This document shows, in pieces, positions 1 through 64,000 of a DNA stretch of 64,000 nucleotides (its first letter is position 1; the number at the start of each line of letters is the position of its first letter). Both the position numbers and the translations under genes were made by a program. The DNA lies in contig NZ_JALPRS010000001.1 of NCBI RefSeq assembly GCF_023630255.1, positions 1,364,001-1,428,000 of the forward strand. The letters run 5' to 3'. This DNA is from Pontibacter deserti (GTDB taxonomy: Bacteria; Bacteroidota; Bacteroidia; Cytophagales; Hymenobacteraceae). The notes below the pieces were generated by a model, which made no database searches, was not told where the DNA came from, and saw only the letters and a program-made list of their open reading frames with translations.

Positions 1-1098
1 TTGCCGCTGTACCGTGAACTGCATACCTACGCCCGGTATGAACTAGCCAAACAATATGGTGCCAAAGAAGTGCCAGATTACCTGCCTGCACACTGGCTGC
101 CAAACCGCTGGGGCCAGGACTGGAGCCCAATGGTAGAAGTAAAAGGTATAAACCTGGATGGCGCCCTGAAACAAAAAGGAGATAAATGGCTGGTGGAGCA
201 GGCAGAGCGCTTCTATGTAAGCCTAGGCTTTGATGAATTACCGGAAACGTTCTATACCAAATCGAGTTTGTACCCGCTGCCGGCAAACGCCAACTATAAA
301 AAGAACAACCACGCATCGGCCTGGCACATGGACCTGGATAAGGACGTACGCAGCCTGATGAGCGTAGAGCCAAATTCGGAGTGGTATGAAACCACGCACC
401 ACGAGCTTGGCCACATTTACTATTACATGAGCTACACCAACCCGGATGTGCCGGTGCTGTTACGTAGCGGTGCAAACCGTGCTTACCACGAGGCTATTGG
501 TAGCTTAATGGGTCTGGCAGCGATGCAGAAACCATTCCTGGCAGAGCTGAACCTGATAGACAAAAATGCTAAGACAGACGAGGTACAGACCTTATTAAAA
601 GAAGCGCTGAGCTACGTTACGTTTATACCTTTTGCATCAGGTGTAATGAGCGAGTGGGAACACGACTTCTACGCTAAAAACCTGCCTGCTGACCAGTTGA
701 ACAAGCGTTGGTGGGAACTGGCTAAGAAGTACCAGGGTATGGTGCCGCCAACCGAGCGCGGCGAAAACTACCTGGACCCGGCAACTAAAACGCACATTAA
801 CGACGATGCTGCCCAGTATTATGACTACGCGCTGTCTTATGTGATCCTGTTCCAGTTGCACGACCATATCGCCAAGAACATCCTGAAGCAGGACCCGCAC
901 GCCACCAACTACTATGGCAACAAAGAAGTGGGCAAGTTCCTGAACGACATCATGTACCCAGGTGCATCGGCTGACTGGCGTAAAATGCTGAAGGAGAAAA
1001 CAGGTGAAGAACTAAGCGCCAGAGCCATGGTAGCATACTTCCAACCGCTGATGGCTTACCTAAAACAGCAAAACAAAGGCCGTAAGTATACCATCTAA
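1..1098 (+). CDS. Peptidase M2 (angiotensin-converting-enzyme-like) family metallopeptidase, 3' part
   Basis: Zinc dipeptidyl-carboxypeptidase-type enzyme, C-terminal 365 residues only; the gene enters from the left edge, so the true start is outside the window. The visible part has HELGH (residues 134-138 of the visible chain) as the HExxH zinc site. The downstream glutamate sits in AYHEAIG (E164), the same spacing as the third zinc ligand of the ACE family. Family members are usually about 600 residues, so roughly 235 are missing. The remainder runs collinearly to the normal C-terminus with no frameshift. The 5' end and any signal peptide cannot be judged. It is followed by a strong symmetrical terminator. 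The family assignment is firm; the in vivo substrate is unknown. Confidence 0.9.
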   Translation: MPLYRELHTYARYELAKQYGAKEVPDYLPAHWLPNRWGQDWSPMVEVKGINLDGALKQKGDKWLVEQAERFYVSLGFDELPETFYTKSSLYPLPANANYKKNNHASAWHMDLDKDVRSLMSVEPNSEWYETTHHELGHIYYYMSYTNPDVPVLLRSGANRAYHEAIGSLMGLAAMQKPFLAELNLIDKNAKTDEVQTLLKEALSYVTFIPFASGVMSEWEHDFYAKNLPADQLNKRWWELAKKYQGMVPPTERGENYLDPATKTHINDDAAQYYDYALSYVILFQLHDHIAKNILKQDPHATNYYGNKEVGKFLNDIMYPGASADWRKMLKEKTGEELSARAMVAYFQPLMAYLKQQNKGRKYTI

Positions 1099-1113
1099 AG
1101 TATAGCTTATACT

Positions 1114-1161
1114 ATAAAACAAAAGCAGCGACGGGGAGATCTGTCGCTGCTTTTGTTTTAT
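1114..1161. terminator. Symmetrical intrinsic terminator after the M2 peptidase
   Basis: Perfect 19-bp inverted repeat (arms 1114-1132 and 1143-1161, 10-nt loop). Its GC core is GCAGCGAC/GTCGCTGC and its outer arms are AAAACAAAA/TTTTGTTTT, so it gives a U-rich tail on either strand. It serves the M2 gene and could also stop leftward transcription leaving the cassette array. Confidence 0.9.
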
Positions 1162-1171
1162 ACTTTGGAGA

Positions 1172-1246
1172 TGATAACGGGCTGGTGTAGACGAAGTGCG
1201 AGGCAGAGTCGCAGCATAAGCATAACTTGTGTGCTTTGTTAGGTGG
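1172..1246 (-). repeat. attC-like site 1 (array 3' end)
   Basis: On the minus strand it opens with CCACCTAACAAAGC and closes with CCCGTTATC. An inner 5-bp stem TGCGA/TCGCA is present but the outer pairing is weaker than in the other four sites, so it may be degenerate. Its CACCTAAC end matches the GTTAGGTG at the other side of the 1256-1939 gene. The closing GTTATC has no visible partner cassette, as expected for the last site of an array. Confidence 0.65.
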
Positions 1247-1255
1247 CGCTTTTCT

Positions 1256-1939
1256 CTACAGGTTTACAATCTCCCACTTGCCATTATCCTTCTTCAGCTT
1301 TACCATATATGGCTCATTCCAATAGTAAAATTCTTTTTTACCAGCGTCATAGTTGTATAGCTGCACCTTAACTTCGGCAGAGTTTCCTTTTATTTCTTCT
1401 CCAATAACTCTGGCACCGTCAAAATTGTCCATAGACTTGGTCCAGCGAAAAGAGTTGAAGAAGTCACACCCAATACTCTCGTAATCTTCAATTTCTTCAA
1501 GGTGCTTCTCTCTTTCAGCATACTTGAAGCTTTTGATACTGTTGATACAGTTACTGTAGTTTTCTACTTCTTGATTTATAAGCTCTTCGGAAAAGTGAAG
1601 CCTTCTTAGGTTAGCTATATATTGGGTATAGTCAAGAGTCATCATTCCTTCCTTGTCAGCCACAAACTTTGCCTGATATTCATTTGTCTCTTGGTTATTG
1701 GTCACACCTGCATACCAGTCAAAGAAATCTTCAGCTATTATACTTGGTTCGCTAGTGAAGGTATTGATAGGCTTTTCTGCTTTCTGCTCATTAGCTTGGC
1801 TGATAGGTGCGTTTGAGCCATCTGCTGATTCTTTTATGTGAGCCCTTTCTGCTGCAACAGGTTCTTCAGCTTCTTTCGATGAGGAAGAGTTACAGCCAAA
1901 CAGAACAAGTGCTAAAAGTATAAATATGTTATTCTTCAT
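1256..1939 (-). CDS. Cassette gene A: lipoprotein of unknown function
   Basis: About 227 residues with a lipoprotein signal: a short hydrophobic stretch ends in LVLFGC followed by a serine-rich and acidic linker, so the mature protein is probably anchored by the cysteine. The ATG at 1937-1939 is preferred over an in-frame GTG 15 nt upstream (1954) because it starts the signal peptide directly and the GTG lies inside the attC-like site. The mature part has a DFFDWYAGV segment and ends with VKLKKDNGKWEIVNL. This recalls small secreted proteins of the DUF3828 type, but I cannot assign it. It is alone in its cassette, with the start just after GTTAGGTG (RC of 1952-1959) and the stop just before CACCTAAC (RC of 1238-1245). 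Confidence 0.8.
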   Translation of the reverse strand: MKNNIFILLALVLFGCNSSSSKEAEEPVAAERAHIKESADGSNAPISQANEQKAEKPINTFTSEPSIIAEDFFDWYAGVTNNQETNEYQAKFVADKEGMMTLDYTQYIANLRRLHFSEELINQEVENYSNCINSIKSFKYAEREKHLEEIEDYESIGCDFFNSFRWTKSMDNFDGARVIGEEIKGNSAEVKVQLYNYDAGKKEFYYWNEPYMVKLKKDNGKWEIVNL

Positions 1940-1951
1940 AATCTTAAGTGA

Positions 1952-2018
1952 CACCTAACGGTTAGTATAAAAGGCAAACAAGGCGAAGCTGAAGTTTGGT
2001 TTTTATACCTTGTTGGGG
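1952..2018 (-). repeat. attC-like site 2
   Basis: Minus strand: CCCCAACAAGG ... CCGTTAGGTG. The arms TATAAAA/TTTTATA and CAAAC/GTTTG pair around a 14-nt centre, giving a long nearly continuous hairpin of attC type. The right end pairs with site 1 (same cassette); the left end pairs with site 3. Confidence 0.75.
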
Positions 2019-2032
2019 TTTCGTTTTTCTGT

Positions 2033-2476
2033 TTAACACATCCAGAACTTCTTGTTCATGAAGTCAATTATTGATGGTCCACCAGTACATCCACCGATTT
2101 CATCAAGATTTACATCTTTTCTGTCACGTGCTATTATACAGTCTCCAGATTTATGTTTGAGAATAATCCCTTCGTCCAGCACTTCACCCTTCTCTGCAGT
2201 CAATTTGCCGTCGCCTGCATAAATTACTTTTACTGAATCACCTTGAATAACTACAGTCACTTTCTCGCCCATAGATTTTCCATCCCATTCCGCGAAAGCG
2301 ACGTCAAATCTGTATTCTCCATCAGGCGGTATCTCTAAACTATCTTTCTCAGTTGCCCTGCTGTGATTATCGGGTACTACTTCTGAGCCTTCATTATTTT
2401 CTATACTTGCTTTATCTGCTTCAGATGAACAGGAAAACAGTATTGAAGTAAAAAGTATCAATGAAGTCTTTTTCAT
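2033..2476 (-). CDS. Cassette gene B: small lipoprotein of unknown function
   Basis: 147 residues. The signal peptide ends in ILFSC (lipobox), followed by a Ser/Glu/Asn-rich linker, so it is a predicted lipoprotein. The mature region looks beta-rich (EYRFDVAFAEWDG, KVTVVIQGDSVKVIYAGDG) and contains two well separated cysteines plus a C-terminal cysteine (KFWMC). No recognised domain. It is the only gene between attC-like sites 2 and 3 and reads in the same direction as its neighbours. Start chosen at the ATG opening the signal peptide (2474-2476), 13 nt past the attC-like site. Confidence 0.8.
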   Translation of the reverse strand: MKKTSLILFTSILFSCSSEADKASIENNEGSEVVPDNHSRATEKDSLEIPPDGEYRFDVAFAEWDGKSMGEKVTVVIQGDSVKVIYAGDGKLTAEKGEVLDEGIILKHKSGDCIIARDRKDVNLDEIGGCTGGPSIIDFMNKKFWMC

Positions 2477-2488
2477 AGTTCAAATGCA

Positions 2489-2555
2489 CGCCAACGTGTT
2501 GGTATAGCAGATGGCGAGGCTTCAGCCGAAGGCTACCTGCTATACTTTGTTGGCT
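2489..2555 (-). repeat. attC-like site 3
   Basis: Minus strand: AGCCAACAAAG ... CACGTTGGCG. Perfect 9-bp arms GTATAGCAG/CTGCTATAC with an AGCC...GGCT inner hairpin. The GTTGGCG tail matches the AAC-tail of the gene B cassette in 7 of 8 positions. Confidence 0.75.
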
Positions 2556-2559
2556 GGAG

Positions 2560-2922
2560 TTATTTTATCTCTTCAATTGCAAATGCGTTTGCAATGATGA
2601 TTAAGTTATCATCTTCGTGAGGCTTACCAGAATTTCCATAAGGGTCTAAAGACAAATAGTAAGAACCATTTTCTTGCTTTACAAGAACTACATCAGAGTA
2701 ATAGACGCTACCGAAATCTTCATTTATACTTACTTCAATCACCTGCTCAAACTTGAGTTTAACTCTACATTTTTCAAACTTCTTCTTATCTACTGACTTT
2801 CTTATAATTAAGTCGACTGTTGCGGCTGACTTGTTTCTTTCTTGATAATTCAGATTTGTTTCAATGGAAATGATTTCCCCATCACCTAGCACGTAATTTG
2901 AAAGCAAGTCTTCTAATTCCAT
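2560..2922 (-). CDS. Cassette gene C: small cytosolic protein of unknown function
   Basis: 120 residues with no signal peptide or membrane segment, which makes it the only clearly cytosolic cassette product here. It looks alpha/beta: an N-terminal helix (MELEDLLSNYVLG), then strands with alternating hydrophobics (ATVDLIIRK, CRVKLKFEQVIEVSI, YYSDVVLVK) and a C-terminal segment NLIIIANAFAIEEI. Small single-domain proteins of this kind (immunity or effector-binding like) are frequent in cassettes, but nothing in the sequence proves such a role. ATG at 2920-2922; the stop lies 4 nt from attC-like site 3. Confidence 0.75.
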   Translation of the reverse strand: MELEDLLSNYVLGDGEIISIETNLNYQERNKSAATVDLIIRKSVDKKKFEKCRVKLKFEQVIEVSINEDFGSVYYSDVVLVKQENGSYYLSLDPYGNSGKPHEDDNLIIIANAFAIEEIK

Positions 2923-2941
2923 TTTTCCTTGATTAAATTGC

Positions 2942-3009
2942 TGCCAACGTTACTCGTGCAGCCTATGCCCGAAGCATAGCGAGGGTTAAGGCTGCACCTT
3001 GTTATAGGG
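2942..3009 (-). repeat. attC-like site 4
   Basis: Minus strand: CCCTATAACAAGG ... GAGTAACGTTGGCA. Perfect 8-bp arms GTGCAGCC/GGCTGCAC with an inner TATGC/GCATA hairpin. Its last half shares the 13-mer CACGAGTAACGTT with site 5, as related attC sites do. Confidence 0.8.
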
Positions 3010-3010
3010 T

Positions 3011-3685
3011 TTAATTTTCTTTTTCCTTTTTTAGGCTATCAATATAGCTTGGATCTAGATAGTTTAGCCTTTCAATTTCAGAATAGGTGCCTACAGTTAA
3101 AGCTGTATAAGACATTTCTTCATCTTCATTGGACATACTCAGCTTTCCCATTTGTCCTGGATTAAATACTGCTAAACTATCCCTTGGTGGCTCGGTTGGT
3201 CTAGGGTTTATTGTTGTCTCATCGTTATAATCCCGTACATCAAGTACACCGATTTCTTTTCTTTCTCCTGCCTTTGTAACAAAGAAAAACTTTTGATTCA
3301 GTACTCCTTCATTCCTTTCGAATTGAGTGAAGAGTACGCCTGTTTCGGGTATTCGATAAATGCGTCTAAGCCCATCATATTCCTTTGCCTGCCCTTTTTC
3401 TTGGTCAAAAACCACATATATTGACCCCTTAAATCCTTCAGGTATTAAATAAATTTCTGGTCTTGCAAGTGAGCTTGAAATTGCGAATAATACGAACCCT
3501 ACGGGCAGAGCAATAGCAGCAAACTTATACTTCCAGTTTTTCTTAGAAAGAATAATTATAGTAGCACCTAACAGCAAACAGGCAAAACCAAAGTACATTA
3601 GCCAAAAGGTCATGAACAGAAAAACCCCCAACAGCAACGTAGCTATGCCTACACCATAATACATATTTGAGTCTTTCTTACTCAT
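3011..3685 (-). CDS. Cassette gene D: membrane-anchored protein, DUF6843-like
   Basis: 224 residues. The first 75 contain two to three hydrophobic segments (GIATLLLGVFLFMTFWLMY, FACLLLGATIIIL, AIALPVGFVLFAISSS). The remaining soluble part opens with PEIYLIPEGFKGSIYVVF and continues with RRIYRIPETGVLFTQF. This IYLIPEGFxG...RIYxIPxxGVLLTQF pattern recalls DUF6843 proteins of Bacteroidota, whose function is unknown to me. The C-terminus is charged (KKEKEN). The cassette ends here match over 9 bases (GTTATAGGG/CCCTATAAC). Confidence 0.78.
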   Translation of the reverse strand: MSKKDSNMYYGVGIATLLLGVFLFMTFWLMYFGFACLLLGATIIILSKKNWKYKFAAIALPVGFVLFAISSSLARPEIYLIPEGFKGSIYVVFDQEKGQAKEYDGLRRIYRIPETGVLFTQFERNEGVLNQKFFFVTKAGERKEIGVLDVRDYNDETTINPRPTEPPRDSLAVFNPGQMGKLSMSNEDEEMSYTALTVGTYSEIERLNYLDPSYIDSLKKEKEN

Positions 3686-3695
3686 ACATTTTATA

Positions 3696-3766
3696 CCCTA
3701 TAACGTTACTCGTGTATAATGTGGGCAAGGCATAGCCGCAGACTAGATTATAAACCTTGTTGGGCA
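3696..3766 (-). repeat. attC-like site 5
   Basis: Minus strand: TGCCCAACAAGG ... GAGTAACGTTATAGGG. Arms TATAAT/ATTATA with an inner GGCTATGCC element. The TGCCCAAC end is the exact reverse complement of GTTGGGCA at the start of cassette E. Confidence 0.8.
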
Positions 3767-3777
3767 ATGAATTATTT

Positions 3778-4158
3778 CTAGTTCTTAGTTTTACTCTTCC
3801 ACTCTTCAAATACTTCCTTGCTTTTCCTACTTTCCTTTTTTGAAATTCTATAGCTATACAAGGTTAACTTTTTGCTGTCTTCGTCTTTGGTGTATTTGAC
3901 ATACTTCTCTAAATGCAGACCAATTAATTTTATGAAGACATCATCTTTCCTTTCTACAGTCAACTCGAATACACCATCAACATCAGTAACAACACCATTT
4001 TCTGTCCCCAGTTCGTGAATCATTACTCCAGGCAAAGGTTCATTCTTTTCAGTCATCACCTTGCCCTTGATTGTTCTTTTAGATTGAGAAAGTCCTTGTC
4101 CTGATGTAAAAGTTAGCAGGCTAATAAGTATGAGTAAAATGATACTGATTCTATCCAT
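3778..4158 (-). CDS. Cassette gene E: secreted carboxypeptidase-regulatory-like (CarboxypepD_reg) domain protein
   Basis: 126 residues: signal peptide (ISIILLILISLLTFTSG), then one copy of the beta-sandwich domain that precedes TonB-dependent receptors in Bacteroidota (IKGKVMTEKNEPLPGVMIHELGT...GVVTDVDGVFELTV), then a lysine-rich tail. Free-standing versions are known but their job is unclear; a periplasmic or surface adaptor role is a guess. This is the first cassette in the reading direction of the array. Its start lies 17 nt after the GTTGGGCA end. Confidence 0.8.
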   Translation of the reverse strand: MDRISIILLILISLLTFTSGQGLSQSKRTIKGKVMTEKNEPLPGVMIHELGTENGVVTDVDGVFELTVERKDDVFIKLIGLHLEKYVKYTKDEDSKKLTLYSYRISKKESRKSKEVFEEWKSKTKN

Positions 4159-4174
4159 TCATAATTTCATTTAC

Positions 4175-4214
4175 TGCCCAACTATTGTATATCAGGAGTA
4201 CCTACTCCTGTTAT
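4175..4214 (-). other. 5' boundary of the cassette array (attI-like position)
   Basis: TGCCCAAC (4175-4182) closes cassette E exactly. Immediately upstream in the reading direction lies a perfect 8-bp inverted repeat CAGGAGTA/TACTCCTG (4193-4210, 2-nt loop) with no long attC hairpin. In an integron this is where attI and the integrase gene would sit. Here alaA follows instead, so this may be a degenerate recombination site or an insertion point. Confidence 0.4.
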
Positions 4215-4308
4215 CTGCACTATATGTGGAGGTGTTATATTTTATATTAGATCAGCAAATGCTCAAAACGGATCTGTTTGCTTATTAAAAGTAGTTAATC
4301 AATTCAAC

Positions 4309-5559
4309 CTATAAAACAACATCAACCGGACTTATAACTCTCCCCTGCTGATAAGTACTCAAGAAATTCCCCAGTTTATCCATTGTCCGGCTCAGCTCTT
4401 TAGCTTCCGGTAAATATACAATCCTGAAGTGGTCGGGTTTGTGCCAGTTAAATCCGCCGCCATTTACCAGCAGCACATGTTCCGCAGCCAGAAAATCAAG
4501 TACAAACTGTTGGTCGTCCTGTATGTCAAACTTCTTCACATCAATTTTTGGGAAGAGATAGAAAGCCCCCTTCGGCTTAACGCAGGTAATACCTGGTATA
4601 GCAGTTAACTTTTCGTAACTGATGCGGCGCTGCTCCCCCAGCCTTCCAGCAGGTAATACCATGTCGTGTATAGTTGCCGGGGTTTCTAAAGCCACCTGTA
4701 AGGCCAGTTGTGCCGGCACATTGCTGCATACCCGCAAACTGGCCAGTGTGTTAAGGCCATCGATGTAAGCTGCTGCTTTGTGCTTTGCTCCGCTCACCAA
4801 CATCCAACCAGCCCGAAAACCAGCTGCTAAATAATTCTTCGATAACCCACTGAACGTAACAAATAACACATCTTCTGAGAGCGTAGCCGTTGATATAAAT
4901 TCAGTGCCATCATAGAGAATCTTGTCGTAAATCTCGTCCGAGAAAACAACCAGGTTATGTTCTTCCGCCAGCGTCACCAGCTCCTGCAAAAGTTCTTTGG
5001 AGTAAACTGCACCAGTAGGGTTATTGGGGTTGATGATAACTATAGCTTTGGTGCGGCTACTGATCTTACATTTAATATCAGCCACATCCGGAAACCACTC
5101 CGAGTCTTCATCACATAAATAATGAACAGCTTTGCCACCCGAAAAACGTACAGCTGCCGTCCAAAGCGGGTAATCCGGAGAAGGCACCAGCACTTCATCC
5201 CCGTCGTTTAGCAGCGCCTGCACCGATTGCATGATCAGCTCGCTCAGGCCATTGCCCAGGCAAATATCATTTACATGTATGTTGGCAATGCCCTTCCCTT
5301 CGTAGTAGCGCTTCACGGCTTCCCTGGAACTCAGGACTCCCTTATGATCAGAATACCCCTGGGCAAGGTGCAGGTTTTCAATAATATGCTGTGTAATGGC
5401 AGGTGGAGCATCAAACCCGAATGGTGCCGGGTTACCAATATTTAACTTGGTAATATAATGCCCCTGTAGTTCTAACTCTTTTGCCTTCTCGTATACTGGC
5501 CCACACAAGTCATAAGACACGTTATTGAGCCGCTCGCTTCTTTGTATCATCACATACAA
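4309..5559 (-). CDS. alaA: Glutamate-pyruvate (alanine) aminotransferase
   Basis: PLP-dependent class I/II aminotransferase making alanine from pyruvate with glutamate as donor; cytosolic. 416 residues. The chain closely follows enterobacterial AlaA: KLNIGNPAPFGFDAP near the N-terminus, VPSPDYPLWTAAV, DEDSEWFPD, INPNNPTGAVYSKELL, SDEIYDKILYDG, and the PLP lysine in FSGLSKNYLAAGFRAGW (K241). D208 and Y211 are the usual cofactor contacts. An in-frame ATG three codons downstream is an equally possible start. Monocistronic, facing a terminator shared with no partner. Confident family and subfamily assignment. Confidence 0.93.
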   Translation of the reverse strand: MYVMIQRSERLNNVSYDLCGPVYEKAKELELQGHYITKLNIGNPAPFGFDAPPAITQHIIENLHLAQGYSDHKGVLSSREAVKRYYEGKGIANIHVNDICLGNGLSELIMQSVQALLNDGDEVLVPSPDYPLWTAAVRFSGGKAVHYLCDEDSEWFPDVADIKCKISSRTKAIVIINPNNPTGAVYSKELLQELVTLAEEHNLVVFSDEIYDKILYDGTEFISTATLSEDVLFVTFSGLSKNYLAAGFRAGWMLVSGAKHKAAAYIDGLNTLASLRVCSNVPAQLALQVALETPATIHDMVLPAGRLGEQRRISYEKLTAIPGITCVKPKGAFYLFPKIDVKKFDIQDDQQFVLDFLAAEHVLLVNGGGFNWHKPDHFRIVYLPEAKELSRTMDKLGNFLSTYQQGRVISPVDVVL

Positions 5560-5615
5560 ATTTAAGCGAAATACACTTTAGTCCATATTACGCTCAGCCA
5601 CTAGCACAAAATAAA

Positions 5616-5648
5616 AGCGGCTATACCTGACCTACAAGTATAGCCGCT
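5616..5648. terminator. Terminator hairpin of the pirin gene
   Basis: Perfect 11-bp stem AGCGGCTATAC/GTATAGCCGCT with an 11-nt loop, directly past the stop of the pirin gene on the minus strand and followed there by a T-rich stretch (TTTTATTTTG). Confidence 0.8.
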
Positions 5649-5670
5649 CCTGGTAGTATAAGTTTATATG

Positions 5671-6390
5671 TTAGTAGTTTGCTTCCACAGCCGGAACATC
5701 TACCAGTATAAAAGATGCTTTTGAAGTAGCATGAAAAGAAATCATTTCCTGGTCTTCCAGCCTGATCTGGTCATTCTGCTCCAACTCTACACCATTAACT
5801 ATAAGATTGCCATCCAGTACATAAATTAAACTTTTGCGAATCTTATAGGTCTGATAGTCCAAATCTTTGCCCTGACTGAAATTGCCGTAGTAAATAGTTG
5901 AATTGGAATTGATAAACACAACATCTTCCAGCACTTTCTGCCCGGTTACAAGTGGCACCAATTCATCTTTTGTATCCGTAAAGTCGATCTTCATGTGCTC
6001 GTAAGACGGTGCAAGACGGCGTTTATTAGGCAAAAACCATAGCTGCAACAAATGCACGTCTTTGTCAGATCTGTTTGCTTCCGAGTGTGTCATACCCGTA
6101 CCGGAGGTCATTCGTTGCACCTCACCGGCACCTATTACCAGGTCGTTTCCTAAGTTATCGGTATGTGTAATTTCACCATCCAGCACAATTGTTACAATTT
6201 CCATTTCTGAATGCGGATGTGTAGGAAAACCGGAATCGGGGCTCACATAATCGTCATTAAAAACCCGGAGTGGGCCAAACTGTACGTTAGCAGGATCATA
6301 ATAATCTGCGAAAGAGAAGAGGTAATTTGACCGGAGCCAATCTCCTGTTCTTGCTTCGTGGCGCTCGGAAGCTGTTATCTGTGTTATCAT
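5671..6390 (-). CDS. Pirin family protein (bicupin)
   Basis: 239-residue bicupin of the pirin/YhhW/YhaK family. Metal ligands of the N-terminal cupin are all present: H58 and H60 in PTHPHSEME, H102 and E104 in MTHSEAN, at pirin spacing. Known members include quercetin 2,3-dioxygenases and stress-associated proteins of unclear role; the substrate cannot be read from sequence. The C-terminal cupin is less conserved, as is usual. Monocistronic, with its own terminator. Confidence 0.9.
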   Translation of the reverse strand: MITQITASERHEARTGDWLRSNYLFSFADYYDPANVQFGPLRVFNDDYVSPDSGFPTHPHSEMEIVTIVLDGEITHTDNLGNDLVIGAGEVQRMTSGTGMTHSEANRSDKDVHLLQLWFLPNKRRLAPSYEHMKIDFTDTKDELVPLVTGQKVLEDVVFINSNSTIYYGNFSQGKDLDYQTYKIRKSLIYVLDGNLIVNGVELEQNDQIRLEDQEMISFHATSKASFILVDVPAVEANY

Positions 6391-6517
6391 TGTGCTTCTA
6401 TAAGTATAGGTTTGGCATACTACACACTAATTTATACTTGCTGTTAGCCTTTACGCATAATTGCAGATACTTGTTGAAAATGTATAATCTGGCAGGTACC
6501 TATAAACAAGTGCATAA

Positions 6518-6550
6518 AAAAATCCTGCACAGCGAACCGCACAGGATTTA
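6518..6550. terminator. Terminator hairpin of the XRE/S24 repressor gene
   Basis: AAATCCTG (6520-6527) and CAGGATTT (6542-6549) form an 8-bp stem, with a T-run on the minus strand after it (six A on plus at 6516-6521). It lies just past the stop at 6572. Confidence 0.7.
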
Positions 6551-6571
6551 TACTTTATACTTAAGATATGC

Positions 6572-7342
6572 TTAGTCTACCTTCTTTAGTTTCTGCATTT
6601 CTTTCTGCAGATCTAAAACAATAGAAGAAAGCTTATCCAGTGAAAGATCAGCAATAGGGAACGTAGAACTAATATATGATTTAGCCTCCCAGATCTCCAG
6701 TATATCTTCTACATGAAGCTCATAAGGCGAGTATACCGGGTTATCTGAATGTAAACGCAGTACGGCTGCATCCTGTAACTTATTATAGATACGCTTGAAA
6801 ACTACACCTTCTTTCTGGCTAACGATAATACAAGGAGTACCATCTTTTATAGTTTTCCAGTCTTCAATATAACGCCCGACAATAACGGTACCGGATGTAA
6901 TTGGAAGCATGGAGTCGCCACTGATCTCAAAAGCACGGAATGTTCCGCTGTTACCCAACATTGGTAACCTGAAACGAGGCAATTCTTCTATAAACTCAGG
7001 ATCAGCATATCCATTCAGGTATCCAGCGCTGGCTTTTAATGGAACCAGTTCAATGTTTTCTTTATCATCACCATCTACAGTTATAGCCAGCACGCGAAGT
7101 TTACCGTCTGTAGCTTTAGGTGTTGCCCCCACAGCAGGCGTATTTGCAAGATCTGTAGTTATAAGTTCATCAAGAGTGATGGAGAAAAGATGCGCAATAT
7201 TAACAAGTGTACTTAATTTAGGCTCTGCTCTTCCCTCTTCGTAGGCTCCCACCAGCGATCTTTTTATATCAAGCTTTTCGGCAAGCTGCGCCTGGGTATA
7301 TCCTGCTTTCTTTCGCAGGTATCTTAAGTTTGATGTTACCAT
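6572..7342 (-). CDS. XRE-family transcriptional regulator with LexA/CI-type S24 peptidase domain
   Basis: 256 residues. An N-terminal Cro/CI helix-turn-helix (about 3-60: LRYLRKKAGYTQAQLAEKLDIKRSLVGAYEEGRAEP) is joined to an S24 autoprotease fold. Catalytic serine S144 is in SGDSMLP and the lysine base K183 in GVVFKRIY. A possible self-cleavage Ala-Gly is at 106-107 (KASAGYLNGY). This suggests a repressor inactivated by RecA-promoted or other self-cleavage, as in LexA and CI. A 25-residue C-terminal helix follows the peptidase fold. No phage genes surround it, so a cellular stress regulator is more likely than a prophage repressor. A candidate operator lies 83-111 bp upstream. Confidence 0.9.
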   Translation of the reverse strand: MVTSNLRYLRKKAGYTQAQLAEKLDIKRSLVGAYEEGRAEPKLSTLVNIAHLFSITLDELITTDLANTPAVGATPKATDGKLRVLAITVDGDDKENIELVPLKASAGYLNGYADPEFIEELPRFRLPMLGNSGTFRAFEISGDSMLPITSGTVIVGRYIEDWKTIKDGTPCIIVSQKEGVVFKRIYNKLQDAAVLRLHSDNPVYSPYELHVEDILEIWEAKSYISSTFPIADLSLDKLSSIVLDLQKEMQKLKKVD

Positions 7343-7424
7343 ATCTTCTAAGTGCCAATAATGTTAGCTCAAATTCTGCCATTCCACATACTATATGGAT
7401 ATGACATGTAAATATAAACATCAC

Positions 7425-7453
7425 TTTGCTAAATTACTAACATTTTTAGCAAA
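7425..7453. promoter_or_regulatory. Candidate operator of the XRE/S24 regulator
   Basis: TTTGCTAAA (7425-7433) and its exact reverse complement TTTAGCAAA (7445-7453), half-site centres 20 bp apart, i.e. two helical turns. A further TTTAGCA half-site follows at 7471-7477. It lies just upstream of the repressor gene, where CI-type proteins usually autoregulate. Binding is inferred. Confidence 0.5.
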
Positions 7454-7576
7454 TTATTATTTTAGCATTTATTCTTGTTTGTAAATCCGAATGTCTTTCA
7501 TAACACAAAATGAAATACATTTAAAGTACTATTTTATAAAATATTTTTAAATTTTAAAACCTTTTACAATTATAAC

Positions 7577-7610
7577 TTTTTGAATTGTCACAAACTCCTT
7601 CCTATATTTA
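7577..7610 (+). promoter_or_regulatory. Candidate Bacteroidota-type promoter for the subtilase
   Basis: TTTTTG (7577-7582), 20 nt, then TATATTTA (7603-7610), matching seven of eight positions of TAnnTTTG. It predicts a start near 7616 and a long leader. Confidence 0.4.
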
Positions 7611-7888
7611 CAGCAGGGTACAATATCATGTAAATGAATACATTGCACACAAAAATTAAGTTTAAAGAAAAACAGAAAGGCATTAAATATATTGCATTAA
7701 GTATATGTTCTGAGAACGCTTAACTTATTTAGTTATCTCACTACAACTACAAAGTACAACCTACTAACAATTGTGAGCTATTTTAAAATTGTTGTACCTC
7801 ATATTGAACTAAATAAAGATTGTGGCGGTTACGCCCGAAAATCAGAAAGGTTACAAAAATAAAATTCAACTTATAGCCAAAATTTATC

Positions 7889-9256
7889 ATGATGTCTAAC
7901 AAGTTTAAGAAAGCCTTATCTCTGGCTGTTCTGGCTTCAGCTGTTACTTTAACCAGCTGCCAGAAAGAAGAACTGATGGAAGAGCAGTTCGATCAAACTA
8001 TCACCTCTCAGGATCCGTTGAACGGTCAGCCAATTAAAGGCCAGTACATTGTGGTAATGAAAAAATCATCAAACGACCTAAGCGCAGTTCGTACTGGTGA
8101 AATGTCTGCAGGTGAGCGCGAAGGATTAAGAAGTGTTCGTCAGCGCATGCTTCGTAACCTGAATGTAGAGGCGTCTGCAGTGAAAGAAACTTTTGAAGGA
8201 ACTATAAATGGTTTTGCAGCTAAACTTACTGAAGAGCAGCTAGCAGCTATTAAAAGTAATCCGGAAGTTGCCTATGTAGAGCAGGACAGAATTATTTCCT
8301 TAGGTAAACCTACAACAAGCGGTTCAGGTAAAGGCGGCAAAAAAACAACAACCTCTCCGGAGCCAGCTCCAGCCCCTACCGAACCTACCCCAACAGAACC
8401 TGCACCAACTGAGCCAGCTCCTACTGAGCCTACTCCGGTAGTTACTGAGCCTGCTCCAACTACTGGCACTTATACAACTATAACTCCTAAAACTGGTGAA
8501 CTTGTGCCTTGGAACATCCAGCGTGTAGGTTATGGCGATGGCACTGGTAAAACAGTATGGATCATTGACTCAGGTATAGATACAGATCACCCTGACCTTA
8601 CTGTAGACTTAAACAGAAGTGCTTCCTTTATCTATGGCATTACGTCTGTGGAAGATGGTTACGGACACGGTACTGTTGTGGCAGGTATCATTGCAGCTAA
8701 AAACAACGGTTCTGGTATGATCGGTGTTGCCTCTGGTGCTACCGTAGTTGCATTACGCGTATTTGATGATGCAGGCCAGGGTACAATGTCTCGTGCTATC
8801 TCTGCTGTAAACCATGTAATAAGTGTAGCGCAGCCCGGCGATGTTGTAAACATGAGCCTTGGTGGCGGTATTTCTTCTACGCTGGATAATGCAGTATTAA
8901 CTGCAGCATCTAAAGGTATAAAGTTCGCTATTGCATCTGGTAACAGCGGCACAGACTGTATCAATAATTCTCCTGCACGCGTTAATGCAGCCGGAGTTTA
9001 CACCGTAACAGCTATGGATCGTTATGATCGTTTCGGTACTTTCTCTAACTATGGTACACCAGTAGACTTTACTGCACCTGGCGTAAACGTAACCAGCACA
9101 GTAAGAAACGGAGGCATCAGCCACTACGAAACAGGTACTTCATTTGCTGCACCGCACGTAGCTGGTATACTTTTACTACAAGGCAAGGTTAACTCAAATG
9201 GCACTGTTACCGGCGACGTTGATGCTAACCCAGATGCCATTGCTGTAGTTCAGTAA
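7889..9256 (+). CDS. Secreted S8 family serine peptidase (subtilase) lipoprotein
   Basis: 455 residues. The signal peptide ends in TLTSC (lipobox, C24). An inhibitor-I9 propeptide (about 50-138, GQYIVVMKK...AYVEQDRI) is followed by a low-complexity Pro-Thr-Glu linker (about 157-192, repeated PAPTEP). The subtilisin domain has D227 (IDSGIDTDHPDL), H260 (GYGHGTVVAGI), N352 (ASGNSG) and S418 (ETGTSFAAPHVAG), the complete triad plus oxyanion residue. It is likely made as an auto-inhibited zymogen, exported by Sec and lipid-anchored or released. No type IX C-terminal domain is seen. A second ATG directly follows the first, so the start could be 7892. Bidirectional terminator follows. Confidence 0.93.
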   Translation: MMSNKFKKALSLAVLASAVTLTSCQKEELMEEQFDQTITSQDPLNGQPIKGQYIVVMKKSSNDLSAVRTGEMSAGEREGLRSVRQRMLRNLNVEASAVKETFEGTINGFAAKLTEEQLAAIKSNPEVAYVEQDRIISLGKPTTSGSGKGGKKTTTSPEPAPAPTEPTPTEPAPTEPAPTEPTPVVTEPAPTTGTYTTITPKTGELVPWNIQRVGYGDGTGKTVWIIDSGIDTDHPDLTVDLNRSASFIYGITSVEDGYGHGTVVAGIIAAKNNGSGMIGVASGATVVALRVFDDAGQGTMSRAISAVNHVISVAQPGDVVNMSLGGGISSTLDNAVLTAASKGIKFAIASGNSGTDCINNSPARVNAAGVYTVTAMDRYDRFGTFSNYGTPVDFTAPGVNVTSTVRNGGISHYETGTSFAAPHVAGILLLQGKVNSNGTVTGDVDANPDAIAVVQ

Positions 9257-9266
9257 TCACATTACG

Positions 9267-9320
9267 TATAAATATAAAAGAGCCGGCTCTCTCAAAAGGG
9301 CCGGCTCTTTTATATTTATA
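9267..9320. terminator. Bidirectional terminator between subtilase and recQ
   Basis: Perfect 21-bp inverted repeat (9267-9287 with 9300-9320) with core AGAGCCGGC/GCCGGCTCT and AT-rich outer arms. It serves two convergent genes. Confidence 0.92.
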
Positions 9321-9330
9321 CTTTCTATTC

Positions 9331-11466
9331 TTACCCTAGCTGTTCTCTTTTAAAGATAGCTATAGATAATCTTATTTTATGGTATTCATATTGTTCGCCT
9401 AGGGCGTCATATAAATCCTTGAGTTTGGCATCAGCACCTAAACTTTCAATTGATTTGCATATAGCCAAATACTCCTTTTTATTTACAAACCGGTATAAAT
9501 CAACTCCTTCGTAGCCTTGCTCGTAAAGCGTCGCTAAGTGAGAGTAGATAGTAACTGGGTTCAGCTTACGTTGCTGTGCTATCTGCTCAGGATTATTGCC
9601 ATTCTTGAACGCTTCGTAAGTTACCAGATGCGTAGCGCCTTTTACTTTATTACCTTTCTCTTGCTCATCCGTTATGAAGTTGATTATCTCATTCACAAAA
9701 TCATAACCATAGCGCTCATACTTTAAAGAACCTACACCAGAAATGGACAGCATGGCAATTCGGTTTGTCGGTTTTTCAGCAGCCATTTCCTGTAAGGTAC
9801 TGTCACTAAAGATAACGTAAGGTGGCACGCCATGTTCATCAGCCATACGCTTCCGCAAGGCACGGAGTCGCTCAAATAGCGCATCCTGGATTACTTCTTT
9901 TTTAGGTCTGGCTTTCCTTACTTCTTCTACAGGCTGTTTAACTTCATCAAACTTCACGAGCTGCACTTTACGGCCTTCAAATAACACTTGCCTGCTTTGC
10001 TCTGTCAGTTTCAAAGTATAATTCTGATCATACGCTAGCTCCACGAGGCCTGCATTCAGCATCTGGTGCAGGTAGCGCTGCCAGTCCATCGTACCTATAT
10101 CACGCCCTGCTCCGTAAGTTTTAATCCGGTCGTAGCCACCTTCCATTACCTGTGCATTTCGAGAGCCGCGCAACACATCTATCAGTAAGCCCATATTTAC
10201 CTTCTCTTGCGTACGGGCTATGGCAGACAACGCTTTCTGCACTACAAGGGTACCATCAAAAGATGTGGGAGGATTTCGGCAGATATCACAGTTACCACAA
10301 TCCTTAGACATGGTTTCGCCGAAGTACTGCAACAGTATCCGTCGACGACAAATGGTAGCTTCGGCATACTGCTGCATCCGGTCCAGTTTTACCAGTTGCA
10401 GTTCTGTTTGCTTCTCGTTACCTTCCATCAGCATATTGCGCATGCTCATTACATCAGCGTAACTATAAAACAGCAGCGCATCAGACTTAGCACCATCTCT
10501 TCCGGCACGACCAATCTCCTGGTAATATCCTTCAATATTTTTAGGCAGGTTATAGTGTATTACCCACCTTACATTCGATTTGTCGATTCCCATACCAAAG
10601 GCTACAGTAGCACACACGATCTGCACATCATCCTTCAGAAAATCTTCCTGTGCTTTTGCACGTTGCTGTGCATTCATGCCGGCATGGTAACAGGTTGCTT
10701 TAAAACCACTTCTCTTGAGCTTATCAGCAATTGCTTCTGTGCCCTTGCGGCTGAGGCAATAAATGATACCGGGTTGCTTATGGTGCTTATCCAGAAACTC
10801 TGTGATCTTATTAAAGCGATCCCGCCCAGGCTTCACCATCAGGTTTATATTTGGCCTGTCGAAAGATGAAATAAAAATCTGTGGATCGCGCAGGTAAAGC
10901 TGCTCCTGTATATCCTTTTGGGTAAGTTTGTCGGCAGTGGCGGTTAAGGCAACCATTGGAGTTTGTGAAAACTGCTGCTTTAGTATCTTAAGCTGCGTAT
11001 ACTCCGGTCTGAAATCATGTCCCCAGGCGGAGATACAGTGTGCTTCATCCACCGCAAATAATGAAACCTGCACCCTTTTCAGGAAAGAAAGGAAACCGGC
11101 AGAAAGTAATTTCTCAGGAGATACATATAGTAATTTCAGGTTACCGGCAAGGCAGGCATTCTCTACTTTGTACTGCTCTTCAGCTGACAACGAACTGTTC
11201 AGGAAGGCAGCATTAATTCCATTCTCCAGCAAGGCTTCTACTTGGTCTTTCATCAGGGCGATAAGCGGCGAAATAACCACGCACAAACCGGGCATTACCA
11301 CAGCCGGCACCTGATAACATACCGATTTACCACCGCCTGTTGGCATAAGCACCACCACATCCTGACGCTTCAGGATACAGCTGATAATCTGCTCCTGCAT
11401 CGGCCTGAAGTTGTCGTAGCCAAAGTATAATTTTAACGCCTCACGCGCTTCCCGTATCTCCATCAT
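9331..11466 (-). CDS. recQ: ATP-dependent DNA helicase RecQ
   Basis: About 711 residues from the ATG at 11466. An upstream in-frame ATG at 11541 would add 25 residues unlike the family, so the ATG opening MMEIREAREALKLYFGYDNFRP is preferred. Motifs: Walker A PTGGGKSVCYQ, DEAH in AVDEAHCISAWGHDFRPEY, motif III TATAD, motif VI QEIGRAGRDG, zinc cysteines in CRRR...DCGNCDIC, then winged-helix (RQC), HRDC, and an extra C-terminal HTH-like segment (HLVTYEAFKNGNNPEQIAQQRKL begins it). The longer C-terminus is typical of Bacteroidota RecQ compared with about 610 residues in E. coli. Role: 3'-5' helicase in recombination and replication repair. Confidence 0.93.
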   Translation of the reverse strand: MMEIREAREALKLYFGYDNFRPMQEQIISCILKRQDVVVLMPTGGGKSVCYQVPAVVMPGLCVVISPLIALMKDQVEALLENGINAAFLNSSLSAEEQYKVENACLAGNLKLLYVSPEKLLSAGFLSFLKRVQVSLFAVDEAHCISAWGHDFRPEYTQLKILKQQFSQTPMVALTATADKLTQKDIQEQLYLRDPQIFISSFDRPNINLMVKPGRDRFNKITEFLDKHHKQPGIIYCLSRKGTEAIADKLKRSGFKATCYHAGMNAQQRAKAQEDFLKDDVQIVCATVAFGMGIDKSNVRWVIHYNLPKNIEGYYQEIGRAGRDGAKSDALLFYSYADVMSMRNMLMEGNEKQTELQLVKLDRMQQYAEATICRRRILLQYFGETMSKDCGNCDICRNPPTSFDGTLVVQKALSAIARTQEKVNMGLLIDVLRGSRNAQVMEGGYDRIKTYGAGRDIGTMDWQRYLHQMLNAGLVELAYDQNYTLKLTEQSRQVLFEGRKVQLVKFDEVKQPVEEVRKARPKKEVIQDALFERLRALRKRMADEHGVPPYVIFSDSTLQEMAAEKPTNRIAMLSISGVGSLKYERYGYDFVNEIINFITDEQEKGNKVKGATHLVTYEAFKNGNNPEQIAQQRKLNPVTIYSHLATLYEQGYEGVDLYRFVNKKEYLAICKSIESLGADAKLKDLYDALGEQYEYHKIRLSIAIFKREQLG

Positions 11467-11625
11467 AACTATAAATCTGGCAGCATTTGTTACCTGCCGC
11501 ACCTGCTTCTGCTTACCCAAAGATAAGACTATTTTAGCCACGGGAGTAGCCCCACTTACGCCTAAGTTTTATAACTAACTGAGTAGCACCCCGTAGGTTT
11601 ATAGATAGCAACCAAAATAAAAACT

Positions 11626-11958
11626 ATGAAATCTGAGAGAACAAACAACCTGGAACATGTTCTGATTAAATGTGTAACAGCCTGCGAAACCTGCGCTACC
11701 ATGTGCCTGCAGGAAGATGATGTAAAAATGATGGCCCGCTGTATAATGCTGGACCGCGACTGCTCCGATATCTGTACTATAACGGCTCAATTTGTTGCCC
11801 GTAATTCAGAACATGCCAGGCACGTAATGAAGGAGTGTATTGAAATATGCCGTGCCTGTGAAGAAGAGTGCCGCAAGCATGACCATGACCATTGCCAGCA
11901 TTGCGCCGACATCTGCCGTGAATGTGCCGATGCCTGCAGCCAATGGATGAACGGCTAA
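11626..11958 (+). CDS. Four-helix-bundle copper-binding (Csp/DUF326-like) protein
   Basis: 110 residues, no signal peptide, very Cys-rich with CxxC and CxxxC spacings on successive helices (CVTACETCATMC, CIMLDRDCSDIC, CIEICRACEEEC, CQHCADICRECADAC). This is the pattern of cytosolic copper storage proteins, in which cysteines line the core of a four-helix bundle and bind Cu(I). A His-rich loop (HDHDHCQHC) precedes the last helix. Monocistronic, with a strong terminator. Function as copper store or buffer is inferred from the family. Confidence 0.88.
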   Translation: MKSERTNNLEHVLIKCVTACETCATMCLQEDDVKMMARCIMLDRDCSDICTITAQFVARNSEHARHVMKECIEICRACEEECRKHDHDHCQHCADICRECADACSQWMNG

Positions 11959-11960
11959 GA

Positions 11961-12002
11961 AAAAAGAAACGGGGCAGGAATACATCCTGCCCCGTTTCTT
12001 TT
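11961..12002. terminator. Bidirectional terminator
   Basis: AAGAAACGGGGCAGGA pairs perfectly with TCCTGCCCCGTTTCTT around a 5-nt loop, with A- and T-tracts on the two sides, between the convergent Csp and holin-like genes. Confidence 0.92.
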
Positions 12003-12017
12003 ATTAGTCTTTCTATT

Positions 12018-12356
12018 TTAGAAGATCAGATTAAGTATCCAGGTAAGTATAGCTATAGCAATACCAAAAATTAGAGCGGTAAGGAAACCTGCAATGTTAA
12101 TCCCGTCAACCAGGTAATCAGCCAGCAACACCATTCCTACATTTATCACGATCAGGAATAGACCTAGCGTCATAACGGTAATAGGTATAGTAAGAAAAGT
12201 CAATACCGGTTTTAGAAAAGTATTTAACAGCGCCAGTACAAACGCAAATACAAATGCCGTTAAAAAACTATCAGTTATAGTTACACCAGGGATGATGTAA
12301 GTGGCTATAATTACTGCAATACCAGTAATAAGCACTTTAATAAAAAATCCAGTCAT
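12018..12356 (-). CDS. Small four-TM membrane protein, phage-holin family (PF04020-like/YvlD)
   Basis: 112 residues that are nearly all hydrophobic: about four transmembrane helices (VLITGIAVIIATYII, FLTAFVFAFVLALLNTFL, TVMTLGLFLIVINVGMVLLA, FLTALIFGIAIAILTWIL) with the family motif NTFLKPVL between TM2 and TM3. The family is named after mycobacteriophage holins but is mostly chromosomal, related to YvlD, with unknown function. Nothing phage-like surrounds it. Confidence 0.88.
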   Translation of the reverse strand: MTGFFIKVLITGIAVIIATYIIPGVTITDSFLTAFVFAFVLALLNTFLKPVLTFLTIPITVMTLGLFLIVINVGMVLLADYLVDGINIAGFLTALIFGIAIAILTWILNLIF

Positions 12357-12407
12357 GGTACGTAGAGTGAGTGTATAATTCTATATTGATATTCCTGCTA
12401 CAATAAC

Positions 12408-13496
12408 CTATACTTCAAGCTTGCCTTGCGACACTGCCATCCAGTTACATATCTTATAAAGCAAACGTGCACCTACGTTACCGTTCCACTCACTTTCTCC
12501 CGGGCCTACTTCATTCAGATCGCAGCCAATAATTTCGCGTCCTGATTTTACGAGTTGCTTGATCAGGTATACAGCTTCTTCAAACTCCAGACCACCCGGA
12601 ACCGGTGTACCTGTACCAGGGCAAAGTTTAGGGTCGAGTGCATCTATGTCAAAGCTCAGGTATACTTTCTGTGGCAGTTGTGCAATGATCTTCTTACATT
12701 CCTTTTTCCAGCTGTCACCTGCGTAAAGATTCTCTTTCAGCACTGCATCATAGAACATGGTGATACGCCCGTTAGACTGCTCTGCCATTTCAGCTTCAGA
12801 CTGAGCCAGGTCGCGAATACCTACCTGTACCAGTTTCTTAACCTGTGGCAACTGCAACGCATTGTACATGATAGAAGCATGCGAGTATTTGAAACCTTCG
12901 TAAGCAATACGCAGGTCAGCATGTGCATCCAGTTGAAGTATACCAAACTCTTCATGCTTTTCAGCCATCGCATGGATCAGACCTAACGGAGTGCTGTGGT
13001 CACCGCCAAGCACACATACCGATTTACCTTGTTCCATGTACCCCAGTGCTTTTTGTTTCAGCCACAGCAGCAGTTCCTCTCCTTTGGCAGTTACTTCAGC
13101 AGGTACATCTTCCAATTCAGCAGCATCCACTTCAGGTTCACCTTCTTCGAGCCATGTGATATATTTTTCGGCTTTTACACGCAGCTCATCACTTACCGCA
13201 TGCCACTCTTCCGATATTTCTTCCATGGCTATGCCTACTTTCCAGGCATCTTTAATAGCAGGCTCAAATAAGTCAATTTGCGGAGAAGCATCCAGTATAG
13301 CCTGGGGACCATTGGCTGTACCTGCGCTATAAGATACAGTAACTTCCCAAGGCACAGGTATAATTACTACTTCAGCTTCATCCACGGTAAATGGCAAACC
13401 AAAAAGGCCTGCATTTACATCACCTACTCCATTCGGATCGAAGCTGGCAATTTTTTCGGCTTTGCTGTTAGGCTGTTGGTTCTGCGGAGTACTCAT
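12408..13496 (-). CDS. speB: Agmatinase/arginase (ureohydrolase) family protein
   Basis: 362 residues. Binuclear manganese ligands of the ureohydrolase fold are complete: H167 in GGDHS, D190/H192/D194 in LDAHADL, D283/D285 in SFDIDALDP. It probably hydrolyses agmatine to putrescine and urea, supported by its overlap with the spermidine-forming fusion gene upstream. An acidic insertion around residues 95-150 before GGDHS makes it longer than E. coli SpeB (about 306). Formimidoylglutamase is the main alternative. Its start lies 29 nt inside the upstream gene, which suggests translational coupling. Confidence 0.87.
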
Positions 13497-14796
13497 CTGT
13501 TACCTGACCTGGTTTAGCGTTTAAAAGTTCTTTAACAAAATTAGGAAGAGCAAAAGCAGCTCTGTGGATGTCTTCATTGTAGTATTTCAGCCCCTTTTCT
13601 AAAGAAAATGCAGCAGCAGCATTTGCATCAAAAGTAAGCGGATGTGCATTACCTTTAGAAGAATAAGAGAAGCTCCATGTGCCTGTTGGGTAGGTCGGGA
13701 TAGCTGCCAGGTAGCAATGTACTTTCTCAGCACCAAATATCTGCTTATAAGTATCATAGATCTCAACAAATACGCCGCTGTTAAAGCGAGGAGATTCACT
13801 TTGTGTGATCATGATACCATCATTAGTCAGGCAACGGTATACTTCCTGATAAAAAGATGCAGTAAACAAACCCTCGCCCGGACCAACAGGGTCAGCAGAG
13901 TCAACTATGATCAGGTCGTACAGCTCGTCAGCGCATTCTTTAATATACTTGATACCATCTTCAACCAACAGGTTCAGGCGTGGGTTATCGAAAGCTACAG
14001 CTGTTTCTGGTAGGTGAAGTTTGCAGGCTTCAATTACAAGTTCATCAATTTCCACTAGAGTAACCTCTTCAAGTTGCTCATAACGCAGTAGTTCACGTAC
14101 AGTACCACCATCGCCGCCACCAATTACAAGTGCACGTTTTGCTTTCGGGTTACTGAACATTGGCACGTGCGTGATCATCTCATGGTACACGTACTCATCT
14201 TTCTGCGTGCACATTACCATACCATCTAGCGTAAGCAGGTTGCCGTATGCCAGTGTTTCATATACTTCCACGCGCTGGTAAGGCGAGTCTTTTTTGTAGA
14301 GCTGGTTGCCAGTGTGCTTCAGTGAAAGGGCAATATTTTCATCACGCTCTGTAAACCACACATCACGGGTAATGGTACCCAGTTTCTCCTGTGGCTGTGG
14401 CGACACATCTCTCAATGATTCCAGGTTAAAATCCATACGCTTCAACAGGTCCAGCTGCCCACGACGGCACTCCATCGCAGAACCATGACTTGCCTCAAAA
14501 GCATCTTTCAGGTAGTTATAAGATACCCAAGGGTCAACAGAATCGCCGCAGGTAAAAAGGTCTACAGCTGCGTAGCCATACTCAGGCCAGGTATGAATCG
14601 CCAGGTGACTTTCCTGAATCACCACCACACCCGATACACCATAAGGCGAAAAGTGGTGAAATGTACTGTTTATTACAGTGGCTCCAGCTGTTTCAGCTGC
14701 AGCTACCATACTGTTCTCGATATGAACTACGTCGTTCATCAGTTCAGGAGAGCAGTTGTAAAATTCTACCAGGATGTGTCTTCCTAATGCGTTCAT
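13468..14796 (-). CDS. speE: Fused S-adenosylmethionine decarboxylase proenzyme (SpeD) and spermidine synthase (SpeE)
   Basis: 442 residues with two catalytic modules. Residues 1-125 are a class 1B AdoMetDC: cleavage/pyruvoyl serine S63 in [13 protein letters not shown]68, C83 in DLFTCGD. From about 145 on is an aminopropyltransferase: GGGDGG (226-231) for decarboxylated-AdoMet binding, D299/D302 in [18 protein letters not shown] box QSESPRFN. The enzyme could make the aminopropyl donor and use it on putrescine. The pro-chain must still self-process at S63, which would release the first 62 residues as a separate chain. The pair with agmatinase gives arginine-route polyamine synthesis; arginine decarboxylase is not in the window. 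Confidence 0.9.
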
Positions 14797-15156
14797 TAAT
14801 TGGGTATGATATTGTGAAAATCTAATGTTCAGGCAAAAAAACGAAAACTATGGCTATAATCAAAAGTATACTATACAGCTTAGCATATACTTTACTGACA
14901 TGCAATAAGTTATAAATCAGGAAATATCAAGAAGAAGAACAAACAGCTTTAAAAGCACCTGATTATGATGAGATTGACAAGTATAAATGAAAAAAGCTTA
15001 AACCATAGTTTAAGCTTTGGGATAGCATGTATATACGGTAAATAAGCTGCTACTAAGTAAATCTATACTTGCAACTCTGGTAAGGCAAGTATAAATGCTA
15101 GCTAAAGCAGCTGGTATAACGGGTATGTAAATAATGCTTTATTGAGCAGTGCTTTA
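14797..15156. other. 360-bp intergenic region
   Basis: Between the start of the polyamine operon and the end of the chemosensory operon. It contains one clear hairpin (14993-15018), listed separately, and several TATAC/CTATA words. No ORF of note and no recognised RNA. Confidence 0.6.
14988..15018 (-). terminator. Terminator of the chemosensory operon
   Basis: Perfect 11-bp stem AAAGCTTAAAC/GTTTAAGCTTT with a 4-nt loop (CATA on plus), followed on the minus strand by a T-run. It lies about 140 nt past the cheC stop. Confidence 0.75.
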
Positions 15157-15795
15157 TTAAGCTTTTTTATCAAGGTCGAAGGTGCGGATTATTTCCAGTA
15201 TTTTAAGGAACGTGCTGGTATCAAAAAACAACAGCAAAGGCAACTCTACACTTTTATAGTTATGCGTAAACTTGGTGATAACTGTAAAAACCAATGGTTG
15301 GAATAACGGATGCTGCACCAGAATATCTTTCAGAGAATCAGCAATATGGCTTTTAGGAGCTTTAGGCGGCGAACCATAAATGTTAGCTTTCAGGATATTA
15401 GCTAATTGAGTAACCAGTGCACCAGTTATAATATTGCTTATCTCCAGTAGCAACGACTCCTGCATGGCACTCACTTCACCTTTCTGTACCTCTATCATAC
15501 CAAGGCAAACTTCTGATAAACGGGCAATATGGTTATCAGAAAAGAGCATTAATGTAGCACCATTAAAGTCCCCTTTTATATCTGACTGGATGATAAAGTG
15601 GGTGCTCTCATATTTTGAAACCAGCTTTAGAAGTTCCTTTACCTCTATCAGCTGAATATCCGGCACTTTAAGTAATACTTTATCTTTAGCAATGGCTGCA
15701 AAAGAATCTGCTGCACGTGCCAGCCCGATATTAAGGATCTCCTTAATTATATCGCGTTCAAGTTCAGTTACGTGAGGTTCCGTAATGTTTGTCAT
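15157..15795 (-). CDS. cheC: CheC-like chemotaxis phosphatase
   Basis: 212 residues with two copies of the CheC/CheX/FliY active-site signature ExxN: E19-N22 in EILNIGLARAAD and E118-N121 in LLEISNIITGAL. These dephosphorylate CheY-P in family members. Last gene of the cluster, 13 nt past cheA. In a system without flagella it presumably resets the CheY of this cluster. Assignment to CheC rather than CheX rests on the two ExxN copies. Confidence 0.88.
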   Translation of the reverse strand: MTNITEPHVTELERDIIKEILNIGLARAADSFAAIAKDKVLLKVPDIQLIEVKELLKLVSKYESTHFIIQSDIKGDFNGATLMLFSDNHIARLSEVCLGMIEVQKGEVSAMQESLLLEISNIITGALVTQLANILKANIYGSPPKAPKSHIADSLKDILVQHPLFQPLVFTVITKFTHNYKSVELPLLLFFDTSTFLKILEIIRTFDLDKKA

Positions 15796-15808
15796 GCTAA
15801 TTAAATTT

Positions 15809-17461
15809 TTACTCTCCAGCTAATACCTGCCTTCTGCTCACAAAGTACCGCGTTACCGCAGGCACATCCAGCACCAGGCAAACTTTACCAGAACCAAGTA
15901 ATGTTACACCGCCATACAAATCAACAGCATCTAGGGGCTTGCTCAGTGGTTTAACCACTATGTCCTGCTGCCTGTATAGTTTATCTACAATTAAACCAAG
16001 TTTCCTGTTGTTGTAAGATACAATAATAATATTCTGCACCATGCCGTTTAACCGGGTCTTGTCACCCAGGTTCATGTCCTGCTCATTTACGTTCAGGAGC
16101 TCATGCAGGTAAACAACTGTTATTGTCTCACCTAAAATATCCGCTACCAATACACCACCTACTTCGTGCAGTTCATCTACTTCCAGGGCCACCACCTGTT
16201 CGGTATGTATAAGCGGAATCGCATAAAATATTTTGTCTACTTCAAAAAGAAGAGCACCTTTTACCGCTATCGAAGTTGGTAGCTGAAGTGTAAAGGTGGT
16301 ACCTTTTCCCTTTACAGATTCTATCCTGATTCTGCCGCCAATAGAATCTACCGCATTTTTTACTACATCGAGACCAACCCCTCTGCCAGAAAATTCGGTT
16401 ACTTCTTTAGCTAACGAGAAACCAGGTTCAAACAAATAAGAAAGTGCTTCAGTATCTGAAAGGTGCTCTACAGTACTGGCCGGTAACATATGTCTGTCTA
16501 CAATGGCTTTGCGTACCTGTAGCAGGTCTATACCTTTTCCATCATCTGTTAGCTGAATAATTACGTTTTCACGGTCGTTACGAGCTATCAGAGATAAATT
16601 TCCCTGGCGTGGCTTATTCTTTTTAATTCGGTTCTCTGGTTTTTCTATACCATGGGTAATGGCGTTACGAACCAGATGTAACAACGAGTCTGTGATGATC
16701 TGAAGTATATTCCTGTCGATTTGAATATCGTGGCCAGCTAGAGTTAGATCAACAGTCTTATTCTCGGCTGTGGCAATATCACGAACAATTCTTGGGAATT
16801 TATTGAAAAGTGAGCCTATACTTACCAGGCGCGCATCCATGATGCTGTACTGCAGATCTTCCGTAATTCGGTTCAGGTGAGAACTTACGTTTTTAAGCTC
16901 ATCATTTTCCAGTTCACGGCTGATGGATACAATACGGTCGCGGTCAATTACCAGCTCCCCTACCAGGTTAAGCAAATGGTCCAGCTTTTTAATCTGGATA
17001 TAAACCAGCTCAGACAGAGACAGGTTTTTTGAAGTGTTGTATCGTTGAACTTTAGCTAGCTCGATTGTACTATCCGAGAGGTTGTCAACTATAATGTCGA
17101 GGTTACGGAGCAGTACCGGATCAGGATCGCCATAGTTCTCATTATCGATGTTATGGATCAACTCACCCAGTAAGTCTATACCTTCAAACAAAACAGTTAC
17201 CACTTCATCGCTGAAGCTGAGCTCTTTGTTACGGATAAGGCTGAAAGCTGTCTCTAATTTGTGTGATACATCGGAGATCTTCAGGTACCCGATAGCTTTT
17301 GCGTTAGCTTTCAGGTTATGGAGTAAACGGAATATCTCCGCCAGGATCTGATCATCCTGCGGTCGTTTTTCCAGATCGCTGATATGCCTGTTAAGAGCAT
17401 CAAAATACTCCAGCGCCTCTGCAATAAATATTTCTTTATATTCCTGTTCTCTCGATTTCAT
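15809..17461 (-). CDS. cheA: Chemotaxis histidine kinase CheA
   Basis: 550 residues. N-terminal HPt domain with H48 in LLHNLKANAKAIG (the usual HxxKG has become HNLKAN). The P2 CheY-docking domain is absent or very short. A dimerisation helix hairpin follows (about 150-230), then an HATPase with N-box LVRNAITHGIE, G1 TDDGKGID and G2 GRGVGLDVV, and a C-terminal CheW-like domain. It overlaps cheB by 4 nt (ATGA). Shorter than typical CheA (about 650) because of the missing P2. Soluble; it would phosphorylate CheY of this cluster. Confidence 0.93.
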   Translation of the reverse strand: MKSREQEYKEIFIAEALEYFDALNRHISDLEKRPQDDQILAEIFRLLHNLKANAKAIGYLKISDVSHKLETAFSLIRNKELSFSDEVVTVLFEGIDLLGELIHNIDNENYGDPDPVLLRNLDIIVDNLSDSTIELAKVQRYNTSKNLSLSELVYIQIKKLDHLLNLVGELVIDRDRIVSISRELENDELKNVSSHLNRITEDLQYSIMDARLVSIGSLFNKFPRIVRDIATAENKTVDLTLAGHDIQIDRNILQIITDSLLHLVRNAITHGIEKPENRIKKNKPRQGNLSLIARNDRENVIIQLTDDGKGIDLLQVRKAIVDRHMLPASTVEHLSDTEALSYLFEPGFSLAKEVTEFSGRGVGLDVVKNAVDSIGGRIRIESVKGKGTTFTLQLPTSIAVKGALLFEVDKIFYAIPLIHTEQVVALEVDELHEVGGVLVADILGETITVVYLHELLNVNEQDMNLGDKTRLNGMVQNIIIVSYNNRKLGLIVDKLYRQQDIVVKPLSKPLDAVDLYGGVTLLGSGKVCLVLDVPAVTRYFVSRRQVLAGE

Positions 17462-18570
17462 ATCGTGTCGCCGGCAACGCCGACGGTGTTTTGACTTGCC
17501 ACATAACTGTTTATGAAATGTGGTATTTCAGATAGTGGCAAAACATGTTGCGTTACACCACTTTCTATTACAGACTTAGCCATTCCAAAAATATCTGAAG
17601 AAGCTTCATCCTGGGCAATAACCAATCCGCCCCTTTTATAAATGGTTGTGGCACCAGCAGTACCATCCTTTCCCATTCCGGTTAATATTACACCAAGCAC
17701 CCTTTTCACATTACTGTTCGCTACCGACTGCATCAACAGGTCAATAGAGGGCTGGTCAAAATTTTCAGCAACGTCATCCGAAAAACTGATCTTATAACCT
17801 TCAGTATTCCCGATGATTGACTGTATTTCCATGTTCCGCCCGCCTGGCGCAACTATCAATTTATTGGGTTTTAGTATCGCACCTTGTCTGCCTTCACGCA
17901 CTTTTAGCCTTGTATGGTTTTGTAAGCGCTCAGCCAAAGACTTTGTAAAACCAGAAGGCAAATGCACTGCTACCAATACAGCTGCATTCAGGTCATTATC
18001 TAACTGCTTTACTATAAACTCAATGGCCTTTGTACCACCTGTAGATGCACCTATAACTATAACTGTATCTACCAGAGGCTTTGGTGTTATAGTTTCGGCA
18101 GACAAATTTTCTACCTGATCCTTCAGTTGAGCCAGTCTGCGGTGCACGTCCCAATTTATTGTTTGCCTTACTGCCCTGATTTTAAAAGCAAGTTCAGCGG
18201 CTATACTTCTGTAATCCGGGAAACGCTTTTGTTCGGGTTTCAGTACAATGGCATAAACGCCTAGTGCTGTTACTTCCTGTACAAATTCCAGTGTTAGCTG
18301 CTCACGTTTTACAAGCAAAACAATTGGTGTAGGTGCTTCACTGAAAATGCGCTTCAAAGTAAAAAAACTTTTATTCTGAGGCAGATCACAGTTAACAAGT
18401 ACTACGTGCGGCTCATTTTCCTTCAGAGTTTTAAGTAATTCGTCACCGTCTTTTGCAAAACCAGCAACAAAAATATCTTTCTCCTCATTCAGGGTCGACT
18501 CCAGCACCAGCCGGGTATGACTCGACTGGGCTGCAATCAATACTCTAATCTCTTTTGCTGAATGCAGCAT
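17458..18570 (-). CDS. cheB: CheB methylesterase with degenerate receiver domain
   Basis: 370 residues. The C-terminal methylesterase/deamidase domain is intact: S176 in IGASTGG, H203 in VAVHLPSGF, D302 in TGMGKDGTAG. The N-terminal receiver fold (1-120) has lost its chemistry. The acidic pair after strand 1 is AQ (14-15, LIAAQSS), and the phospho-acceptor position is asparagine (N60 in VLVNCDLP), although the lysine near strand 5 (VLKPEQ) remains. Phosphorylation control is therefore unlikely unless D62 substitutes. 4-nt overlap with cheA. No cheR methyltransferase is in the cluster. Confidence 0.92.
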   Translation of the reverse strand: MLHSAKEIRVLIAAQSSHTRLVLESTLNEEKDIFVAGFAKDGDELLKTLKENEPHVVLVNCDLPQNKSFFTLKRIFSEAPTPIVLLVKREQLTLEFVQEVTALGVYAIVLKPEQKRFPDYRSIAAELAFKIRAVRQTINWDVHRRLAQLKDQVENLSAETITPKPLVDTVIVIGASTGGTKAIEFIVKQLDNDLNAAVLVAVHLPSGFTKSLAERLQNHTRLKVREGRQGAILKPNKLIVAPGGRNMEIQSIIGNTEGYKISFSDDVAENFDQPSIDLLMQSVANSNVKRVLGVILTGMGKDGTAGATTIYKRGGLVIAQDEASSDIFGMAKSVIESGVTQHVLPLSEIPHFINSYVASQNTVGVAGDTI

Positions 18571-18603
18571 AAATTGTAAAAGGACCTAAGCAGCTAAAAG
18601 AAT

Positions 18604-18969
18604 TTATTCTTCTTTCAGTGCCTGGCTAACTACTTCTAAAACTTTTTCTTCAGAGAACGGCTTCACAATGTAAGAAAGAGCACCATATTCCAGCGCTTCA
18701 TTCACGATCACTTCCTGACCTACGGCACTAACTATAACAACTTTCATGTCCGGCTGATCAGCTTTTATGCCTTTCAGTACATCCAGACCAGTATTATCCG
18801 GCAAAATAACATCCAGTGTAACCAGATCAGGTTTTGTTTCCTTTGCCAGTTCCAGGGCTGTTTGTCCGTTTGGTGCTTCGCCTACAATTTCGTAGCCTGC
18901 GTCCGTCAGCATGTTCTTTAACATGGTGCGCATGTAGAAAGAATCATCTACAATTAATATTCTCTTCAT
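18604..18969 (-). CDS. cheY: Single-domain response regulator CheY
   Basis: 121 residues, a complete receiver: acidic pair in LIVDDSFYM (D8, D9), phospho-acceptor D53 in VTLDVILPDNTG, S/T switch in VIVSAVGQ, and the lysine in YIVKPFSEEK. No output domain. Likely phospho-acceptor from the CheA of this cluster. Because no flagellar genes occur here and gliding genes do, the target may be the gliding or type IX machinery or another process; that is inference. Confidence 0.92.
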   Translation of the reverse strand: MKRILIVDDSFYMRTMLKNMLTDAGYEIVGEAPNGQTALELAKETKPDLVTLDVILPDNTGLDVLKGIKADQPDMKVVIVSAVGQEVIVNEALEYGALSYIVKPFSEEKVLEVVSQALKEE

Positions 18970-18991
18970 AATTTCTGTAGTTGCTTATGTC

Positions 18992-19558
18992 TTAGTTTGA
19001 TAACTGCTTCACTTCGTCACTGGAAAGTATCTTATACATGTCCAGCACAATAATCAACCGGTTATCTACTTTCGCTATACCTTCAATATAATTTTCCTGC
19101 ACGGCTATATCCTGCAGGAAAGAAGGTGTTTTATCAATTTTTGAAACGGCTAAGTTAAGTGACTGTGGTACTTCCTTCACTACCACACCAATGCTGTAAT
19201 CTTTAGCTTCAATCACTAAAGTATAAGTAACATTGCTGTCAGTAGCTGAATTATCCGGACGTATACCAAAACGCTCTTCCAGATCCATGATGGCTATAAT
19301 ATCACCCCGGATGTTGGCTACCCCTTTCACAAAGTCAGGTGTGCGGGGCATGTGCGTTATACTTGGCGTTACAGTAACTTCCTTAACCTGCTCTATTTTA
19401 ATGCCATAAAATTCTGCTCCAAGCTTAAAAACGATCAGATGCAGCAGCGGCTCATTTACATTTACCTTCGCTGCTTCTTCCGTTTCTTTGCCGTTAACAG
19501 CAATAGCATCTTGTGCAGGCACTGCATTATCCAGTGCCTTCTCTTTTTTAGTCGGCAT
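18992..19558 (-). CDS. cheW: Chemotaxis coupling protein CheW
   Basis: 188 residues. The CheW SH3-like fold starts at about residue 35 (HLIVFKLGAEFYGIKIEQVKEVTVTPSITHMPRTPDFVKGVANIRGDIIAIMDLEERFG in sequence) with the typical RGxIIxxxDL element, and ends VDNRLIIVLDMYKIL. A 35-residue polar N-terminal extension makes it longer than E. coli CheW (167). It links the receptor to CheA; the gene is 7 nt downstream of the receptor gene. Confidence 0.92.
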   Translation of the reverse strand: MPTKKEKALDNAVPAQDAIAVNGKETEEAAKVNVNEPLLHLIVFKLGAEFYGIKIEQVKEVTVTPSITHMPRTPDFVKGVANIRGDIIAIMDLEERFGIRPDNSATDSNVTYTLVIEAKDYSIGVVVKEVPQSLNLAVSKIDKTPSFLQDIAVQENYIEGIAKVDNRLIIVLDMYKILSSDEVKQLSN

Positions 19559-19565
19559 AATTGGT

Positions 19566-22500
19566 TTAATTGCTGTTACCTAATCTGTTACTTCTGCCTG
19601 TAATCTGTGTTCTCGCAGCAGTACGCTTCATCGAACCATTATTATTGGCAGGTATAGAAGTCATACGCTTTGGTTTGTTATGGTTAAAGATGATGTTACC
19701 ATCTATCAGCTTGAAGGCAGAGATACTGATCTGCAGATCGGCTGCAATGTCGTTCAGGTTCTGAGACGATGAAGTAAGTTCCTGCATCGAAGTTGAAAGC
19801 TGCTTGGCTGTACTTGCTACCTGCTGTGTACCAGAGGCTGTCTGTTCAGCAATTGCTACCACTTCTTCCACATACTTCACTACGTCTCCGATGGATGATT
19901 TCTGAACTTCCGTAGCCGTTAAGATATCCTGTGCAGTACGAAGCGTTTCACCACTTGATGCAGCAATATTTTTAAAGGCGCTGGATGCTTCAAATGTTGC
20001 ATTCTTTCCTTTTAATACGCGGCCTTCCATGGTCGAGATCGCTGTTGCAGCAGAGGCTGTATCTTTCTTCACGTCTTCTACCAGTGTAGCAATCTCACTT
20101 GCAGACTTACGTGAACCTTCCGCCAGCTTTCTGATCTCTTCAGCTACCACCGCAAAACCACGTCCTGCTTCACCTGCTCTGGCCGCCTCAATGGCAGCGT
20201 TAAGTGCAAGTAGGTTAGTTTGTGCGGCAATGTCTGTGATCACACCAAGTGACTTTGATATCTCCTGAGAACGAGTACTTAATACTTCAATCGTTTTAGC
20301 AGTAAGCGCCGCAGAGCTTGAAATCTCTTCCATGTTCTTCACCACTTCCGCAACTGTCTTTAGACCAATCTGAGAGCTTTCCTCACCAAGTAATGCTGTT
20401 TTGTTCACTACTTCGGCACGGTTGGCAGTCTCTTTAGTACCTTTCATGATCTCTTCGATCAGTTTAAAGGCCTGGTCTGTTTTTAACGCTTGGTTCTGTG
20501 CACCTTCTGCCATTTGCTGCATTGCTAAGGCCACATCCAGTGTCACTTTGTTCATGTCCAGACCTTTGGTAGCCATTTCTTCAGAAGAAGAACCTACTAC
20601 TAAAGATGAGTCGTTGATTTCACCTAGTAACGCATTCAGGTTATCAACCGCCAGGTTAAGCGCATTCGCCATATCCTGGATATCACCGGCAGTCTGTATC
20701 TCAGCTTTCTGAGTCAAATCACCTTCAGAGATCGCACGTACTACACGAGATACTTCCAGTACCGGCGTTACGATTGATTCTAACAGGTCATTTAGTGTAT
20801 CAACAAGCTCTTTCCAGCTGCCACCCACACCAAGTACAGTTGCACGCTCAGTAAGTTTACCTTCCACACCCGCAACTCTTGCCACACGAGATACCTCACC
20901 GGCTAGTCTGTTCAGGTCAACCACCATGGTATTGATTGTTTCAGCTAGTTCTGCAACTTCACCACGGGCTTCTAAGCTTAATTTCTGGGTTAGGTCACCT
21001 TTTGATACTGCTGTTACTACTTTTACGATGCCTCGTACCTGTGTTGTAAGGTTAGAAGCCATGGTATTCACATTGTCGGTAAGATCTTTCCAGGTACCGG
21101 CAACACCAATAACTCTCGCCTGGCCTCCTAGTTTACCTTCTGTACCTACTTCACGTGCCACACGAGTTACCTCACTGGCAAATGAACCAAGCTGATCCAC
21201 CATTATATTGATCACGTCTTTGATCTGCAGGATCTCTCCACGCACATCCACCGTGATTTTCTGAGTTAAGTCGCCACTTGCAATAGCAGTTGCCACTTTA
21301 GATACGTCACGTAACTGAACAGTAAGGTTACCGGCCATCGCATTTACGTTATCTGTCAGTTCTTTCCAGGTTCCGCCTACGTTTGGCACTACTGCCTGAC
21401 CACCCAGTTTACCTTCTGTACCTACTTCAAGCGCTACACGGGTTACCTCACCGGCAAATATGTTCAGGGAATCTACCATCTGGTTGATGTTCTCTTTAAG
21501 TAAGAGCATCTCCCCTTTTACATCCACCGTAATTTTTTGAGTTAAGTCACCTTTCGCAACCGCTGTAGATACGTTGGCAATGTCACGCACCTGCTGGGTA
21601 AGGTTGGCAGCCATGGTGTTCACATGGTCAGTTAAGTCTTTCCAAACACCAGCCACGTTAGGTACTATAGCCTGTCCGCCTAGTTTACCTTCCGTACCCA
21701 CTTCACGAGCCACGCGGGTTACCTCATCTGCGAAGATGTTCAGCGAGTCCACCATCTGGTTAAGGTTACCTTTCAGGTCAGCAAGCTCGCCTTTTACATT
21801 AACTGTGATCTTCTGGCTCAGGTCACCTTTTGCCACCGCAGTCGCAACATTTGCAATGTCACGCACCTGGCTTGTAAGGTTTGAAGCCATGTAGTTTACG
21901 TTGTCGGTAAGGTCTTTCCATACACCACCAACGTTCGGTACATTTGCTTGGCCACCCAGTATACCTTCAGTGCCTACCTCACGTGCCACACGCGATACTT
22001 CCGCGCCAAACACATTCAGTCGGTCCACCATTTCATTCAATATATCCTTCAGGTCACCCAGCTCACCTTTCACATCCACAGAAACTTTCTGAGTTAAGTC
22101 ACCTTTCGCAACCGCGGTTGCTACGTTGGCGATATCTCGTACCTGAAGTGTTAAGTTAGAAGCCATCAGGTTTACATTCTCTGTAAGCTCCTTCCAGGTT
22201 CCTTCTACTTTCGGCACATTTGCCTGGCCACCCAGTTTTCCTTCTGTACCTACTTCTCTCGCCACACGAGTTACCTCACCAGCGAAAATGTTCAGGGAAT
22301 CCACCATCTGGTTGATGTTCTCTTTCAGGTCGGCCATCTCACCTTTCACGTTTACCGTGATCTTCTGAGTTAAGTCGCCTTTTGCAACCGCTGTAGATAC
22401 GTTGGCAATGTCACGCACCTGAGAAGTCAGGTTGCTGGCCATTGTGTTCACGTTATCAGTCAGTTCTTTCCATACACCACCTACATTAGGCACTTTGGCT

Positions 22501-23525
22501 TGTCCGCCCAGTTTACCTTCTGTACCCACTTCACGTGCCACACGGGTTACCTCGTCTGCGAAGATGTTCAGTGAGTCCACCATCTGGTTCATGTTGTCCT
22601 TCAGCTGGGCAAATTCACCGCGAACATCCACCGAAATTTTCTGAGCAAGGTTACCTTTTGCCACGGCAGTTGCCACGTTCGAGATATCTCGTACCTGCAA
22701 GGTCAGGTTGGCAGCCATGGTATTCACATTATCGGTAAGGTCTTTCCATACACCGGCTACGTTTGGTACCGAAGCCTGGCCTCCTAGTTTACCTTCTGTA
22801 CCCACTTCAAGTGCCACACGGGTTACCTCACCGGCGAACAGGTTCAGGTTATCGATGGTACGGTTTATAGTTTCGGCCATCACCTTAAAGTCACCTGATA
22901 CCGGGATCTGGAATGTTTCATCCAGGTTACCGCGCGAGATGTTTTTAAGTACTTTACCTACTTCTAGTACCGGTACCGCAATCGAATCCACAAGACCGTT
23001 GATGTTGTTGATCATGTCCTTCCAGAAACCGGAAGCGTTCTCAGCAGAAGCACGGGCTTTCAGGTTACCCTCCACACCGGCTACTTTCGAGATACGTGAC
23101 ACCTCGCCACCCACACCACCGATCATTTCCACCATCGAGTTGTAAGCTTCTGCTATCTCGGCAAAAATGTCGTTATTCTGTTTGGTAAGTCGAACTGAGA
23201 TATCACCTTTTTTAAAGGCATCCAGCGCGTATAGTACCTTATAAAGCTGTTCGTTAATATAGTCAGGGCTCTGCAGCAATTTTTCATCAGTGATTCTGAT
23301 GTCTCCACCGTTAGAACCATTGATAGGTTTTTTGGTTGGAGTGGCAGGTTTTTCAGCCGGCGCTCCATCAACTGCTATAGTTGCGCCCGGAGCATCAGCT
23401 ATTGCTGTAGAAGTAGCTTTTTTGTTACCGTTCCCTTCTTTAGGAACAGGAGTTTTAGCTGTACTGCCTTCCACATCACTGATGAGCTTGTCTTTGCTCA
23501 ACTTCAAGTTTTTACCTAAGGCCAT
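19566..23525 (-). CDS. Soluble poly-HAMP methyl-accepting chemotaxis protein
   Basis: 1319 residues with no transmembrane segment or signal peptide, hence cytoplasmic. Residues 1-75 are low-complexity and basic/Pro-Ala rich ([14 protein letters not shown] start). From about 80 to 900 nine tandem 92-residue units, each with [27 protein letters not shown] and [10 protein letters not shown] type motifs, form poly-HAMP coiled coils as in group III hybrid kinases. After a linker, the C-terminal MCP signalling hairpin has its tip [20 protein letters not shown] near residue 1100. The final 40 residues are basic. There is no recognisable ligand domain, so the HAMP array itself or the N-terminus may sense. 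First of the che genes, preceded by parA. Confidence 0.93.
20855..23115 (-). repeat. Nine in-frame 276-bp tandem units (poly-HAMP coding repeats)
   Basis: The same word (plus-strand GTTTACC and close variants) recurs at 20855, 21131, 21407, 21683, 21959, 22235, 22511, 22787 and 23063, exactly 276 bp (92 codons) apart with no insertion or deletion. The middle seven units are very similar at the DNA level; the two outer ones have diverged. Confidence 0.95.
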
Positions 23526-23665
23526 ATGTGTTTAGTTGAATTGCTTTTTGAATTGTACTGAAAAGGCCAAAATCTCCTTTTCTTACTCCCTTATAAAAAG
23601 AGCAATTTATGCAACGCAAATTAATCAAATTTAATGGTTTGTTCAAATTTGGTAAATGATAGTAT

Positions 23666-24412
23666 TTACCTTGTAATAAATTCCTCCGCAAGAGCCATAT
23701 AATCTTTTGCACCTTTCGATGCAGCATCATATTCCATTATACTTCGCCCAAACGAAGGTGCTTCGGCAAGTTTAACATTAAGGCGTATGCTTTGTTTAAA
23801 AATATGCTCCTTTACGTTCTGCTGCAGATATTCTAATACTTCCTGACTCAGCTTTCTGCGCACATCAAACATCACCACTACGATACCTTTTATTTTAAGT
23901 TTCGGATTGAACGCTTTTTTTATTTTTTCTACTGTATTCAGTATCTGATCGAGCCCCTGTAAAGTGAGCACTTCCATTTGTAGTGGGATCAGAACTTCGT
24001 CGGAAGCAGTTAGTGCATTAAGTGTTAGCACTGATAAAGAAGGCGGACAATCTATAAGTATGTAGTCAAACCCTTTCAGATCTTTCAGCATCGTTTGCAG
24101 AAACTTCTCGCGTTCCGGTTGCGACACAAGCGATATCTCAATATCTACCAGTTCGTTAGAACCAGGCGCGATCCAAAGACCATCTTTTTCAACCAGCACA
24201 TCCTGCAAACTGGTATTACCCAGGAATGCATCAGCTAAAGTTGCCTTAGGTTCTGTAACAGCAAGCGAGTAAGATAGATTCCCTTGCGGATCTAAATCTA
24301 ATAATAAAACACGTTTGCCTAATTTACTTAAAGCACTCCCTAAATTTATTGTGGTGGTGGTTTTACCTGTACCGCCTTTCTGATTGATGACGGCTACTGT
24401 GGTTGTTGCCAT
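23666..24412 (-). CDS. ParA/Soj-family ATPase, probably positioning the chemosensory array
   Basis: 248 residues, deviant Walker A KGGTGKTTTTINLG at the N-terminus, Walker A' LLLDLDPQGN, Walker B YILIDCPPS, and the basic DNA-binding C-terminal region. ParA ATPases dimerise on ATP and bind DNA non-specifically. No parB gene or parS-like sites adjoin it; instead it directly precedes the soluble receptor (140 nt) in the same orientation. Rhodobacter PpfA and Vibrio ParC are ParA homologues that place chemoreceptor clusters. By analogy this one may distribute the cytoplasmic array. A role in chromosome partition with a distant parB cannot be excluded. Confidence 0.88.
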   Translation of the reverse strand: MATTTVAVINQKGGTGKTTTTINLGSALSKLGKRVLLLDLDPQGNLSYSLAVTEPKATLADAFLGNTSLQDVLVEKDGLWIAPGSNELVDIEISLVSQPEREKFLQTMLKDLKGFDYILIDCPPSLSVLTLNALTASDEVLIPLQMEVLTLQGLDQILNTVEKIKKAFNPKLKIKGIVVVMFDVRRKLSQEVLEYLQQNVKEHIFKQSIRLNVKLAEAPSFGRSIMEYDAASKGAKDYMALAEEFITR

Positions 24413-24498
24413 TTTATAGTTGCGTTGATGTAAGGTCAGTTATTTAACTGCAGCCACTAAACTAAGTATAAAAACAACCTAAGACAAAAAGATTGTAT

Positions 24499-24993
24499 TT
24501 AAACACTTTGTTGCAGGTTCATCTTTTCCAGTTCACCTGTTCTTACATAGATATCCTGCCATTGCTCCAGATCAAGTGCAACAGCAGCTACCTGCGCAGG
24601 CACCAGGTAGGGTAAACTCCTGTTTACCAGATTTCTGAGTAGTTGTGTAAGTGCAGGGTTATGAGATACAAGTACAATTTTTTTTACATGTGCAGGCAAC
24701 TGGCTTATACTTTTAAGCAGCTGTGCTTCTTTAGGGTTATAAATTTCCGGATCGTAGGTAATATTGTCCTGCTCAAAGTATAAACGACTGGCTACAATAC
24801 GGGCAGTGTCGCTGGCGCGCTTTGCGGGGCTGGCCAAAATAGCATCTGCTTTCTGGTAGTATTCTCTAATCCATTTGCCCAATTCGTGAGCCTGCCGTAT
24901 ACCTTCAGGAGTAAGCTCCCGCTCAAAATCTGGCTGCAGCGGATAAGGATCAAAAGTTTCTGCGTGGCGGCAGATCAGTAAATGTCGTTGCAT
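24499..24993 (-). CDS. sixA: SixA-like phosphohistidine phosphatase (histidine phosphatase superfamily)
   Basis: 164 residues with the RHG-type motif CRHAET (R9, H10), ELTPEGIRQAHELG, SPAKRASDTA with the second arginine, and LVSHNP near 108-112 with the second histidine. SixA removes phosphate from histidine of HPt domains. It lies 86 nt upstream of parA on the same strand, next to a cluster with an HPt-bearing CheA, so that HPt is a plausible substrate. A generic small-molecule phosphatase remains possible. Confidence 0.85.
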   Translation of the reverse strand: MQRHLLICRHAETFDPYPLQPDFERELTPEGIRQAHELGKWIREYYQKADAILASPAKRASDTARIVASRLYFEQDNITYDPEIYNPKEAQLLKSISQLPAHVKKIVLVSHNPALTQLLRNLVNRSLPYLVPAQVAAVALDLEQWQDIYVRTGELEKMNLQQSV

Positions 24994-25093
24994 AAGTTTT
25001 GCAGATATAGCCGTATAGTTGCTAAAAGGTATAAAACTGTTTGCTATAGCAGGGTAATTTAAGCACTATTAAACCTATGTTATATGGTAGAGG

Positions 25094-25125
25094 TTGTATT
25101 TGTAAGAAAAAAAATATGAACTTTG
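25094..25125 (+). promoter_or_regulatory. Candidate promoter of topA
   Basis: TTG (25094-25096), 21 nt, GAACTTTG (25118-25125), one mismatch from TAnnTTTG. It predicts a start near 25131 and a leader of about 30 nt. Confidence 0.45.
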
Positions 25126-25161
25126 GGCAAAATAGAGCCTGAAAGGTTTTAAAAATAGAGG

Positions 25162-27603
25162 ATGATAAAAAATTTAGTCATAGTTGAGTCGCCTGCAAAG
25201 GCCAAAACGATCGAAGGGTATTTAGGGAAGGATTTCGTAGTTAAGTCGAGTTTCGGCCACGTGCGCGACCTGCCTAAAGACAACAATGCTATCGATATAG
25301 AAAATGGGTTTAAGCCAACCTACGTTATCAGCAGCGATAAGAAAGATGTGGTGGCGCAACTCCGTAAACTGGCAAAAGAAGCAGAAACTGTATGGCTCGC
25401 ATCCGATGATGACCGCGAAGGAGAAGCTATATCGTGGCACCTGACAGAGGCCCTAAACCTGAATGATGCTAAAACCCGTCGCATCGTTTTCAGGGAAATC
25501 ACAAAAAATGCGATACTTAACGCGATCAGTTCCCCGAGAAGTATAGACATGGACCTGGTAAACGCACAGCAGGCACGCCGTATACTTGACCGCCTGGTAG
25601 GTTTTGAACTGTCTCCGGTACTCTGGAAAAAGATTAAAACCGGTTTGTCAGCTGGTCGTGTACAGTCTGTAGCAGTGCGTTTAGTGGTAGAGCGCGAACG
25701 TGAGATAGAGAAATTTAAAGCTGAAGCATCTTTCAGAATTACGGCATCTTTTGATGTACAGGGTAAAACACTGGAAGCTGAACTACCTACCAAGTATAAA
25801 ACGGAAGAAGAAGCTCAGGCCTTTTTAGAAAAGTGCATTGGAGCAGCTTATACGATAGAGAACCTGGAGAAAAAGCCGCTGAAGCGTAGCCCGGCTCCAC
25901 CGTTCACAACATCTACGTTGCAGCAGGAAGCCAGCCGTAAACTATACTTCTCAGTGGCCCAAACCATGTCGGTTGCACAGAAGCTGTATGAGTCTGGTAA
26001 GATTTCCTATATGCGTACCGACTCTGTGAATCTGTCTGAGGAAGCTATTCAGGGAGCATCCAGCGCAATACAGAATTCTTTTGGAGAGAAGTTTGTAAAA
26101 ACCCGCCGGTTCAAAACAAAGTCATCAGGAGCTCAGGAAGCACACGAAGCCATCCGTCCAACTGATTTCTCTCAGATGAACGTGAGCAACGACCGCAACG
26201 AACAACGCCTGTACGAACTTATCTGGAAGCGTGCTATTGCATCGCAAATGGCAGATGCTGAAATTGAGAAGACAACAGCAACTATAGGCATTTCTACGCA
26301 ACCAGAAAAACTGGTTGCTACAGGAGAGGTGATCAAGTTTGAGGGCTTCCTTAAAGTATACATCGAATCAAAAGATGATGATGAAGGTGCTGACGATGAC
26401 GTAAAAGGCATGCTGCCTCCGCTTTCTATTGGTCAGACTATAGACCTGCGCCAGATGCTGGCTACACAGCGTTACAGCCGTCCTGCAGCCCGCTATACCG
26501 AAGCCAGCCTTGTGAAGAAACTGGAGGAAATGGGTATAGGCCGTCCGTCAACTTACGCACCAACTATATCTACCATTCAGAAAAGAGGTTATGTAGAGAA
26601 AGACAGCCGTGAAGGAAAAGAAAGACCTTACCGCGTGCTGACTTTACAGAAAGATCAGATCAGTTCTCAAACCAAAACCGAGATGACCGGTGCGGAAAAG
26701 GCCAAGCTTTTCCCGACGGATATGGCTATGGTGGTGAATGACTTCCTGGTGGAGCATTTCCCGAGTGTGATTGACTACTCATTTACAGCCAAAGTGGAAG
26801 CTGAATTTGACGAAATTGCGCAGGGCCATGAAGAATGGAAATCAATGCTGGATAAGTTCTATGGTAAATTCCATGAACGTATCGAGTCGAGTGAAAATAT
26901 AGATCGTGCAGCTGTGTCCGGTGCCAGAGAACTAGGCACGGACCCGAATACCGGCAAGAAGTTAATAGCTAAACTTGGCCGTTTTGGCCCTTATGTGCAG
27001 TTAGGCGAAGAAGATCCGGAAAGTGGGGAAAAACCTGTTTATGCCAGTTTACGCAAAGGCCAGTTCCTGGAAAGTATAACCCTGGAAGATGCACTGGAAC
27101 TGTTTAAACTGCCACGTGTGGTTGGAGTGTATGAAGACAAAGAAATGAAAGCCGCTATTGGCCGATTTGGTCCTTACATCAGCCACAACAGCAAATTTTA
27201 CTCACTGCCAAAAGGAATGGATCCGCTGTATGTTACTCCTGAAGAAGCCATTGAACTGATTGAACAGAAACGTAAAGCCGAAGCTGAAAAACTGATCAAA
27301 TCGTTTGATGAGAATCCGGATGTGCAGGTGCTGAACGGCCGCTACGGACCTTACATTGTGGTAGGTAAAAAGAACGTGAAGATTCCGAAAGGCAAAGAGC
27401 CTAAAGATCTGACACTACAGGAATGCCTGGATCTTGCTGAGGCTACGCCGGAGAAAAAAGGCAAAGGCGGATTTAAGAAAAAGACAGAAACAGCAACTGC
27501 AGAAAAAAAGCCAGCTACTAAAAAGGCTCCGGCAAAGAAAGCTGCAACTAAGACAAAAGCAGCAGCAAAGCCTAAAGCGACTGCTAAATCCAAAGCAAAG
27601 TAA
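25162..27603 (+). CDS. topA: DNA topoisomerase I (type IA)
   Basis: 813 residues. Toprim domain at the N-terminus (VIVESPAKAKTIEGYLG, ASDDDREGEAISWH with the metal acidic triad), and catalytic tyrosine Y283 in KISYMRTDSV. C-terminal part: four GRxGPYI/V-type repeats (GRFGPYVQLG, GRFGPYISHN, GRYGPYIVVG) replacing the zinc fingers of E. coli TopA, then a Lys/Ala tail of about 45 residues likely to bind DNA. Relaxes negative supercoils behind transcription. Monocistronic with its own terminator. Confidence 0.96.
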   Translation: MIKNLVIVESPAKAKTIEGYLGKDFVVKSSFGHVRDLPKDNNAIDIENGFKPTYVISSDKKDVVAQLRKLAKEAETVWLASDDDREGEAISWHLTEALNLNDAKTRRIVFREITKNAILNAISSPRSIDMDLVNAQQARRILDRLVGFELSPVLWKKIKTGLSAGRVQSVAVRLVVEREREIEKFKAEASFRITASFDVQGKTLEAELPTKYKTEEEAQAFLEKCIGAAYTIENLEKKPLKRSPAPPFTTSTLQQEASRKLYFSVAQTMSVAQKLYESGKISYMRTDSVNLSEEAIQGASSAIQNSFGEKFVKTRRFKTKSSGAQEAHEAIRPTDFSQMNVSNDRNEQRLYELIWKRAIASQMADAEIEKTTATIGISTQPEKLVATGEVIKFEGFLKVYIESKDDDEGADDDVKGMLPPLSIGQTIDLRQMLATQRYSRPAARYTEASLVKKLEEMGIGRPSTYAPTISTIQKRGYVEKDSREGKERPYRVLTLQKDQISSQTKTEMTGAEKAKLFPTDMAMVVNDFLVEHFPSVIDYSFTAKVEAEFDEIAQGHEEWKSMLDKFYGKFHERIESSENIDRAAVSGARELGTDPNTGKKLIAKLGRFGPYVQLGEEDPESGEKPVYASLRKGQFLESITLEDALELFKLPRVVGVYEDKEMKAAIGRFGPYISHNSKFYSLPKGMDPLYVTPEEAIELIEQKRKAEAEKLIKSFDENPDVQVLNGRYGPYIVVGKKNVKIPKGKEPKDLTLQECLDLAEATPEKKGKGGFKKKTETATAEKKPATKKAPAKKAATKTKAAAKPKATAKSKAK

Positions 27604-27622
27604 CTTTTATATTTAAATATGT

Positions 27623-27660
27623 AAAAGGGCAGCAAGTTTATACTTGTTGCCCTTTTGTTT
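27623..27660 (+). terminator. topA terminator
   Basis: AAAAGGGCAGCAAG (27623-27636) pairs with CTTGTTGCCCTTTT (27643-27656) through one G-T pair, followed by GTTTTAT. Confidence 0.88.
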
Positions 27661-27671
27661 TATAGTTTTAC

Positions 27672-28206
27672 CTGTTATCCCAAGCGCAGCCGAGGGATCT
27701 TATATGTCCTATAGTTAAGGTTTATACTTATTCAGACCAGGCTATACTTTCAAATCGCCTGTTATCCTGGGAGCTTTACTAACCTACAGTTCTATAGTTG
27801 ACTTTGGTGCCCTCACGGCCGGGAGGCCTCGTCTTTGGGCATCGCGCTGCTGATTTGAAGCTGCCTCCGCTCTGCTACGGCTGCCTTCGGCACCGCAACA
27901 AATCAAAGGCGCTCAACACAAAGACTGTGATCTTTCGATAGCTGATGCTATAGTTGATTTGAAATGCTATAGTTGTATAGCTTTATCGTGGTAATAATTC
28001 CGTAGGGACAGGTCGCGACCTGTCCGCTCACAGGCTGTAACTATAAAACTATACTTCTAACTATAGCAATAGCAGAAACTATCCCCTCTAGGGGATTATA
28101 GGGGTGTAAATGCTGTAGCTATGAAGCAATAGCTTGTGAATTTTGGGTGAGGTAAAAACTTCCCGCCTTAGACAAGGAGGGGTTGGGGGTGGTTAGACCA
28201 CAGCAG
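27672..28206. repeat. Modular intergenic repeat, copy 1
   Basis: Shares in order with 42541-43043: a TATGTCCTATAG block, CCTGGGAGCTTTACT, CTTTGGTGC..TCACGGCC, GGGCATCGCGCTGCTG, GGCGCTCAAC.CAAAGACTG, the palindrome around GACCTGTCC, CAGGCTGTAACTATA, TAGGGGATTATAGGGGTGTAA and AACTTCCCGCCTTAGA. Between these words the copies diverge freely. No open reading frame is conserved between copies. Confidence 0.85.
28006..28025. repeat. 20-bp perfect palindrome in repeat copy 1
   Basis: Two GGACAGGTCG arms meet centrally without spacer. Copy 2 at 42870-42889 keeps GGACAGGTC/GACCTGTCC with a TT centre. The centre changed while the arms stayed complementary. Confidence 0.9.
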
Positions 28207-28214
28207 CTATAAAA

Positions 28215-29306
28215 CTATATCTTTTCCAGCCACTCTTCCACCTGCTGTACATTAACACTATAATTTTCTGACGTATCACCGGTTGTTCCTACTATACTTG
28301 CATATTCAAACCTTATCCCTTTACACAACAAGAAATAATGCGTCTTAACCAAATTGGCTGGGTGGAACTCAAGAACTTTACTATCCTCTGAAAAAAGTAG
28401 GTTTGTAAGGCCGGCACCGTGTGGGGCTATCACGGCTTCAGAGTTATAAAATAAATTTACCTGCTCCCGGTAACTTAACTCCTCTGCCCAAACAACTTCA
28501 AAATTATACCTGGCAAGCAGCGGCAACAAGTCCTGCTCATTCAGCAGTCGGCGTGTTTTGGCCCTGCTCCTGCTGATGTAGACTCTCCTTTTAACTTGCG
28601 CTGGTTGTATCTTATACCCTTCCCAAATTTTCGTTCTTAACCACTGGCTTACCGGCAAAGGCAGATACCCGCTCTGTGGATTAGATAGGAACGAAGGAAG
28701 TATAAACTGCTCTACCTGCCATTTCTCGTGCTTGCTAATGTAGACCACCTTTACATTTGGGTGCTCACGAAGTATAAATTCAAGTGTTTCGCGCTGATAA
28801 GCAGGCAGTTCACGGCGCATGATGATATTGATCGGCTCCTGAACCTGTTGCAGCAGAAAGTATAAACGTGGCAGGCAATCGAAAAACCAGTGGTAATTAT
28901 TGTTTGCTGCCCATGGCAGATGCAAAATAGAAGTATACAGCCCTTTCCTAGACTTTGGTAGCATTAATGCAGGTGTTTTGTAGGCACTGGATTTAGATAA
29001 GCGGCTCACATCAAACACTGATTCCACCACCACTTTTCCATCCTGCACAACAGCCCCTGAATTACCTAAGAACATCACATCCCGAAGGTTAACTATAAAC
29101 TGAGGTTTAATCCGGTACCCTAAGGTGTAATCCAGGCTATAGTTAAAACTTGACGCCGATTGCTCCAGAAAGGCTTGTTCCTGCTCATCAAAGTATAAAA
29201 CCTGGGTTGGCGCCACCACTTTTTTAGAAGCATGATGCAGCACCGAAGTATAGCGGAAATAATAACTGGCAGTATGAAGTATCCGGAAGAGTGCCTTTTT
29301 CAGCAT
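28215..29306 (-). CDS. Glycosyltransferase family 61 (DUF563) protein
   Basis: 363 residues. GT61 hallmarks: NNYHWFFDCLPRLYFLL in the N-terminal half, RRVYISRSRAKTRRLLNE (sugar-nucleotide site) around residue 240, and PHGAGLTNLLFSEDSKVLEFHP near 295-318. Probably transfers a pentose or hexose to a surface glycan. No signal peptide; short hydrophobic N-terminus. It sits just upstream, on the opposite strand, of the pseudaminic-acid genes, so it may act on the same polymer; this is inference. Confidence 0.85.
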   Translation of the reverse strand: MLKKALFRILHTASYYFRYTSVLHHASKKVVAPTQVLYFDEQEQAFLEQSASSFNYSLDYTLGYRIKPQFIVNLRDVMFLGNSGAVVQDGKVVVESVFDVSRLSKSSAYKTPALMLPKSRKGLYTSILHLPWAANNNYHWFFDCLPRLYFLLQQVQEPINIIMRRELPAYQRETLEFILREHPNVKVVYISKHEKWQVEQFILPSFLSNPQSGYLPLPVSQWLRTKIWEGYKIQPAQVKRRVYISRSRAKTRRLLNEQDLLPLLARYNFEVVWAEELSYREQVNLFYNSEAVIAPHGAGLTNLLFSEDSKVLEFHPANLVKTHYFLLCKGIRFEYASIVGTTGDTSENYSVNVQQVEEWLEKI

Positions 29307-29494
29307 AGAGCAAAAGTATAGCCCGAAAGATACAACTTAAAGTTAAAAAGTTTGAAAGTGGTGGCGTCTGGTTTCATTTGTAGCAGTTCAACAATTTAAC
29401 CATATAGCAATTCAACAATCAAAGATTAAATATTTAACTTGCAGCAAAATATTGGCTGTAGTTTGCCACACCCATAAAAGCATAAATTTAAAGC

Positions 29495-30514
29495 ATGGCT
29501 TTAGACCTGAATCATAAGTCTATATTGGTAACGGGCGGTACGGGCTCGTTTGGTAAAAAATTTGTGGAAATGGTGTTTGCACGGTTTCCGGATGTGAAGC
29601 GCCTTGTAATCTACTCCCGCGACGAGCTGAAACAGTTCGAAATGTCGCAGACTTTTCCGCACAGCAAGTATAACGCTATTCGCTATTTTATTGGCGATGT
29701 ACGCGATGGAGAGCGTTTCAAGCGCGCCTGCGAAGGAATCGACATTATAGTGCATGCCGCTGCCATGAAGCAGGTACCTGCGGCCGAGTATAACCCGATG
29801 GAGTGCATCAAAACCAACGTGTTAGGCGCAGAAAATATCATAAATGCAGCTTTGGATAGTGGCGTGAAAGATGTGGTTGCGCTGTCTACGGATAAAGCAG
29901 CTGCCCCGATAAACCTGTACGGCGCTACCAAACTATGTTCTGATAAACTTTTTGTAGCAGCCAACAACATGAAAGGCAAACGCGACATCAAGTTTTCGGT
30001 GGTGCGCTATGGTAACGTAATCGGCTCCCGTGGCTCGGTGGTGCCTTTCTTTTTGAAGAAACGCGAAGAAGGTGTGCTGCCTATCACCCACCAGGACATG
30101 ACCAGGTTCAACATCTCGTTGGAAGAAGGCGTGGAAATGGTGTTTCATGCGCTGGAAAAACACTGGGGTGGCGAGATTTTCGTACCCAAAATACCATCTT
30201 ATGTGATCACGGAACTGGCCAAAGCGATAGGGCCGGATTGTAAACAGGAGATCGTTGGTATTCGTCCGGGAGAGAAACTGCACGAAGAGATGATCACCGA
30301 AACTGACTCGCTGAACACCGTGGAGCTGGACAAATATTACGTTATACTTCCATCTACGCCAACCTGGACAACTGAATCTTTCCTGAAGGAATTTAATGGT
30401 AAAATGGTACCGCTTGGCTTTAAGTATAACTCGGGAACCAACGATGAATGGCTATCAGCAGAGCAACTGCGCGACCAGATCCGCCAGCACGTAGACCCGA
30501 ATTTTACGGTTTAG
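29495..30514 (+). CDS. pseB: UDP-N-acetylglucosamine 4,6-dehydratase (inverting), PseB
   Basis: 339 residues, short-chain dehydrogenase/reductase fold with NADP site TGGTGSFGKKF (13-23), HAAAMKQVPAAE, and the modified catalytic segment STDKAAAPINLYGATK. Converts UDP-GlcNAc to the 4-keto-6-deoxy-L-arabino sugar, first step of CMP-pseudaminic acid synthesis. The collinear pse genes that follow fix the assignment to PseB rather than a FlaA1/CapD paralogue. Start at ATG 29495. Confidence 0.95.
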   Translation: MALDLNHKSILVTGGTGSFGKKFVEMVFARFPDVKRLVIYSRDELKQFEMSQTFPHSKYNAIRYFIGDVRDGERFKRACEGIDIIVHAAAMKQVPAAEYNPMECIKTNVLGAENIINAALDSGVKDVVALSTDKAAAPINLYGATKLCSDKLFVAANNMKGKRDIKFSVVRYGNVIGSRGSVVPFFLKKREEGVLPITHQDMTRFNISLEEGVEMVFHALEKHWGGEIFVPKIPSYVITELAKAIGPDCKQEIVGIRPGEKLHEEMITETDSLNTVELDKYYVILPSTPTWTTESFLKEFNGKMVPLGFKYNSGTNDEWLSAEQLRDQIRQHVDPNFTV

Positions 30515-30557
30515 TAAGACAACAGACACAAGTATTAAGATACAAGATTTCAGACTC

Positions 30558-31763
30558 GTGACTCAGCACTCAGAACTCAGAACTAATAGCAAGCCTATTC
30601 CCTACGGTCGGCAGCACATTACGCAGGAAGATATTGATGCGGTGATAGAAACGCTGCAATCTGATTTCCTGACACAAGGGCCAAAAGTGGCGGAGTTTGA
30701 ACAGGCTTTTGCCAACTATGTAGGCGCTAAGTATGCTGTTGCTGTTAGCAACGGTACAGCTGCGTTGCATTTATGTACATTGGCGTTAGGTGTAAATGAG
30801 AAATCCAGAGTTATAACCACGCCAATTACTTTTGTTGCTTCGGCTAACTGCGTTCGTTATTGTGGCGGCACCGTTGAGTTTGCTGACATCGACCCTGAAA
30901 CTGCCCTGCTGGATATAAACAAGGTACGTGTGATGCTGGCCAGCAAACCTAAAGGTTACTATACCGGCATTATACCTGTAGATTTCGCAGGAAACCCAGT
31001 AAACCTGGAAGAATTCAGGAAACTAGCTGATGAGTATGGAGTTTGGATCATAGAAGATGCCTGCCATGCCCCTGGTGGTTATTTTACCGACAGCAACGGC
31101 GAAAAGCAGTCGTGCGGGAACGGTAACTATGCAGACCTAGCTATTTTCTCTTTCCATCCGGTAAAACACATTGCAACGGGCGAAGGCGGTATGATCACAA
31201 CCAACAGCGACGAACTATACCAGGAACTGCTGAAACTAAGAACTCACGGCATTACCCGCGACCCGCAAATGATGGAAGAGAACCACGGTGGCTGGTACAT
31301 GGAAATGCAGGAACTGGGCTACAACTATAGAATTCCGGATATGCTTTGTGCACTGGGCATTACGCAACTGCAGCGCGCCGATGCCGGCCTTGCCCGACGC
31401 AAAGGCATTGCCAAAGTATACGACGAAGCTTTTGCTGATGTAGCAGGTATAGAAGTACTGGGGACTTCTGGGGAGGCTATCTCTGAGAACGGTGACACCG
31501 GCCACGCTTATCACCTATATGTAATTAAAGTAGCTGACCGCAAAGGCTTATACGACTTCCTGCGACAGCATAACATCTTTGCACAGGTACATTATATTCC
31601 GGCGCATACCATGCCCTACTACAGGAATCTTGGCTACAAAAAAGGTAATTTCCCGGAAGCAGAAGGCTACTATAGCGCGTGCCTGAGCCTGCCGATGTAC
31701 CCAAGCCTGACAGCCGAAGAGCAGGAATTTGTTATTGAGAAAGTGAAGGAGTTTGTGGTATGA
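30558..31763 (+). CDS. pseC: UDP-4-amino-4,6-dideoxy-N-acetyl-L-altrosamine transaminase, PseC
   Basis: 401 residues of the DegT/DnrJ/EryC1 aminotransferase family; PLP lysine in FSFHPVKHIATGEGG. It begins with a GTG (30558) that lies inside a run of ACTCAG-type phrase repeats, so the first 13 residues (MTQHSELRTNSKP) precede the usual family start IPYGRQ and are encoded by the repeat. No ATG exists nearer. Second step of the pathway. Overlaps pseF by 4 nt. Confidence 0.94.
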   Translation: MTQHSELRTNSKPIPYGRQHITQEDIDAVIETLQSDFLTQGPKVAEFEQAFANYVGAKYAVAVSNGTAALHLCTLALGVNEKSRVITTPITFVASANCVRYCGGTVEFADIDPETALLDINKVRVMLASKPKGYYTGIIPVDFAGNPVNLEEFRKLADEYGVWIIEDACHAPGGYFTDSNGEKQSCGNGNYADLAIFSFHPVKHIATGEGGMITTNSDELYQELLKLRTHGITRDPQMMEENHGGWYMEMQELGYNYRIPDMLCALGITQLQRADAGLARRKGIAKVYDEAFADVAGIEVLGTSGEAISENGDTGHAYHLYVIKVADRKGLYDFLRQHNIFAQVHYIPAHTMPYYRNLGYKKGNFPEAEGYYSACLSLPMYPSLTAEEQEFVIEKVKEFVV

Positions 31764-32452
31764 AATCCATTGCCATTATTCCAGCCCGGGGAGGCAGCAA
31801 ACGAATACCCAGAAAAAATATAAAATGTTTTTTGGGTAAACCAATTATCGCCTACTCTATACAAGCCGCGCTGGAATCTGGCTTGTTCGATGAAGTGATG
31901 GTATCTACGGATGATCCCGAAATAGCCGCTGTTGCAAAGCAATATGGTGCTACAGTACCATTCATGCGAAGCTCAGACAACGCTGACGATTATGCTACCA
32001 CAGCAGCCGTAATTACGGAAGTGCTGCAGAATTATGCTGCTCAGGGTACACAATTTGATGTTGGTTGCTGCATCTATCCTACGGCACCCTTGATTAAGCT
32101 TTCAGCGCTATCAGAAGGGTATCAGCAACTGCAAACACAAAACTTTGACACTGTTTTTCCGGTTCTAAAGTATAGCTACCCGATCTGGAGAAGCCTGAAA
32201 ATGGAAGCCGGTAAAGTAGCACTTAATTGGCCGGAGCACCTTAACAGCCGCTCGCAGGATCTGCCTGCTGCTTACCATGATGCCGGACAGTTCTACTGGT
32301 TTAGAACAGACAGGTTCTTAAGCTCACAAAAGCTATTTACTGATAACTCCGGAGCCGTAGAACTGGAAGAACTGGAGGTACAGGACGTCGACAACGAAAC
32401 CGACTGGAAACTAGCAGAACTAAAGTATAAACTCATCCACCGTCTTGCATAG
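31760..32452 (+). CDS. pseF: Pseudaminic acid cytidylyltransferase, PseF
   Basis: 230 residues. CMP-sialate-synthetase-type nucleotidyltransferase: IIPARGGSKRIPRKNIK at the N-terminus, VSTDDPEIAAVA, and YPTAPLI. It activates pseudaminic acid with CTP. ATGA overlap with pseC; overlaps the next gene by 8 nt. Its placement among pse genes distinguishes it from NeuA or LegF. Confidence 0.93.
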   Translation: MKSIAIIPARGGSKRIPRKNIKCFLGKPIIAYSIQAALESGLFDEVMVSTDDPEIAAVAKQYGATVPFMRSSDNADDYATTAAVITEVLQNYAAQGTQFDVGCCIYPTAPLIKLSALSEGYQQLQTQNFDTVFPVLKYSYPIWRSLKMEAGKVALNWPEHLNSRSQDLPAAYHDAGQFYWFRTDRFLSSQKLFTDNSGAVELEELEVQDVDNETDWKLAELKYKLIHRLA

Positions 32453-33920
32453 CACCAATCCTAAACGTCGCATCATTTTCCGTGCAGATGGTAACAGCCG
32501 CATTGGGTTGGGCCATGTGGTGCGGTCGCTGGCGCTGGCAAATATGCTGCACGATGCGTTTGAATGCGTGTTTGCCATTCAGGAGCCAGATGAAGCGCTG
32601 AAAGCACAGATACTGGAGACTTGTCATGGCATCATTTCTTTACCTGTTTGTGAGCCGTCAGAAGAGCGTTTTAACTACGAGTTGGTAGCATATATCTCAG
32701 AAGAAGAAATCGTGGTGCTGGATGGGTATAACTTTGGGACTGCTTACCAGGAAACAATAAAATCAAGAGATGCACAACTGGTTTGCATAGATGACATTCA
32801 CTCCTACTCGTTTGTAGCAGATGTTGTGCTGAACCAGGCTGGTGGTGTAGATGCAGCAAAGTATAAAGTTACTTCTTACACCAGATTGTTACTAGGTCCG
32901 CAATATGCCTTGCTGCGTCCGACTTTCTTAGAGGCATCCAAACAAAACAGAGCTATACCTGAAGGCAAGCTACACCTACTGCTAAACCTAGGCGGCGCTG
33001 ACCCCGAGAACTATACGTTGAAGCTGGCGCAGGAATTTGCTGATTTACATAATTCAGTAACTATAGAAATAGTAGTTGGCAGCGCATACAAACATCTGGA
33101 CTCATTACAACACTGGTTGCACGATAAGCCAGACTATAACCTGCACCAGAACCTGGATGCCAAACAGATGTGCCAGCTAATGCAGCAATGCGCAGTGGCA
33201 GTTACCTCTGCAAGTGGAGTGGCATACGAATATGCCGCAGTAGGTGGTGCATTATTTATACTTCAGACAGCCGACAACCAGGCTGATCTTTACAGCTTTT
33301 TGACTGAAACTGGAGTTGCAAAGCCTTATAGTTCAGCAGATTTAACCACAAATGTTACAGAACAGTTAAAAGAGCAGGTAGCGATACAAAGGCAGTTCTT
33401 TGATGGGCAAAGTGATACCCGTTTACGTGCAATATTTAAGCAATTAGATTTAAGTGCGAGCCTTATACTTCGGAAAGCAACTATAGCCGACCTGCAACTG
33501 GTGTTTGAGTGGAACAACGATCCGGAAGTACGCCAACGGTCGTTTAACCCGGAGCCGATCTTACTAGAAAACCACACTCGCTGGTTTACAGCTAAGCTTG
33601 AAGATACTGCCTGTATATTTTATATTGCAGAAGTAGCTGGCACTCCTGCCGCACAAATCAGGTTTGACATTAAAGATGCAACTGCAACAATAAGCTACCT
33701 GATCAGCAAAGATTACCGGGGCAAAGGGTTAGGACATACGGTGCTTCAAAAAGGTATTTCAAAGTTAAAGTCTGAAGCGCCGGAAGTGAAGGTTATTGAA
33801 GGGCTTGTGCAGCAGGATAACACAGCATCTGTAAGAGCATTTGAGAAAGCCGGATTTACCTACGGAACCCCAGATAAGCAGCACCCGCAGGCACACCGGT
33901 TTGTACTGGAACTGGCGTAG
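32445..33920 (+). CDS. pseG: Bifunctional PseG (UDP-sugar hydrolase) - PseH-like N-acetyltransferase fusion
   Basis: 491 residues. About 1-340 is PseG, a GT-B-like nucleotidase with RADGNSRIGLGHVVRS (catalytic His in GLGH) and AVTSASGVAYEYAAVGG, releasing UDP from 2,4-diacetamido-trideoxy-altrose. About 343-491 is a GNAT acetyltransferase (LILRKATIADLQLVFEWNND, YLISKDYRGKGLGHTVL, ASVRAFEKAGF) matching PseH, which acetylates N4. Both steps are consecutive in the pathway, and no separate pseH exists here. The only available start is TTG at 32445, inside the end of pseF, so coupled translation is likely. Confidence 0.93.
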   Translation: MHSTNPKRRIIFRADGNSRIGLGHVVRSLALANMLHDAFECVFAIQEPDEALKAQILETCHGIISLPVCEPSEERFNYELVAYISEEEIVVLDGYNFGTAYQETIKSRDAQLVCIDDIHSYSFVADVVLNQAGGVDAAKYKVTSYTRLLLGPQYALLRPTFLEASKQNRAIPEGKLHLLLNLGGADPENYTLKLAQEFADLHNSVTIEIVVGSAYKHLDSLQHWLHDKPDYNLHQNLDAKQMCQLMQQCAVAVTSASGVAYEYAAVGGALFILQTADNQADLYSFLTETGVAKPYSSADLTTNVTEQLKEQVAIQRQFFDGQSDTRLRAIFKQLDLSASLILRKATIADLQLVFEWNNDPEVRQRSFNPEPILLENHTRWFTAKLEDTACIFYIAEVAGTPAAQIRFDIKDATATISYLISKDYRGKGLGHTVLQKGISKLKSEAPEVKVIEGLVQQDNTASVRAFEKAGFTYGTPDKQHPQAHRFVLELA

Positions 33921-33941
33921 TAAATATAATTTTAGAAGATC

Positions 33942-34985
33942 ATGATCAACGAAATAAATATTGCCGGCCGTATGGTTGGTGCAGGTCACAAACCTTTTAT
34001 TATTGCAGAGATGTCGGGTAACCATAACCAGTCGCTGGAGCGGGCGCTGGCTATAGTTGATGCTGCAGCGGATGCAGGTGCAGATGCTATAAAACTACAG
34101 ACCTACACCGCCGACACCATGACCCTGCCGGGAGCTTTTATTATTGAGGATGAAAACTCTTTATGGAAAGGTCGCGAACTTTACGACCTGTACAAAGAAG
34201 CCTATACACCCTGGGAATGGCACAAGCCTATTTTTGAACGTGCCAAAGAACGAGGCATGATCGCTTTTTCTTCGCCCTTTGATGAAACAGCAGTTGATTT
34301 TCTGGAAGAACTGGGTGCACCTGTTTATAAAATTGCCTCTTTTGAGAACACAGACCACCCGCTGCTGCGAAAGGTTGCTGCAACTGATAAACCAGTAATT
34401 ATGAGCACCGGAGCCGCCACCGTGCAGGAGGTAGCCGAAGCTGTGCAGGTGTTGCGAGATGCCGGTTGCCAGGAGCTTATACTTTTAAAGTGTACCTCCA
34501 CCTACCCTTCTACCCCTGAAAATACCAACCTGCTGACCATACCCCATATGCGCGAGCTTTATGATGTGCAGGTGGGCTTATCAGACCACACCATGGGGGT
34601 TGGTGCAGCCGTAGCAGCTGTTGCCTTAGGCGCAACCGTTATCGAAAAACATTTTACGCTGCGCCGTGCCGATGGCGGTGTAGATTCTGCTTTCTCGCTT
34701 GAGCCGGAAGAACTGAAAATGCTGGTGGTAGAATCAGAAAGGGCATGGCAGGCGCTGGGCCACGTGCAGTATGGAGTGCAGAAAGCAGAAGAAAAAAGCC
34801 GCCTGTTCAAACGCTCGGTATATGCAGCCAAAGACATTGCTGCCGGCGAAGCCTTTACCAAAGACAACATCCGGGTTATTCGCCCGGGTTTAGGTTTGGC
34901 GCCGAAACATTACGATGAGCTGTTAGGAAAACCTGCTGCCACCAACATTAAAGCCGGCACGCCCCTTACCTGGGACATGGTATAA
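33942..34985 (+). CDS. pseI: Pseudaminic acid synthase, PseI
   Basis: 347 residues. NeuB-family TIM barrel (FIIAEMSGNHNQSLERA, DAIKLQTYTADTMTL, SSPFDETAVDFLE, YKIASFE, LLKCTSTYPSTPENTNL, GLSDHTMG, EKHFTLRRADGGVDSAFSL) and a C-terminal SAF antifreeze-like domain (SVYAAKDIAAGEAFTKDNI). Condenses the trideoxy-altrose with phosphoenolpyruvate. It completes the sugar pathway; only cytidylylation (pseF) follows. 21 nt after the PseG-PseH gene. Confidence 0.95.
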   Translation: MINEINIAGRMVGAGHKPFIIAEMSGNHNQSLERALAIVDAAADAGADAIKLQTYTADTMTLPGAFIIEDENSLWKGRELYDLYKEAYTPWEWHKPIFERAKERGMIAFSSPFDETAVDFLEELGAPVYKIASFENTDHPLLRKVAATDKPVIMSTGAATVQEVAEAVQVLRDAGCQELILLKCTSTYPSTPENTNLLTIPHMRELYDVQVGLSDHTMGVGAAVAAVALGATVIEKHFTLRRADGGVDSAFSLEPEELKMLVVESERAWQALGHVQYGVQKAEEKSRLFKRSVYAAKDIAAGEAFTKDNIRVIRPGLGLAPKHYDELLGKPAATNIKAGTPLTWDMV

Positions 34986-34988
34986 CCC

Positions 34989-36263
34989 ATGAAAAAGTGG
35001 TACGACCTGTACAGTAACATCCTGCACCTGCACTTTTCAGAAGGGTTCCTTAATCTCCCGGAGAGTGCTAAAAATGCCGTATCTCCTACTAAACCACTCA
35101 CCCGCTTCCTGAAAGTACTTGGCTATAGTTTAGTCAGGCTGCTGGGTAATCTGTTTAAGTCTGTTGAGAAAGGCGACACACTAAACAGCAAAGTATGGCT
35201 GTATGTGGTTAGCCAGAATAACTACGACAGTCTGCAGTTTGTAAAAGATGGCTTACCAGATGCAGTTTTTGTAGCAGGCCAGAGCAAGGAAATAGGTAAG
35301 TATAATAAAGCTGTCCAACGTATTTCGCTACGTAGTAAGGTTCTGTACTACTATAAGTTTCTGCCCTTATACCTGGAATTCCTGAAGTATAAAAAAGGCA
35401 GCACCCTCCGGTTTTATGACATCTTGTTTGATGCTGTCGGGTTTTATGAAGTATACCTGCACAAACTAAGAAAGTATAAGCCCGCAGCCATCATTTTTGC
35501 AAATGATCACAACGCCGATGCCCGCGCCATGCTGCTTGCCGCCAGAGCCGCAGGTATAAAAACAGCTTATATCCAGCATGCCAGTGTCAGTCCTATTTTT
35601 CCGCCTCTACAGTTCGACCTAAACTTACTTGAAGGACAAGACTCATTGGATAAGTATAAACATTGTGGCCCAGTGGAAGGACGTGTAGAATTGGTAGGTA
35701 TGCCCAAAGCAGATGCCTATGTTTCCTTCAGAAATAAAAACCTAGAAATAAGAACTATAGGTATTGGGTGCAATTTGATGGATAGTGTTGCTGAAATTGA
35801 GAGCCTACTGCGCCAGCTTTCTGCTGATTTTCCACAGATCAATTTTATACTTCGCCCCCACCCGCGCGACACCCGCAACTTTAAAAGTATAGCAAGTATC
35901 AATCCGAACATCAGCATCTCTGATGGTAAAAAGGTAGCAACATTTGATTACCTGCGCCAGATTGATGTTCAGATCAGTGGCAATTCCGGGATTCACCTGG
36001 AGGCAGTACTACTAAATGTCTGGTCCATCTTCTACAACATGAATTCAGAAGAAAACTTAAAAGACTATTATGGATTTATTAAGTTTGGTCTTGTAGATGC
36101 TTGCCTTGACTATGAAGGTCTGAAAGAACTTCTACAACAACATATGCACGAAAAGCCGGAGGTATACCAGCGTGCCATGTATTACAATGCTACAGTAGGC
36201 ACTGAATATGATGGGAAAAGCGGTGAATTAGCGGTAAAATTTATAAAAGAGTTCTTAGCTTAA
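34989..36263 (+). CDS. Putative surface-glycan transferase (GT-B-like) linked to the pse cluster
   Basis: 424 residues, no signal peptide or clear membrane helix, rich in Lys and Tyr in the first half. Recognisable GT-B style features: AIIFANDHNADARAMLLAARAAG, AYIQHASVSP, VGMPKAD, a phosphate-sugar type RPHPRD, and SGNSGIHLEAVLLN near the C-terminus. These resemble capsule-export and CDP-glycerol transferase-like proteins. It starts 3 nt after pseI, so it is probably the transferase that uses CMP-pseudaminic acid. I cannot place it in a named family with certainty. Confidence 0.7.
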   Translation: MKKWYDLYSNILHLHFSEGFLNLPESAKNAVSPTKPLTRFLKVLGYSLVRLLGNLFKSVEKGDTLNSKVWLYVVSQNNYDSLQFVKDGLPDAVFVAGQSKEIGKYNKAVQRISLRSKVLYYYKFLPLYLEFLKYKKGSTLRFYDILFDAVGFYEVYLHKLRKYKPAAIIFANDHNADARAMLLAARAAGIKTAYIQHASVSPIFPPLQFDLNLLEGQDSLDKYKHCGPVEGRVELVGMPKADAYVSFRNKNLEIRTIGIGCNLMDSVAEIESLLRQLSADFPQINFILRPHPRDTRNFKSIASINPNISISDGKKVATFDYLRQIDVQISGNSGIHLEAVLLNVWSIFYNMNSEENLKDYYGFIKFGLVDACLDYEGLKELLQQHMHEKPEVYQRAMYYNATVGTEYDGKSGELAVKFIKEFLA

Positions 36264-36316
36264 ATAATATAATTACTATTTTTAATTTATAGTAATAACT
36301 AACAACACCTACCTAT

Positions 36317-38932
36317 TTGAAAACACTTATACTTCTCTCCGTTACTTTACTTTTTTTGATCTTTTCAACTAAAACAAGCCAAGCACAAGGTTCCAGAAAC
36401 GCACTTCAGTTTGATGGATATGATGATTATTTATTCTTTGATACAAATAATCGAGGCATAACAAATGAAGTTACTGTAGAAGCTTGGGTTAAAACTACTG
36501 CAACAAAACTACAATTAGTGACTGCGAAGTACGATCGGGATGCTGAGCACGGTTACCAGCTGGTAATGAACCAAGGACAGGCAGCTTTCTCTGGCAGAGA
36601 TGGATCTGGGGAGTACAGAATCTCTGGTTATTCTCCAAAAATAATAAATGATAATCAATGGCATCACTTAGCTGGAGTTTGCAAAAATGGAACCTGGTCA
36701 ATTTATATTGATGGAATATTAGAAAATCAATCAGTTACTGGTTATGCTTTTGTTGATCTTAGAAGTAATGCCCCTTTTACCGTTGGCAATTATTATATGG
36801 TGAACAGAGATTTCTTCAATGGACAAGTGGACGAATTGAAAATATGGAAGAAGGGTAAATCGGTTGAAGAAATACGAGCAGGCATGTGTCAAACTGCAAA
36901 TTTATCAAGTAGCGACCTTGTTGTATATTTAAAATTTGATGAAGGCAATGGTAGTACCATACAAGACTTAAGCCCAACCAAAATCAGCGGTACTTTCCGG
37001 AATATGATTCCCGCATCAGCATGGGTTATTTCTGGCGCACCAATTGGCGATAAGAGTACATACTTATATCCAGCTTTATGGTCCGGGCAACAATTCGATT
37101 TGGCAAGCACAGGAGGAAACAGAATTGCGGTGACTTCAACAGACCCAACTCTAAAGGGAATGCACATTTACTCTGTTGAATCGCCACCTGCTTCTAATAC
37201 TGGCATAGACTATCCCGCTCAGGTTAACGATTATTTTGGAGTATTTAAGGTTGGTAATGCGAGCTCTGGCTATAAAGTAACAGCTTACCAGGTCAATGCC
37301 GAATGTAACAGAAACATCTTTAAGCGAGATAATAATACAATAACCAGTTGGGCTAAAATTGCCAGCGCACAATCTCCTTCTTTTCCATTCTTCAATTCAA
37401 CTGCTTCACAAAATGAAGTTGCTTTAACAACATATATCTCAGGAAGTATAACCATACAAAGCTCAGGCGACTTTTGTTCGGGTTCAAATGGTACCCTTTC
37501 CGTTAATACAAACGGAACAGTACTATGGAGTACGGGTGAAGTAACAAAAAGCATTTCTATAACTACAGGTGGTACCTATTCAGTGACTGTTACTGAAAAT
37601 GGCTGTACTTCTGTTGGAACAATTTCTGTTAATGCTGTAAATCCTCCCATTGTAAATTTAGGTCCTGATAGAACAATTTGTGAAGGTGAAACAGCTGTGT
37701 TGGAAGCAACTGCAGGAGCATTTACATATAAATGGAGCACAGGCGCTACCACTCGCAGTATATATACCTCAACAGAGGGAACCTATTGGGTCCAGGTAAC
37801 AAATACAACAGGATGCACTACAACTGACGAGATAAATATTAAGGTTAATCCCAAACCGGTTGTTAGCTTACCAACTAACCATGAGATATGCCCGGGTGAA
37901 AGTGTAACGCTAGACGCAACAGTTCCATTGGCCCAATATAGTTGGTCAACCGGTGCAACAACGGCAGCTATACCTGTATCTGTACCCGGAAATTATTGGG
38001 TTGATGTAACACTGAATGGGTGTAAAGTAAGACTTAATACTTCTGTTACATACAAAGCTCAGCAAACATTTACAATTAGTGGTGCTTTAACTTTTTGCGA
38101 AGGCACAACAACTACGCTTAGTGTACCAGACATTGGGAATATTCTTTGGAGTAATGGAGCCACTACGCCAAGTATAACAGTAGCTGACGGAGGAACTTAC
38201 AGTGCACAGACTATAGTAAATGGCTGCACTTTAACCAGCCAGGTGCAGGTTGCAAAAATTTCAAAACCAGTGTTTAGTTTAGGAGATGACAAAACTATTT
38301 GTGCAGGAGAAAAAGTAAATCTTAATGCACCTATTAATATGGGTTCATACCGTTGGAATACGGGAGAGACTACATCATCTATCGAAGTCTCAGAATCAGG
38401 AGCTTATTGGGTAGAAATAACCAGTAAAGGCGGCTGTACTTACCGTGACGAAATAAATATAACTGTTAAATCTGAACCTGACTTTACTCTTCCTGCTGAA
38501 GTTAACACCTGTTATGGCGAATATGTAACCATTGATGCTACAACTGCAAATGCTGCTACTTATCTATGGAATAATGGTAAAACGACAGCAAGTATATCTG
38601 TTACAGCGCCTGCAGATCTGGAAGTGACGATTACAATAGGCGGCTGCGATTATGTACGCAAAATAAAGGTATCTGCCGACGAATGCCCTATTATACCAAA
38701 CATCATTACTCCAAACAGGGATGGTAAAAACGATACATTTGTGCTGCAGGGTATCAACATTGACAACATAGAAATAGAAATCTTCAACCGGTGGGGCAAA
38801 AGCATATACAAACGTACGGGATATGATAATATGTGGGATGCTGATGGTGCGAATGCAGGTATCTACTATTACCATCTAAAGAGCCGGCAAACAAATAAAG
38901 ACTATAAAGGCTGGGTTGAGATTATAAAATAG
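36317..38932 (+). CDS. Large secreted LamG-domain protein with type IX secretion (type B) C-terminal domain
   Basis: 871 residues, start TTG at 36317 (no ATG nearby; it opens a clear signal peptide LILLSVTLLFLIFSTKTSQAQ). Concanavalin/LamG jellyroll at about 27-190 (VTVEAWVKT, DNQWHHLAGVCKNGTWSIYIDG, GQVDELKIWKK). Then about five Ig-like repeats of 80-90 residues with CxGExVxLxAT...YxWSTGATT...GxYWVxVT and paired cysteines. The last 80 residues are the gliding-motility-associated C-terminal domain (ITPNRDGKNDTFVLQGI, IEIFNRWGKSIY, GIYYYHLKS). Exported by the type IX system to the surface. Noticeably more AT-rich than the pse genes. Possible adhesin or glycan carrier; the carbohydrate-binding role of LamG is inferred. 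Confidence 0.9.
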   Translation: MKTLILLSVTLLFLIFSTKTSQAQGSRNALQFDGYDDYLFFDTNNRGITNEVTVEAWVKTTATKLQLVTAKYDRDAEHGYQLVMNQGQAAFSGRDGSGEYRISGYSPKIINDNQWHHLAGVCKNGTWSIYIDGILENQSVTGYAFVDLRSNAPFTVGNYYMVNRDFFNGQVDELKIWKKGKSVEEIRAGMCQTANLSSSDLVVYLKFDEGNGSTIQDLSPTKISGTFRNMIPASAWVISGAPIGDKSTYLYPALWSGQQFDLASTGGNRIAVTSTDPTLKGMHIYSVESPPASNTGIDYPAQVNDYFGVFKVGNASSGYKVTAYQVNAECNRNIFKRDNNTITSWAKIASAQSPSFPFFNSTASQNEVALTTYISGSITIQSSGDFCSGSNGTLSVNTNGTVLWSTGEVTKSISITTGGTYSVTVTENGCTSVGTISVNAVNPPIVNLGPDRTICEGETAVLEATAGAFTYKWSTGATTRSIYTSTEGTYWVQVTNTTGCTTTDEINIKVNPKPVVSLPTNHEICPGESVTLDATVPLAQYSWSTGATTAAIPVSVPGNYWVDVTLNGCKVRLNTSVTYKAQQTFTISGALTFCEGTTTTLSVPDIGNILWSNGATTPSITVADGGTYSAQTIVNGCTLTSQVQVAKISKPVFSLGDDKTICAGEKVNLNAPINMGSYRWNTGETTSSIEVSESGAYWVEITSKGGCTYRDEINITVKSEPDFTLPAEVNTCYGEYVTIDATTANAATYLWNNGKTTASISVTAPADLEVTITIGGCDYVRKIKVSADECPIIPNIITPNRDGKNDTFVLQGINIDNIEIEIFNRWGKSIYKRTGYDNMWDADGANAGIYYYHLKSRQTNKDYKGWVEIIK

Positions 38933-38971
38933 ACCTATACTATACTTTTATAGTTAATAAGCCAAAACCTG

Positions 38972-38979
38972 TACCTTTG
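38972..38979 (+). promoter_or_regulatory. Candidate -7 element of the flippase gene
   Basis: TACCTTTG, an exact TAnnTTTG match, 17 nt before the ATG at 38997. The upstream -33 element is weak (TTTA at 38947-38950, 21 nt away). Confidence 0.4.
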
Positions 38980-38996
38980 CTCCCTGACTTTAGCCA

Positions 38997-40481
38997 ATGA
39001 GTAGACAATTACAGCGCGAAGGTATCTGGAACACCATCATCTCGTACGCCGGCATCTCGATCGGGTACGTGAACGTGCTCATTCTCTTCCCAAATATTCT
39101 TAATGAAGAACAGGTTGGCCTTACCCGCTTACTGCTGACTATAGCAGAAATGTTTGCACAGTTTGCGGCGCTCGGGTTCGTGAACATGAGCGTGCGGTAT
39201 TTCCCTTACTTCCGCAACAAAGAAAAGCAGCACCACGGCTTTCTGTTTGTACTGCTGTCGGTGCCCATGTTTGGCTTTGCGCTTATTACGGTGTTGTTCC
39301 TGCTTTTTAAACCTGCCGTAGCTAACTACTACTCCGAGAACTCAGAGCTGCTGCTGGATTACTATTACTACATTATTCCGCTGGCGTTCTTCACGCTGCT
39401 GTTCAACCTTTTTACAGCTTATCTGCGGTCGCTTTTCAAAACTATAGTTTCCTCCTTTGTAAAAGACTTCCTTTCGAGGTTGCTGATACTGGTGCTGCTT
39501 ATAGTTTATACGTTCGGGTGGATGGACTTCAGGATGTTTGTGATACTGTATGTAGCCGCAAACTCTGCTATTGCCCTAGTTTTGATTGCTTATACTTTGT
39601 GGCTGAAACAGCTACATATTAAACCCTCTTTTGCTGTTGCCGCAAGTATAGTTCCGATCAAAGAGATGCTTTACTTCGGGCTGTTCACGTTTATGGGCAA
39701 CATTTCTGTTACCATCATAAAGTCTGTTGACCAGGTCATGATAAGTGCTGTAAGCCTGGCTGATAACGGAATTTATACGACATCCTTTTATATTACCAGC
39801 GCTATAGTTACCCCTGCACTGGCTATTTTCAAGATTGCATTTCCGCAGGTTGCTGAGTTCTGGAAGGATAAGAATATGCCTGGTCTGGCTAAGTTTTATA
39901 AACAGATCACGCTCATTAACCTGATCATTGGACTATTACTGTTCATTGGGATCTGGGCCAACCTGGATAACCTGTTCTCTTTTATGCCTGAGACTTATAG
40001 CGCCGGTAAATATGTAGTGTTGTTTCTGGCGATAGCCCGGCTGGTAGATCTGGCAACAGGTATAAACGGGATTATACTTGCTACTTCCGACAAATACCGC
40101 TGGGACCTGCTGTTCAATATTGTACTGGCTGCACTAACTATCTGGACCAACTCTATATTTATCCCGCTTTATGGTATGAATGGTGCTGCATTTGCCACCA
40201 TGCTATCATTGATATTTATAAACCTGCTTCGGATGTTCTTTGTGTTGTGGGCTTATAAGATGCAGCCGTTTGCCTGGAGTTCGCTGGGAATAACTATCAT
40301 AGCTCTTATCGCACTGGGTGTTTCTTACCTTATACCTTACCTCGGAAATGTGTACCTTGATATAGCTGTTCGTTCGGTAGCAATAACTATAGTTTATGGC
40401 TCGTTGGCCTTAGGCTTTAATGTATACCCGGAAATGAATGTATGGGTACGTAAGATCGTAAAAACCTATACTGGTATATAA
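38997..40481 (+). CDS. Wzx-type oligosaccharide flippase (polysaccharide biosynthesis protein, MATE/MOP family)
   Basis: 494 residues with about 12-14 hydrophobic helices, opening with QLQREGIWNTIISYAGISIGYVNVLILFPNILNEEQVGLTRLL, which is the usual MOP-family start (helix 1, then a short conserved loop). It probably flips lipid-linked glycans across the inner membrane. Its position after the pseudaminic-acid block suggests it exports a pseudaminic-containing unit. No Wzy polymerase or ligase is visible nearby. Confidence 0.88.
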   Translation: MSRQLQREGIWNTIISYAGISIGYVNVLILFPNILNEEQVGLTRLLLTIAEMFAQFAALGFVNMSVRYFPYFRNKEKQHHGFLFVLLSVPMFGFALITVLFLLFKPAVANYYSENSELLLDYYYYIIPLAFFTLLFNLFTAYLRSLFKTIVSSFVKDFLSRLLILVLLIVYTFGWMDFRMFVILYVAANSAIALVLIAYTLWLKQLHIKPSFAVAASIVPIKEMLYFGLFTFMGNISVTIIKSVDQVMISAVSLADNGIYTTSFYITSAIVTPALAIFKIAFPQVAEFWKDKNMPGLAKFYKQITLINLIIGLLLFIGIWANLDNLFSFMPETYSAGKYVVLFLAIARLVDLATGINGIILATSDKYRWDLLFNIVLAALTIWTNSIFIPLYGMNGAAFATMLSLIFINLLRMFFVLWAYKMQPFAWSSLGITIIALIALGVSYLIPYLGNVYLDIAVRSVAITIVYGSLALGFNVYPEMNVWVRKIVKTYTGI

Positions 40482-40546
40482 ACCAACAGCTAAGCTGGAA
40501 ATTCTAAAGTATAGCCTGGCTGTAGTTTATAGAAAAGGGAAGCAAC

Positions 40547-41260
40547 TTAATAAGTGACGGTTGTAAACGCAAAAGTCTCTTTATTGGAATCCAGCACTTT
40601 GCCGCTCTCGCATTTCAGCACGCGTTTAGGATAACGGTTGATGATCTCGTAGTTGTGTGTAGCCATAAGCACGGCTGTACCACTGTTGTTAATTTCCAGG
40701 AAGAGCTGCATAATTCCATCAGCTACAATTGGATCTAAGTTACCGGTTGGCTCATCAGCAATAAGTATAACCGGCTCGTTCAACAAAGCTCGGGCTACCA
40801 CTATACGCTGCTGCTCACCGCCAGAAAGTTGATGCGGCATTTTGTTGGCAGTTGCATCCAGTCCAACTCGCATCAGCACTTCCGAAATACGTTGCTTTAT
40901 TTTGCTTTTATCCTTCCAGCCGGTAGCACGCAACACAAAAGATAGGTTTTCAGCTACAGTACGGTCAAATAATAACTGGAAATCCTGGAAAATAATACCA
41001 ATACGGCGACGCAGGAAAGGAATTTTTGAGCGGGATAATTTGCTCAATGTAAAATCAGAGACAGAAGCCGAACCCGTAAGCAAAGGTAAGTCGGCATACA
41101 AAGTTTTAAGTAAAGAGCTTTTACCGCTGCCTGTGCGCCCTACCAGGTACACAAACTCCCCTTTCTCAATATCAAAAGATACACCACTTAGAATGGTATT
41201 ACTGTCCTGATAAACAGCTACATCGCGCAAAGATACTACGGGTGAAGAAGAAAAACTCAT
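40547..41260 (-). CDS. ftsE: FtsE-like ABC transporter ATP-binding protein
   Basis: 237 residues: Walker A GRTGSGKSSLL, Q-loop IFQDFQLLFDRTV (typical FtsE), signature LSGGEQQR, Walker B VILIADEPTGNLD, and switch ATHNYEI. FtsE with FtsX regulates peptidoglycan hydrolases at division. ftsX is not adjacent, a common arrangement in Bacteroidota. A small gene lies 6 nt upstream on the same strand. Confidence 0.88.
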   Translation of the reverse strand: MSFSSSPVVSLRDVAVYQDSNTILSGVSFDIEKGEFVYLVGRTGSGKSSLLKTLYADLPLLTGSASVSDFTLSKLSRSKIPFLRRRIGIIFQDFQLLFDRTVAENLSFVLRATGWKDKSKIKQRISEVLMRVGLDATANKMPHQLSGGEQQRIVVARALLNEPVILIADEPTGNLDPIVADGIMQLFLEINNSGTAVLMATHNYEIINRYPKRVLKCESGKVLDSNKETFAFTTVTY

Positions 41261-41266
41261 GGGTAC

Positions 41267-41470
41267 TTAAATCTCTAATTTCTGCAGTTTACCAAATTCT
41301 AACGACTCTATCAAAGCGGCCAGCGCATCTTCCTTACCTTCCAGTCCATAGCGGTCCAGGTTTTTCAAAGGTCTGTCTGCACGGAAATAGGCAATCAGTA
41401 CAAAATTACTATCACGTAACTGTATGTAATCCGGAATCTTGGCCTTGCCTTTAACTTTGATAATGTACAT
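41267..41470 (-). CDS. Small protein of unknown function in the ftsE operon
   Basis: 67 residues, no signal peptide: MYIIKVKGKAKIPDYIQLRD start, then FVLIAYFRAD and a helical C-terminus (EDALAALIESLEFGKLQKLEI). Its stop is 6 nt before the ftsE start, so the two are almost certainly co-translated. The first 14 residues resemble a beta hairpin. I do not recognise a domain; ALAALIESLEFG suggests a protein-binding helix. Confidence 0.8.
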   Translation of the reverse strand: MYIIKVKGKAKIPDYIQLRDSNFVLIAYFRADRPLKNLDRYGLEGKEDALAALIESLEFGKLQKLEI

Positions 41471-41480
41471 TTTTTGGGGA

Positions 41481-41567
41481 ATTAAGAATTATGAATTACG
41501 AATTAAAAATAAGCAGCAAATCTTATCACTCATTCTTAATTCGTAACTCGTAATTCGTAATTAAATA
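41481..41567. repeat. AATTACG-type phrase repeat, inverted arms
   Basis: Left arm of AATTAAG/AATTATG/AATTACG units and a right arm of CTTAATTCG/TAATTCG units, which are complementary, about 30 nt between. It lies between fsa and the small ftsE-linked gene and could act as an AT-rich hairpin at the fsa 3' end. Confidence 0.7.
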
Positions 41568-42224
41568 TTACTTATTGCCTTTTGCGTGATCTGCCAGGAA
41601 CTTCTGCAGACCGATGTCAGTCAGCGGGTGGTTCAGCAGGCTTGTGATTACATTTAGCGGGCAGGTAACTACATCGGCACCGATCTCTGCACACTGTACT
41701 AAATGCATTACGTGGCGAACTGAAGCAGCAAGTACCTGTGTCTGGTAACCATAGTTCCCGTAGATCTGCACGATCTGCTCGATTAGCTGCATACCGTCAG
41801 TAGAAACGTCATCTAAGCGACCAACAAACGGAGAAACATACGTTGCACCAGCTTTTGCAGCAAGTATAGCCTGGCCAGCAGAGAATACAAGCGTGCAATT
41901 TGTTTTGATGCCTTTTTCACTGAAATATCGGATAGCTTTTACGCCATCACGGATCATTGGCACTTTAACAACAATGTTCGGGTGCAGATCAGCAAGGAAC
42001 TCACCTTCTTTTACAATGTTTTCATAATCTGTAGCAATCACTTCTGCGCTGATGTCGCCATCTACAATTTCGCAGATCTTTTTGTAGTGCGCCATCACAT
42101 TGTCATGACCAAAGATACCTTCTTTTGCCATCAGCGATGGGTTGGTTGTTACACCGTCCAGCACACCAAGATCGTGTGCTTCGTGAATTTCCTGCAGGTT
42201 TGCAGTATCGATAAAGAATTTCAT
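41568..42224 (-). CDS. fsa: Fructose-6-phosphate aldolase (transaldolase-like, TalC/MipB subfamily)
   Basis: 218 residues, the short transaldolase class: [23 protein letters not shown], Schiff-base lysine K87 in [37 protein letters not shown]. It cleaves fructose 6-phosphate to dihydroxyacetone and glyceraldehyde 3-phosphate, or acts as a transaldolase. A -7 element TAGCTTTG (minus; plus 42248-42255) precedes it. The SRP RNA gene lies upstream on the same strand and ends in its own U-tract. Confidence 0.92.
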
Positions 42225-42328
42225 ATGAGATGGGATGATTATACCTGCAAAGCTAAGGTATAAATCCTGAAACCGGAAAGAAAGCGTATTTTTTTGAGAG
42301 TGGCAGCGAATGCCGTTGGGGTATGGGC

Positions 42329-42428
42329 AAAAAAAAGTGGCAAACCAACATCGCGCCGCTTCGACCGCCTACCCTTGCTACCTTCCGGTCCTGGGGGATT
42401 TGGCAGGAGCTGGCCGTGCCGATTTGCC
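42329..42428 (-). ncRNA. ffs: Small signal recognition particle RNA (4.5S-type)
   Basis: Read on the minus strand, the RNA starts GGCAAATC at 42428 and its 3' arm ends GGTTTGCC at 42339; the two pair. The conserved apical domain CCAGGACCGGAAGG..AGCAAGGGTAGG (in pieces) is diagnostic of domain IV, binding Ffh. About 90 nt, then an 8-nt U-run (42329-42336). The predicted start agrees with the promoter upstream. The fold and length are of the compact bacterial type without an Alu domain. Confidence 0.9.
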
Positions 42429-42432
42429 GTTA

Positions 42433-42463
42433 CAAAAGTACTGATTTTATCTTTCAATGCAAA
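42433..42463 (-). promoter_or_regulatory. Promoter of the SRP RNA gene
   Basis: On the minus strand: TTTG (plus 42460-42463), exactly 19 nt, TACTTTTG (plus 42433-42440), a full match to the Bacteroidota consensus TTTG-N19..21-TAnnTTTG. The mature 5' end at 42428 is 5 nt beyond the -7 element. Confidence 0.8.
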
Positions 42464-43182
42464 CTATATGGGTATAAAATCTGATTAAATTTGCTTCAAA
42501 ACTATAAACAGCAGGTTTTCAGGTAGTATAAATTCTTCTACTGTCATTTCGTACGGAGTGAGAAATCTCATATGTCCTATAGGTGAAATTAGTTGCAAAT
42601 TGAACCAAGCTGTCCTTTCATAGCCACTTCTAATCCTGGGAGCTTTACTTGCCTTCAGTTTTATAGCTAGCTTTGGTGCGTTCACGGCCCCGCGGCCCCG
42701 TCTTCGGGCATCGCGCTGCTGCTTTCTTGCTACCCTCGTTCCTCGGGTTGGCTGCGCCACCGCAATAAAAAGGCGCTCAACCCAAAGACTGATATCAGTT
42801 CAATAGCTAATCTATAGTTGATTGGAGGTGTTATAGTGGTTTAGCTTTTCATGCACTGTAGATCCGTAGGGACAGGTCTTGACCTGTCCGCTCTACAGGC
42901 TGTAACTATAGAACTAAAAGCTGTTGAACCTCCATAGGCAGCAACTGTCCCCTTGAGGGGACTATAGGGGTGTAATCGTGCATGAGAAATAACTTCCCGC
43001 CTTAGAAAAGAAGGGCCAGGGGGATTGAACCTCAGCAACTATATCCTCTCCTCTCGAAAAGTGTTAGCCATAAGTTAAACAACTACAACTATAAAACCAG
43101 CCCTTCAGGTAGCCATTTATTATTCCCCTATCCTTCACATATCTTCAAAAGTATTGGCAATTACTATAAAAGCGCCTTACCT
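42464..43182. other. 719-bp intergenic region before guaA
   Basis: After the SRP RNA promoter this space is filled by repeat copy 2 (42541-43043), then a short AT-rich leader with the guaA promoter. No real coding gene is present. Confidence 0.65.
42541..43043. repeat. Modular intergenic repeat, copy 2
   Basis: Same module order as copy 1. It starts with CTGTCATTTCGTACGGAGTG (absent from copy 1, which has GTTATCCCAAGCGCAGCCG there), and continues with CCTGGGAGCTTTACT, CACGGCC, GGGCATCGCGCTGCTG, AGGCGCTCAACCCAAAGACTG, the GACCTGTCC palindrome with TT centre, CAGGCTGTAACTATA, GAGGGGACTATAGGGGTGTAA and AACTTCCCGCCTTAG. It is followed by the promoter region of guaA. Confidence 0.85.
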
Positions 43183-43185
43183 TTG
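43154..43185 (+). promoter_or_regulatory. Promoter of guaA, possibly leaderless
   Basis: TTG (43154-43156), 21 nt, TACCTTTG (43178-43185), exact -7 consensus. The expected transcription start (43190-43192) coincides with the ATG at 43189, so the mRNA may lack a leader. Confidence 0.55.
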
Positions 43186-43188
43186 CGC

Positions 43189-44718
43189 ATGCCAGAAAAA
43201 ATTCTCATCCTCGACTTTGGCTCCCAATATACCCAACTCATAGCCAGAAGGGTTCGCGAGCTTAATGTATACTGTGAGATTTACCCCTACAACAATGTTC
43301 CTGCCCTCACAGCAGATGTAAAAGGTGTTATACTATCAGGTAGTCCCTGCTCTGTACGCGATGCCGAACACCCAACTATAGAACTTGAACAATACTTGGG
43401 CAAAATACCTGTTTTAGGTGTTTGCTATGGTGCACAGCTTATAGCCCATGAAAGCTATGGCGAAGTAACACCATCAACCATCCGGGAATATGGCCGTGCA
43501 CGCTTATCTGAGCTGCATACTTCAAACCGCCTGATGAAAGAACTCACACTGGGTTCTGTAGTCTGGATGTCGCATGGCGATACGATAAAAGAGGTACCTG
43601 ATAATTTCGAAATCATTGCCAGTACCGAAACGGTACGTGTGGCAGCCTATAAACTCCGTAACCAAGAAACTTACGGCATTCAGTTCCACCCGGAAGTAAC
43701 ACACTCTGACGAAGGCAAAATCCTGCTCCGCAACTTTGTAGTGCATATCTGCGATTGCCAGCAAGACTGGACTTCAGAACAGTTTGTGGATGCAACAGTG
43801 GCAGAACTAAAACAGCAACTGGGCAACGATAAAGTAGTACTTGGCTTATCAGGTGGTGTGGATTCCAGTGTGGCTGCCATGCTGATTCATCATGCGATTG
43901 GGAAGAACCTTTACTGTATTTTCGTAGATAACGGTCTTTTGCGCAAAGATGAGTTCGAGAATGTGCTGGATTCTTACAAGCACATGGGGCTGAATGTGAA
44001 AGGCGTAGATGCGAAAGACAAATTTTACGAAGCCCTCGCCGGCCTCACCGATCCGGAAGCAAAACGAAAAGCCATTGGTCGTGTGTTTATTGAAGTGTTC
44101 GACGAAGAAGCACATAAGATAGAAGATGTGAAGTGGCTGGCTCAAGGTACCATTTACCCTGATGTGATAGAGTCGTTGAGCGTGAAAGGCCCTTCAGCTA
44201 CTATAAAATCGCACCACAACGTAGGTGGCTTACCAGACTTTATGAAACTTAAAGTGGTGGAGCCGCTTAAAACCTTATTCAAAGACGAAGTACGCCTGGT
44301 AGGTAAAACCCTGAAAATAGATGATGCTATACTTGGTCGTCACCCATTCCCGGGACCTGGCTTGGCCATCCGTATACTTGGCGATATCACTCCTGAAAAA
44401 GTAAACATCCTGCAGCAGGTAGATCATATCTTTATCAGCAACCTGAAAAAGTCTGGGTTATATGATGAAGTATGGCAGGCCGGTGCTATACTTACCCCGG
44501 TGCAATCGGTGGGTGTGATGGGCGATGAACGAACTTATGAGAATGTGGTTGCCTTGCGTGCCGTTACAAGTATAGATGGCATGACCGCCGACTGGAGCCG
44601 CTTACCGTATGAATTCCTGGCTGATGTATCGAACGAGATTATAAATAAAGTAAAAGGCGTTAACCGCGTTGTGTACGACATCAGCTCCAAACCACCTGCA
44701 ACTATAGAGTGGGAATAG
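43189..44718 (+). CDS. guaA: GMP synthase (glutamine-hydrolysing)
   Basis: 509 residues from the ATG at 43189 (a TTG two codons earlier is inside the -7 element and is rejected). Class I glutamine amidotransferase: nucleophile C79 in GVCYGAQLI, His/Glu in [12 protein letters not shown]-pyrophosphatase: P-loop [15 protein letters not shown]-terminal dimerisation domain [15 protein letters not shown] and PPATIEWE end. Converts XMP to GMP. Confidence 0.96.
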
Positions 44719-44735
44719 GCTAATGACTGAATTTT

Positions 44736-44787
44736 GATTGAGTGAATGAGTGATTAAAACCTCGTTAATTCACACATTCACTCAATC
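44736..44787 (+). terminator. Phrase-repeat hairpin after guaA
   Basis: GATTGAGTGAATGAGTG-ATTAA (44736-44757) pairs with TTAATTCACACATTCACTCAATC (44765-44787) with one mismatch and one bulge: a long AT-rich hairpin built from repeated GAGTGAATGA units. It may end guaA transcription, but there is no T-run. Confidence 0.5.
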
Positions 44788-44807
44788 CCTCCTACAAAAT
44801 TGAAAAT

Positions 44808-46499
44808 ATGAACAACTTCTGTAAAAGTATACTTGTTATGTTAACGTTGTCATTAGCCACCCCGGCTTTTGCGCAACAACACGAAGATGTAAAGTATAGC
44901 AACGGCAAGATCCTCCTGCAACAGCAGCGCTATGAGCAGGCAATGGCGGAGTTCCTGCCGGTTACATCTCAAGGAAACACGTACGCACCGGAAGCTTCAT
45001 ATTTTTATGCTTTAGCAGCTTTCAAGGCTAAAAAGTATAAAGAGTCGCAGGAAATGCTGCAGCAACTAAAGTCGCAGCACCCTGACTGGCAACAGATGTC
45101 TGATGCCTCCTATCTGCTTGCTAATGTGCTTTTTGAGCGCAGTAATTTTGACGAAGCCCTTACACAACTGCAACAGCTTAATTCATCAGAGTTAGCGAAT
45201 GATGCAGCCGGTTTAGAGCGCTTTTACCTGCAAAAGATTTCAGATAAAGAGGCGTTTGAAAAACTGATTCAGCGATACCCAAATGATGCTATTCTGGCTC
45301 AGGTATATGCTGATAAACTGATGAGTGGCTGGTATCGCCCGGAGGATAAGGCAACATTAGAGCGTCTGGTAAACAAGCACAACCTGGACAAGAGCAAGTA
45401 CCGGAATGCCGCAGCACGCCGCCAACAGGGGTACAATGTGGCCCTGCTCCTGCCCTTCCAGTTAAACCAGGATCTTAACCAGAATGCACGTAAAAACCAG
45501 TTTGTAAATGATCTGTATGCTGGTATGCAGCTGGCCCAGGATTCACTGGAGTCTCAAGGTATTAAATTGAATCTGTATACTTATGATGCAGGCGCAGATA
45601 CTGCGACAGTAAGCCGTATACTTGGTTTGTCAGAAGTAAAGCAAATGGACATGGTAATAGGACCCGTTTATAAGAGTTCAGCCCGCATTGCCAGCCGCTT
45701 TGCACGTGCAACCGGGACACCGGTAATTAATCCATTGTCTCAGGATGCGGAATTGGCCGGCCAGAACAGCAATGTGTTCCTGTTTGAGTCATCGGTAGCT
45801 ACGCAGGCACGACAGGCTGCTGCTTATGCATACAGCACTTTCTCTCCTAAAACAGCGGTTATACTTTTCGAGAACACAAAAGACGATACCACCTTTGCTT
45901 ATTTTTATAAAGAGCATTTCAAGAAGTTAGGCGGTAAAATAAAGACGTACAAAAAAATCAGTTCCAGCCAGACTTCTGCAACTGCCAGCACGTTCAACAA
46001 ACTCAATTTAACTGATGTAGGGCATATGGCTGTTTTCTCAGAGAAGATGGCAGCTGCCGTAAATGCGACCAGCAAATTACAAGCAAGTGCAGCTAAACTG
46101 CCTTTAGTTACTTATCATAAGTGGCTAGATATTAACCAGATCTCACTGCGCCAGTTAGATAACCTGGAAGTATACTTCATTAGTCCGAAATATATAGATT
46201 CTACAAGTCCTGCTGTAAAAAGCTTTAAACAACGCTACATCAACCGCTACAACATAACGCCATCTGTATATGCCTACGCTGGTTTCGAAATGCTATACTA
46301 TTATGGAAGTATGTTACAGCAATATGGATCTAACTTAACCCAGGCCTTACTGGAGTCCGGAATTAAACCGGGAGCCTTATATCCAGCAGTTGGTTATACC
46401 AACAGATCCTCCAGAAACGAACTGCGCCCGGACAACCAGTTTGTACCGATTACGAAATTAGAAAACCTACAACTTATGGTAGTGAACACTGTTTACTAA
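44808..46499 (+). CDS. Periplasmic TPR plus type 1 periplasmic-binding-fold protein (LpoA/ABC-substrate-binding-like)
   Basis: 563 residues. Signal peptide to FAQQ (about 23). N-terminal TPR repeats (about 27-190, YSNGKILLQQQRYEQAMAEFLPV and YFYALAAFKAKKYKESQEMLQQL). Then a leucine/isoleucine/valine-binding-type fold (NVALLLPFQLNQD, GMQLAQDSLESQGIKLNLYTYDAG, MVIGPVYKSSA, ATGTPVINPLSQ, YAYAGFEMLYYYG). This TPR + PBP1 order is that of LpoA, which activates a penicillin-binding protein, but amino-acid sensing is equally possible. Between guaA and hemL on the same strand. Confidence 0.85.
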   Translation: MNNFCKSILVMLTLSLATPAFAQQHEDVKYSNGKILLQQQRYEQAMAEFLPVTSQGNTYAPEASYFYALAAFKAKKYKESQEMLQQLKSQHPDWQQMSDASYLLANVLFERSNFDEALTQLQQLNSSELANDAAGLERFYLQKISDKEAFEKLIQRYPNDAILAQVYADKLMSGWYRPEDKATLERLVNKHNLDKSKYRNAAARRQQGYNVALLLPFQLNQDLNQNARKNQFVNDLYAGMQLAQDSLESQGIKLNLYTYDAGADTATVSRILGLSEVKQMDMVIGPVYKSSARIASRFARATGTPVINPLSQDAELAGQNSNVFLFESSVATQARQAAAYAYSTFSPKTAVILFENTKDDTTFAYFYKEHFKKLGGKIKTYKKISSSQTSATASTFNKLNLTDVGHMAVFSEKMAAAVNATSKLQASAAKLPLVTYHKWLDINQISLRQLDNLEVYFISPKYIDSTSPAVKSFKQRYINRYNITPSVYAYAGFEMLYYYGSMLQQYGSNLTQALLESGIKPGALYPAVGYTNRSSRNELRPDNQFVPITKLENLQLMVVNTVY

Positions 46500-46523
46500 C
46501 TATAAAAACCAAATTTATACCTG

Positions 46524-47819
46524 ATGAAGACAGCCCCAATCAGTGAAGAACTGTTTCAGAGAGCACAAAACTTTATACCTGGTGGTGTTAATTCCCCTGT
46601 TAGGGCGTTCAGAGCCGTAGGCGGTAACCCACGTTTCATAAAATCTGCTAAGGGAGCATATTTATTCGATGAAGATGGAAACCGTTACATGGAGTTCATC
46701 AACTCCTGGGGACCAATGATTCTCGGACATGCTGCAGAAATTGTGCAGGAGGCTGTACAGCAAGCTATCCCTAACTCCCTTTCCTTCGGTGCTCCTACCC
46801 GCAAGGAAATCGAAATTGCCGAGCTTATCATTAGCATGGTGCCAAGTATAGAAAAGGTGCGCATGGTAAACTCTGGAACCGAAGCTACCATGTCGGCTAT
46901 TCGAGTGGCGCGTGGTTATACCGGCCGCGACAAGATCATCAAATTTGAAGGTTGCTACCACGGTCACGGTGATTCTTTCCTGATTGCGGCTGGTAGCGGT
47001 GCCATTACACTTGGTGTTCCCGATAGCCCTGGTGTAACCAAAGGTGTCGCTAATGATACACTTACGGCCCCTTACAACAACCTGCAGGCTGTACAGACAT
47101 TGGTTGATGCCAACAGAGGTAATGTGGCTGCTATTATTTTAGAGCCGGTTGCGGGTAATATGGGCCTTGTACTTCCTACTCCGGAGTTCTTGCAAGGCCT
47201 GCGCGACCTGTGTACCAAAGAAGGCATTGTGCTGATATTTGATGAAGTAATGACAGGTTTCAGACTTGCTCCGGGTGGTGCTCAGCAGCTATTTGGTGTT
47301 ACTCCGGACATGACCACACTAGGCAAAATTATAGGTGGTGGTATGCCGGTTGGCGCATACGGTGGTAAGAAAGAAATAATGGATTGTGTTGCTCCGGCCG
47401 GGCCAGTTTACCAGGCTGGTACCCTATCCGGTAACCCGATTGCCATGTCGGCGGGTATGGCGATGCTGAATTACTTGAAGAATAATCCGCAGGTATACAC
47501 CCAGCTTGATGAAACTACTGAACGCATGATTTCAGGAATGCGAAATAACATGCAGCAGTTGGGTCTGAACTATACTATAAATAAAGTAGGTTCGATGTTC
47601 ACTATCTTCTTTACTGATCAGCCGGTAACTGATTTTGATAGTGCAAAAACATCTGATACAGCTCTGTTTGGCCGTTACTTTAACGAGATGCTGCAGCGTG
47701 GAATCTACCTTGCCCCTTCTCAGTATGAATCGCTGTTTGTTTCTACAGCAATTACACCGGAACTGGTAGACGAATATATCCAAGCAAACTATGATGCATT
47801 AAAAGCGATTCAGGGCTAA
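46524..47819 (+). CDS. hemL: Glutamate-1-semialdehyde 2,1-aminomutase
   Basis: 431 residues, PLP class III aminotransferase: FIPGGVNSPVRAFRAVGG start, NSWGPMILGHAAEIV, NSGTEATMSAIRVARGYTGRDKIIKFEGCYHGH, EPVAGNMG, DEVMTGFR, and PLP lysine in TTLGKIIGGGMPVGAYGG. Makes 5-aminolevulinate from glutamate-1-semialdehyde for haem by the C5 route. Starts 24 nt after the previous stop, probably co-transcribed. Confidence 0.96.
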   Translation: MKTAPISEELFQRAQNFIPGGVNSPVRAFRAVGGNPRFIKSAKGAYLFDEDGNRYMEFINSWGPMILGHAAEIVQEAVQQAIPNSLSFGAPTRKEIEIAELIISMVPSIEKVRMVNSGTEATMSAIRVARGYTGRDKIIKFEGCYHGHGDSFLIAAGSGAITLGVPDSPGVTKGVANDTLTAPYNNLQAVQTLVDANRGNVAAIILEPVAGNMGLVLPTPEFLQGLRDLCTKEGIVLIFDEVMTGFRLAPGGAQQLFGVTPDMTTLGKIIGGGMPVGAYGGKKEIMDCVAPAGPVYQAGTLSGNPIAMSAGMAMLNYLKNNPQVYTQLDETTERMISGMRNNMQQLGLNYTINKVGSMFTIFFTDQPVTDFDSAKTSDTALFGRYFNEMLQRGIYLAPSQYESLFVSTAITPELVDEYIQANYDALKAIQG

Positions 47820-47840
47820 GTATAAAGTATAACTAAGAAG

Positions 47841-47876
47841 AAAGCGGCAGTTCCTGAAAATGGTGCTGCCGCTTTT
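47841..47876 (+). terminator. hemL terminator
   Basis: AAAGCGGCAG (47841-47850) and CTGCCGCTTTT (47866-47876) form a 10-bp stem with a 15-nt loop and T-run. Confidence 0.85.
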
Positions 47877-47944
47877 CAGTTTATACTTGGTGTATATAGG
47901 CTTTATTCATTACTTTTACAATTAACTTTTAGCGTGCAATTTCC

Positions 47945-48481
47945 ATGATCTTAACAGATAACCAGATTTTAAAAGAGATAGAGAAAGGTACTATCCTGAT
48001 CGAGCCATTTAAGCGTTCCAGCCTCGGCACAAACTCCTACGATGTGCATTTGGGCCGTTACCTAGCCACCTATCGTGATGAGATTCTGGACGCACGCCAG
48101 CACAACGAAATTGATGTTTTCGAGATACCGGAAGAAGGGATCGTACTTCGCCCGGAAACTTTATACCTGGGCGTAACTTTAGAATATACTGAAACACATG
48201 CACATGTACCTTTCCTGGAAGGGAAATCAAGTGTTGGCCGTTTAGGTATAGACATTCATGCTACTGCCGGCAAAGGCGATGTAGGCTTCTGTAACACCTG
48301 GACACTGGAGATTTCTGTAACGCAGCCGGTGCGTGTTTACTATGGTATGCCGATTGGCCAACTGATCTATTTTGAGGTTAGCGGCGGTATCGAGAACTAC
48401 TACAACAAGAAAGAGAACGCCAAGTATAACAATCGCACCATCACTCCCGTTGAATCTATGATGTGGAAGAACAACTGGTAG
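47945..48481 (+). CDS. dcd: dCTP deaminase
   Basis: 178 residues, trimeric dUTPase fold: KRSSLGTNSYDVHLGRY, LEGKSSVGRLGI with catalytic Ser/Arg, HATAGKGDVGFCNTWTLEI with the catalytic Glu, and GMPIGQLIYFEV. Deaminates dCTP to dUTP for thymidylate supply. ATG at 47945, monocistronic. Confidence 0.95.
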   Translation: MILTDNQILKEIEKGTILIEPFKRSSLGTNSYDVHLGRYLATYRDEILDARQHNEIDVFEIPEEGIVLRPETLYLGVTLEYTETHAHVPFLEGKSSVGRLGIDIHATAGKGDVGFCNTWTLEISVTQPVRVYYGMPIGQLIYFEVSGGIENYYNKKENAKYNNRTITPVESMMWKNNW

Positions 48482-48503
48482 CATTACACCAATAACAGGC
48501 AAT

Positions 48504-48536
48504 AAAAGAGCCATTCCACACCGGAGTGGCTCTTTT
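48504..48536 (+). terminator. dcd terminator
   Basis: AAAAGAGCCA...TGGCTCTTTT, perfect 10-bp stem, 13-nt interval that itself extends pairing (TTCC/GGAG), T-run. Confidence 0.9.
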
Positions 48537-48680
48537 GGCATAATAACTGCAATACATCTTACAGAAGAGAACAACTGGTAAACAGAAGAAAATTTAACTG
48601 CTAAATGAATTTTTTTGGACGCAGGTTGGTTTAAAGAATAACAACAGGGAAGTAAAGTAAAACAGGAAAAGACAAACGCT

Positions 48681-49124
48681 ATGAAAAGATTATTGGTATC
48701 AACATTCGCTTGCTTAAGCATTATTTTCTCAGCAGCAGCAAACGGAAATGAGAAATCCCTGACAGTGGAAAACAGAGCCAACAACCTCTCAGATCAGATG
48801 ATCAGAGAACTGCGTCTAAATAACTACCAGTCTAACAAGCTTAGAGAAATAAACCTGGAAGTAGTAGCCAAGATGATGGCTGTAGAAGCTGAATTCAAAG
48901 GCAACCAGGAACTGATCGATCAGAAATGCAAAGCAATATGCTCTGAGCGTGATGAGAAGCTGGAAAATGTATTGAGCACAGTACAATACAATAACTACTT
49001 CGGCGATCGTAAAGTGTACAGCAAATACGATAAAGATTTTGTAGCTAGCGCAGGTCAGGCTTCTGAGAGCACAAAAGCTTTAGCAAGCACTACAGCTGAA
49101 ACTGAAGTACCGACTGTAAACTAA
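48681..49124 (+). CDS. Small secreted protein of unknown function
   Basis: 147 residues: signal peptide (RLLVSTFACLSIIFSAAANG), then helical charged region (DQMIRELRLNNYQSNKLREINLEVVAKMMAVEAEF) and two cysteines close together (KCKAICSERDEKL). The C-terminal 40 residues are Ala/Ser/Thr/Glu rich. It recalls helical periplasmic Spy-like proteins in its LNxxQxxKLREI pattern, but I do not claim homology. Preceded by a promoterless-looking AT-rich 150-nt stretch; followed by a strong terminator. Confidence 0.8.
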   Translation: MKRLLVSTFACLSIIFSAAANGNEKSLTVENRANNLSDQMIRELRLNNYQSNKLREINLEVVAKMMAVEAEFKGNQELIDQKCKAICSERDEKLENVLSTVQYNNYFGDRKVYSKYDKDFVASAGQASESTKALASTTAETEVPTVN

Positions 49125-49138
49125 TTTATATCCAATCT

Positions 49139-49184
49139 ATAAAACAAAAAAGACCGCTAAACATAGCGGTCTTTTTTGTTTTAT
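49139..49184. terminator. Bidirectional terminator
   Basis: Perfect 20-bp stem, arms 49139-49158 and 49165-49184, 6-nt loop, core AGACCGCT/AGCGGTCT and A/T-tract arms (AAAACAAAAA). Serves the secreted protein and the convergent gldC. Confidence 0.94.
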
Positions 49185-49192
49185 ACTTTATA

Positions 49193-49534
49193 CTATTGAT
49201 TGTTCTTCTGGCGTTCTGCTTCCACATGGTTCATCAGGTCTTCGCAAAGCGCGCGCATCTTTTGAGCCATCACGTTGTCGCTGGTAGCTGTAGCTATACT
49301 TTGCGCCATCGCACCAATTGTATCAATATAAAAATATTTCATCTCATCTACAGGCATGTCCTTTGTCCATAAATCAATTTTCATAGTACCGGCTTCATCT
49401 CTGTCCCAAAGCGAAATGTTGATCGCTTTTGCAAAATGAATCTTTTCACCAGCATCAGTAGCGCGCCAGCTAATAGCTTCAGGTATCTTCTGATCGTCAA
49501 GTGCTATGCTAAAGTATATTTCAGACTTCTTCAT
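49193..49534 (-). CDS. gldC: Gliding motility protein GldC
   Basis: 113 residues. Matches Flavobacterium GldC in layout: KSEIYFSIALDDQKIPEAISW start, RATDAG, IDLWTKDMPVDEMKYFYIDTI core, TSDNVMAQKMRALCEDL helix. Cytoplasmic, accessory for gliding in flavobacteria where its loss is mild. An exact -7 word TAACTTTG (plus 49600-49607, minus strand) lies about 66 nt upstream. It supports gliding motility in this organism together with gldA/F/G. Confidence 0.92.
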   Translation of the reverse strand: MKKSEIYFSIALDDQKIPEAISWRATDAGEKIHFAKAINISLWDRDEAGTMKIDLWTKDMPVDEMKYFYIDTIGAMAQSIATATSDNVMAQKMRALCEDLMNHVEAERQKNNQ

Positions 49535-49611
49535 TTTCTTAATTTTTAAACTTTATAGTATCTAAATCTCGTAATATGCCTGATTACATATATTACCTAC
49601 AAAGTTACGCG

Positions 49612-50637
49612 ATGCGCCACGGAATAAAAATACTCTTTACGCTTTTTACCCTTTTCACCCTTACCGGTTGTGCCGGCCTGCTAACCCGCTCAGACAAAAC
49701 CTATGCTGTCGGCTTTTATAACCTCGAAAAACTATACGACAGCAAAGCAAATGCCCGTAATATGGACTATACGCCTACTGGTACCATGAAATGGGATGAT
49801 AAGCGTTACCAGCAAAAGCTAAAGAATATGGCCCAGGCCATTGTAACAATAGGCGGAAACGACGGACCGGCTGTACTTGGTATAACAGAAGCTGAAAGTC
49901 GTAAAGTACTGGATGACCTTGTAAACACTCCCCCGCTAAAGAAAAAGAAGTATGGCATAATCCATTTTGAGTCTGATGACCCACTTGGGCTTGACGTTGC
50001 GCTCTTATATAACCCTAAACGTTTTAAGCCGACTCTACAGAAAATAATAAGAGTAAATTACCCACAGCGTAACTTTAAAGGGAAAGATATATTGCAGGTT
50101 AAAGGCATGATGGCTGGCGAACCTGTAACCATCTATGTAAACCACTGGCCTCCAAATTATGGGAAAACACGTCAGGGCAACCGCAACAGACAGGCAGCCG
50201 CTAAAAAACTTCGTCAGCAGATAGATGCAGAGCTCAAAACAAATCCTGATGCCAATATTATTGTGATGGGTGACTTTGATGAAGAACCTAGATCAAAAAT
50301 TTTACAGCAGACTTTAAAGGCCAACGGCAGACCAAACCCTTATTATAAAGAAGACCTGTTCAATACTTTTTACATTAACTATGTTCAGGGTTTGGGCAGC
50401 TTCTATAAACGTGGAGATTTTAAAATGCTAGACCAGATCATGGTATCTAAGGGATTACTGGATACAAAAGGGTTGGAATATGTACAGGGTTCAGCCCTGA
50501 TACATGATCCTGAATTTCTGAAGTATACCTTCGGTAAGTATAAGAATACCCCAAGAACTACTTTTTCGGGCACCACTTATATAGGGGGTTACTCTGATCA
50601 CTTCCCCGTCTATATAAAAGTTAAAGTAAATAAATAA
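49612..50637 (+). CDS. Endonuclease/exonuclease/phosphatase-fold lipoprotein
   Basis: About 341 residues from the ATG at 49612; an ATG at 49576 would add 12 residues before the signal and is less likely. Lipobox LFTLTGC, then an EEP domain: VGFYNLEKLYDS, ITEAESRKV (metal Glu), LDVALLYNP, VNHWPPNYG (His), VMGDFDEEP (Asp), and SDHFPVYIK end (His). These are the DNase I-like catalytic residues. Substrate (DNA or phospholipid head group) is unknown; lipidation puts it in the periplasm or outer membrane. Confidence 0.9.
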   Translation: MRHGIKILFTLFTLFTLTGCAGLLTRSDKTYAVGFYNLEKLYDSKANARNMDYTPTGTMKWDDKRYQQKLKNMAQAIVTIGGNDGPAVLGITEAESRKVLDDLVNTPPLKKKKYGIIHFESDDPLGLDVALLYNPKRFKPTLQKIIRVNYPQRNFKGKDILQVKGMMAGEPVTIYVNHWPPNYGKTRQGNRNRQAAAKKLRQQIDAELKTNPDANIIVMGDFDEEPRSKILQQTLKANGRPNPYYKEDLFNTFYINYVQGLGSFYKRGDFKMLDQIMVSKGLLDTKGLEYVQGSALIHDPEFLKYTFGKYKNTPRTTFSGTTYIGGYSDHFPVYIKVKVNK

Positions 50638-50665
50638 CAGCCCCCTCAGGTTATATACTGATTTT

Positions 50666-50690
50666 AAGACGCCTCAAATGCGTCTTTTTT
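50666..50690 (+). terminator. Terminator of the EEP gene
   Basis: AAGACGC (50666-50672), 7-nt loop, GCGTCTT (50680-50686), then a T-run. Confidence 0.85.
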
Positions 50691-50716
50691 TGTGCCTTAT
50701 ACTTGTCTGAAAATAC

Positions 50717-50744
50717 AGAAGGCGGGCTTGTAGGCCCGCCTTCT
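50717..50744 (-). terminator. dnaN terminator hairpin
   Basis: Perfect 11-bp GC-rich stem AGAAGGCGGGC/GCCCGCCTTCT, 6-nt loop, just past the dnaN stop on the minus strand. No long T-run, so pausing or RNA stabilisation is also possible. Confidence 0.65.
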
Positions 50745-50767
50745 GCGCGTTAGGAGAAATATATTCC

Positions 50768-51892
50768 TTATACGTAGTTGTTCAGCATTACAGGCATTAC
50801 CAGCATCAAAACATTTTCGTTGTCTTCGTTGGCAAGCGGCATAAGCAAACCAGCTCTGTTTGGAGTTGATAGCTCAAATGTGATCTCATCAGAGTCCATG
50901 TTATTCAGCATCTCGATCAGGAACTTCGCGTTAAAGCCGATTTCCATATCTTCGCCATCATACTGGCAGGTCAAACGCTCATTTGCCTCGTTAGAGAAGT
51001 CTAGGTCTTCAGCAGAAACCTGCAGCTCTGAACCAGAAAGTTTCAAACGGATCTGGTGCGTAGTTTTATTTGAGTAGATAGAAATACGCTTAACAGAACT
51101 CAATAGAGCTTGACGTTCAATGATCAGTTTATTCGGGTTCTGAACAGGGATAACGTTCTCATAATCCGGATAACGCTCATCTATCAGACGGCAAATCATA
51201 CGGATATTGTCGAAGCTGAAGAACGCGTTTGAGTTATTGAACTCCACGCGAACTGAAGTAGCCTCAGTTGGTAACGTAGACTTCAGCAGCGTGAAAGCCT
51301 TGCGAGGGATAATCAGCGATGCTTCCTGGCTGGTAGCGATATCGGTACGGCGGTAACGCAGCAGTCTGTGGCCATCAGTAGCTACAAATGTAACGTTATC
51401 AGAACGAAGCTGCACAAATATACCCGTCATGGCCGGACGAAGCTCATCGTTGCTAACTGCAAAGATGGTTTTGTTGATAGCCCTTGAAAGTACATTAGAA
51501 GGGATCTCAATCGCGTTGCCACCTTTTACAACAGGCACACGTGGGAAATCTGTCGCATTCTCGCCAGACAGTTTATAACGGCCGTTCGATGAGCTGATCT
51601 CGATAGTATAAGTTTCTTCGTCTATAGTGAAAGTAACCGGCTGGTCTGGCAGGTTCTTCAGGGTATCCAACAAAATTTTAGCTGGAGCGGCAATACGGCC
51701 ATTTTCTTTTGCCTCAACAGGTAATTCCGTGATCATGGAAGTTTCCAGGTCGCTGGCAGTAATGGTTAAAGTGCTGTCGCTGATCTCGAACAGGAAGTTC
51801 TCAAGGATGGGCACTACCGGGTTGTTGGTTACCACCCCATTTATGCTGGCTAACTGCTTCAGCAGCGCAGATGAAGAAACTATAAATTTCAT
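50768..51892 (-). CDS. dnaN: DNA polymerase III beta subunit (sliding clamp)
   Basis: 374 residues, three beta-clamp domains: MKFIVSSSALLKQLASINGVV start, LETSMITELPVEAKENG, GRYKLSGENATDFPRVP, KTIFAVSNDELRPAMTGIFV, ATDGHRLLRYR, FFSFDNIRMICRLIDERYPDYENVIP, and the C-terminal LVMPVMLNN. Homodimeric ring holding the polymerase on DNA. Not linked to dnaA here. A good promoter lies upstream. Confidence 0.96.
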   Translation of the reverse strand: MKFIVSSSALLKQLASINGVVTNNPVVPILENFLFEISDSTLTITASDLETSMITELPVEAKENGRIAAPAKILLDTLKNLPDQPVTFTIDEETYTIEISSSNGRYKLSGENATDFPRVPVVKGGNAIEIPSNVLSRAINKTIFAVSNDELRPAMTGIFVQLRSDNVTFVATDGHRLLRYRRTDIATSQEASLIIPRKAFTLLKSTLPTEATSVRVEFNNSNAFFSFDNIRMICRLIDERYPDYENVIPVQNPNKLIIERQALLSSVKRISIYSNKTTHQIRLKLSGSELQVSAEDLDFSNEANERLTCQYDGEDMEIGFNAKFLIEMLNNMDSDEITFELSTPNRAGLLMPLANEDNENVLMLVMPVMLNNYV

Positions 51893-51918
51893 TCTATATC
51901 CCTATAATGTTATTTAGG

Positions 51919-51950
51919 CAAAGTTAAAAATAATTCGGATTTATACTAAG
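51919..51950 (-). promoter_or_regulatory. Candidate dnaN promoter
   Basis: Minus strand: exact -7 TAACTTTG (plus 51919-51926), preceded 20 nt upstream by TTA (plus 51947-51949), one mismatch from TTG. About 26 nt before the ATG. Confidence 0.5.
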
Positions 51951-51998
51951 TCCGGAAGCAAAGGTTTTATAGATTTATACCTGTTTTAAAGTATATTT

Positions 51999-53699
51999 TT
52001 AGAACTTTTCATACTTACGCTTGCGCAGGTAGTAGCGTGTTATACCAAACAGCGCCAGCACCACAAGTGGGCCTATCAGGTTCAGCGCTTGCCAGAATGT
52101 TTTCTCCTCCTGCACACGTACCTTGTCTAACGGCCGAAGCTTAATTTCCTTGCTTCTCACGTTAATTAATCCTTCCGAATCCAGCAGGTAATGGATTGTG
52201 TTCATGGCAAGCTCCTTGTTGGCAAACTTAATGTTATTAAACCTGTCGAAACCAAGTTCATATGCCTGTCCGGTTCTTGGGTTCACATCATTCCGGATAA
52301 GGTCACCATCTGAGAAAACGGCAATCTTTGTCGGCACGCCCTGCTCTTTAACTGCTGTAGAGGCAGCCCCTGCCGGAGCTCTCCTGTTACGGAACAACGA
52401 GGTAAAGGAGCCTTCCAGCAGATATCCTACTGGCTGCTCCCCTGCTTGATATTGCTCGGGGTTTACCTCCATACGTATCTCCTCCAGCGTAAGCGGCACC
52501 GGGGCCTGCATTACCCGCGAATAGCGCGAAGTATAAACCAGAGGTGTCTTACGGACTCCGGTAGCCTTAACCGTATCTATAGTTCCAATAAACTTACTAT
52601 ATACGGCATCCAGGTTGCGGGTAATTGGGTGCTTGCTATACTTGTTCAGGAGCGGATAAAAACGCCAGTTCAGCATTTCAGTTTGTGGTCTGCCTCCTGT
52701 ATAGCCGGTAACCATAGGTATAAACCCGGAGTTAAGATCCATTATTAGGGTTGGGTTAAGGCGTACACCATAGCGGAAGAACAGGTCGTCGAGGTTGTGG
52801 TTGTAAGGCATGGCAAATGTACCTCCGGCACCCAAACTATCTAGCTCGGCATTCATGGCATCTACAAAGAACACCGCTTTGCCCCCGTTCATAATGAACT
52901 GGTCAATTTTATACTTGTCGGCCTCGGTGTAAGATGCTGTTGGTTTGGCTATGATAATCAGATCCAACCCTTGTAGTGACGGAATCTGGTCCAGTTCTCC
53001 TAATGCCACGCGGTAATACTCCTGTAAAGAGCCTAACAAATCGGTTGCCTGCTGTTGCGGTAACTCCCCCTGTCCGGTAATATACCCAATCACTTTATTC
53101 CCCTGAAAAGCTACCTTGCGCACCGCTGTGGCTAGTTCGTATTCCACTCCTTCCACCGACTGGTTCAGGCGTTCGTCCGGAGAAGCAGCTAGGTTACCTT
53201 TCAGGAAGTTTACTGCCGTTTCTTTTCCTTTATACTTTATCACTGCTCCCGGAAAAACAAGGCGCTCTACCTGTTTGCCTTCTTCAGTTGCTTTCAGGTT
53301 AGTTGGTTGTATACCTTTTTGAGCAAGCTGCTGCATAAACTCTGCCCGCTTCTTTTCATCTGTGATTGAATTTGGGTCAAAGAATAGGAAACGTACATTC
53401 CCATCAGAGTAGATCCTGAACTCATCCAGCGTCTCACGCACCGATTGATGCAAACGCTTAAAGCCAGCCGGGAAATCACCCTCCAGGTAAACTTCTACAA
53501 ACACTTCGTCCTGAAGATTACCCAACATCTGTTCGGTTACCGGTGAAATAGAATACCTTTTATCTTCAGTTAAATCAAGCCTGAAAAAGTAATTGTATAC
53601 CAATGCATTAAGCACCACCAACACAACTATAGCTATAACATATCCGGTAATATCGCGGCGGTGCTTGCTTGCTGTTTTTGTAGTATCCTGCGTTACCAT
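51999..53699 (-). CDS. gldG: Gliding motility ABC transporter auxiliary protein GldG
   Basis: 566 residues: N-terminal helix (YVIAIVVLVVLNALVYNYFF), large periplasmic part of the ABC_transp_aux type (LDLTEDKRYSISPVTEQML, VEVYLEGDFPAGFKRL, GVEYELATAVRKV, YITGQGELPQQQATDLLGSLQEYY), and a C-terminal membrane helix (LIGPLVVLALFGITRYYL). Works with GldF and GldA in a putative ABC exporter needed for gliding in flavobacteria. Overlaps gldF by 7 nt. Confidence 0.93.
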   Translation of the reverse strand: MVTQDTTKTASKHRRDITGYVIAIVVLVVLNALVYNYFFRLDLTEDKRYSISPVTEQMLGNLQDEVFVEVYLEGDFPAGFKRLHQSVRETLDEFRIYSDGNVRFLFFDPNSITDEKKRAEFMQQLAQKGIQPTNLKATEEGKQVERLVFPGAVIKYKGKETAVNFLKGNLAASPDERLNQSVEGVEYELATAVRKVAFQGNKVIGYITGQGELPQQQATDLLGSLQEYYRVALGELDQIPSLQGLDLIIIAKPTASYTEADKYKIDQFIMNGGKAVFFVDAMNAELDSLGAGGTFAMPYNHNLDDLFFRYGVRLNPTLIMDLNSGFIPMVTGYTGGRPQTEMLNWRFYPLLNKYSKHPITRNLDAVYSKFIGTIDTVKATGVRKTPLVYTSRYSRVMQAPVPLTLEEIRMEVNPEQYQAGEQPVGYLLEGSFTSLFRNRRAPAGAASTAVKEQGVPTKIAVFSDGDLIRNDVNPRTGQAYELGFDRFNNIKFANKELAMNTIHYLLDSEGLINVRSKEIKLRPLDKVRVQEEKTFWQALNLIGPLVVLALFGITRYYLRKRKYEKF

Positions 53700-54421
53700 T
53701 TTCTGCTGCTCAGTACAAGTTTAGTAGATAGAATCATGATGGCTATTACCGTTAAAAAGTATAACACATCGCGGGAGTCAACAAGGCCTTTGCTGATGGC
53801 ATCGTAGTGGTAAGAGATACCTAACTGGCCTATAAAATAACTATAGCTAGCAAGTGCCGGAATGGAAGCCAGCAGGTCGAAACCGGTATAAATGATGTAG
53901 CACATGAACAGCGCCACTATAAATGAAATGATCTGGTTGCTGGAAATAGATGAGGCAAAAACCCCAATGGCACAAAACACGCCAGCCAGAAACATAAGCC
54001 CCAGGTACGAGCCCACTACAGCAGCCGAATCTACGTTTCCTTGCGGATTACCTAATTCATATACTGTATAGTAGTATAGCAGCGACGGCAGTAGAGCAAA
54101 AAGCACCAGCAGCAATGCCGCAAAGTATTTACCTAGTATAAGCTGTAGATCTGTAATGGGTTTAGTCAGCAGCAGCTCAATCGTTCCTTCACGTTTCTCT
54201 TCGGCAAAGGTACGCATGGTTATAGCCGGTATCAGGAACAGGAAAAGCCATGGTGCCATAGAGAAGAGCGTCTGCATATCGGCATAGCCATAGGTTAGCA
54301 CGCTGCTCTCCGGGAACACCCACATAAACATACCGGTAGCTACCAAAAACACCGCAATCACCATATAAGCGATCAGGGAGTTAAGGAAGCCGTTAAATTC
54401 TTTTTTAAGTATAGCGAGCAT
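53693..54421 (-). CDS. gldF: Gliding motility ABC transporter permease GldF
   Basis: 242 residues, six membrane helices of the ABC-2 type: MLAILKKEFNGFLNSLIAYMV start, FLIPAITMRTFAEEKREGTIELLLTKPITDLQLILGKYFAALLLVL (typical coupling region). The C-terminal RDVLYFLTVIAIMILSTKLVL ends it. Pairs with GldA ATPase and GldG. Confidence 0.93.
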   Translation of the reverse strand: MLAILKKEFNGFLNSLIAYMVIAVFLVATGMFMWVFPESSVLTYGYADMQTLFSMAPWLFLFLIPAITMRTFAEEKREGTIELLLTKPITDLQLILGKYFAALLLVLFALLPSLLYYYTVYELGNPQGNVDSAAVVGSYLGLMFLAGVFCAIGVFASSISSNQIISFIVALFMCYIIYTGFDLLASIPALASYSYFIGQLGISYHYDAISKGLVDSRDVLYFLTVIAIMILSTKLVLSSRKW

Positions 54422-54539
54422 CTACGATGTAATTAAAAATTATGAATTAGAAATTAAAATCATGACCTGGCAGCTAGTGTTAAACTATAATCGACCAGGT
54501 ACTTTAACCTTATCATTTCTAATTTCTAATTTTGAATTT
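54422..54539. repeat. AATTAGA-type phrase repeat with inverted arms
   Basis: Left: AATTAAAAATTATGAATTAG units; right: TTTCTAATTTCTAATTTTG units, complementary to each other, about 70 nt between. The element lies between gldF and gldA and presumably forms a long AT hairpin in the mRNA. Confidence 0.65.
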
Positions 54540-55454
54540 CTAATTTTTTGTTAACTGTTGGAAAATCTGTTCGAGTGAGTTTTCTTCCTGCCGTAGCCCA
54601 ACCAGTGGCCAGTTCTGTTCTGCTGCAATTCGGAACACTGAAGCACGGATATCGGCGTCCTGGAGCGATGTAATTCGATAGGTATTATTCTGAACCAGTT
54701 CAACATCTTCAACTCCGGCTATACTTTGCAGCAGTTCTATACTTATCGGTTGCTCAAACTCTACAAGCGTTAGTTTAGCTCCCCTGTTACCAGCCTGCAG
54801 ACTTGCTACATCACTATCAGCTACCAGCTTACCACGGTTAATAATCACCACACGGTCGCAAATAGCGGTAACTTCCTGCATAATGTGCGTCGAGAAAATA
54901 ACTGTCTTGTTCTGCCCGATGCGTTTGATAAGTGAGCGGATCTCTACGATCTGGTTGGGGTCAAGGCCTGTCGTGGGCTCATCAAGTATAAGTACCTGTG
55001 GGTCGTGCACCAAGGCTTGCGCTAAACCAACCCGCTGCCGGTAACCTTTTGATAATGCTCCAATCTTTTTGCCTTGTTCCAGCGTCAGACCGCAAAGCTC
55101 CACCATCTCCTGCACACGTGCTTTGGCTTGCTTGCCCTTTATGCCGTAAACTGACGCTACAAACTCCAGGTATTCGTGCACATACATATCCAGGTAAAGC
55201 GGATTATGCTCAGGCAAATAACCAACCATACGGCGTACCGCAATCGGGTCTCTTACCACGTCATGGCTATTTACAAGTATTGTTCCGGAAGTTGGTGGTA
55301 GGTAACAGGTGGCAATCTTCATAGTTGTGGATTTACCGGCACCATTTGGCCCCAGAAAACCCAGGATCTGCCCCTGCTCTACAGTAAATGATATATCATC
55401 TACTGCCCGCTGCGTTCCGAAAATCTTGGTCAGGTTCTTTACTTCTACAGACAA
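54540..55454 (-). CDS. gldA: Gliding motility ABC transporter ATP-binding protein GldA
   Basis: 304 residues: Walker A FLGPNGAGKSTTMKI, Q-loop YLPEHNPLYLDM, signature LSKGYRQRVGLAQAL, Walker B VLILDEPTTGLD, H-switch STHIMQEV. A C-terminal extension of about 90 residues (AAGNRGAKLTLVEFEQPI...) is usual for GldA-type ATPases. Followed at 118 nt by gldF-gldG, giving an ATPase, permease and auxiliary set. Confidence 0.93.
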   Translation of the reverse strand: MSVEVKNLTKIFGTQRAVDDISFTVEQGQILGFLGPNGAGKSTTMKIATCYLPPTSGTILVNSHDVVRDPIAVRRMVGYLPEHNPLYLDMYVHEYLEFVASVYGIKGKQAKARVQEMVELCGLTLEQGKKIGALSKGYRQRVGLAQALVHDPQVLILDEPTTGLDPNQIVEIRSLIKRIGQNKTVIFSTHIMQEVTAICDRVVIINRGKLVADSDVASLQAGNRGAKLTLVEFEQPISIELLQSIAGVEDVELVQNNTYRITSLQDADIRASVFRIAAEQNWPLVGLRQEENSLEQIFQQLTKN

Positions 55455-55576
55455 GCTTTAAAGAATTACAAATTAAGAATTACGAATTAAGAATGTGATC
55501 AAGGGTTTTAAATCCTTCCATTCTAATTATTTTGGCTCAAAAGTACTAAAATCCTGACTTTCTTAGAATCTTAGTT
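55455..55576. repeat. AATTACG-type phrase repeat upstream of gldA
   Basis: AAGAATTAC/AAATTAAG/AATTACG/AATTAAG units at 55460-55496 with a short complementary part CATTCTAATT at 55519-55528. Otherwise no feature in this gap. Confidence 0.5.
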
Positions 55577-56281
55577 TTATTTCTGGATCCTGCCCTTCGG
55601 CATTAGCGGGCGAACTTCTATATCTACATGGTGATAATTTGGATGAGACTCCAGAGCATGAACTATAGTTGACGCAATATCTTCAGGGCGCATCATGTTT
55701 TCACGGGAGGTGATGTTCTCAAAGTTATCGAAGAAGTTTGTATTTACTGAGCCCGGGTAAATGCAGGTAACCTTAATCCCATAGTTGCGCACCTCCTTAT
55801 ACAAAGACTGAGAAATACCCCGCACCGCATGTTTAGAGCCGCAGTACCCCGACATTTCCTCGATACCTGTGGTGCCGGCAATAGATGAAATGTTTATGAT
55901 GTGTCCTTCTCCCTGTTCTTTCATTTCCGGTAACACAAGGCGGGTGCAGTAGAAAATGCCATTTACGTTGGTTTCAAACATTGTATGCCAGTCATCAAGG
56001 CTTATCTCGTCTAACTTACCGCTTATACCTAATCCTGCGTTATTAACCAGCACGGCTACATGCACACCTAACCTGGTAATAGTTTGGTCAAAAGCATTCT
56101 GCACCGAATCCGGGTAGCGCACATCACATTCAAAAAAATGGAAATTCTGGTGCTGTAATTCGGGCGCTGTTCTGCCCCAGCCGGCAACTATAGCACCCTT
56201 ATCTAAAAGCGCCTGAACTGTAGAAAACCCTATACCTTTGCTAACGCCGGTTACCACCGCTATCTTACCTTGTAATTCCAT
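55577..56281 (-). CDS. Short-chain dehydrogenase/reductase (SDR)
   Basis: 234 residues, classical SDR: coenzyme motif VTGVSKGIGFST, NNAGLGISG, catalytic Ser (NISSIAG), Tyr/Lys in SGYCGSKHAVRG. Resembles NADPH-dependent 3-oxoacyl or sepiapterin-type reductases. Substrate unknown. A paralogue lies directly upstream (56390), suggesting duplication. Confidence 0.88.
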   Translation of the reverse strand: MELQGKIAVVTGVSKGIGFSTVQALLDKGAIVAGWGRTAPELQHQNFHFFECDVRYPDSVQNAFDQTITRLGVHVAVLVNNAGLGISGKLDEISLDDWHTMFETNVNGIFYCTRLVLPEMKEQGEGHIINISSIAGTTGIEEMSGYCGSKHAVRGISQSLYKEVRNYGIKVTCIYPGSVNTNFFDNFENITSRENMMRPEDIASTIVHALESHPNYHHVDIEVRPLMPKGRIQK

Positions 56282-56389
56282 AGTTTTATAGTTTAAATTG
56301 CTGTTAGTTAATTGCTGATTGTTAAATTATTTATTACTGAATTGTTAACCTCTCTAACTCCTAAACTCTTCCTTCTTAAACTTTCTAAC

Positions 56390-57097
56390 TTAAATATCTC
56401 CCAGTTGTGGCCTGATCAGAATTTCTTCTACCACACTGTTCTCTGACATAGTATAAGCTCCCCAGATAGCCTGAGCCACGTCTTCTGATTTCATAAAACG
56501 TTCCGGTGGCAGGTCCACTCCTTCCCAACTGGCTGTTAAAGTTGCACCCGGAAGTATAGCTGTTACTTTTACGTTATGCTCTTTTGTTTCTTCCCGCAGT
56601 ACTTTCGTCATACCGTATAAAGCAAATTTAGAGATACAATAAGAGCCCCCGTTGGTGTAAGGCACAATACTGGCTGTAGAACAAAGCGTAAAAATATGTC
56701 CGCTGCGGCGTTTGATCATATCTTTCACAAAAGTTTTAGCTATATAATAAGCACTATACAAGTTAGTGTTGATCATGAAAGGGAGCGCGTCGTCATCTTC
56801 TTCACTTACCTTACCAGGTATAAAAAGTCCGCTGTTATTCACCACCACATCTACCTGAACCTTAAGCTCCTGCACGTACTTTATAAACTCTTGTAATGAT
56901 TTACTGACACTTAAATCGGCCTGCATATACAGTACTTTTGAAAAAGTATAGGCTTGCTCTATATCTATTTTCAACTTTTGCAGGTCATTTTCGTTTCGGG
57001 AGCAGGTAATGATGTGGAATCCTTCTTTTGCGAATTGTTCTACAACTGCTCTGCCTATACCTTTTGTGCCTCCTGTTACAAGTATATATCGTTGCAT
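56390..57097 (-). CDS. Short-chain dehydrogenase/reductase (SDR), second copy
   Basis: About 235 residues from MQRYILVTGGTKGIGRAVVEQF (ATG 57097; another in-frame ATG is 9 nt upstream). A longer frame to 57223 would overlap the divergent mlaE and add 42 unrelated residues, so it is rejected. Motifs TGGTKGIG, NNSGLFIPG, SYCISKFALYG (Tyr/Lys), and PGATLTASWEG. Similar in size to the 55577 gene and probably a paralogue. Confidence 0.87.
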   Translation of the reverse strand: MQRYILVTGGTKGIGRAVVEQFAKEGFHIITCSRNENDLQKLKIDIEQAYTFSKVLYMQADLSVSKSLQEFIKYVQELKVQVDVVVNNSGLFIPGKVSEEDDDALPFMINTNLYSAYYIAKTFVKDMIKRRSGHIFTLCSTASIVPYTNGGSYCISKFALYGMTKVLREETKEHNVKVTAILPGATLTASWEGVDLPPERFMKSEDVAQAIWGAYTMSENSVVEEILIRPQLGDI

Positions 57098-57211
57098 GTG
57101 GTACATGTTAATTTTTATATGTTTTGCTATTTTAACCGTAAGATAGGCATTAATAGAGTATTTTTGACCTAAACTAACATAAACCCTGATCCTGAGAGGA
57201 CAAACACCCAT

Positions 57212-57943
57212 ATGCTCGAGCATTTCGGAAAATATTTAATATTCATGGGTAGCCTTATCACCCGAAGCGAGTCTCCAAAGATTATCTTCAACAGGACGAT
57301 AGACGAAGCCATCCTGATAGGTATAAACTCCATTTTTATAGTGGCTATTGTATCTACTTTTATTGGGGCTGTAACATGTGTTCAGGTATCTTATAATCTT
57401 ACCAACGCACTTATACCCCGCTCTACCATAGGTTTTATGGTACGCGAAATGACAATACTGGAGCTGGCACCAACTATAACATCCATAGTATTGGCCGGTA
57501 AAGTTGGTTCTAACATTGCCGGCGGCCTGGGTACCATGCAAATAACCGAACAGGTAGATGCCCTTGAAGTAATGGGTATAAACTCTGCCAATTACCTGGT
57601 GCTGCCTAAAATACTTGCTGCACTGCTGGTTTTCCCAATGCTGGTTATACTTGCCATGTTCCTGTCGATAGCGGGTGGCTACGTGGCTGGTACGTTAACA
57701 AACGCGCTAACAGCTCAGGAATATATTACCGGTATACGCGATGCCTTTATTCCTTATAATATCGTATTTGCTCTTATAAAGTCTGTAGTTTTCGCATTCC
57801 TGATATCTTCTCTGTCTTCATTCCGGGGATATTATACGGCAGGCGGAGCACTTGAAGTGGGAGCTGCCAGTACAACTGCTGTAACAAACAGTGTAATTGC
57901 TGTGCTGATTGCTGATTATGTATGCGCCGAACTACTACTTTAG
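57212..57943 (+). CDS. mlaE: MlaE-like phospholipid ABC transporter permease
   Basis: 243 residues: about five to six membrane helices (FIVAIVSTFIGAVTCVQVSY, ILAALLVFPMLVILAMFLSIAGGYVAG, IVFALIKSVVFAFLISSLSSFRGYY) and the MlaE elbow region AGKVGSNIAGGLGTMQITEQVDALEVMGIN. Part of the Mla lipid-asymmetry system, moving phospholipids between the membranes. mlaF follows 13 nt later; mlaD is not adjacent. An exact -7 word TATTTTTG (57159-57166) lies upstream without a good -33. Confidence 0.93.
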   Translation: MLEHFGKYLIFMGSLITRSESPKIIFNRTIDEAILIGINSIFIVAIVSTFIGAVTCVQVSYNLTNALIPRSTIGFMVREMTILELAPTITSIVLAGKVGSNIAGGLGTMQITEQVDALEVMGINSANYLVLPKILAALLVFPMLVILAMFLSIAGGYVAGTLTNALTAQEYITGIRDAFIPYNIVFALIKSVVFAFLISSLSSFRGYYTAGGALEVGAASTTAVTNSVIAVLIADYVCAELLL

Positions 57944-57956
57944 GCTTCTTTAACTT

Positions 57957-58754
57957 ATGATAGAAATACACAATATACATAAAACCTTTGGCGGTAAGAA
58001 GGTACTTGACGGGGTAAGCGGTGTTTTTGAAACAGGAAAAACAAACCTGCTGCTTGGCGCCAGCGGAACCGGAAAAAGTGTTTTGCTCAAATGCATTGTG
58101 GGGCTGGTAAAGCCCGACATTGGCAGTGTAACATTTGATGGCACTTACTTTACCAATAACAAGTTGGACATCCGGCAGGAAATACGCCGCAAAATCGGGA
58201 TGTTATTCCAAAGCTCAGCCCTGTTTGACTCCATGAATGTGGAGCAAAATGTAGAGTTTCCTTTAAAAATGCTTACTCCTGACATGAGCAAAAGCGACCG
58301 GATGGATCGTGTTAACTTTTGCCTGAAACGGGTGGGGCTTGAGGGATCAAATAAAAAGATGCCTTCTGAGCTGAGTGGTGGTATGAAAAAACGTGTAGGT
58401 ATAGCACGCGCTATTGCTCCAAACTGTACTTACCTGTTCTGCGATGAGCCTAACTCAGGTCTGGACCCCCTTACTGCCCTTAAAATTGATGAGCTGATAA
58501 AGGAAATTACAGAAGAATATAATATCACTACTATAGTTGTAACCCACGACATGAACTCTGTAATAGAGATAGGTGATAATATTATGTTCCTGTACGAAGG
58601 CAAGAAACTCTGGGAAGGCACCCGTGACGAGATAATGGACACCGATATCAGAGAACTCAACGAATTTATCTTTGCCAACCGTTTAATGCGTGATGCAAAG
58701 AAAGTTGAAGAAGAAGAGCGTGAAGAACAGGAAGAGAAACGGGAATCGAAATAA
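57957..58754 (+). CDS. mlaF: MlaF-like ABC transporter ATP-binding protein
   Basis: 265 residues: Walker A GASGTGKSVLLKC, MLFQSSALFDSMNVEQNVEF, signature LSGGMKKRVGIARAI, Walker B FCDEPNSGLDPLTAL, H-switch THDMNSVIEIGD. C-terminal acidic Glu-rich tail of 18 residues (KKVEEEEREEQEE). ATPase partner of mlaE. Strong terminator follows. Confidence 0.93.
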   Translation: MIEIHNIHKTFGGKKVLDGVSGVFETGKTNLLLGASGTGKSVLLKCIVGLVKPDIGSVTFDGTYFTNNKLDIRQEIRRKIGMLFQSSALFDSMNVEQNVEFPLKMLTPDMSKSDRMDRVNFCLKRVGLEGSNKKMPSELSGGMKKRVGIARAIAPNCTYLFCDEPNSGLDPLTALKIDELIKEITEEYNITTIVVTHDMNSVIEIGDNIMFLYEGKKLWEGTRDEIMDTDIRELNEFIFANRLMRDAKKVEEEEREEQEEKRESK

Positions 58755-58774
58755 AAAATTTGCTTTTAAAGCAT

Positions 58775-58814
58775 AAAAGAAGAGGCTTCCGGTAAACCGG
58801 AAGCCTCTTCTTTT
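58775..58814. terminator. Bidirectional terminator
   Basis: Perfect 18-bp stem, AAAAGAAGAGGCTTCCGG with its reverse complement, 4-nt loop, between mlaF and the convergent nucleoside transporter. Confidence 0.94.
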
Positions 58815-58833
58815 ATTACTAACAATTTTGTGC

Positions 58834-60135
58834 TTAGATAGAGTATAACATACCTGCTACAGTAGCAGACATCATACAGGCAATAGAAGCTCCTAAAAGA
58901 GCAAGGAAACCCAGACGAGAAATATTGCCTTGCTGGTTAGGCGCCATACCTCCAATGCCACCAACCTGTATCGCAATAGAACTAAAATTAGAGAAACCGC
59001 AAAGCGCATATGTTGCCATAATTACAGACTTGGTTGTTAGTGTGCCTTCTGTTTTCATATTCGCAAGATCAAGGTAAGCCACAAATTCGTTAATAGCTGT
59101 TTTCTGACCAAGCAAGCTACCTACCTGTAGTGTGTCAACCCACGGAACACCCATGATAAAAGCGAACACTCTGAAAATCTGACCTAGAATGTACTGGAAA
59201 GAGAAACCATCAAACTGACCACCTGTGCTGGCAACCACAAGCTCGTTCAGGCCTGTAGCAGCACCCAGTTTCATTAAGGCATAGTTAAGTAAGGCAATTA
59301 CTGCAATAAAGGCAAGCAACATACCACCCACGTTGGCAGCCAGTCTTAAACCATCTGCTGCACCTCTCGATACAGCATCAATTATGTTTACACCAACCTG
59401 CTCCGGGTTTACTTCCAGTCTCGTGTTTATTTTATCACCTTCGGTTTCAGGTACCAGCATTTTAGAAAGTACAATACCGGCAGGCGCGTTCATGATTGAA
59501 GCTGTAAGCAAGTGTGCTGCAAATATGGCTTGTTGTGCCGGGTCGCTGCCACCTAAAAAGGATACATAAGCTGCCAGTACACCACCAGCCAGCGTAGCCA
59601 TACCTCCTTTCATCAAACACATCAGCTCCGAGCGCGTCATGTGGGAGATAAACGGACGTACCAGAAGTGGCGCCTCTGTCTGTCCCATAAAAATGTTACC
59701 TGCTGCAGATAAACTTTCGGCACCAGATAAGCGCATACCTTTCGACATTACCCAAGCAATACCATATACTATCTTTTGCAGAACGCCTAAATAGTATAAA
59801 CCAGAAGAAACAGCTGAGAAAAATATTATAGTTGGAAGGACATTGAAAGCGAAGATAAACCCAAGTCCGGCATTTTGTGCAGGGTCGGCCAGGTTGCCGA
59901 AAAGGAAACGCGCTCCCTCGTTTGAGAAGCTCAGAAGTTTTACAAATGCCCGGCTTACAAATGCAAAACCATCGGCTACAAGCGGAACCTTGGTTACAAG
60001 TACTCCGAACAATAACTGAAGAAAAACACCGTATATAACGATTCTCCAGTTGATGGATTTTCTGCTCGTAGAGAACAGAAAGCCAATAGATAACAGGACA
60101 ATAAGACCTATTATACCTCTAAAAATGTCAAACAT
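58834..60135 (-). CDS. Concentrative nucleoside transporter (CNT/NupC family)
   Basis: 433 residues with about 10 helices. Family motifs: FLFGNLADPAQNAGLGFIFAFNVLPTIIFFSAV, GQTEAPLLVRPFI (substrate site), SIMNAPAGIVLSKML, and C-terminal CGFSNFSSIAIQVGGIGGMAPNQ. Sodium- or proton-driven uptake of nucleosides across the inner membrane. Strong upstream promoter. Confidence 0.92.
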   Translation of the reverse strand: MFDIFRGIIGLIVLLSIGFLFSTSRKSINWRIVIYGVFLQLLFGVLVTKVPLVADGFAFVSRAFVKLLSFSNEGARFLFGNLADPAQNAGLGFIFAFNVLPTIIFFSAVSSGLYYLGVLQKIVYGIAWVMSKGMRLSGAESLSAAGNIFMGQTEAPLLVRPFISHMTRSELMCLMKGGMATLAGGVLAAYVSFLGGSDPAQQAIFAAHLLTASIMNAPAGIVLSKMLVPETEGDKINTRLEVNPEQVGVNIIDAVSRGAADGLRLAANVGGMLLAFIAVIALLNYALMKLGAATGLNELVVASTGGQFDGFSFQYILGQIFRVFAFIMGVPWVDTLQVGSLLGQKTAINEFVAYLDLANMKTEGTLTTKSVIMATYALCGFSNFSSIAIQVGGIGGMAPNQQGNISRLGFLALLGASIACMMSATVAGMLYSI

Positions 60136-60154
60136 AAGAAGGCTAAAAATTTGT

Positions 60155-60187
60155 CAAAAGTAAGGTATAAATGTTATAAAACAAAAA
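60155..60187 (-). promoter_or_regulatory. Promoter of the nucleoside transporter gene
   Basis: Minus strand: TTTTTG (plus 60182-60187), 19 nt, TACTTTTG (plus 60155-60162), a full consensus match. It overlaps the terminator of the upstream gene, and the leader would be about 14 nt. Confidence 0.7.
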
Positions 60188-60215
60188 GTCCTGCACCTAT
60201 TAAATGCAGGACTTT
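60185..60215 (-). terminator. Terminator of the DUF151 gene
   Basis: AAAGTCCTGCA...TGCAGGACTTT, perfect 11-bp stem, then TTGTTTT on the minus strand. The terminator T-run doubles as the -33 element of the next gene. Confidence 0.85.
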
Positions 60216-60236
60216 CGGTATAATATTATAGTTGTC

Positions 60237-60839
60237 TTAATTGCGTTTATTCAGCTCATCCCTGATTTTAGCAGCTTTTTCGTAATCCTCTTTTTCAAGT
60301 GCTTCGTTCAGCATTTTGTTCAGATCGTCAACCGAGGTTTCGTTAAGAGGTTCTTTAGAACTGCTGCTTGTTGTTGAAGTACTCTTCACAGTTGCAGCTT
60401 CTTCGTTTTCCTCCTCTTCTTCCTCCAGGTCGCTGAGTATAATACCGGCTTCGGATAATACACTTTCTACAGTATAGATCGGAACACCAAAACGTAAACC
60501 TATGGCAATGGCATCTGACGGGCGTGCATCCAGTTCAAATTCCTTTTCGCCATCGGAGCACATAATCTTGGAATAGAAAACCCCTTCTTTTAAGTCCGAA
60601 ATCAGAACTTCGGTTATACTTACGTTTACCTGCTCTGCAAACGACTTGAACAAGTCGTGAGTAAGCGGCCGGTTAGGGTTTATTTTTTCGATCTGTATCG
60701 CGATAGATTGCGCTTCAAACATACCGATTATGATCGGCAGCCTTCTGTTTCCATCTCTCTCGCCAAGCACAAGCGCAAACGAGCCCGTCTGCGACTGACT
60801 GGAAGAGAGTCCGAGTATCTCTAATTGAATTTTTTTCAC
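60237..60839 (-). CDS. Bifunctional nuclease family (DUF151) protein with UVR domain
   Basis: 200 residues: DUF151 domain (about 1-130; LEILGLSSSQSQTGSFALVLGERDGNRRLPIIIGMFEAQSIAI in sequence, LDARPSDAIAIGLRFGVPIY), then an acidic linker (DLEEEEEENEE), a Ser/Thr run, and a C-terminal UVR/UvrB-UvrC motif (LNKMLNEALEKEDYEKAAKIRDELNKR). A plant and bacterial family with claimed RNase/DNase activity; the UVR part may bind partner proteins. 17 nt past etfA on the same strand. Confidence 0.9.
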   Translation of the reverse strand: MKKIQLEILGLSSSQSQTGSFALVLGERDGNRRLPIIIGMFEAQSIAIQIEKINPNRPLTHDLFKSFAEQVNVSITEVLISDLKEGVFYSKIMCSDGEKEFELDARPSDAIAIGLRFGVPIYTVESVLSEAGIILSDLEEEEEENEEAATVKSTSTTSSSSKEPLNETSVDDLNKMLNEALEKEDYEKAAKIRDELNKRN

Positions 60840-60856
60840 AATTAAGCCTTCTTAGT

Positions 60857-61837
60857 CTATTTGTCAAGGGCCTTGGCAGCCTCTATTAATTTAGGAACTA
60901 CGTCAAAAGCGTCTCCAACGATGCCATAATCGGCAGCTTTAAAGAACGGCGCCTCCGGGTCCTTGTTAATAACGACAATAACTTTAGAAGAGTTAACACC
61001 AGCTAAGTGCTGAATAGCACCGGAAATACCTATAGCAATATATAGGTTAGGGCTTACAGCGATACCTGTCTGGCCCACGTGCTCGTGGTGAGGTCTCCAG
61101 TCAAGGTCAGCAACCGGCTTAGAGCAGGCTGTAGCAGCACCAAGCGCTTTTGCCAGATCCTCTATCAAATGCCAGTTCTCAGGTCCTTTCAGACCGCGAC
61201 CACCCGACACTACAATCTCAGCCTCCGTCAGCAATACGCCGCCGCTGGTGTCCTGCATAATTGTTTCTTTCGGAGCAGCTACAAAGTCAGCATCGCTCAG
61301 GTCGGCAGAGAATTTCTCAACTGTTGCCGATCCGCTTCCTGTACTGGCAGCTTCAAGCGCATTTTTCTTAACAGCAATGATCTTTACATCAGAAGTAAGG
61401 TTTACATCAGCAAAGGCCTTACCTGAGAACACGCTACGTGTAACTATAAACTGACCGCCATCTGTTTTAGGCAGTGTAGTTACGTTAGTTGCCAGCGAGC
61501 CATTTAAACGCACAGCTAGCTTAGAACCAACTGCAGCGCCAATGTTTGAGTTAGAGAATACCAGCACTTTTGCATTCTCCTGTTGTGCAGCTTTTGCAAT
61601 TACTTTTACATAAGCATCAGCAACAAACTGGTTCAGGCGGCTGTCGGCATCGTATAAAACTTTGCTTATACCGTGCTCACCTAATTTTGCAAGCGCATCT
61701 TCGTGCACCTCGCCTATTGCTACTGCTGTAGCTGTTGTACCAAGCTGCTGTGCTACCTGGTAGCCATAAGTGGCTGCTTCTAACGAAGACTTCTTGATCT
61801 CTCCGTTAAAACCTTCTACAAAAACTAATACAGACAT
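60857..61837 (-). CDS. etfA: Electron transfer flavoprotein alpha subunit
   Basis: 326 residues: N-terminal MSVLVFVEGFNGEIKKSSLEA, C-terminal FAD domain with GGRGLKGPENWHLIEDLAKALGAA, ACSKPVADLDWRPHHEHVGQTGIAVSPNLYIAIGISGAIQHLAG and INKDPEAPFFKAADYGIVGD. With EtfB it shuttles electrons from acyl-CoA dehydrogenases to the quinone pool. One base separates it from etfB. Confidence 0.96.
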   Translation of the reverse strand: MSVLVFVEGFNGEIKKSSLEAATYGYQVAQQLGTTATAVAIGEVHEDALAKLGEHGISKVLYDADSRLNQFVADAYVKVIAKAAQQENAKVLVFSNSNIGAAVGSKLAVRLNGSLATNVTTLPKTDGGQFIVTRSVFSGKAFADVNLTSDVKIIAVKKNALEAASTGSGSATVEKFSADLSDADFVAAPKETIMQDTSGGVLLTEAEIVVSGGRGLKGPENWHLIEDLAKALGAATACSKPVADLDWRPHHEHVGQTGIAVSPNLYIAIGISGAIQHLAGVNSSKVIVVINKDPEAPFFKAADYGIVGDAFDVVPKLIEAAKALDK

Positions 61838-61838
61838 T

Positions 61839-62579
61839 TTATAGTACTTTAGCTTCGTTTCTTAATAATGTAATTAATTCACCGGCATTTTCAGCATCGA
61901 TCATCTTCACGCCACCTTTTTTCTCCGGCTTGCTGAAACTCACATAATCAGCTTTTGCTTCTGCTGAAACTGGTTCTACTACCTGCAAAGGCTTGGTACG
62001 TGCTGTCATGATACCACGCATGTTCGGAATACGAGGCTCCGACATAGGCTGCTGTGCGCTGGCTACAAATGGCAGTTTTACTTCTACCACTTCTTTACCG
62101 CCTTCAATCTCGCGCTCCAAGCGAGCTGTGCTGTCGTCAACCAAGTCCAGTTTAAATGCCGGTGTGATAGACGGAATGCCCAGCATCTCGCCTACCATGT
62201 TGTGTACCTGAAAGCCGTTATAGTCGATAGACTCTTTGCCCATCAGGATGATATCGTAGTTGTTCTGCTTGGCGATAGCCGCGATCTGCTGCGCTACAAA
62301 GAAAGCATCTTTAGGGTGCGCGTTAACACGGATAGCGTCGTCGGCGCCAATAGCAAGCGCTTTACGGATGTTTGGCTCAGCATCGGCCTCACCTACGTTT
62401 AGTACCGTAACAGTACCGCCTTTCGCTTCTTTCAACTCAATAGCGCGGGTAAGTGCGTACTCATCCCAAGGATTGATCACGAACTGTACGCCATTCTTAT
62501 CAAACGACTTGTTGTCGCCGGAAAAGTTAATTTTGGAAGTTGTATCCGGAACGTTACTGATGCAAACTAATATTTTCAT
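61839..62579 (-). CDS. etfB: Electron transfer flavoprotein beta subunit
   Basis: 246 residues: MKILVCISNVPDTTSKINF, INPWDEYALTRAIELKEAKGGTVTVLNVGEADAEPNIRKALAIGADDAIRV, MGKESIDYNGFQVHNMVGEMLGIP, and REIEGGKEVVEVKLPFVASAQ. Binds AMP and docks to dehydrogenases. First gene of the etfB-etfA-DUF151 operon. Confidence 0.96.
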   Translation of the reverse strand: MKILVCISNVPDTTSKINFSGDNKSFDKNGVQFVINPWDEYALTRAIELKEAKGGTVTVLNVGEADAEPNIRKALAIGADDAIRVNAHPKDAFFVAQQIAAIAKQNNYDIILMGKESIDYNGFQVHNMVGEMLGIPSITPAFKLDLVDDSTARLEREIEGGKEVVEVKLPFVASAQQPMSEPRIPNMRGIMTARTKPLQVVEPVSAEAKADYVSFSKPEKKGGVKMIDAENAGELITLLRNEAKVL

Positions 62580-62646
62580 ATGCGAAATGTTAGCTTATTA
62601 AAGGTTAAATTTGTTGCGAAGTTAGTTAAAATATAGCCAAATCGAA

Positions 62647-62979
62647 ATGTCACAAGATAGAATAGCACAGCTTCATAAATTTCTGGAAGAAGACCCGAAT
62701 GATCCCTTCACGATCTATGCCCTGGCCATGGAATATAGACCAACAGACAGGGAAAAAGCACTCTCTTACTACACGCAACTCCTGACCGAGCATGAACGAT
62801 ACGTGGGTACGTATTACCACGCAGCTAAGCTGTACGAAGAGTTGGGACAAAACGACGAAGCAGAACGCATCTATAAAAAAGGAATGCTGATCAGCAGGCA
62901 GGAAGGTAACCTGCACGCCTTCTCAGAATTGCAGCAAGCTTACAACAAGCTGATGGGCCTTGATTACGAAGATGACTAA
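62647..62979 (+). CDS. Small TPR protein
   Basis: 110 residues, two to three tetratricopeptide motifs: NDPFTIYALAMEYRPTDREKALSYYTQLLTEHERYVGTYYHAAKLYEELGQNDEAERIYKKGM in series. No signal peptide. Divergent from etfB by 67 nt. Protein-protein adaptor; partner unknown. Confidence 0.88.
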   Translation: MSQDRIAQLHKFLEEDPNDPFTIYALAMEYRPTDREKALSYYTQLLTEHERYVGTYYHAAKLYEELGQNDEAERIYKKGMLISRQEGNLHAFSELQQAYNKLMGLDYEDD

Positions 62980-63094
62980 ACTGCCGGCTGCATGTATCAA
63001 AAATAGTATGCATGCAGCATATTTCCAAACTATACTTATATAACTTGTATAAGGTGGTTTTGTTATGATTTAAATCTTTTCTAAGTTATAAACC

Positions 63095-63130
63095 AAAAGA
63101 GCAGCCTTAAACCAGCTGCTCTTCTTTTTA
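63095..63130 (+). terminator. Terminator of the TPR gene
   Basis: AAGAGCAGC (63097-63105) with GCTGCTCTT (63115-63123), then CTTTTTA. Confidence 0.85.
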
Positions 63131-63144
63131 TCTTAAACTATAGC

Positions 63145-63441
63145 TTACCCGCAAACGTGCTCCAGGAACCTTACTTTGGTGCTGCCGGGCACTAACTTCA
63201 AACCCTTCGGGATGCCGTGGTGAGAGTCTTTGTAGTGGTTGGTGAACCATACTTTGTAGCTATCTTCGTCGGTCCAGTAGGTCATCAGCCAGATTTCATT
63301 TTCATTTTCCTGCGGGTACATTACCTCCAGTTTCAGAAAACCTTTTTCCTTATCAACCATGTGCGGCCTGTTCTTAAAGGCTTCTCTCACTTCTGCGGCC
63401 ATGTCGTTGGCTATGGTAAACGTACTCAGTGCTATAAACAT
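63145..63441 (-). CDS. ABM-domain (antibiotic biosynthesis monooxygenase-like) protein
   Basis: 98 residues, single ferredoxin-like ABM domain: MFIALSTFTIANDMAAEVREAF, FLKLEVMYPQENENEIWLMTYWTDEDSYKVWFTNHYKDSHHG. The asparagine in IAND and the tryptophans recall IsdG/IsdI haem-degrading enzymes as well as small quinone-forming monooxygenases. Dimeric by family. Substrate cannot be told. Confidence 0.85.
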   Translation of the reverse strand: MFIALSTFTIANDMAAEVREAFKNRPHMVDKEKGFLKLEVMYPQENENEIWLMTYWTDEDSYKVWFTNHYKDSHHGIPKGLKLVPGSTKVRFLEHVCG

Positions 63442-63893
63442 AATCAGTTCTTAAACGGCTGATGATAGTGCAACCAGCCGGAGTTTCAATCTATAAATTC
63501 TTTAAAATTAAGGAAAATCTGCCAGAACACGTACTTTAGTTCGGTTAACTATAGTTCTCATGAGATGTAAAACCCACCCCTGCCCCTCCCAAGAGGGGAT
63601 TTTGGCTATAGTTATAGTTGGCATTATAGTTCGTAGTATATTATCACTGGCGCGGGTTTATAACCGCTGTTCTTCGCGATTTGTAATATGACTGGACGAA
63701 AGGCACAACTATAGTTTGACACTAGTCACAGATACCAGACTTGATTTGGAAAGAAGACGCTCTCGCAACATACTAAGGTTAATTCCCCTCCTTGGAGGTA
63801 TTAGGGATGGGTTCAAACCTACAGCACCAACTATAAAACAAAGAGCCGCCCGATATACAGGCGGCTCTACAGTTCTGAACAATAAAAAATATC
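63442..63893. other. 452-bp intergenic region with CCCCTC/GAGGGG-type repeats
   Basis: Contains ACCCACCCCTGCCCCTCCCAAGAGGGG-type sequence around 63570-63600 (CCCCTC/GAGGGG hairpin), a second related piece around 63783-63815 (CCCCTCCTTGGAGG, GGGATGGGTT) and CGCGGGTTTATAACCGC at 63653-63669. No plausible gene: the frame at 63716-63955 runs through a hairpin and the end of the biotin gene. Confidence 0.6.
63842..63868 (-). terminator. Terminator of the biotin-carrier gene
   Basis: AGAGCCGCC (63842-63850), 9-nt loop, GGCGGCTCT (63860-63868), followed on the minus strand by TTGTTTTATAG. Confidence 0.8.
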
Positions 63894-64000
63894 TTAAGAT
63901 AAGGTCAGCACCAGGTCGTCGGTATTTACCAAAGAGCCTTCAGCCAGGTGTATAGCGGAGATCATGGTGTCTGCCGAGGCAGTTATAGTTGTCTCCATTT
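63894..64000 (-). CDS. Biotinyl (biotin/lipoyl attachment) domain, C-terminal end, probably pyruvate carboxylase or biotin carrier protein
   Basis: Only the last 35 codons are in the window. They read (K)METTITASADTMISAIHL and AEGSLVNTDDLVLTLS before a TAA at 63894-63896. The KMET is the tail of the AMKM biotinylation motif, with the lysine codon cut by the window edge (AA of it at 63999-64000). The hairpin continuation with G-S-x-V-x-x-D-D-L-V is the end of a biotinyl domain. It belongs to a gene entering from the right; whether pyruvate carboxylase or acyl-CoA carboxylase carrier cannot be told from this piece. Confidence 0.72.
   Translation of the reverse strand, partial: METTITASADTMISAIHLAEGSLVNTDDLVLTLS

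Follow-up and report, generated by a model that had tools for sequence, protein, structure and literature searches.

A soluble chemoreceptor with a conserved N-terminal peptide as proposed tag for a dedicated ParA ATPase in Pontibacter deserti

In the parts of the literature that we could draw on, positioning of chemosensory arrays driven by a ParA-family ATPase is described only for proteobacteria, namely Rhodobacter, Vibrio and Halothiobacillus. In Rhodobacter sphaeroides, the gene of the orphan ParA PpfA adjoins that of the soluble receptor TlpT, whose N-terminus is the proposed ParB-like partner (PMC3964821, PMC9178275, PMC7993993). In the Vibrio ParC-ParP system and for ParC of Halothiobacillus, the ATPase is encoded with che genes and positions the arrays (PMC10241942, PMC9178275). 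According to the excerpts available, partners of ParA/MinD ATPases activate them via a short charged N-terminal stretch (PMC7993993, PMC10241942), described as rich in positive charge, and TlpT is a suggested case for PpfA (PMC3964821). Such a peptide, placed on the cargo or on an adaptor, activates or is suggested to activate the ATPase in the pairs PomX-PomZ, McdB-McdA and ParB-ParA, and in PomX it is carried by a probably unstructured Ala/Pro-rich domain (PMC7993993). A different solution is that of the gliding bacterium Myxococcus xanthus: its soluble receptor FrzCD, which bears HAMP and belongs to a nucleoid-associated array, contacts DNA directly through a basic tail of variable sequence, and the sections consulted name no ParA partner for it (PMC5716589, PMC12077210). 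No ParA linked to chemoreceptors in Bacteroidota was found among the matches listed in titles and abstracts of the open-licence literature, and the available part of one study reports no chemotaxis arrays in the Chitinophaga pinensis strain examined there.

The window analysed here is a stretch of 64,000 nucleotides of the Pontibacter deserti genome (contig NZ_JALPRS010000001.1, positions 1,364,001 to 1,428,000). Open reading frames and Pfam/NCBIfam matches confirm the eight genes of the initial annotation in their order, orientation and coordinates: sixA-parA-receptor-cheW-cheY-cheB-cheA-cheC, at 15157-24993, all on the minus strand. The features are the following:

24499..24993, minus strand: sixA, SixA-like phosphohistidine phosphatase (His_Phos_1; TIGR00249 at 52.8 bits, under its cut-off of 74.5)
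23666..24412, minus strand: parA, ParB-less ATPase of Soj fold from a chemosensory-specific clade (P0002; ParA/AAA_31, 3.5e-53)
19566..23525, minus strand: receptor, soluble poly-HAMP protein of 1319 aa (P0001; HAMP repeats and MCPsignal, 2.3e-39)
23478..23525, minus strand: receptor codons 1-16, N-terminal peptide recognized by its sequence conservation, proposed ParA-activating tag
23256..23477 (approximate), minus strand: receptor linker, residues ~17-90, variable, rich in Ala/Gly/Thr/Lys/Pro, delimited by a drop in column conservation
18992..19558, minus strand: cheW, coupling protein (Pfam/NCBIfam)
18604..18969, minus strand: cheY, CheY-like single-domain response regulator (Pfam/NCBIfam)
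17458..18570, minus strand: cheB, receiver and methylesterase (Pfam/NCBIfam)
15809..17461, minus strand: cheA, histidine kinase with Hpt, H-kinase_dim, HATPase and CheW domains and without receiver (Pfam/NCBIfam)
15157..15795, minus strand: cheC, CheC-type CheY-P phosphatase (Pfam/NCBIfam), with two ExxN motifs, which we take to be the mark of this type

The receptor consists of tandem HAMP units with a period of 92 residues and is the sole chemoreceptor (MCPsignal) match in the genome. It has no evident membrane span, the maximum Kyte-Doolittle mean over 19 residues being 1.35, in agreement with its earlier description as membrane-free. Judged from sequence, the cluster is thus the cell's sole chemosensory array among those that the searches found, and it is free of the membrane. 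Flagellar genes were noted before to be absent from the neighbourhood, and the genome, which is 99.9% complete, gave no FliG_C match; gldM, a gene of the type IX secretion system (T9SS)/gliding motor, is present. As in the PpfA-TlpT system, a ParA gene without parB lies directly beside the gene of a soluble receptor. The differences are that here the genome has no FliG, the receptor is the only match and its HAMPs are in tandem, there is a single CheA that combines Hpt, ATPase and CheW domains, instead of CheA3/CheA4, and CheC is part of the cluster; in addition, the Walker A motif reads KGGTGKT, whereas the accessible part of PMC9178275 lists KGGVGKT for PpfA. FrzE of the Frz system is a CheA-CheY fusion, unlike the receiver-less CheA of this cluster.

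The cluster is not a chance assembly, because parA is present in all 36 other genomes of the genus and the same gene order is kept in 34 of the 36 regions, the remaining two being cut off by the end of the contig after parA. Some variation is tolerated: cheB is absent from 6 of 34 genus clusters, and in two (L043 and L044) the receptor is broken into two reading frames. The order parA-receptor-cheW-cheY-cheB-cheA is found again in two other families (G040 and G055). On the other hand, sixA lies beside parA in the genus and in G212, but it was not found in the examined regions from other families; therefore, it is probably a local neighbour outside the core. Of 72 regions from the order, 22 have another chemosensory type, and none of these 22 contains a parA of the chemosensory clade; several of them are on short contigs, and one has a CheA fragment.

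An ATPase of Soj fold that shares 39% identity with the Soj of this genome might be a stray or second DNA-partition ATPase, placed beside the che genes by accident. The structural model of the protein is indeed Soj-like (pLDDT 89; Z of 37.4 to 9a6n, 37.2 to 8ray and 36.6 to Helicobacter pylori Soj, 6iub), and the protein ends at residue 248, right behind the last helix of this model (233-247), where the C-terminal membrane-targeting helix of a MinD-type ATPase would follow. Nevertheless, we consider an accidental neighbour very improbable. The gene has no adjoining parB, and the genome's single ParB_N gene follows another, Soj-type ParA. The question whether ParA groups with Soj, raised in the initial annotation, was addressed with trees made of rows from the order and from two motif-scan genomes only, in which the genus orthologues stand for the window's own, thinned-out row: they and the Soj-type ParAs fall into separate clades, split at 100/98, and no row of the chemosensory clade is linked to ParB. 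Moreover, all 34 usable genus regions have the gene next to that of the receptor, and so do several other families. A role in chromosomal partition (Soj, ParABS) is rejected on the grounds of the separate clade and of the ParB_N gene lying beside the other ParA. When the protein was searched by tblastn against plasmids, at least 5000 records matched, the best place in each being below 60% identity.

We regard the N-terminal peptide of the receptor as the new result of this work. Its pattern is MALG(K/N/D)N(I/L)K..K(D/E)xL(I/L), set after the sequences were known and widened (MA[LS]G, [NE]) to take in G077 and G106. In 34 genus receptors, the mean conservation of residues 1-15 is 0.97; it falls to 0.0-0.6 per column in the stretch up to the first HAMP, a linker that is probably flexible, and is 0.94-1.0 over the 120 aligned columns after it. 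The peptide is kept even in G040, G055 and G133, in which the sensory part is made of PAS domains with a single HAMP_2 match. Within the genus, third-position variation in codons 2-15 is only 0.126, compared to 0.312 for a HAMP block, 0.333 for parA and 0.212 for the start of cheA; therefore, the conservation may in part concern the DNA sequence, although the codons are not the same between families.

The presence of the peptide goes together with that of the ParA. The order survey gave 50 clusters of this type in 194 genomes, of which 37 were usable, the other 13 being dropped since the region held no receptor (8) or the receptor start was cut or out of frame (5). Among the 37, 17 have both the peptide and a ParA of the clade, 20 related clusters have neither and none is discordant, these rows sharing ancestry; both traits are also present in all 34 genus clusters. 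Each trait changes 7 times on the best CheA tree, and the independent pairs on the starred branches agree in direction in 4 of 4 cases, with a sign test p of 0.125 that stays above 0.05. In five genomes that have the peptide, no parA is adjacent; each of the five has an orphan ParA of the chemosensory clade at another place. These orphans have profile scores of 304-340 bits, whereas seven other unlinked ParAs score 236-270 and the Soj rows 238-248. For the genomes lacking the peptide, the best ParA match of each was placed in the ParA tree. A scan for the peptide's DNA motif in 84,980 species returned 12 loci, 10 with the chemosensory parA 17-295 bases upstream and 2 with an orphan one. To look beyond the order, a profile of this CheA type was run on 395 genomes of the phylum, of which 111 matched at E 1e-70; 4 of these belong to the window's family, and 107 share the phylum only. 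Among 20 of the 107 outside regions, none had the chemosensory ParA (0/20), and none of the 11 receptors found in 8 of those 20 regions starts with the peptide (0/11). This ParA, which is distinct from the Soj/ParB pair, is thus tied to the soluble receptor by synteny and by its strict co-occurrence with the peptide, and this part of the earlier view is supported.

A basic tail on a soluble HAMP receptor could also bind DNA itself, as the N-terminal tail of FrzCD does on the nucleoid, leaving ParA with another job. With four lysines and a net charge of about +3, the window's peptide would fit. We nonetheless find this improbable. According to the portion of PMC5716589 available, FrzCD tails keep their charge only and vary in sequence; here the non-basic residues M-A-L-G, N and L-I are kept, and residues 1-16 are weakly basic, with a net charge of +1, in 11 of the 17 ParA-bearing survey rows outside the genus. 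This weak charge also counts against our own reading of the peptide as a ParA partner, given the positive charge described for published partner peptides. Direct binding also does not account for a peptide that is missing wherever the chemosensory ParA is missing and that predicted an orphan ParA in all five cases.

Alternatively, ParA might position the array via CheW, CheA or an unlinked ParP-like adaptor, in the manner of Vibrio ParC-ParP, and the peptide would have another role. CheW was taken as the ParC partner in a docking study on Halothiobacillus, of which part was available (PMC10241942), and the N-terminus of CheW in the genus bears lysines in variable sequences such as MPTKKEK, MKKKSDK and MAKQTKN. 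Against this, conservation of its residues 1-15 in the genus is 0.40 vs 0.97 for the receptor, and in the other ParA-bearing survey rows most CheW N-termini are acidic (mean net charge of -1.9 in 16 rows), which weakens the sequence-based case for CheW. The cluster also differs from ParC-ParP in its soluble receptor and in the lack of FliG, and with it of an indication of polar flagella; among same-strand reading frames of at least 90 codons at 15157-24412, from parA to cheC, there is no additional gene and no ParP-type adaptor. As it is the receptor peptide that co-varies with ParA in the order survey, we think that a partner other than the receptor is unlikely.

The sister genus g23 has kept the cluster site, with topA divergent in 10 of 10 regions, but sixA, parA and the peptide are all missing. 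Instead, a basic patch, RK[RK]G, is conserved in 10 of 10 of its receptors; it occurs in none of the 34 genus receptors and none of the 17 ParA-bearing survey receptors. A tentative, rather doubtful reading is that the soluble arrays of the order switch between two uses of the chromosome as a scaffold: a dedicated ParA and a receptor tag that ferry the array or, in g23, a patch that could bind DNA directly as FrzCD does.

For the genus of the window, we think it fairly probable that the receptor serves as its own ParB-like partner and that, in analogy to PpfA-TlpT, the array is positioned on the nucleoid by ParA; the association of the N-terminus with ParA (37/37 in the order, 34/34 in the genus and 5/5 orphans) suggests a dedication like that proposed for TlpT. 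The contact between ParA and the peptide, the activation of the ATPase, the partitioning over the nucleoid and the output are steps that we infer. ParA-ATP dimers would bind the nucleoid non-specifically, and the many receptor N-termini displayed by the array would bind these dimers and induce them to hydrolyse ATP, so that ParA is released; therefore, the receptor would act as its own ParB, with the peptide on the receptor itself and on another cargo than those of PomX-PomZ, McdB-McdA and ParB-ParA. By tracking the ParA gradient, the array would become distributed across the nucleoid, and both daughter cells would receive a share of it in a plasmid-like way. Since the tag is found with a dedicated ParA in relatives, we think it probable that the array is distributed along the chromosome and divided between the daughters. 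The HAMP stack would signal to CheA and from there to CheY, CheC would remove CheY-P, and the output would be a motor or process other than the flagellum, with the T9SS/gliding motor as the most plausible one; gliding is a plausible output given the presence of gldM and the absence of FliG.

The finding would add a further case of a ParA-positioned array, in another phylum, in a non-flagellated genome and for the only array found in the cell. It would reduce the ParA partner to a peptide of ~15 residues that predicts the ATPase even when the gene of the latter lies elsewhere; therefore, the specificity between cargo and ATPase may be tested with one short peptide, and the sister lineages without ParA and without tag are natural comparisons. 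In our opinion, the cluster also suggests a chemosensory input in organisms equipped with the T9SS/gliding motor.

The initial annotation described eight chemosensory genes in one orientation, which open reading frames and domain matches bear out:

15157-24993, minus strand: sixA, parA, receptor, cheW, cheY, cheB, cheA and cheC, in this order
24499-24993, minus strand: sixA, phosphohistidine phosphatase
19566-23525, minus strand: receptor
17458-18570, minus strand: cheB

By open-reading-frame coordinates, the genes from the receptor to cheC are close-packed, with intergenic gaps of 7, 22, 33, -4 and 13 bases, and parA lies 140 bases from the receptor and 86 bases from sixA. The cluster is flanked by topA on one side and by a fused S-adenosylmethionine decarboxylase/spermidine synthase and an arginase-family gene on the other. 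The 1319-residue receptor combines HAMP units that repeat every 92 residues with an MCP signalling domain, has no evident membrane span and is the sole MCPsignal match of its genome (99.9% complete). The same genome has a GldM match (3.3e-124), no FliG_C match and only two CheR-family matches (C1:347423 and C1:164101), both far outside the cluster, one in a frame of 281 codons and one in a frame of 1411. The sixA product, a phosphohistidine phosphatase in the neighbourhood of an Hpt-bearing CheA, may be functional; within the family sixA occurs alongside parA (in the genus and in genome G212), and both are missing in the regions of the sister genus g23.

Counting the window's own ParA, just two in the genome match it with an E value of 1e-20 or below, further AAA_31 matches being in longer frames. 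The second, at C1:1805693, is followed by the only ParB_N gene of the genome, while no ParB_N gene adjoins the window's parA. The distinction from partition ParA held up in a maximum-likelihood tree of 49 rows, in which genus rows were thinned and the window's own row is represented by orthologues up to 89% identical. A 100/98 branch separates 23 receptor-linked ParAs and three orphans (members of this chemosensory clade encoded away from a receptor) from 16 ParB-linked and seven unlinked ParAs, two of them Soj-like and five apart. The predicted structure is a Soj fold (AlphaFold2, 9-row alignment, mean pLDDT 89.4), matching 9a6n, 8ray and 6iub (Z 37.4, 37.2 and 36.6; rmsd 1.5 over 247-248 residues). 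Its Walker A motif reads KGGTGKT instead of KGGVGKT, and this threonine occurs in 9/10 chemosensory rows versus 0/8 Soj rows.

Within the genus, a ParA orthologue is present in all 36 other genomes (76-93% identity), and the sixA to cheC cluster keeps its order in 34 of the 36 regions, the remaining two ending at a contig edge past parA. The receptor is broken into two reading frames in two loci (L043, L044), and receptor lengths vary by species, mostly in steps of about 92 residues (about 1226-1231, 1319, 1412-1431, 1504-1544 and 1602; L040-L077), which looks like gain or loss of whole HAMP repeat units. cheB is missing from six of the 34 clusters (L044, L049, L058, L074, L076, L077) and diverges fast, at 47-72% identity to the window's versus 77-93% for cheA; from these losses and this divergence, methylation-based adaptation may be dispensable.

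The receptor begins with the motif MALG(K/N/D)N(I/L)K..K(D/E)xL(I/L). Among 34 genus receptors, conservation is 0.97 over residues 1-15, drops to 0-0.6 in the following linker and returns to 0.94-1.0 over the next 120 aligned columns. We think that this contrast with the linker points to a short peptide under selection at the tip of a drifting tail, although some codon-level constraint on the peptide within the genus is a point against it.

The distribution of the peptide was followed across the order, where CheA (PF02895) was found at 74 places in 59 of 194 genomes; four fall in the window, L058, L078 and L080, and regions around the other 70 were retrieved. Leaving aside the window and L058, 50 of the 72 regions carry a window-type CheA. 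The other 22 (L097-L150) hold another type or a fragment, mostly in other gene orders, often cheY-cheA-cheW-receptor-cheB, and no window-type parA was found in them. Thirteen of the 50 clusters were unusable (eight lacked a receptor in the stretch, and in five the receptor start was truncated or not in frame). Peptide and clade ParA agree in all 37 usable clusters: 17 have both and 20 neither. parA lies directly upstream, at 15-338 bases, in 14 of the 17; the seeming exceptions, G053, G077 and G106, each encode an extra ParA that falls inside the chemosensory clade. Whole-genome searches covered 27 genomes, these three plus genomes of peptide-less rows. In the 18 peptide-less genomes searched (G076 and G060 are represented by the same row) the best ParA hits were all outside the clade; a nineteenth, G052, whose stretch extends just 193 bases beyond the receptor on its upstream side, has one ParA match at 38% identity. 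Three ParA-bearing receptors of other families (G040, G055, G133) have, by Pfam, PAS domains and a single HAMP_2 match ahead of the signalling domain; thus, the peptide persists while the sensory part changes.

The statistics of this co-occurrence are limited by the relatedness of the rows. Each trait needs seven changes on the CheA tree, and well-supported branches give four independent contrasts, every one pointing the same way (sign test 0.125); the raw Fisher values (6e-11, and 1e-5 when counted by genus) take no account of ancestry and hence are not a measure of significance. Moreover, the peptide was defined post hoc and widened once, and most peptides outside the genus are weakly basic.

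The genome_contigs collection (84,980 species, from which records near the window's genome may be missing) was scanned with one fixed, degenerate pattern of 29 bases that encodes MALG(N/D)N-hydrophobic-KK(D/E) and by design misses the genus version. The scan returned 12 loci, five of them Flammeovirga, all labelled Cytophagales, Flammeovirgaceae, Cyclobacteriaceae or plain Bacteroidetes. At least five are from genomes already surveyed, so at most seven are new. A chemosensory parA lies 17-295 bases upstream at ten of them, and the other two genomes encode a clade ParA elsewhere (E 3e-74 and 9e-69). Survey and scan together, all five peptide-bearing genomes without an adjacent parA have an orphan of the clade. 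With a receptor-linked-ParA profile, orphans score 304-340 bits versus 236-270 for seven other unlinked ParAs and 238-248 for Soj rows; the receptor-linked ParA of G087, a long branch, scores only 256 with the genus profile, so score alone would miss some clade members.

In g23, a genus of the same family, all ten usable regions have topA diverging from the receptor, at a distance of 75-346 bases from its predicted frame; sixA and parA are absent from the site, and whole-genome searches of the ten genomes gave no clade ParA as best hit. The first 15 aligned columns of these receptors are not conserved (0.35, versus 0.91-1.0 for HAMP blocks), with candidate peptide remnants such as MASGKITK. 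A basic RK[RK]G linker patch occurs in all ten (L084-L086, L088-L093, L095), versus none of 34 genus receptors and none of 17 ParA-bearing survey receptors. Receptors that lack ParA reach a modestly higher maximum local charge (Mann-Whitney 0.01, with no correction for ancestry; the start of L148 is doubtful). These sequence features weakly hint that ParA-less receptors might bind DNA directly as a substitute for ParA.

Published work describes ParA/MinD ATPases activated by a short charged N-terminal stretch of partner proteins (PMC7993993; PMC10241942), and Rhodobacter PpfA as acting via the N-terminus of the soluble receptor TlpT, which is proposed to stimulate it much as ParB would (PMC3964821). 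The receptor layout resembles PomX as described, with a conserved N-terminal peptide, an Ala/Pro-containing linker and a self-assembling body. Based on this published activation and this likeness, we propose that the receptor would drive a ParA ratchet on the nucleoid. CheW is a less likely ParA partner: its first 15 residues bear lysines in the genus but are poorly conserved there (0.40), and they are mostly acidic in other ParA-bearing rows. CheY acting on GldL is a reasonable guess as the output route, by analogy with the CheY-like domain of PorX, which binds this T9SS motor protein once activated (PMC10951265).

ParA-positioned soluble arrays are already known, and the open-licence papers listed by the literature searches gave no description of such a receptor-tagged form. 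What is new is that it occurs in another phylum and that its receptor bears a defined tag, which can be traced from genome to genome as it is inherited together with the ATPase.
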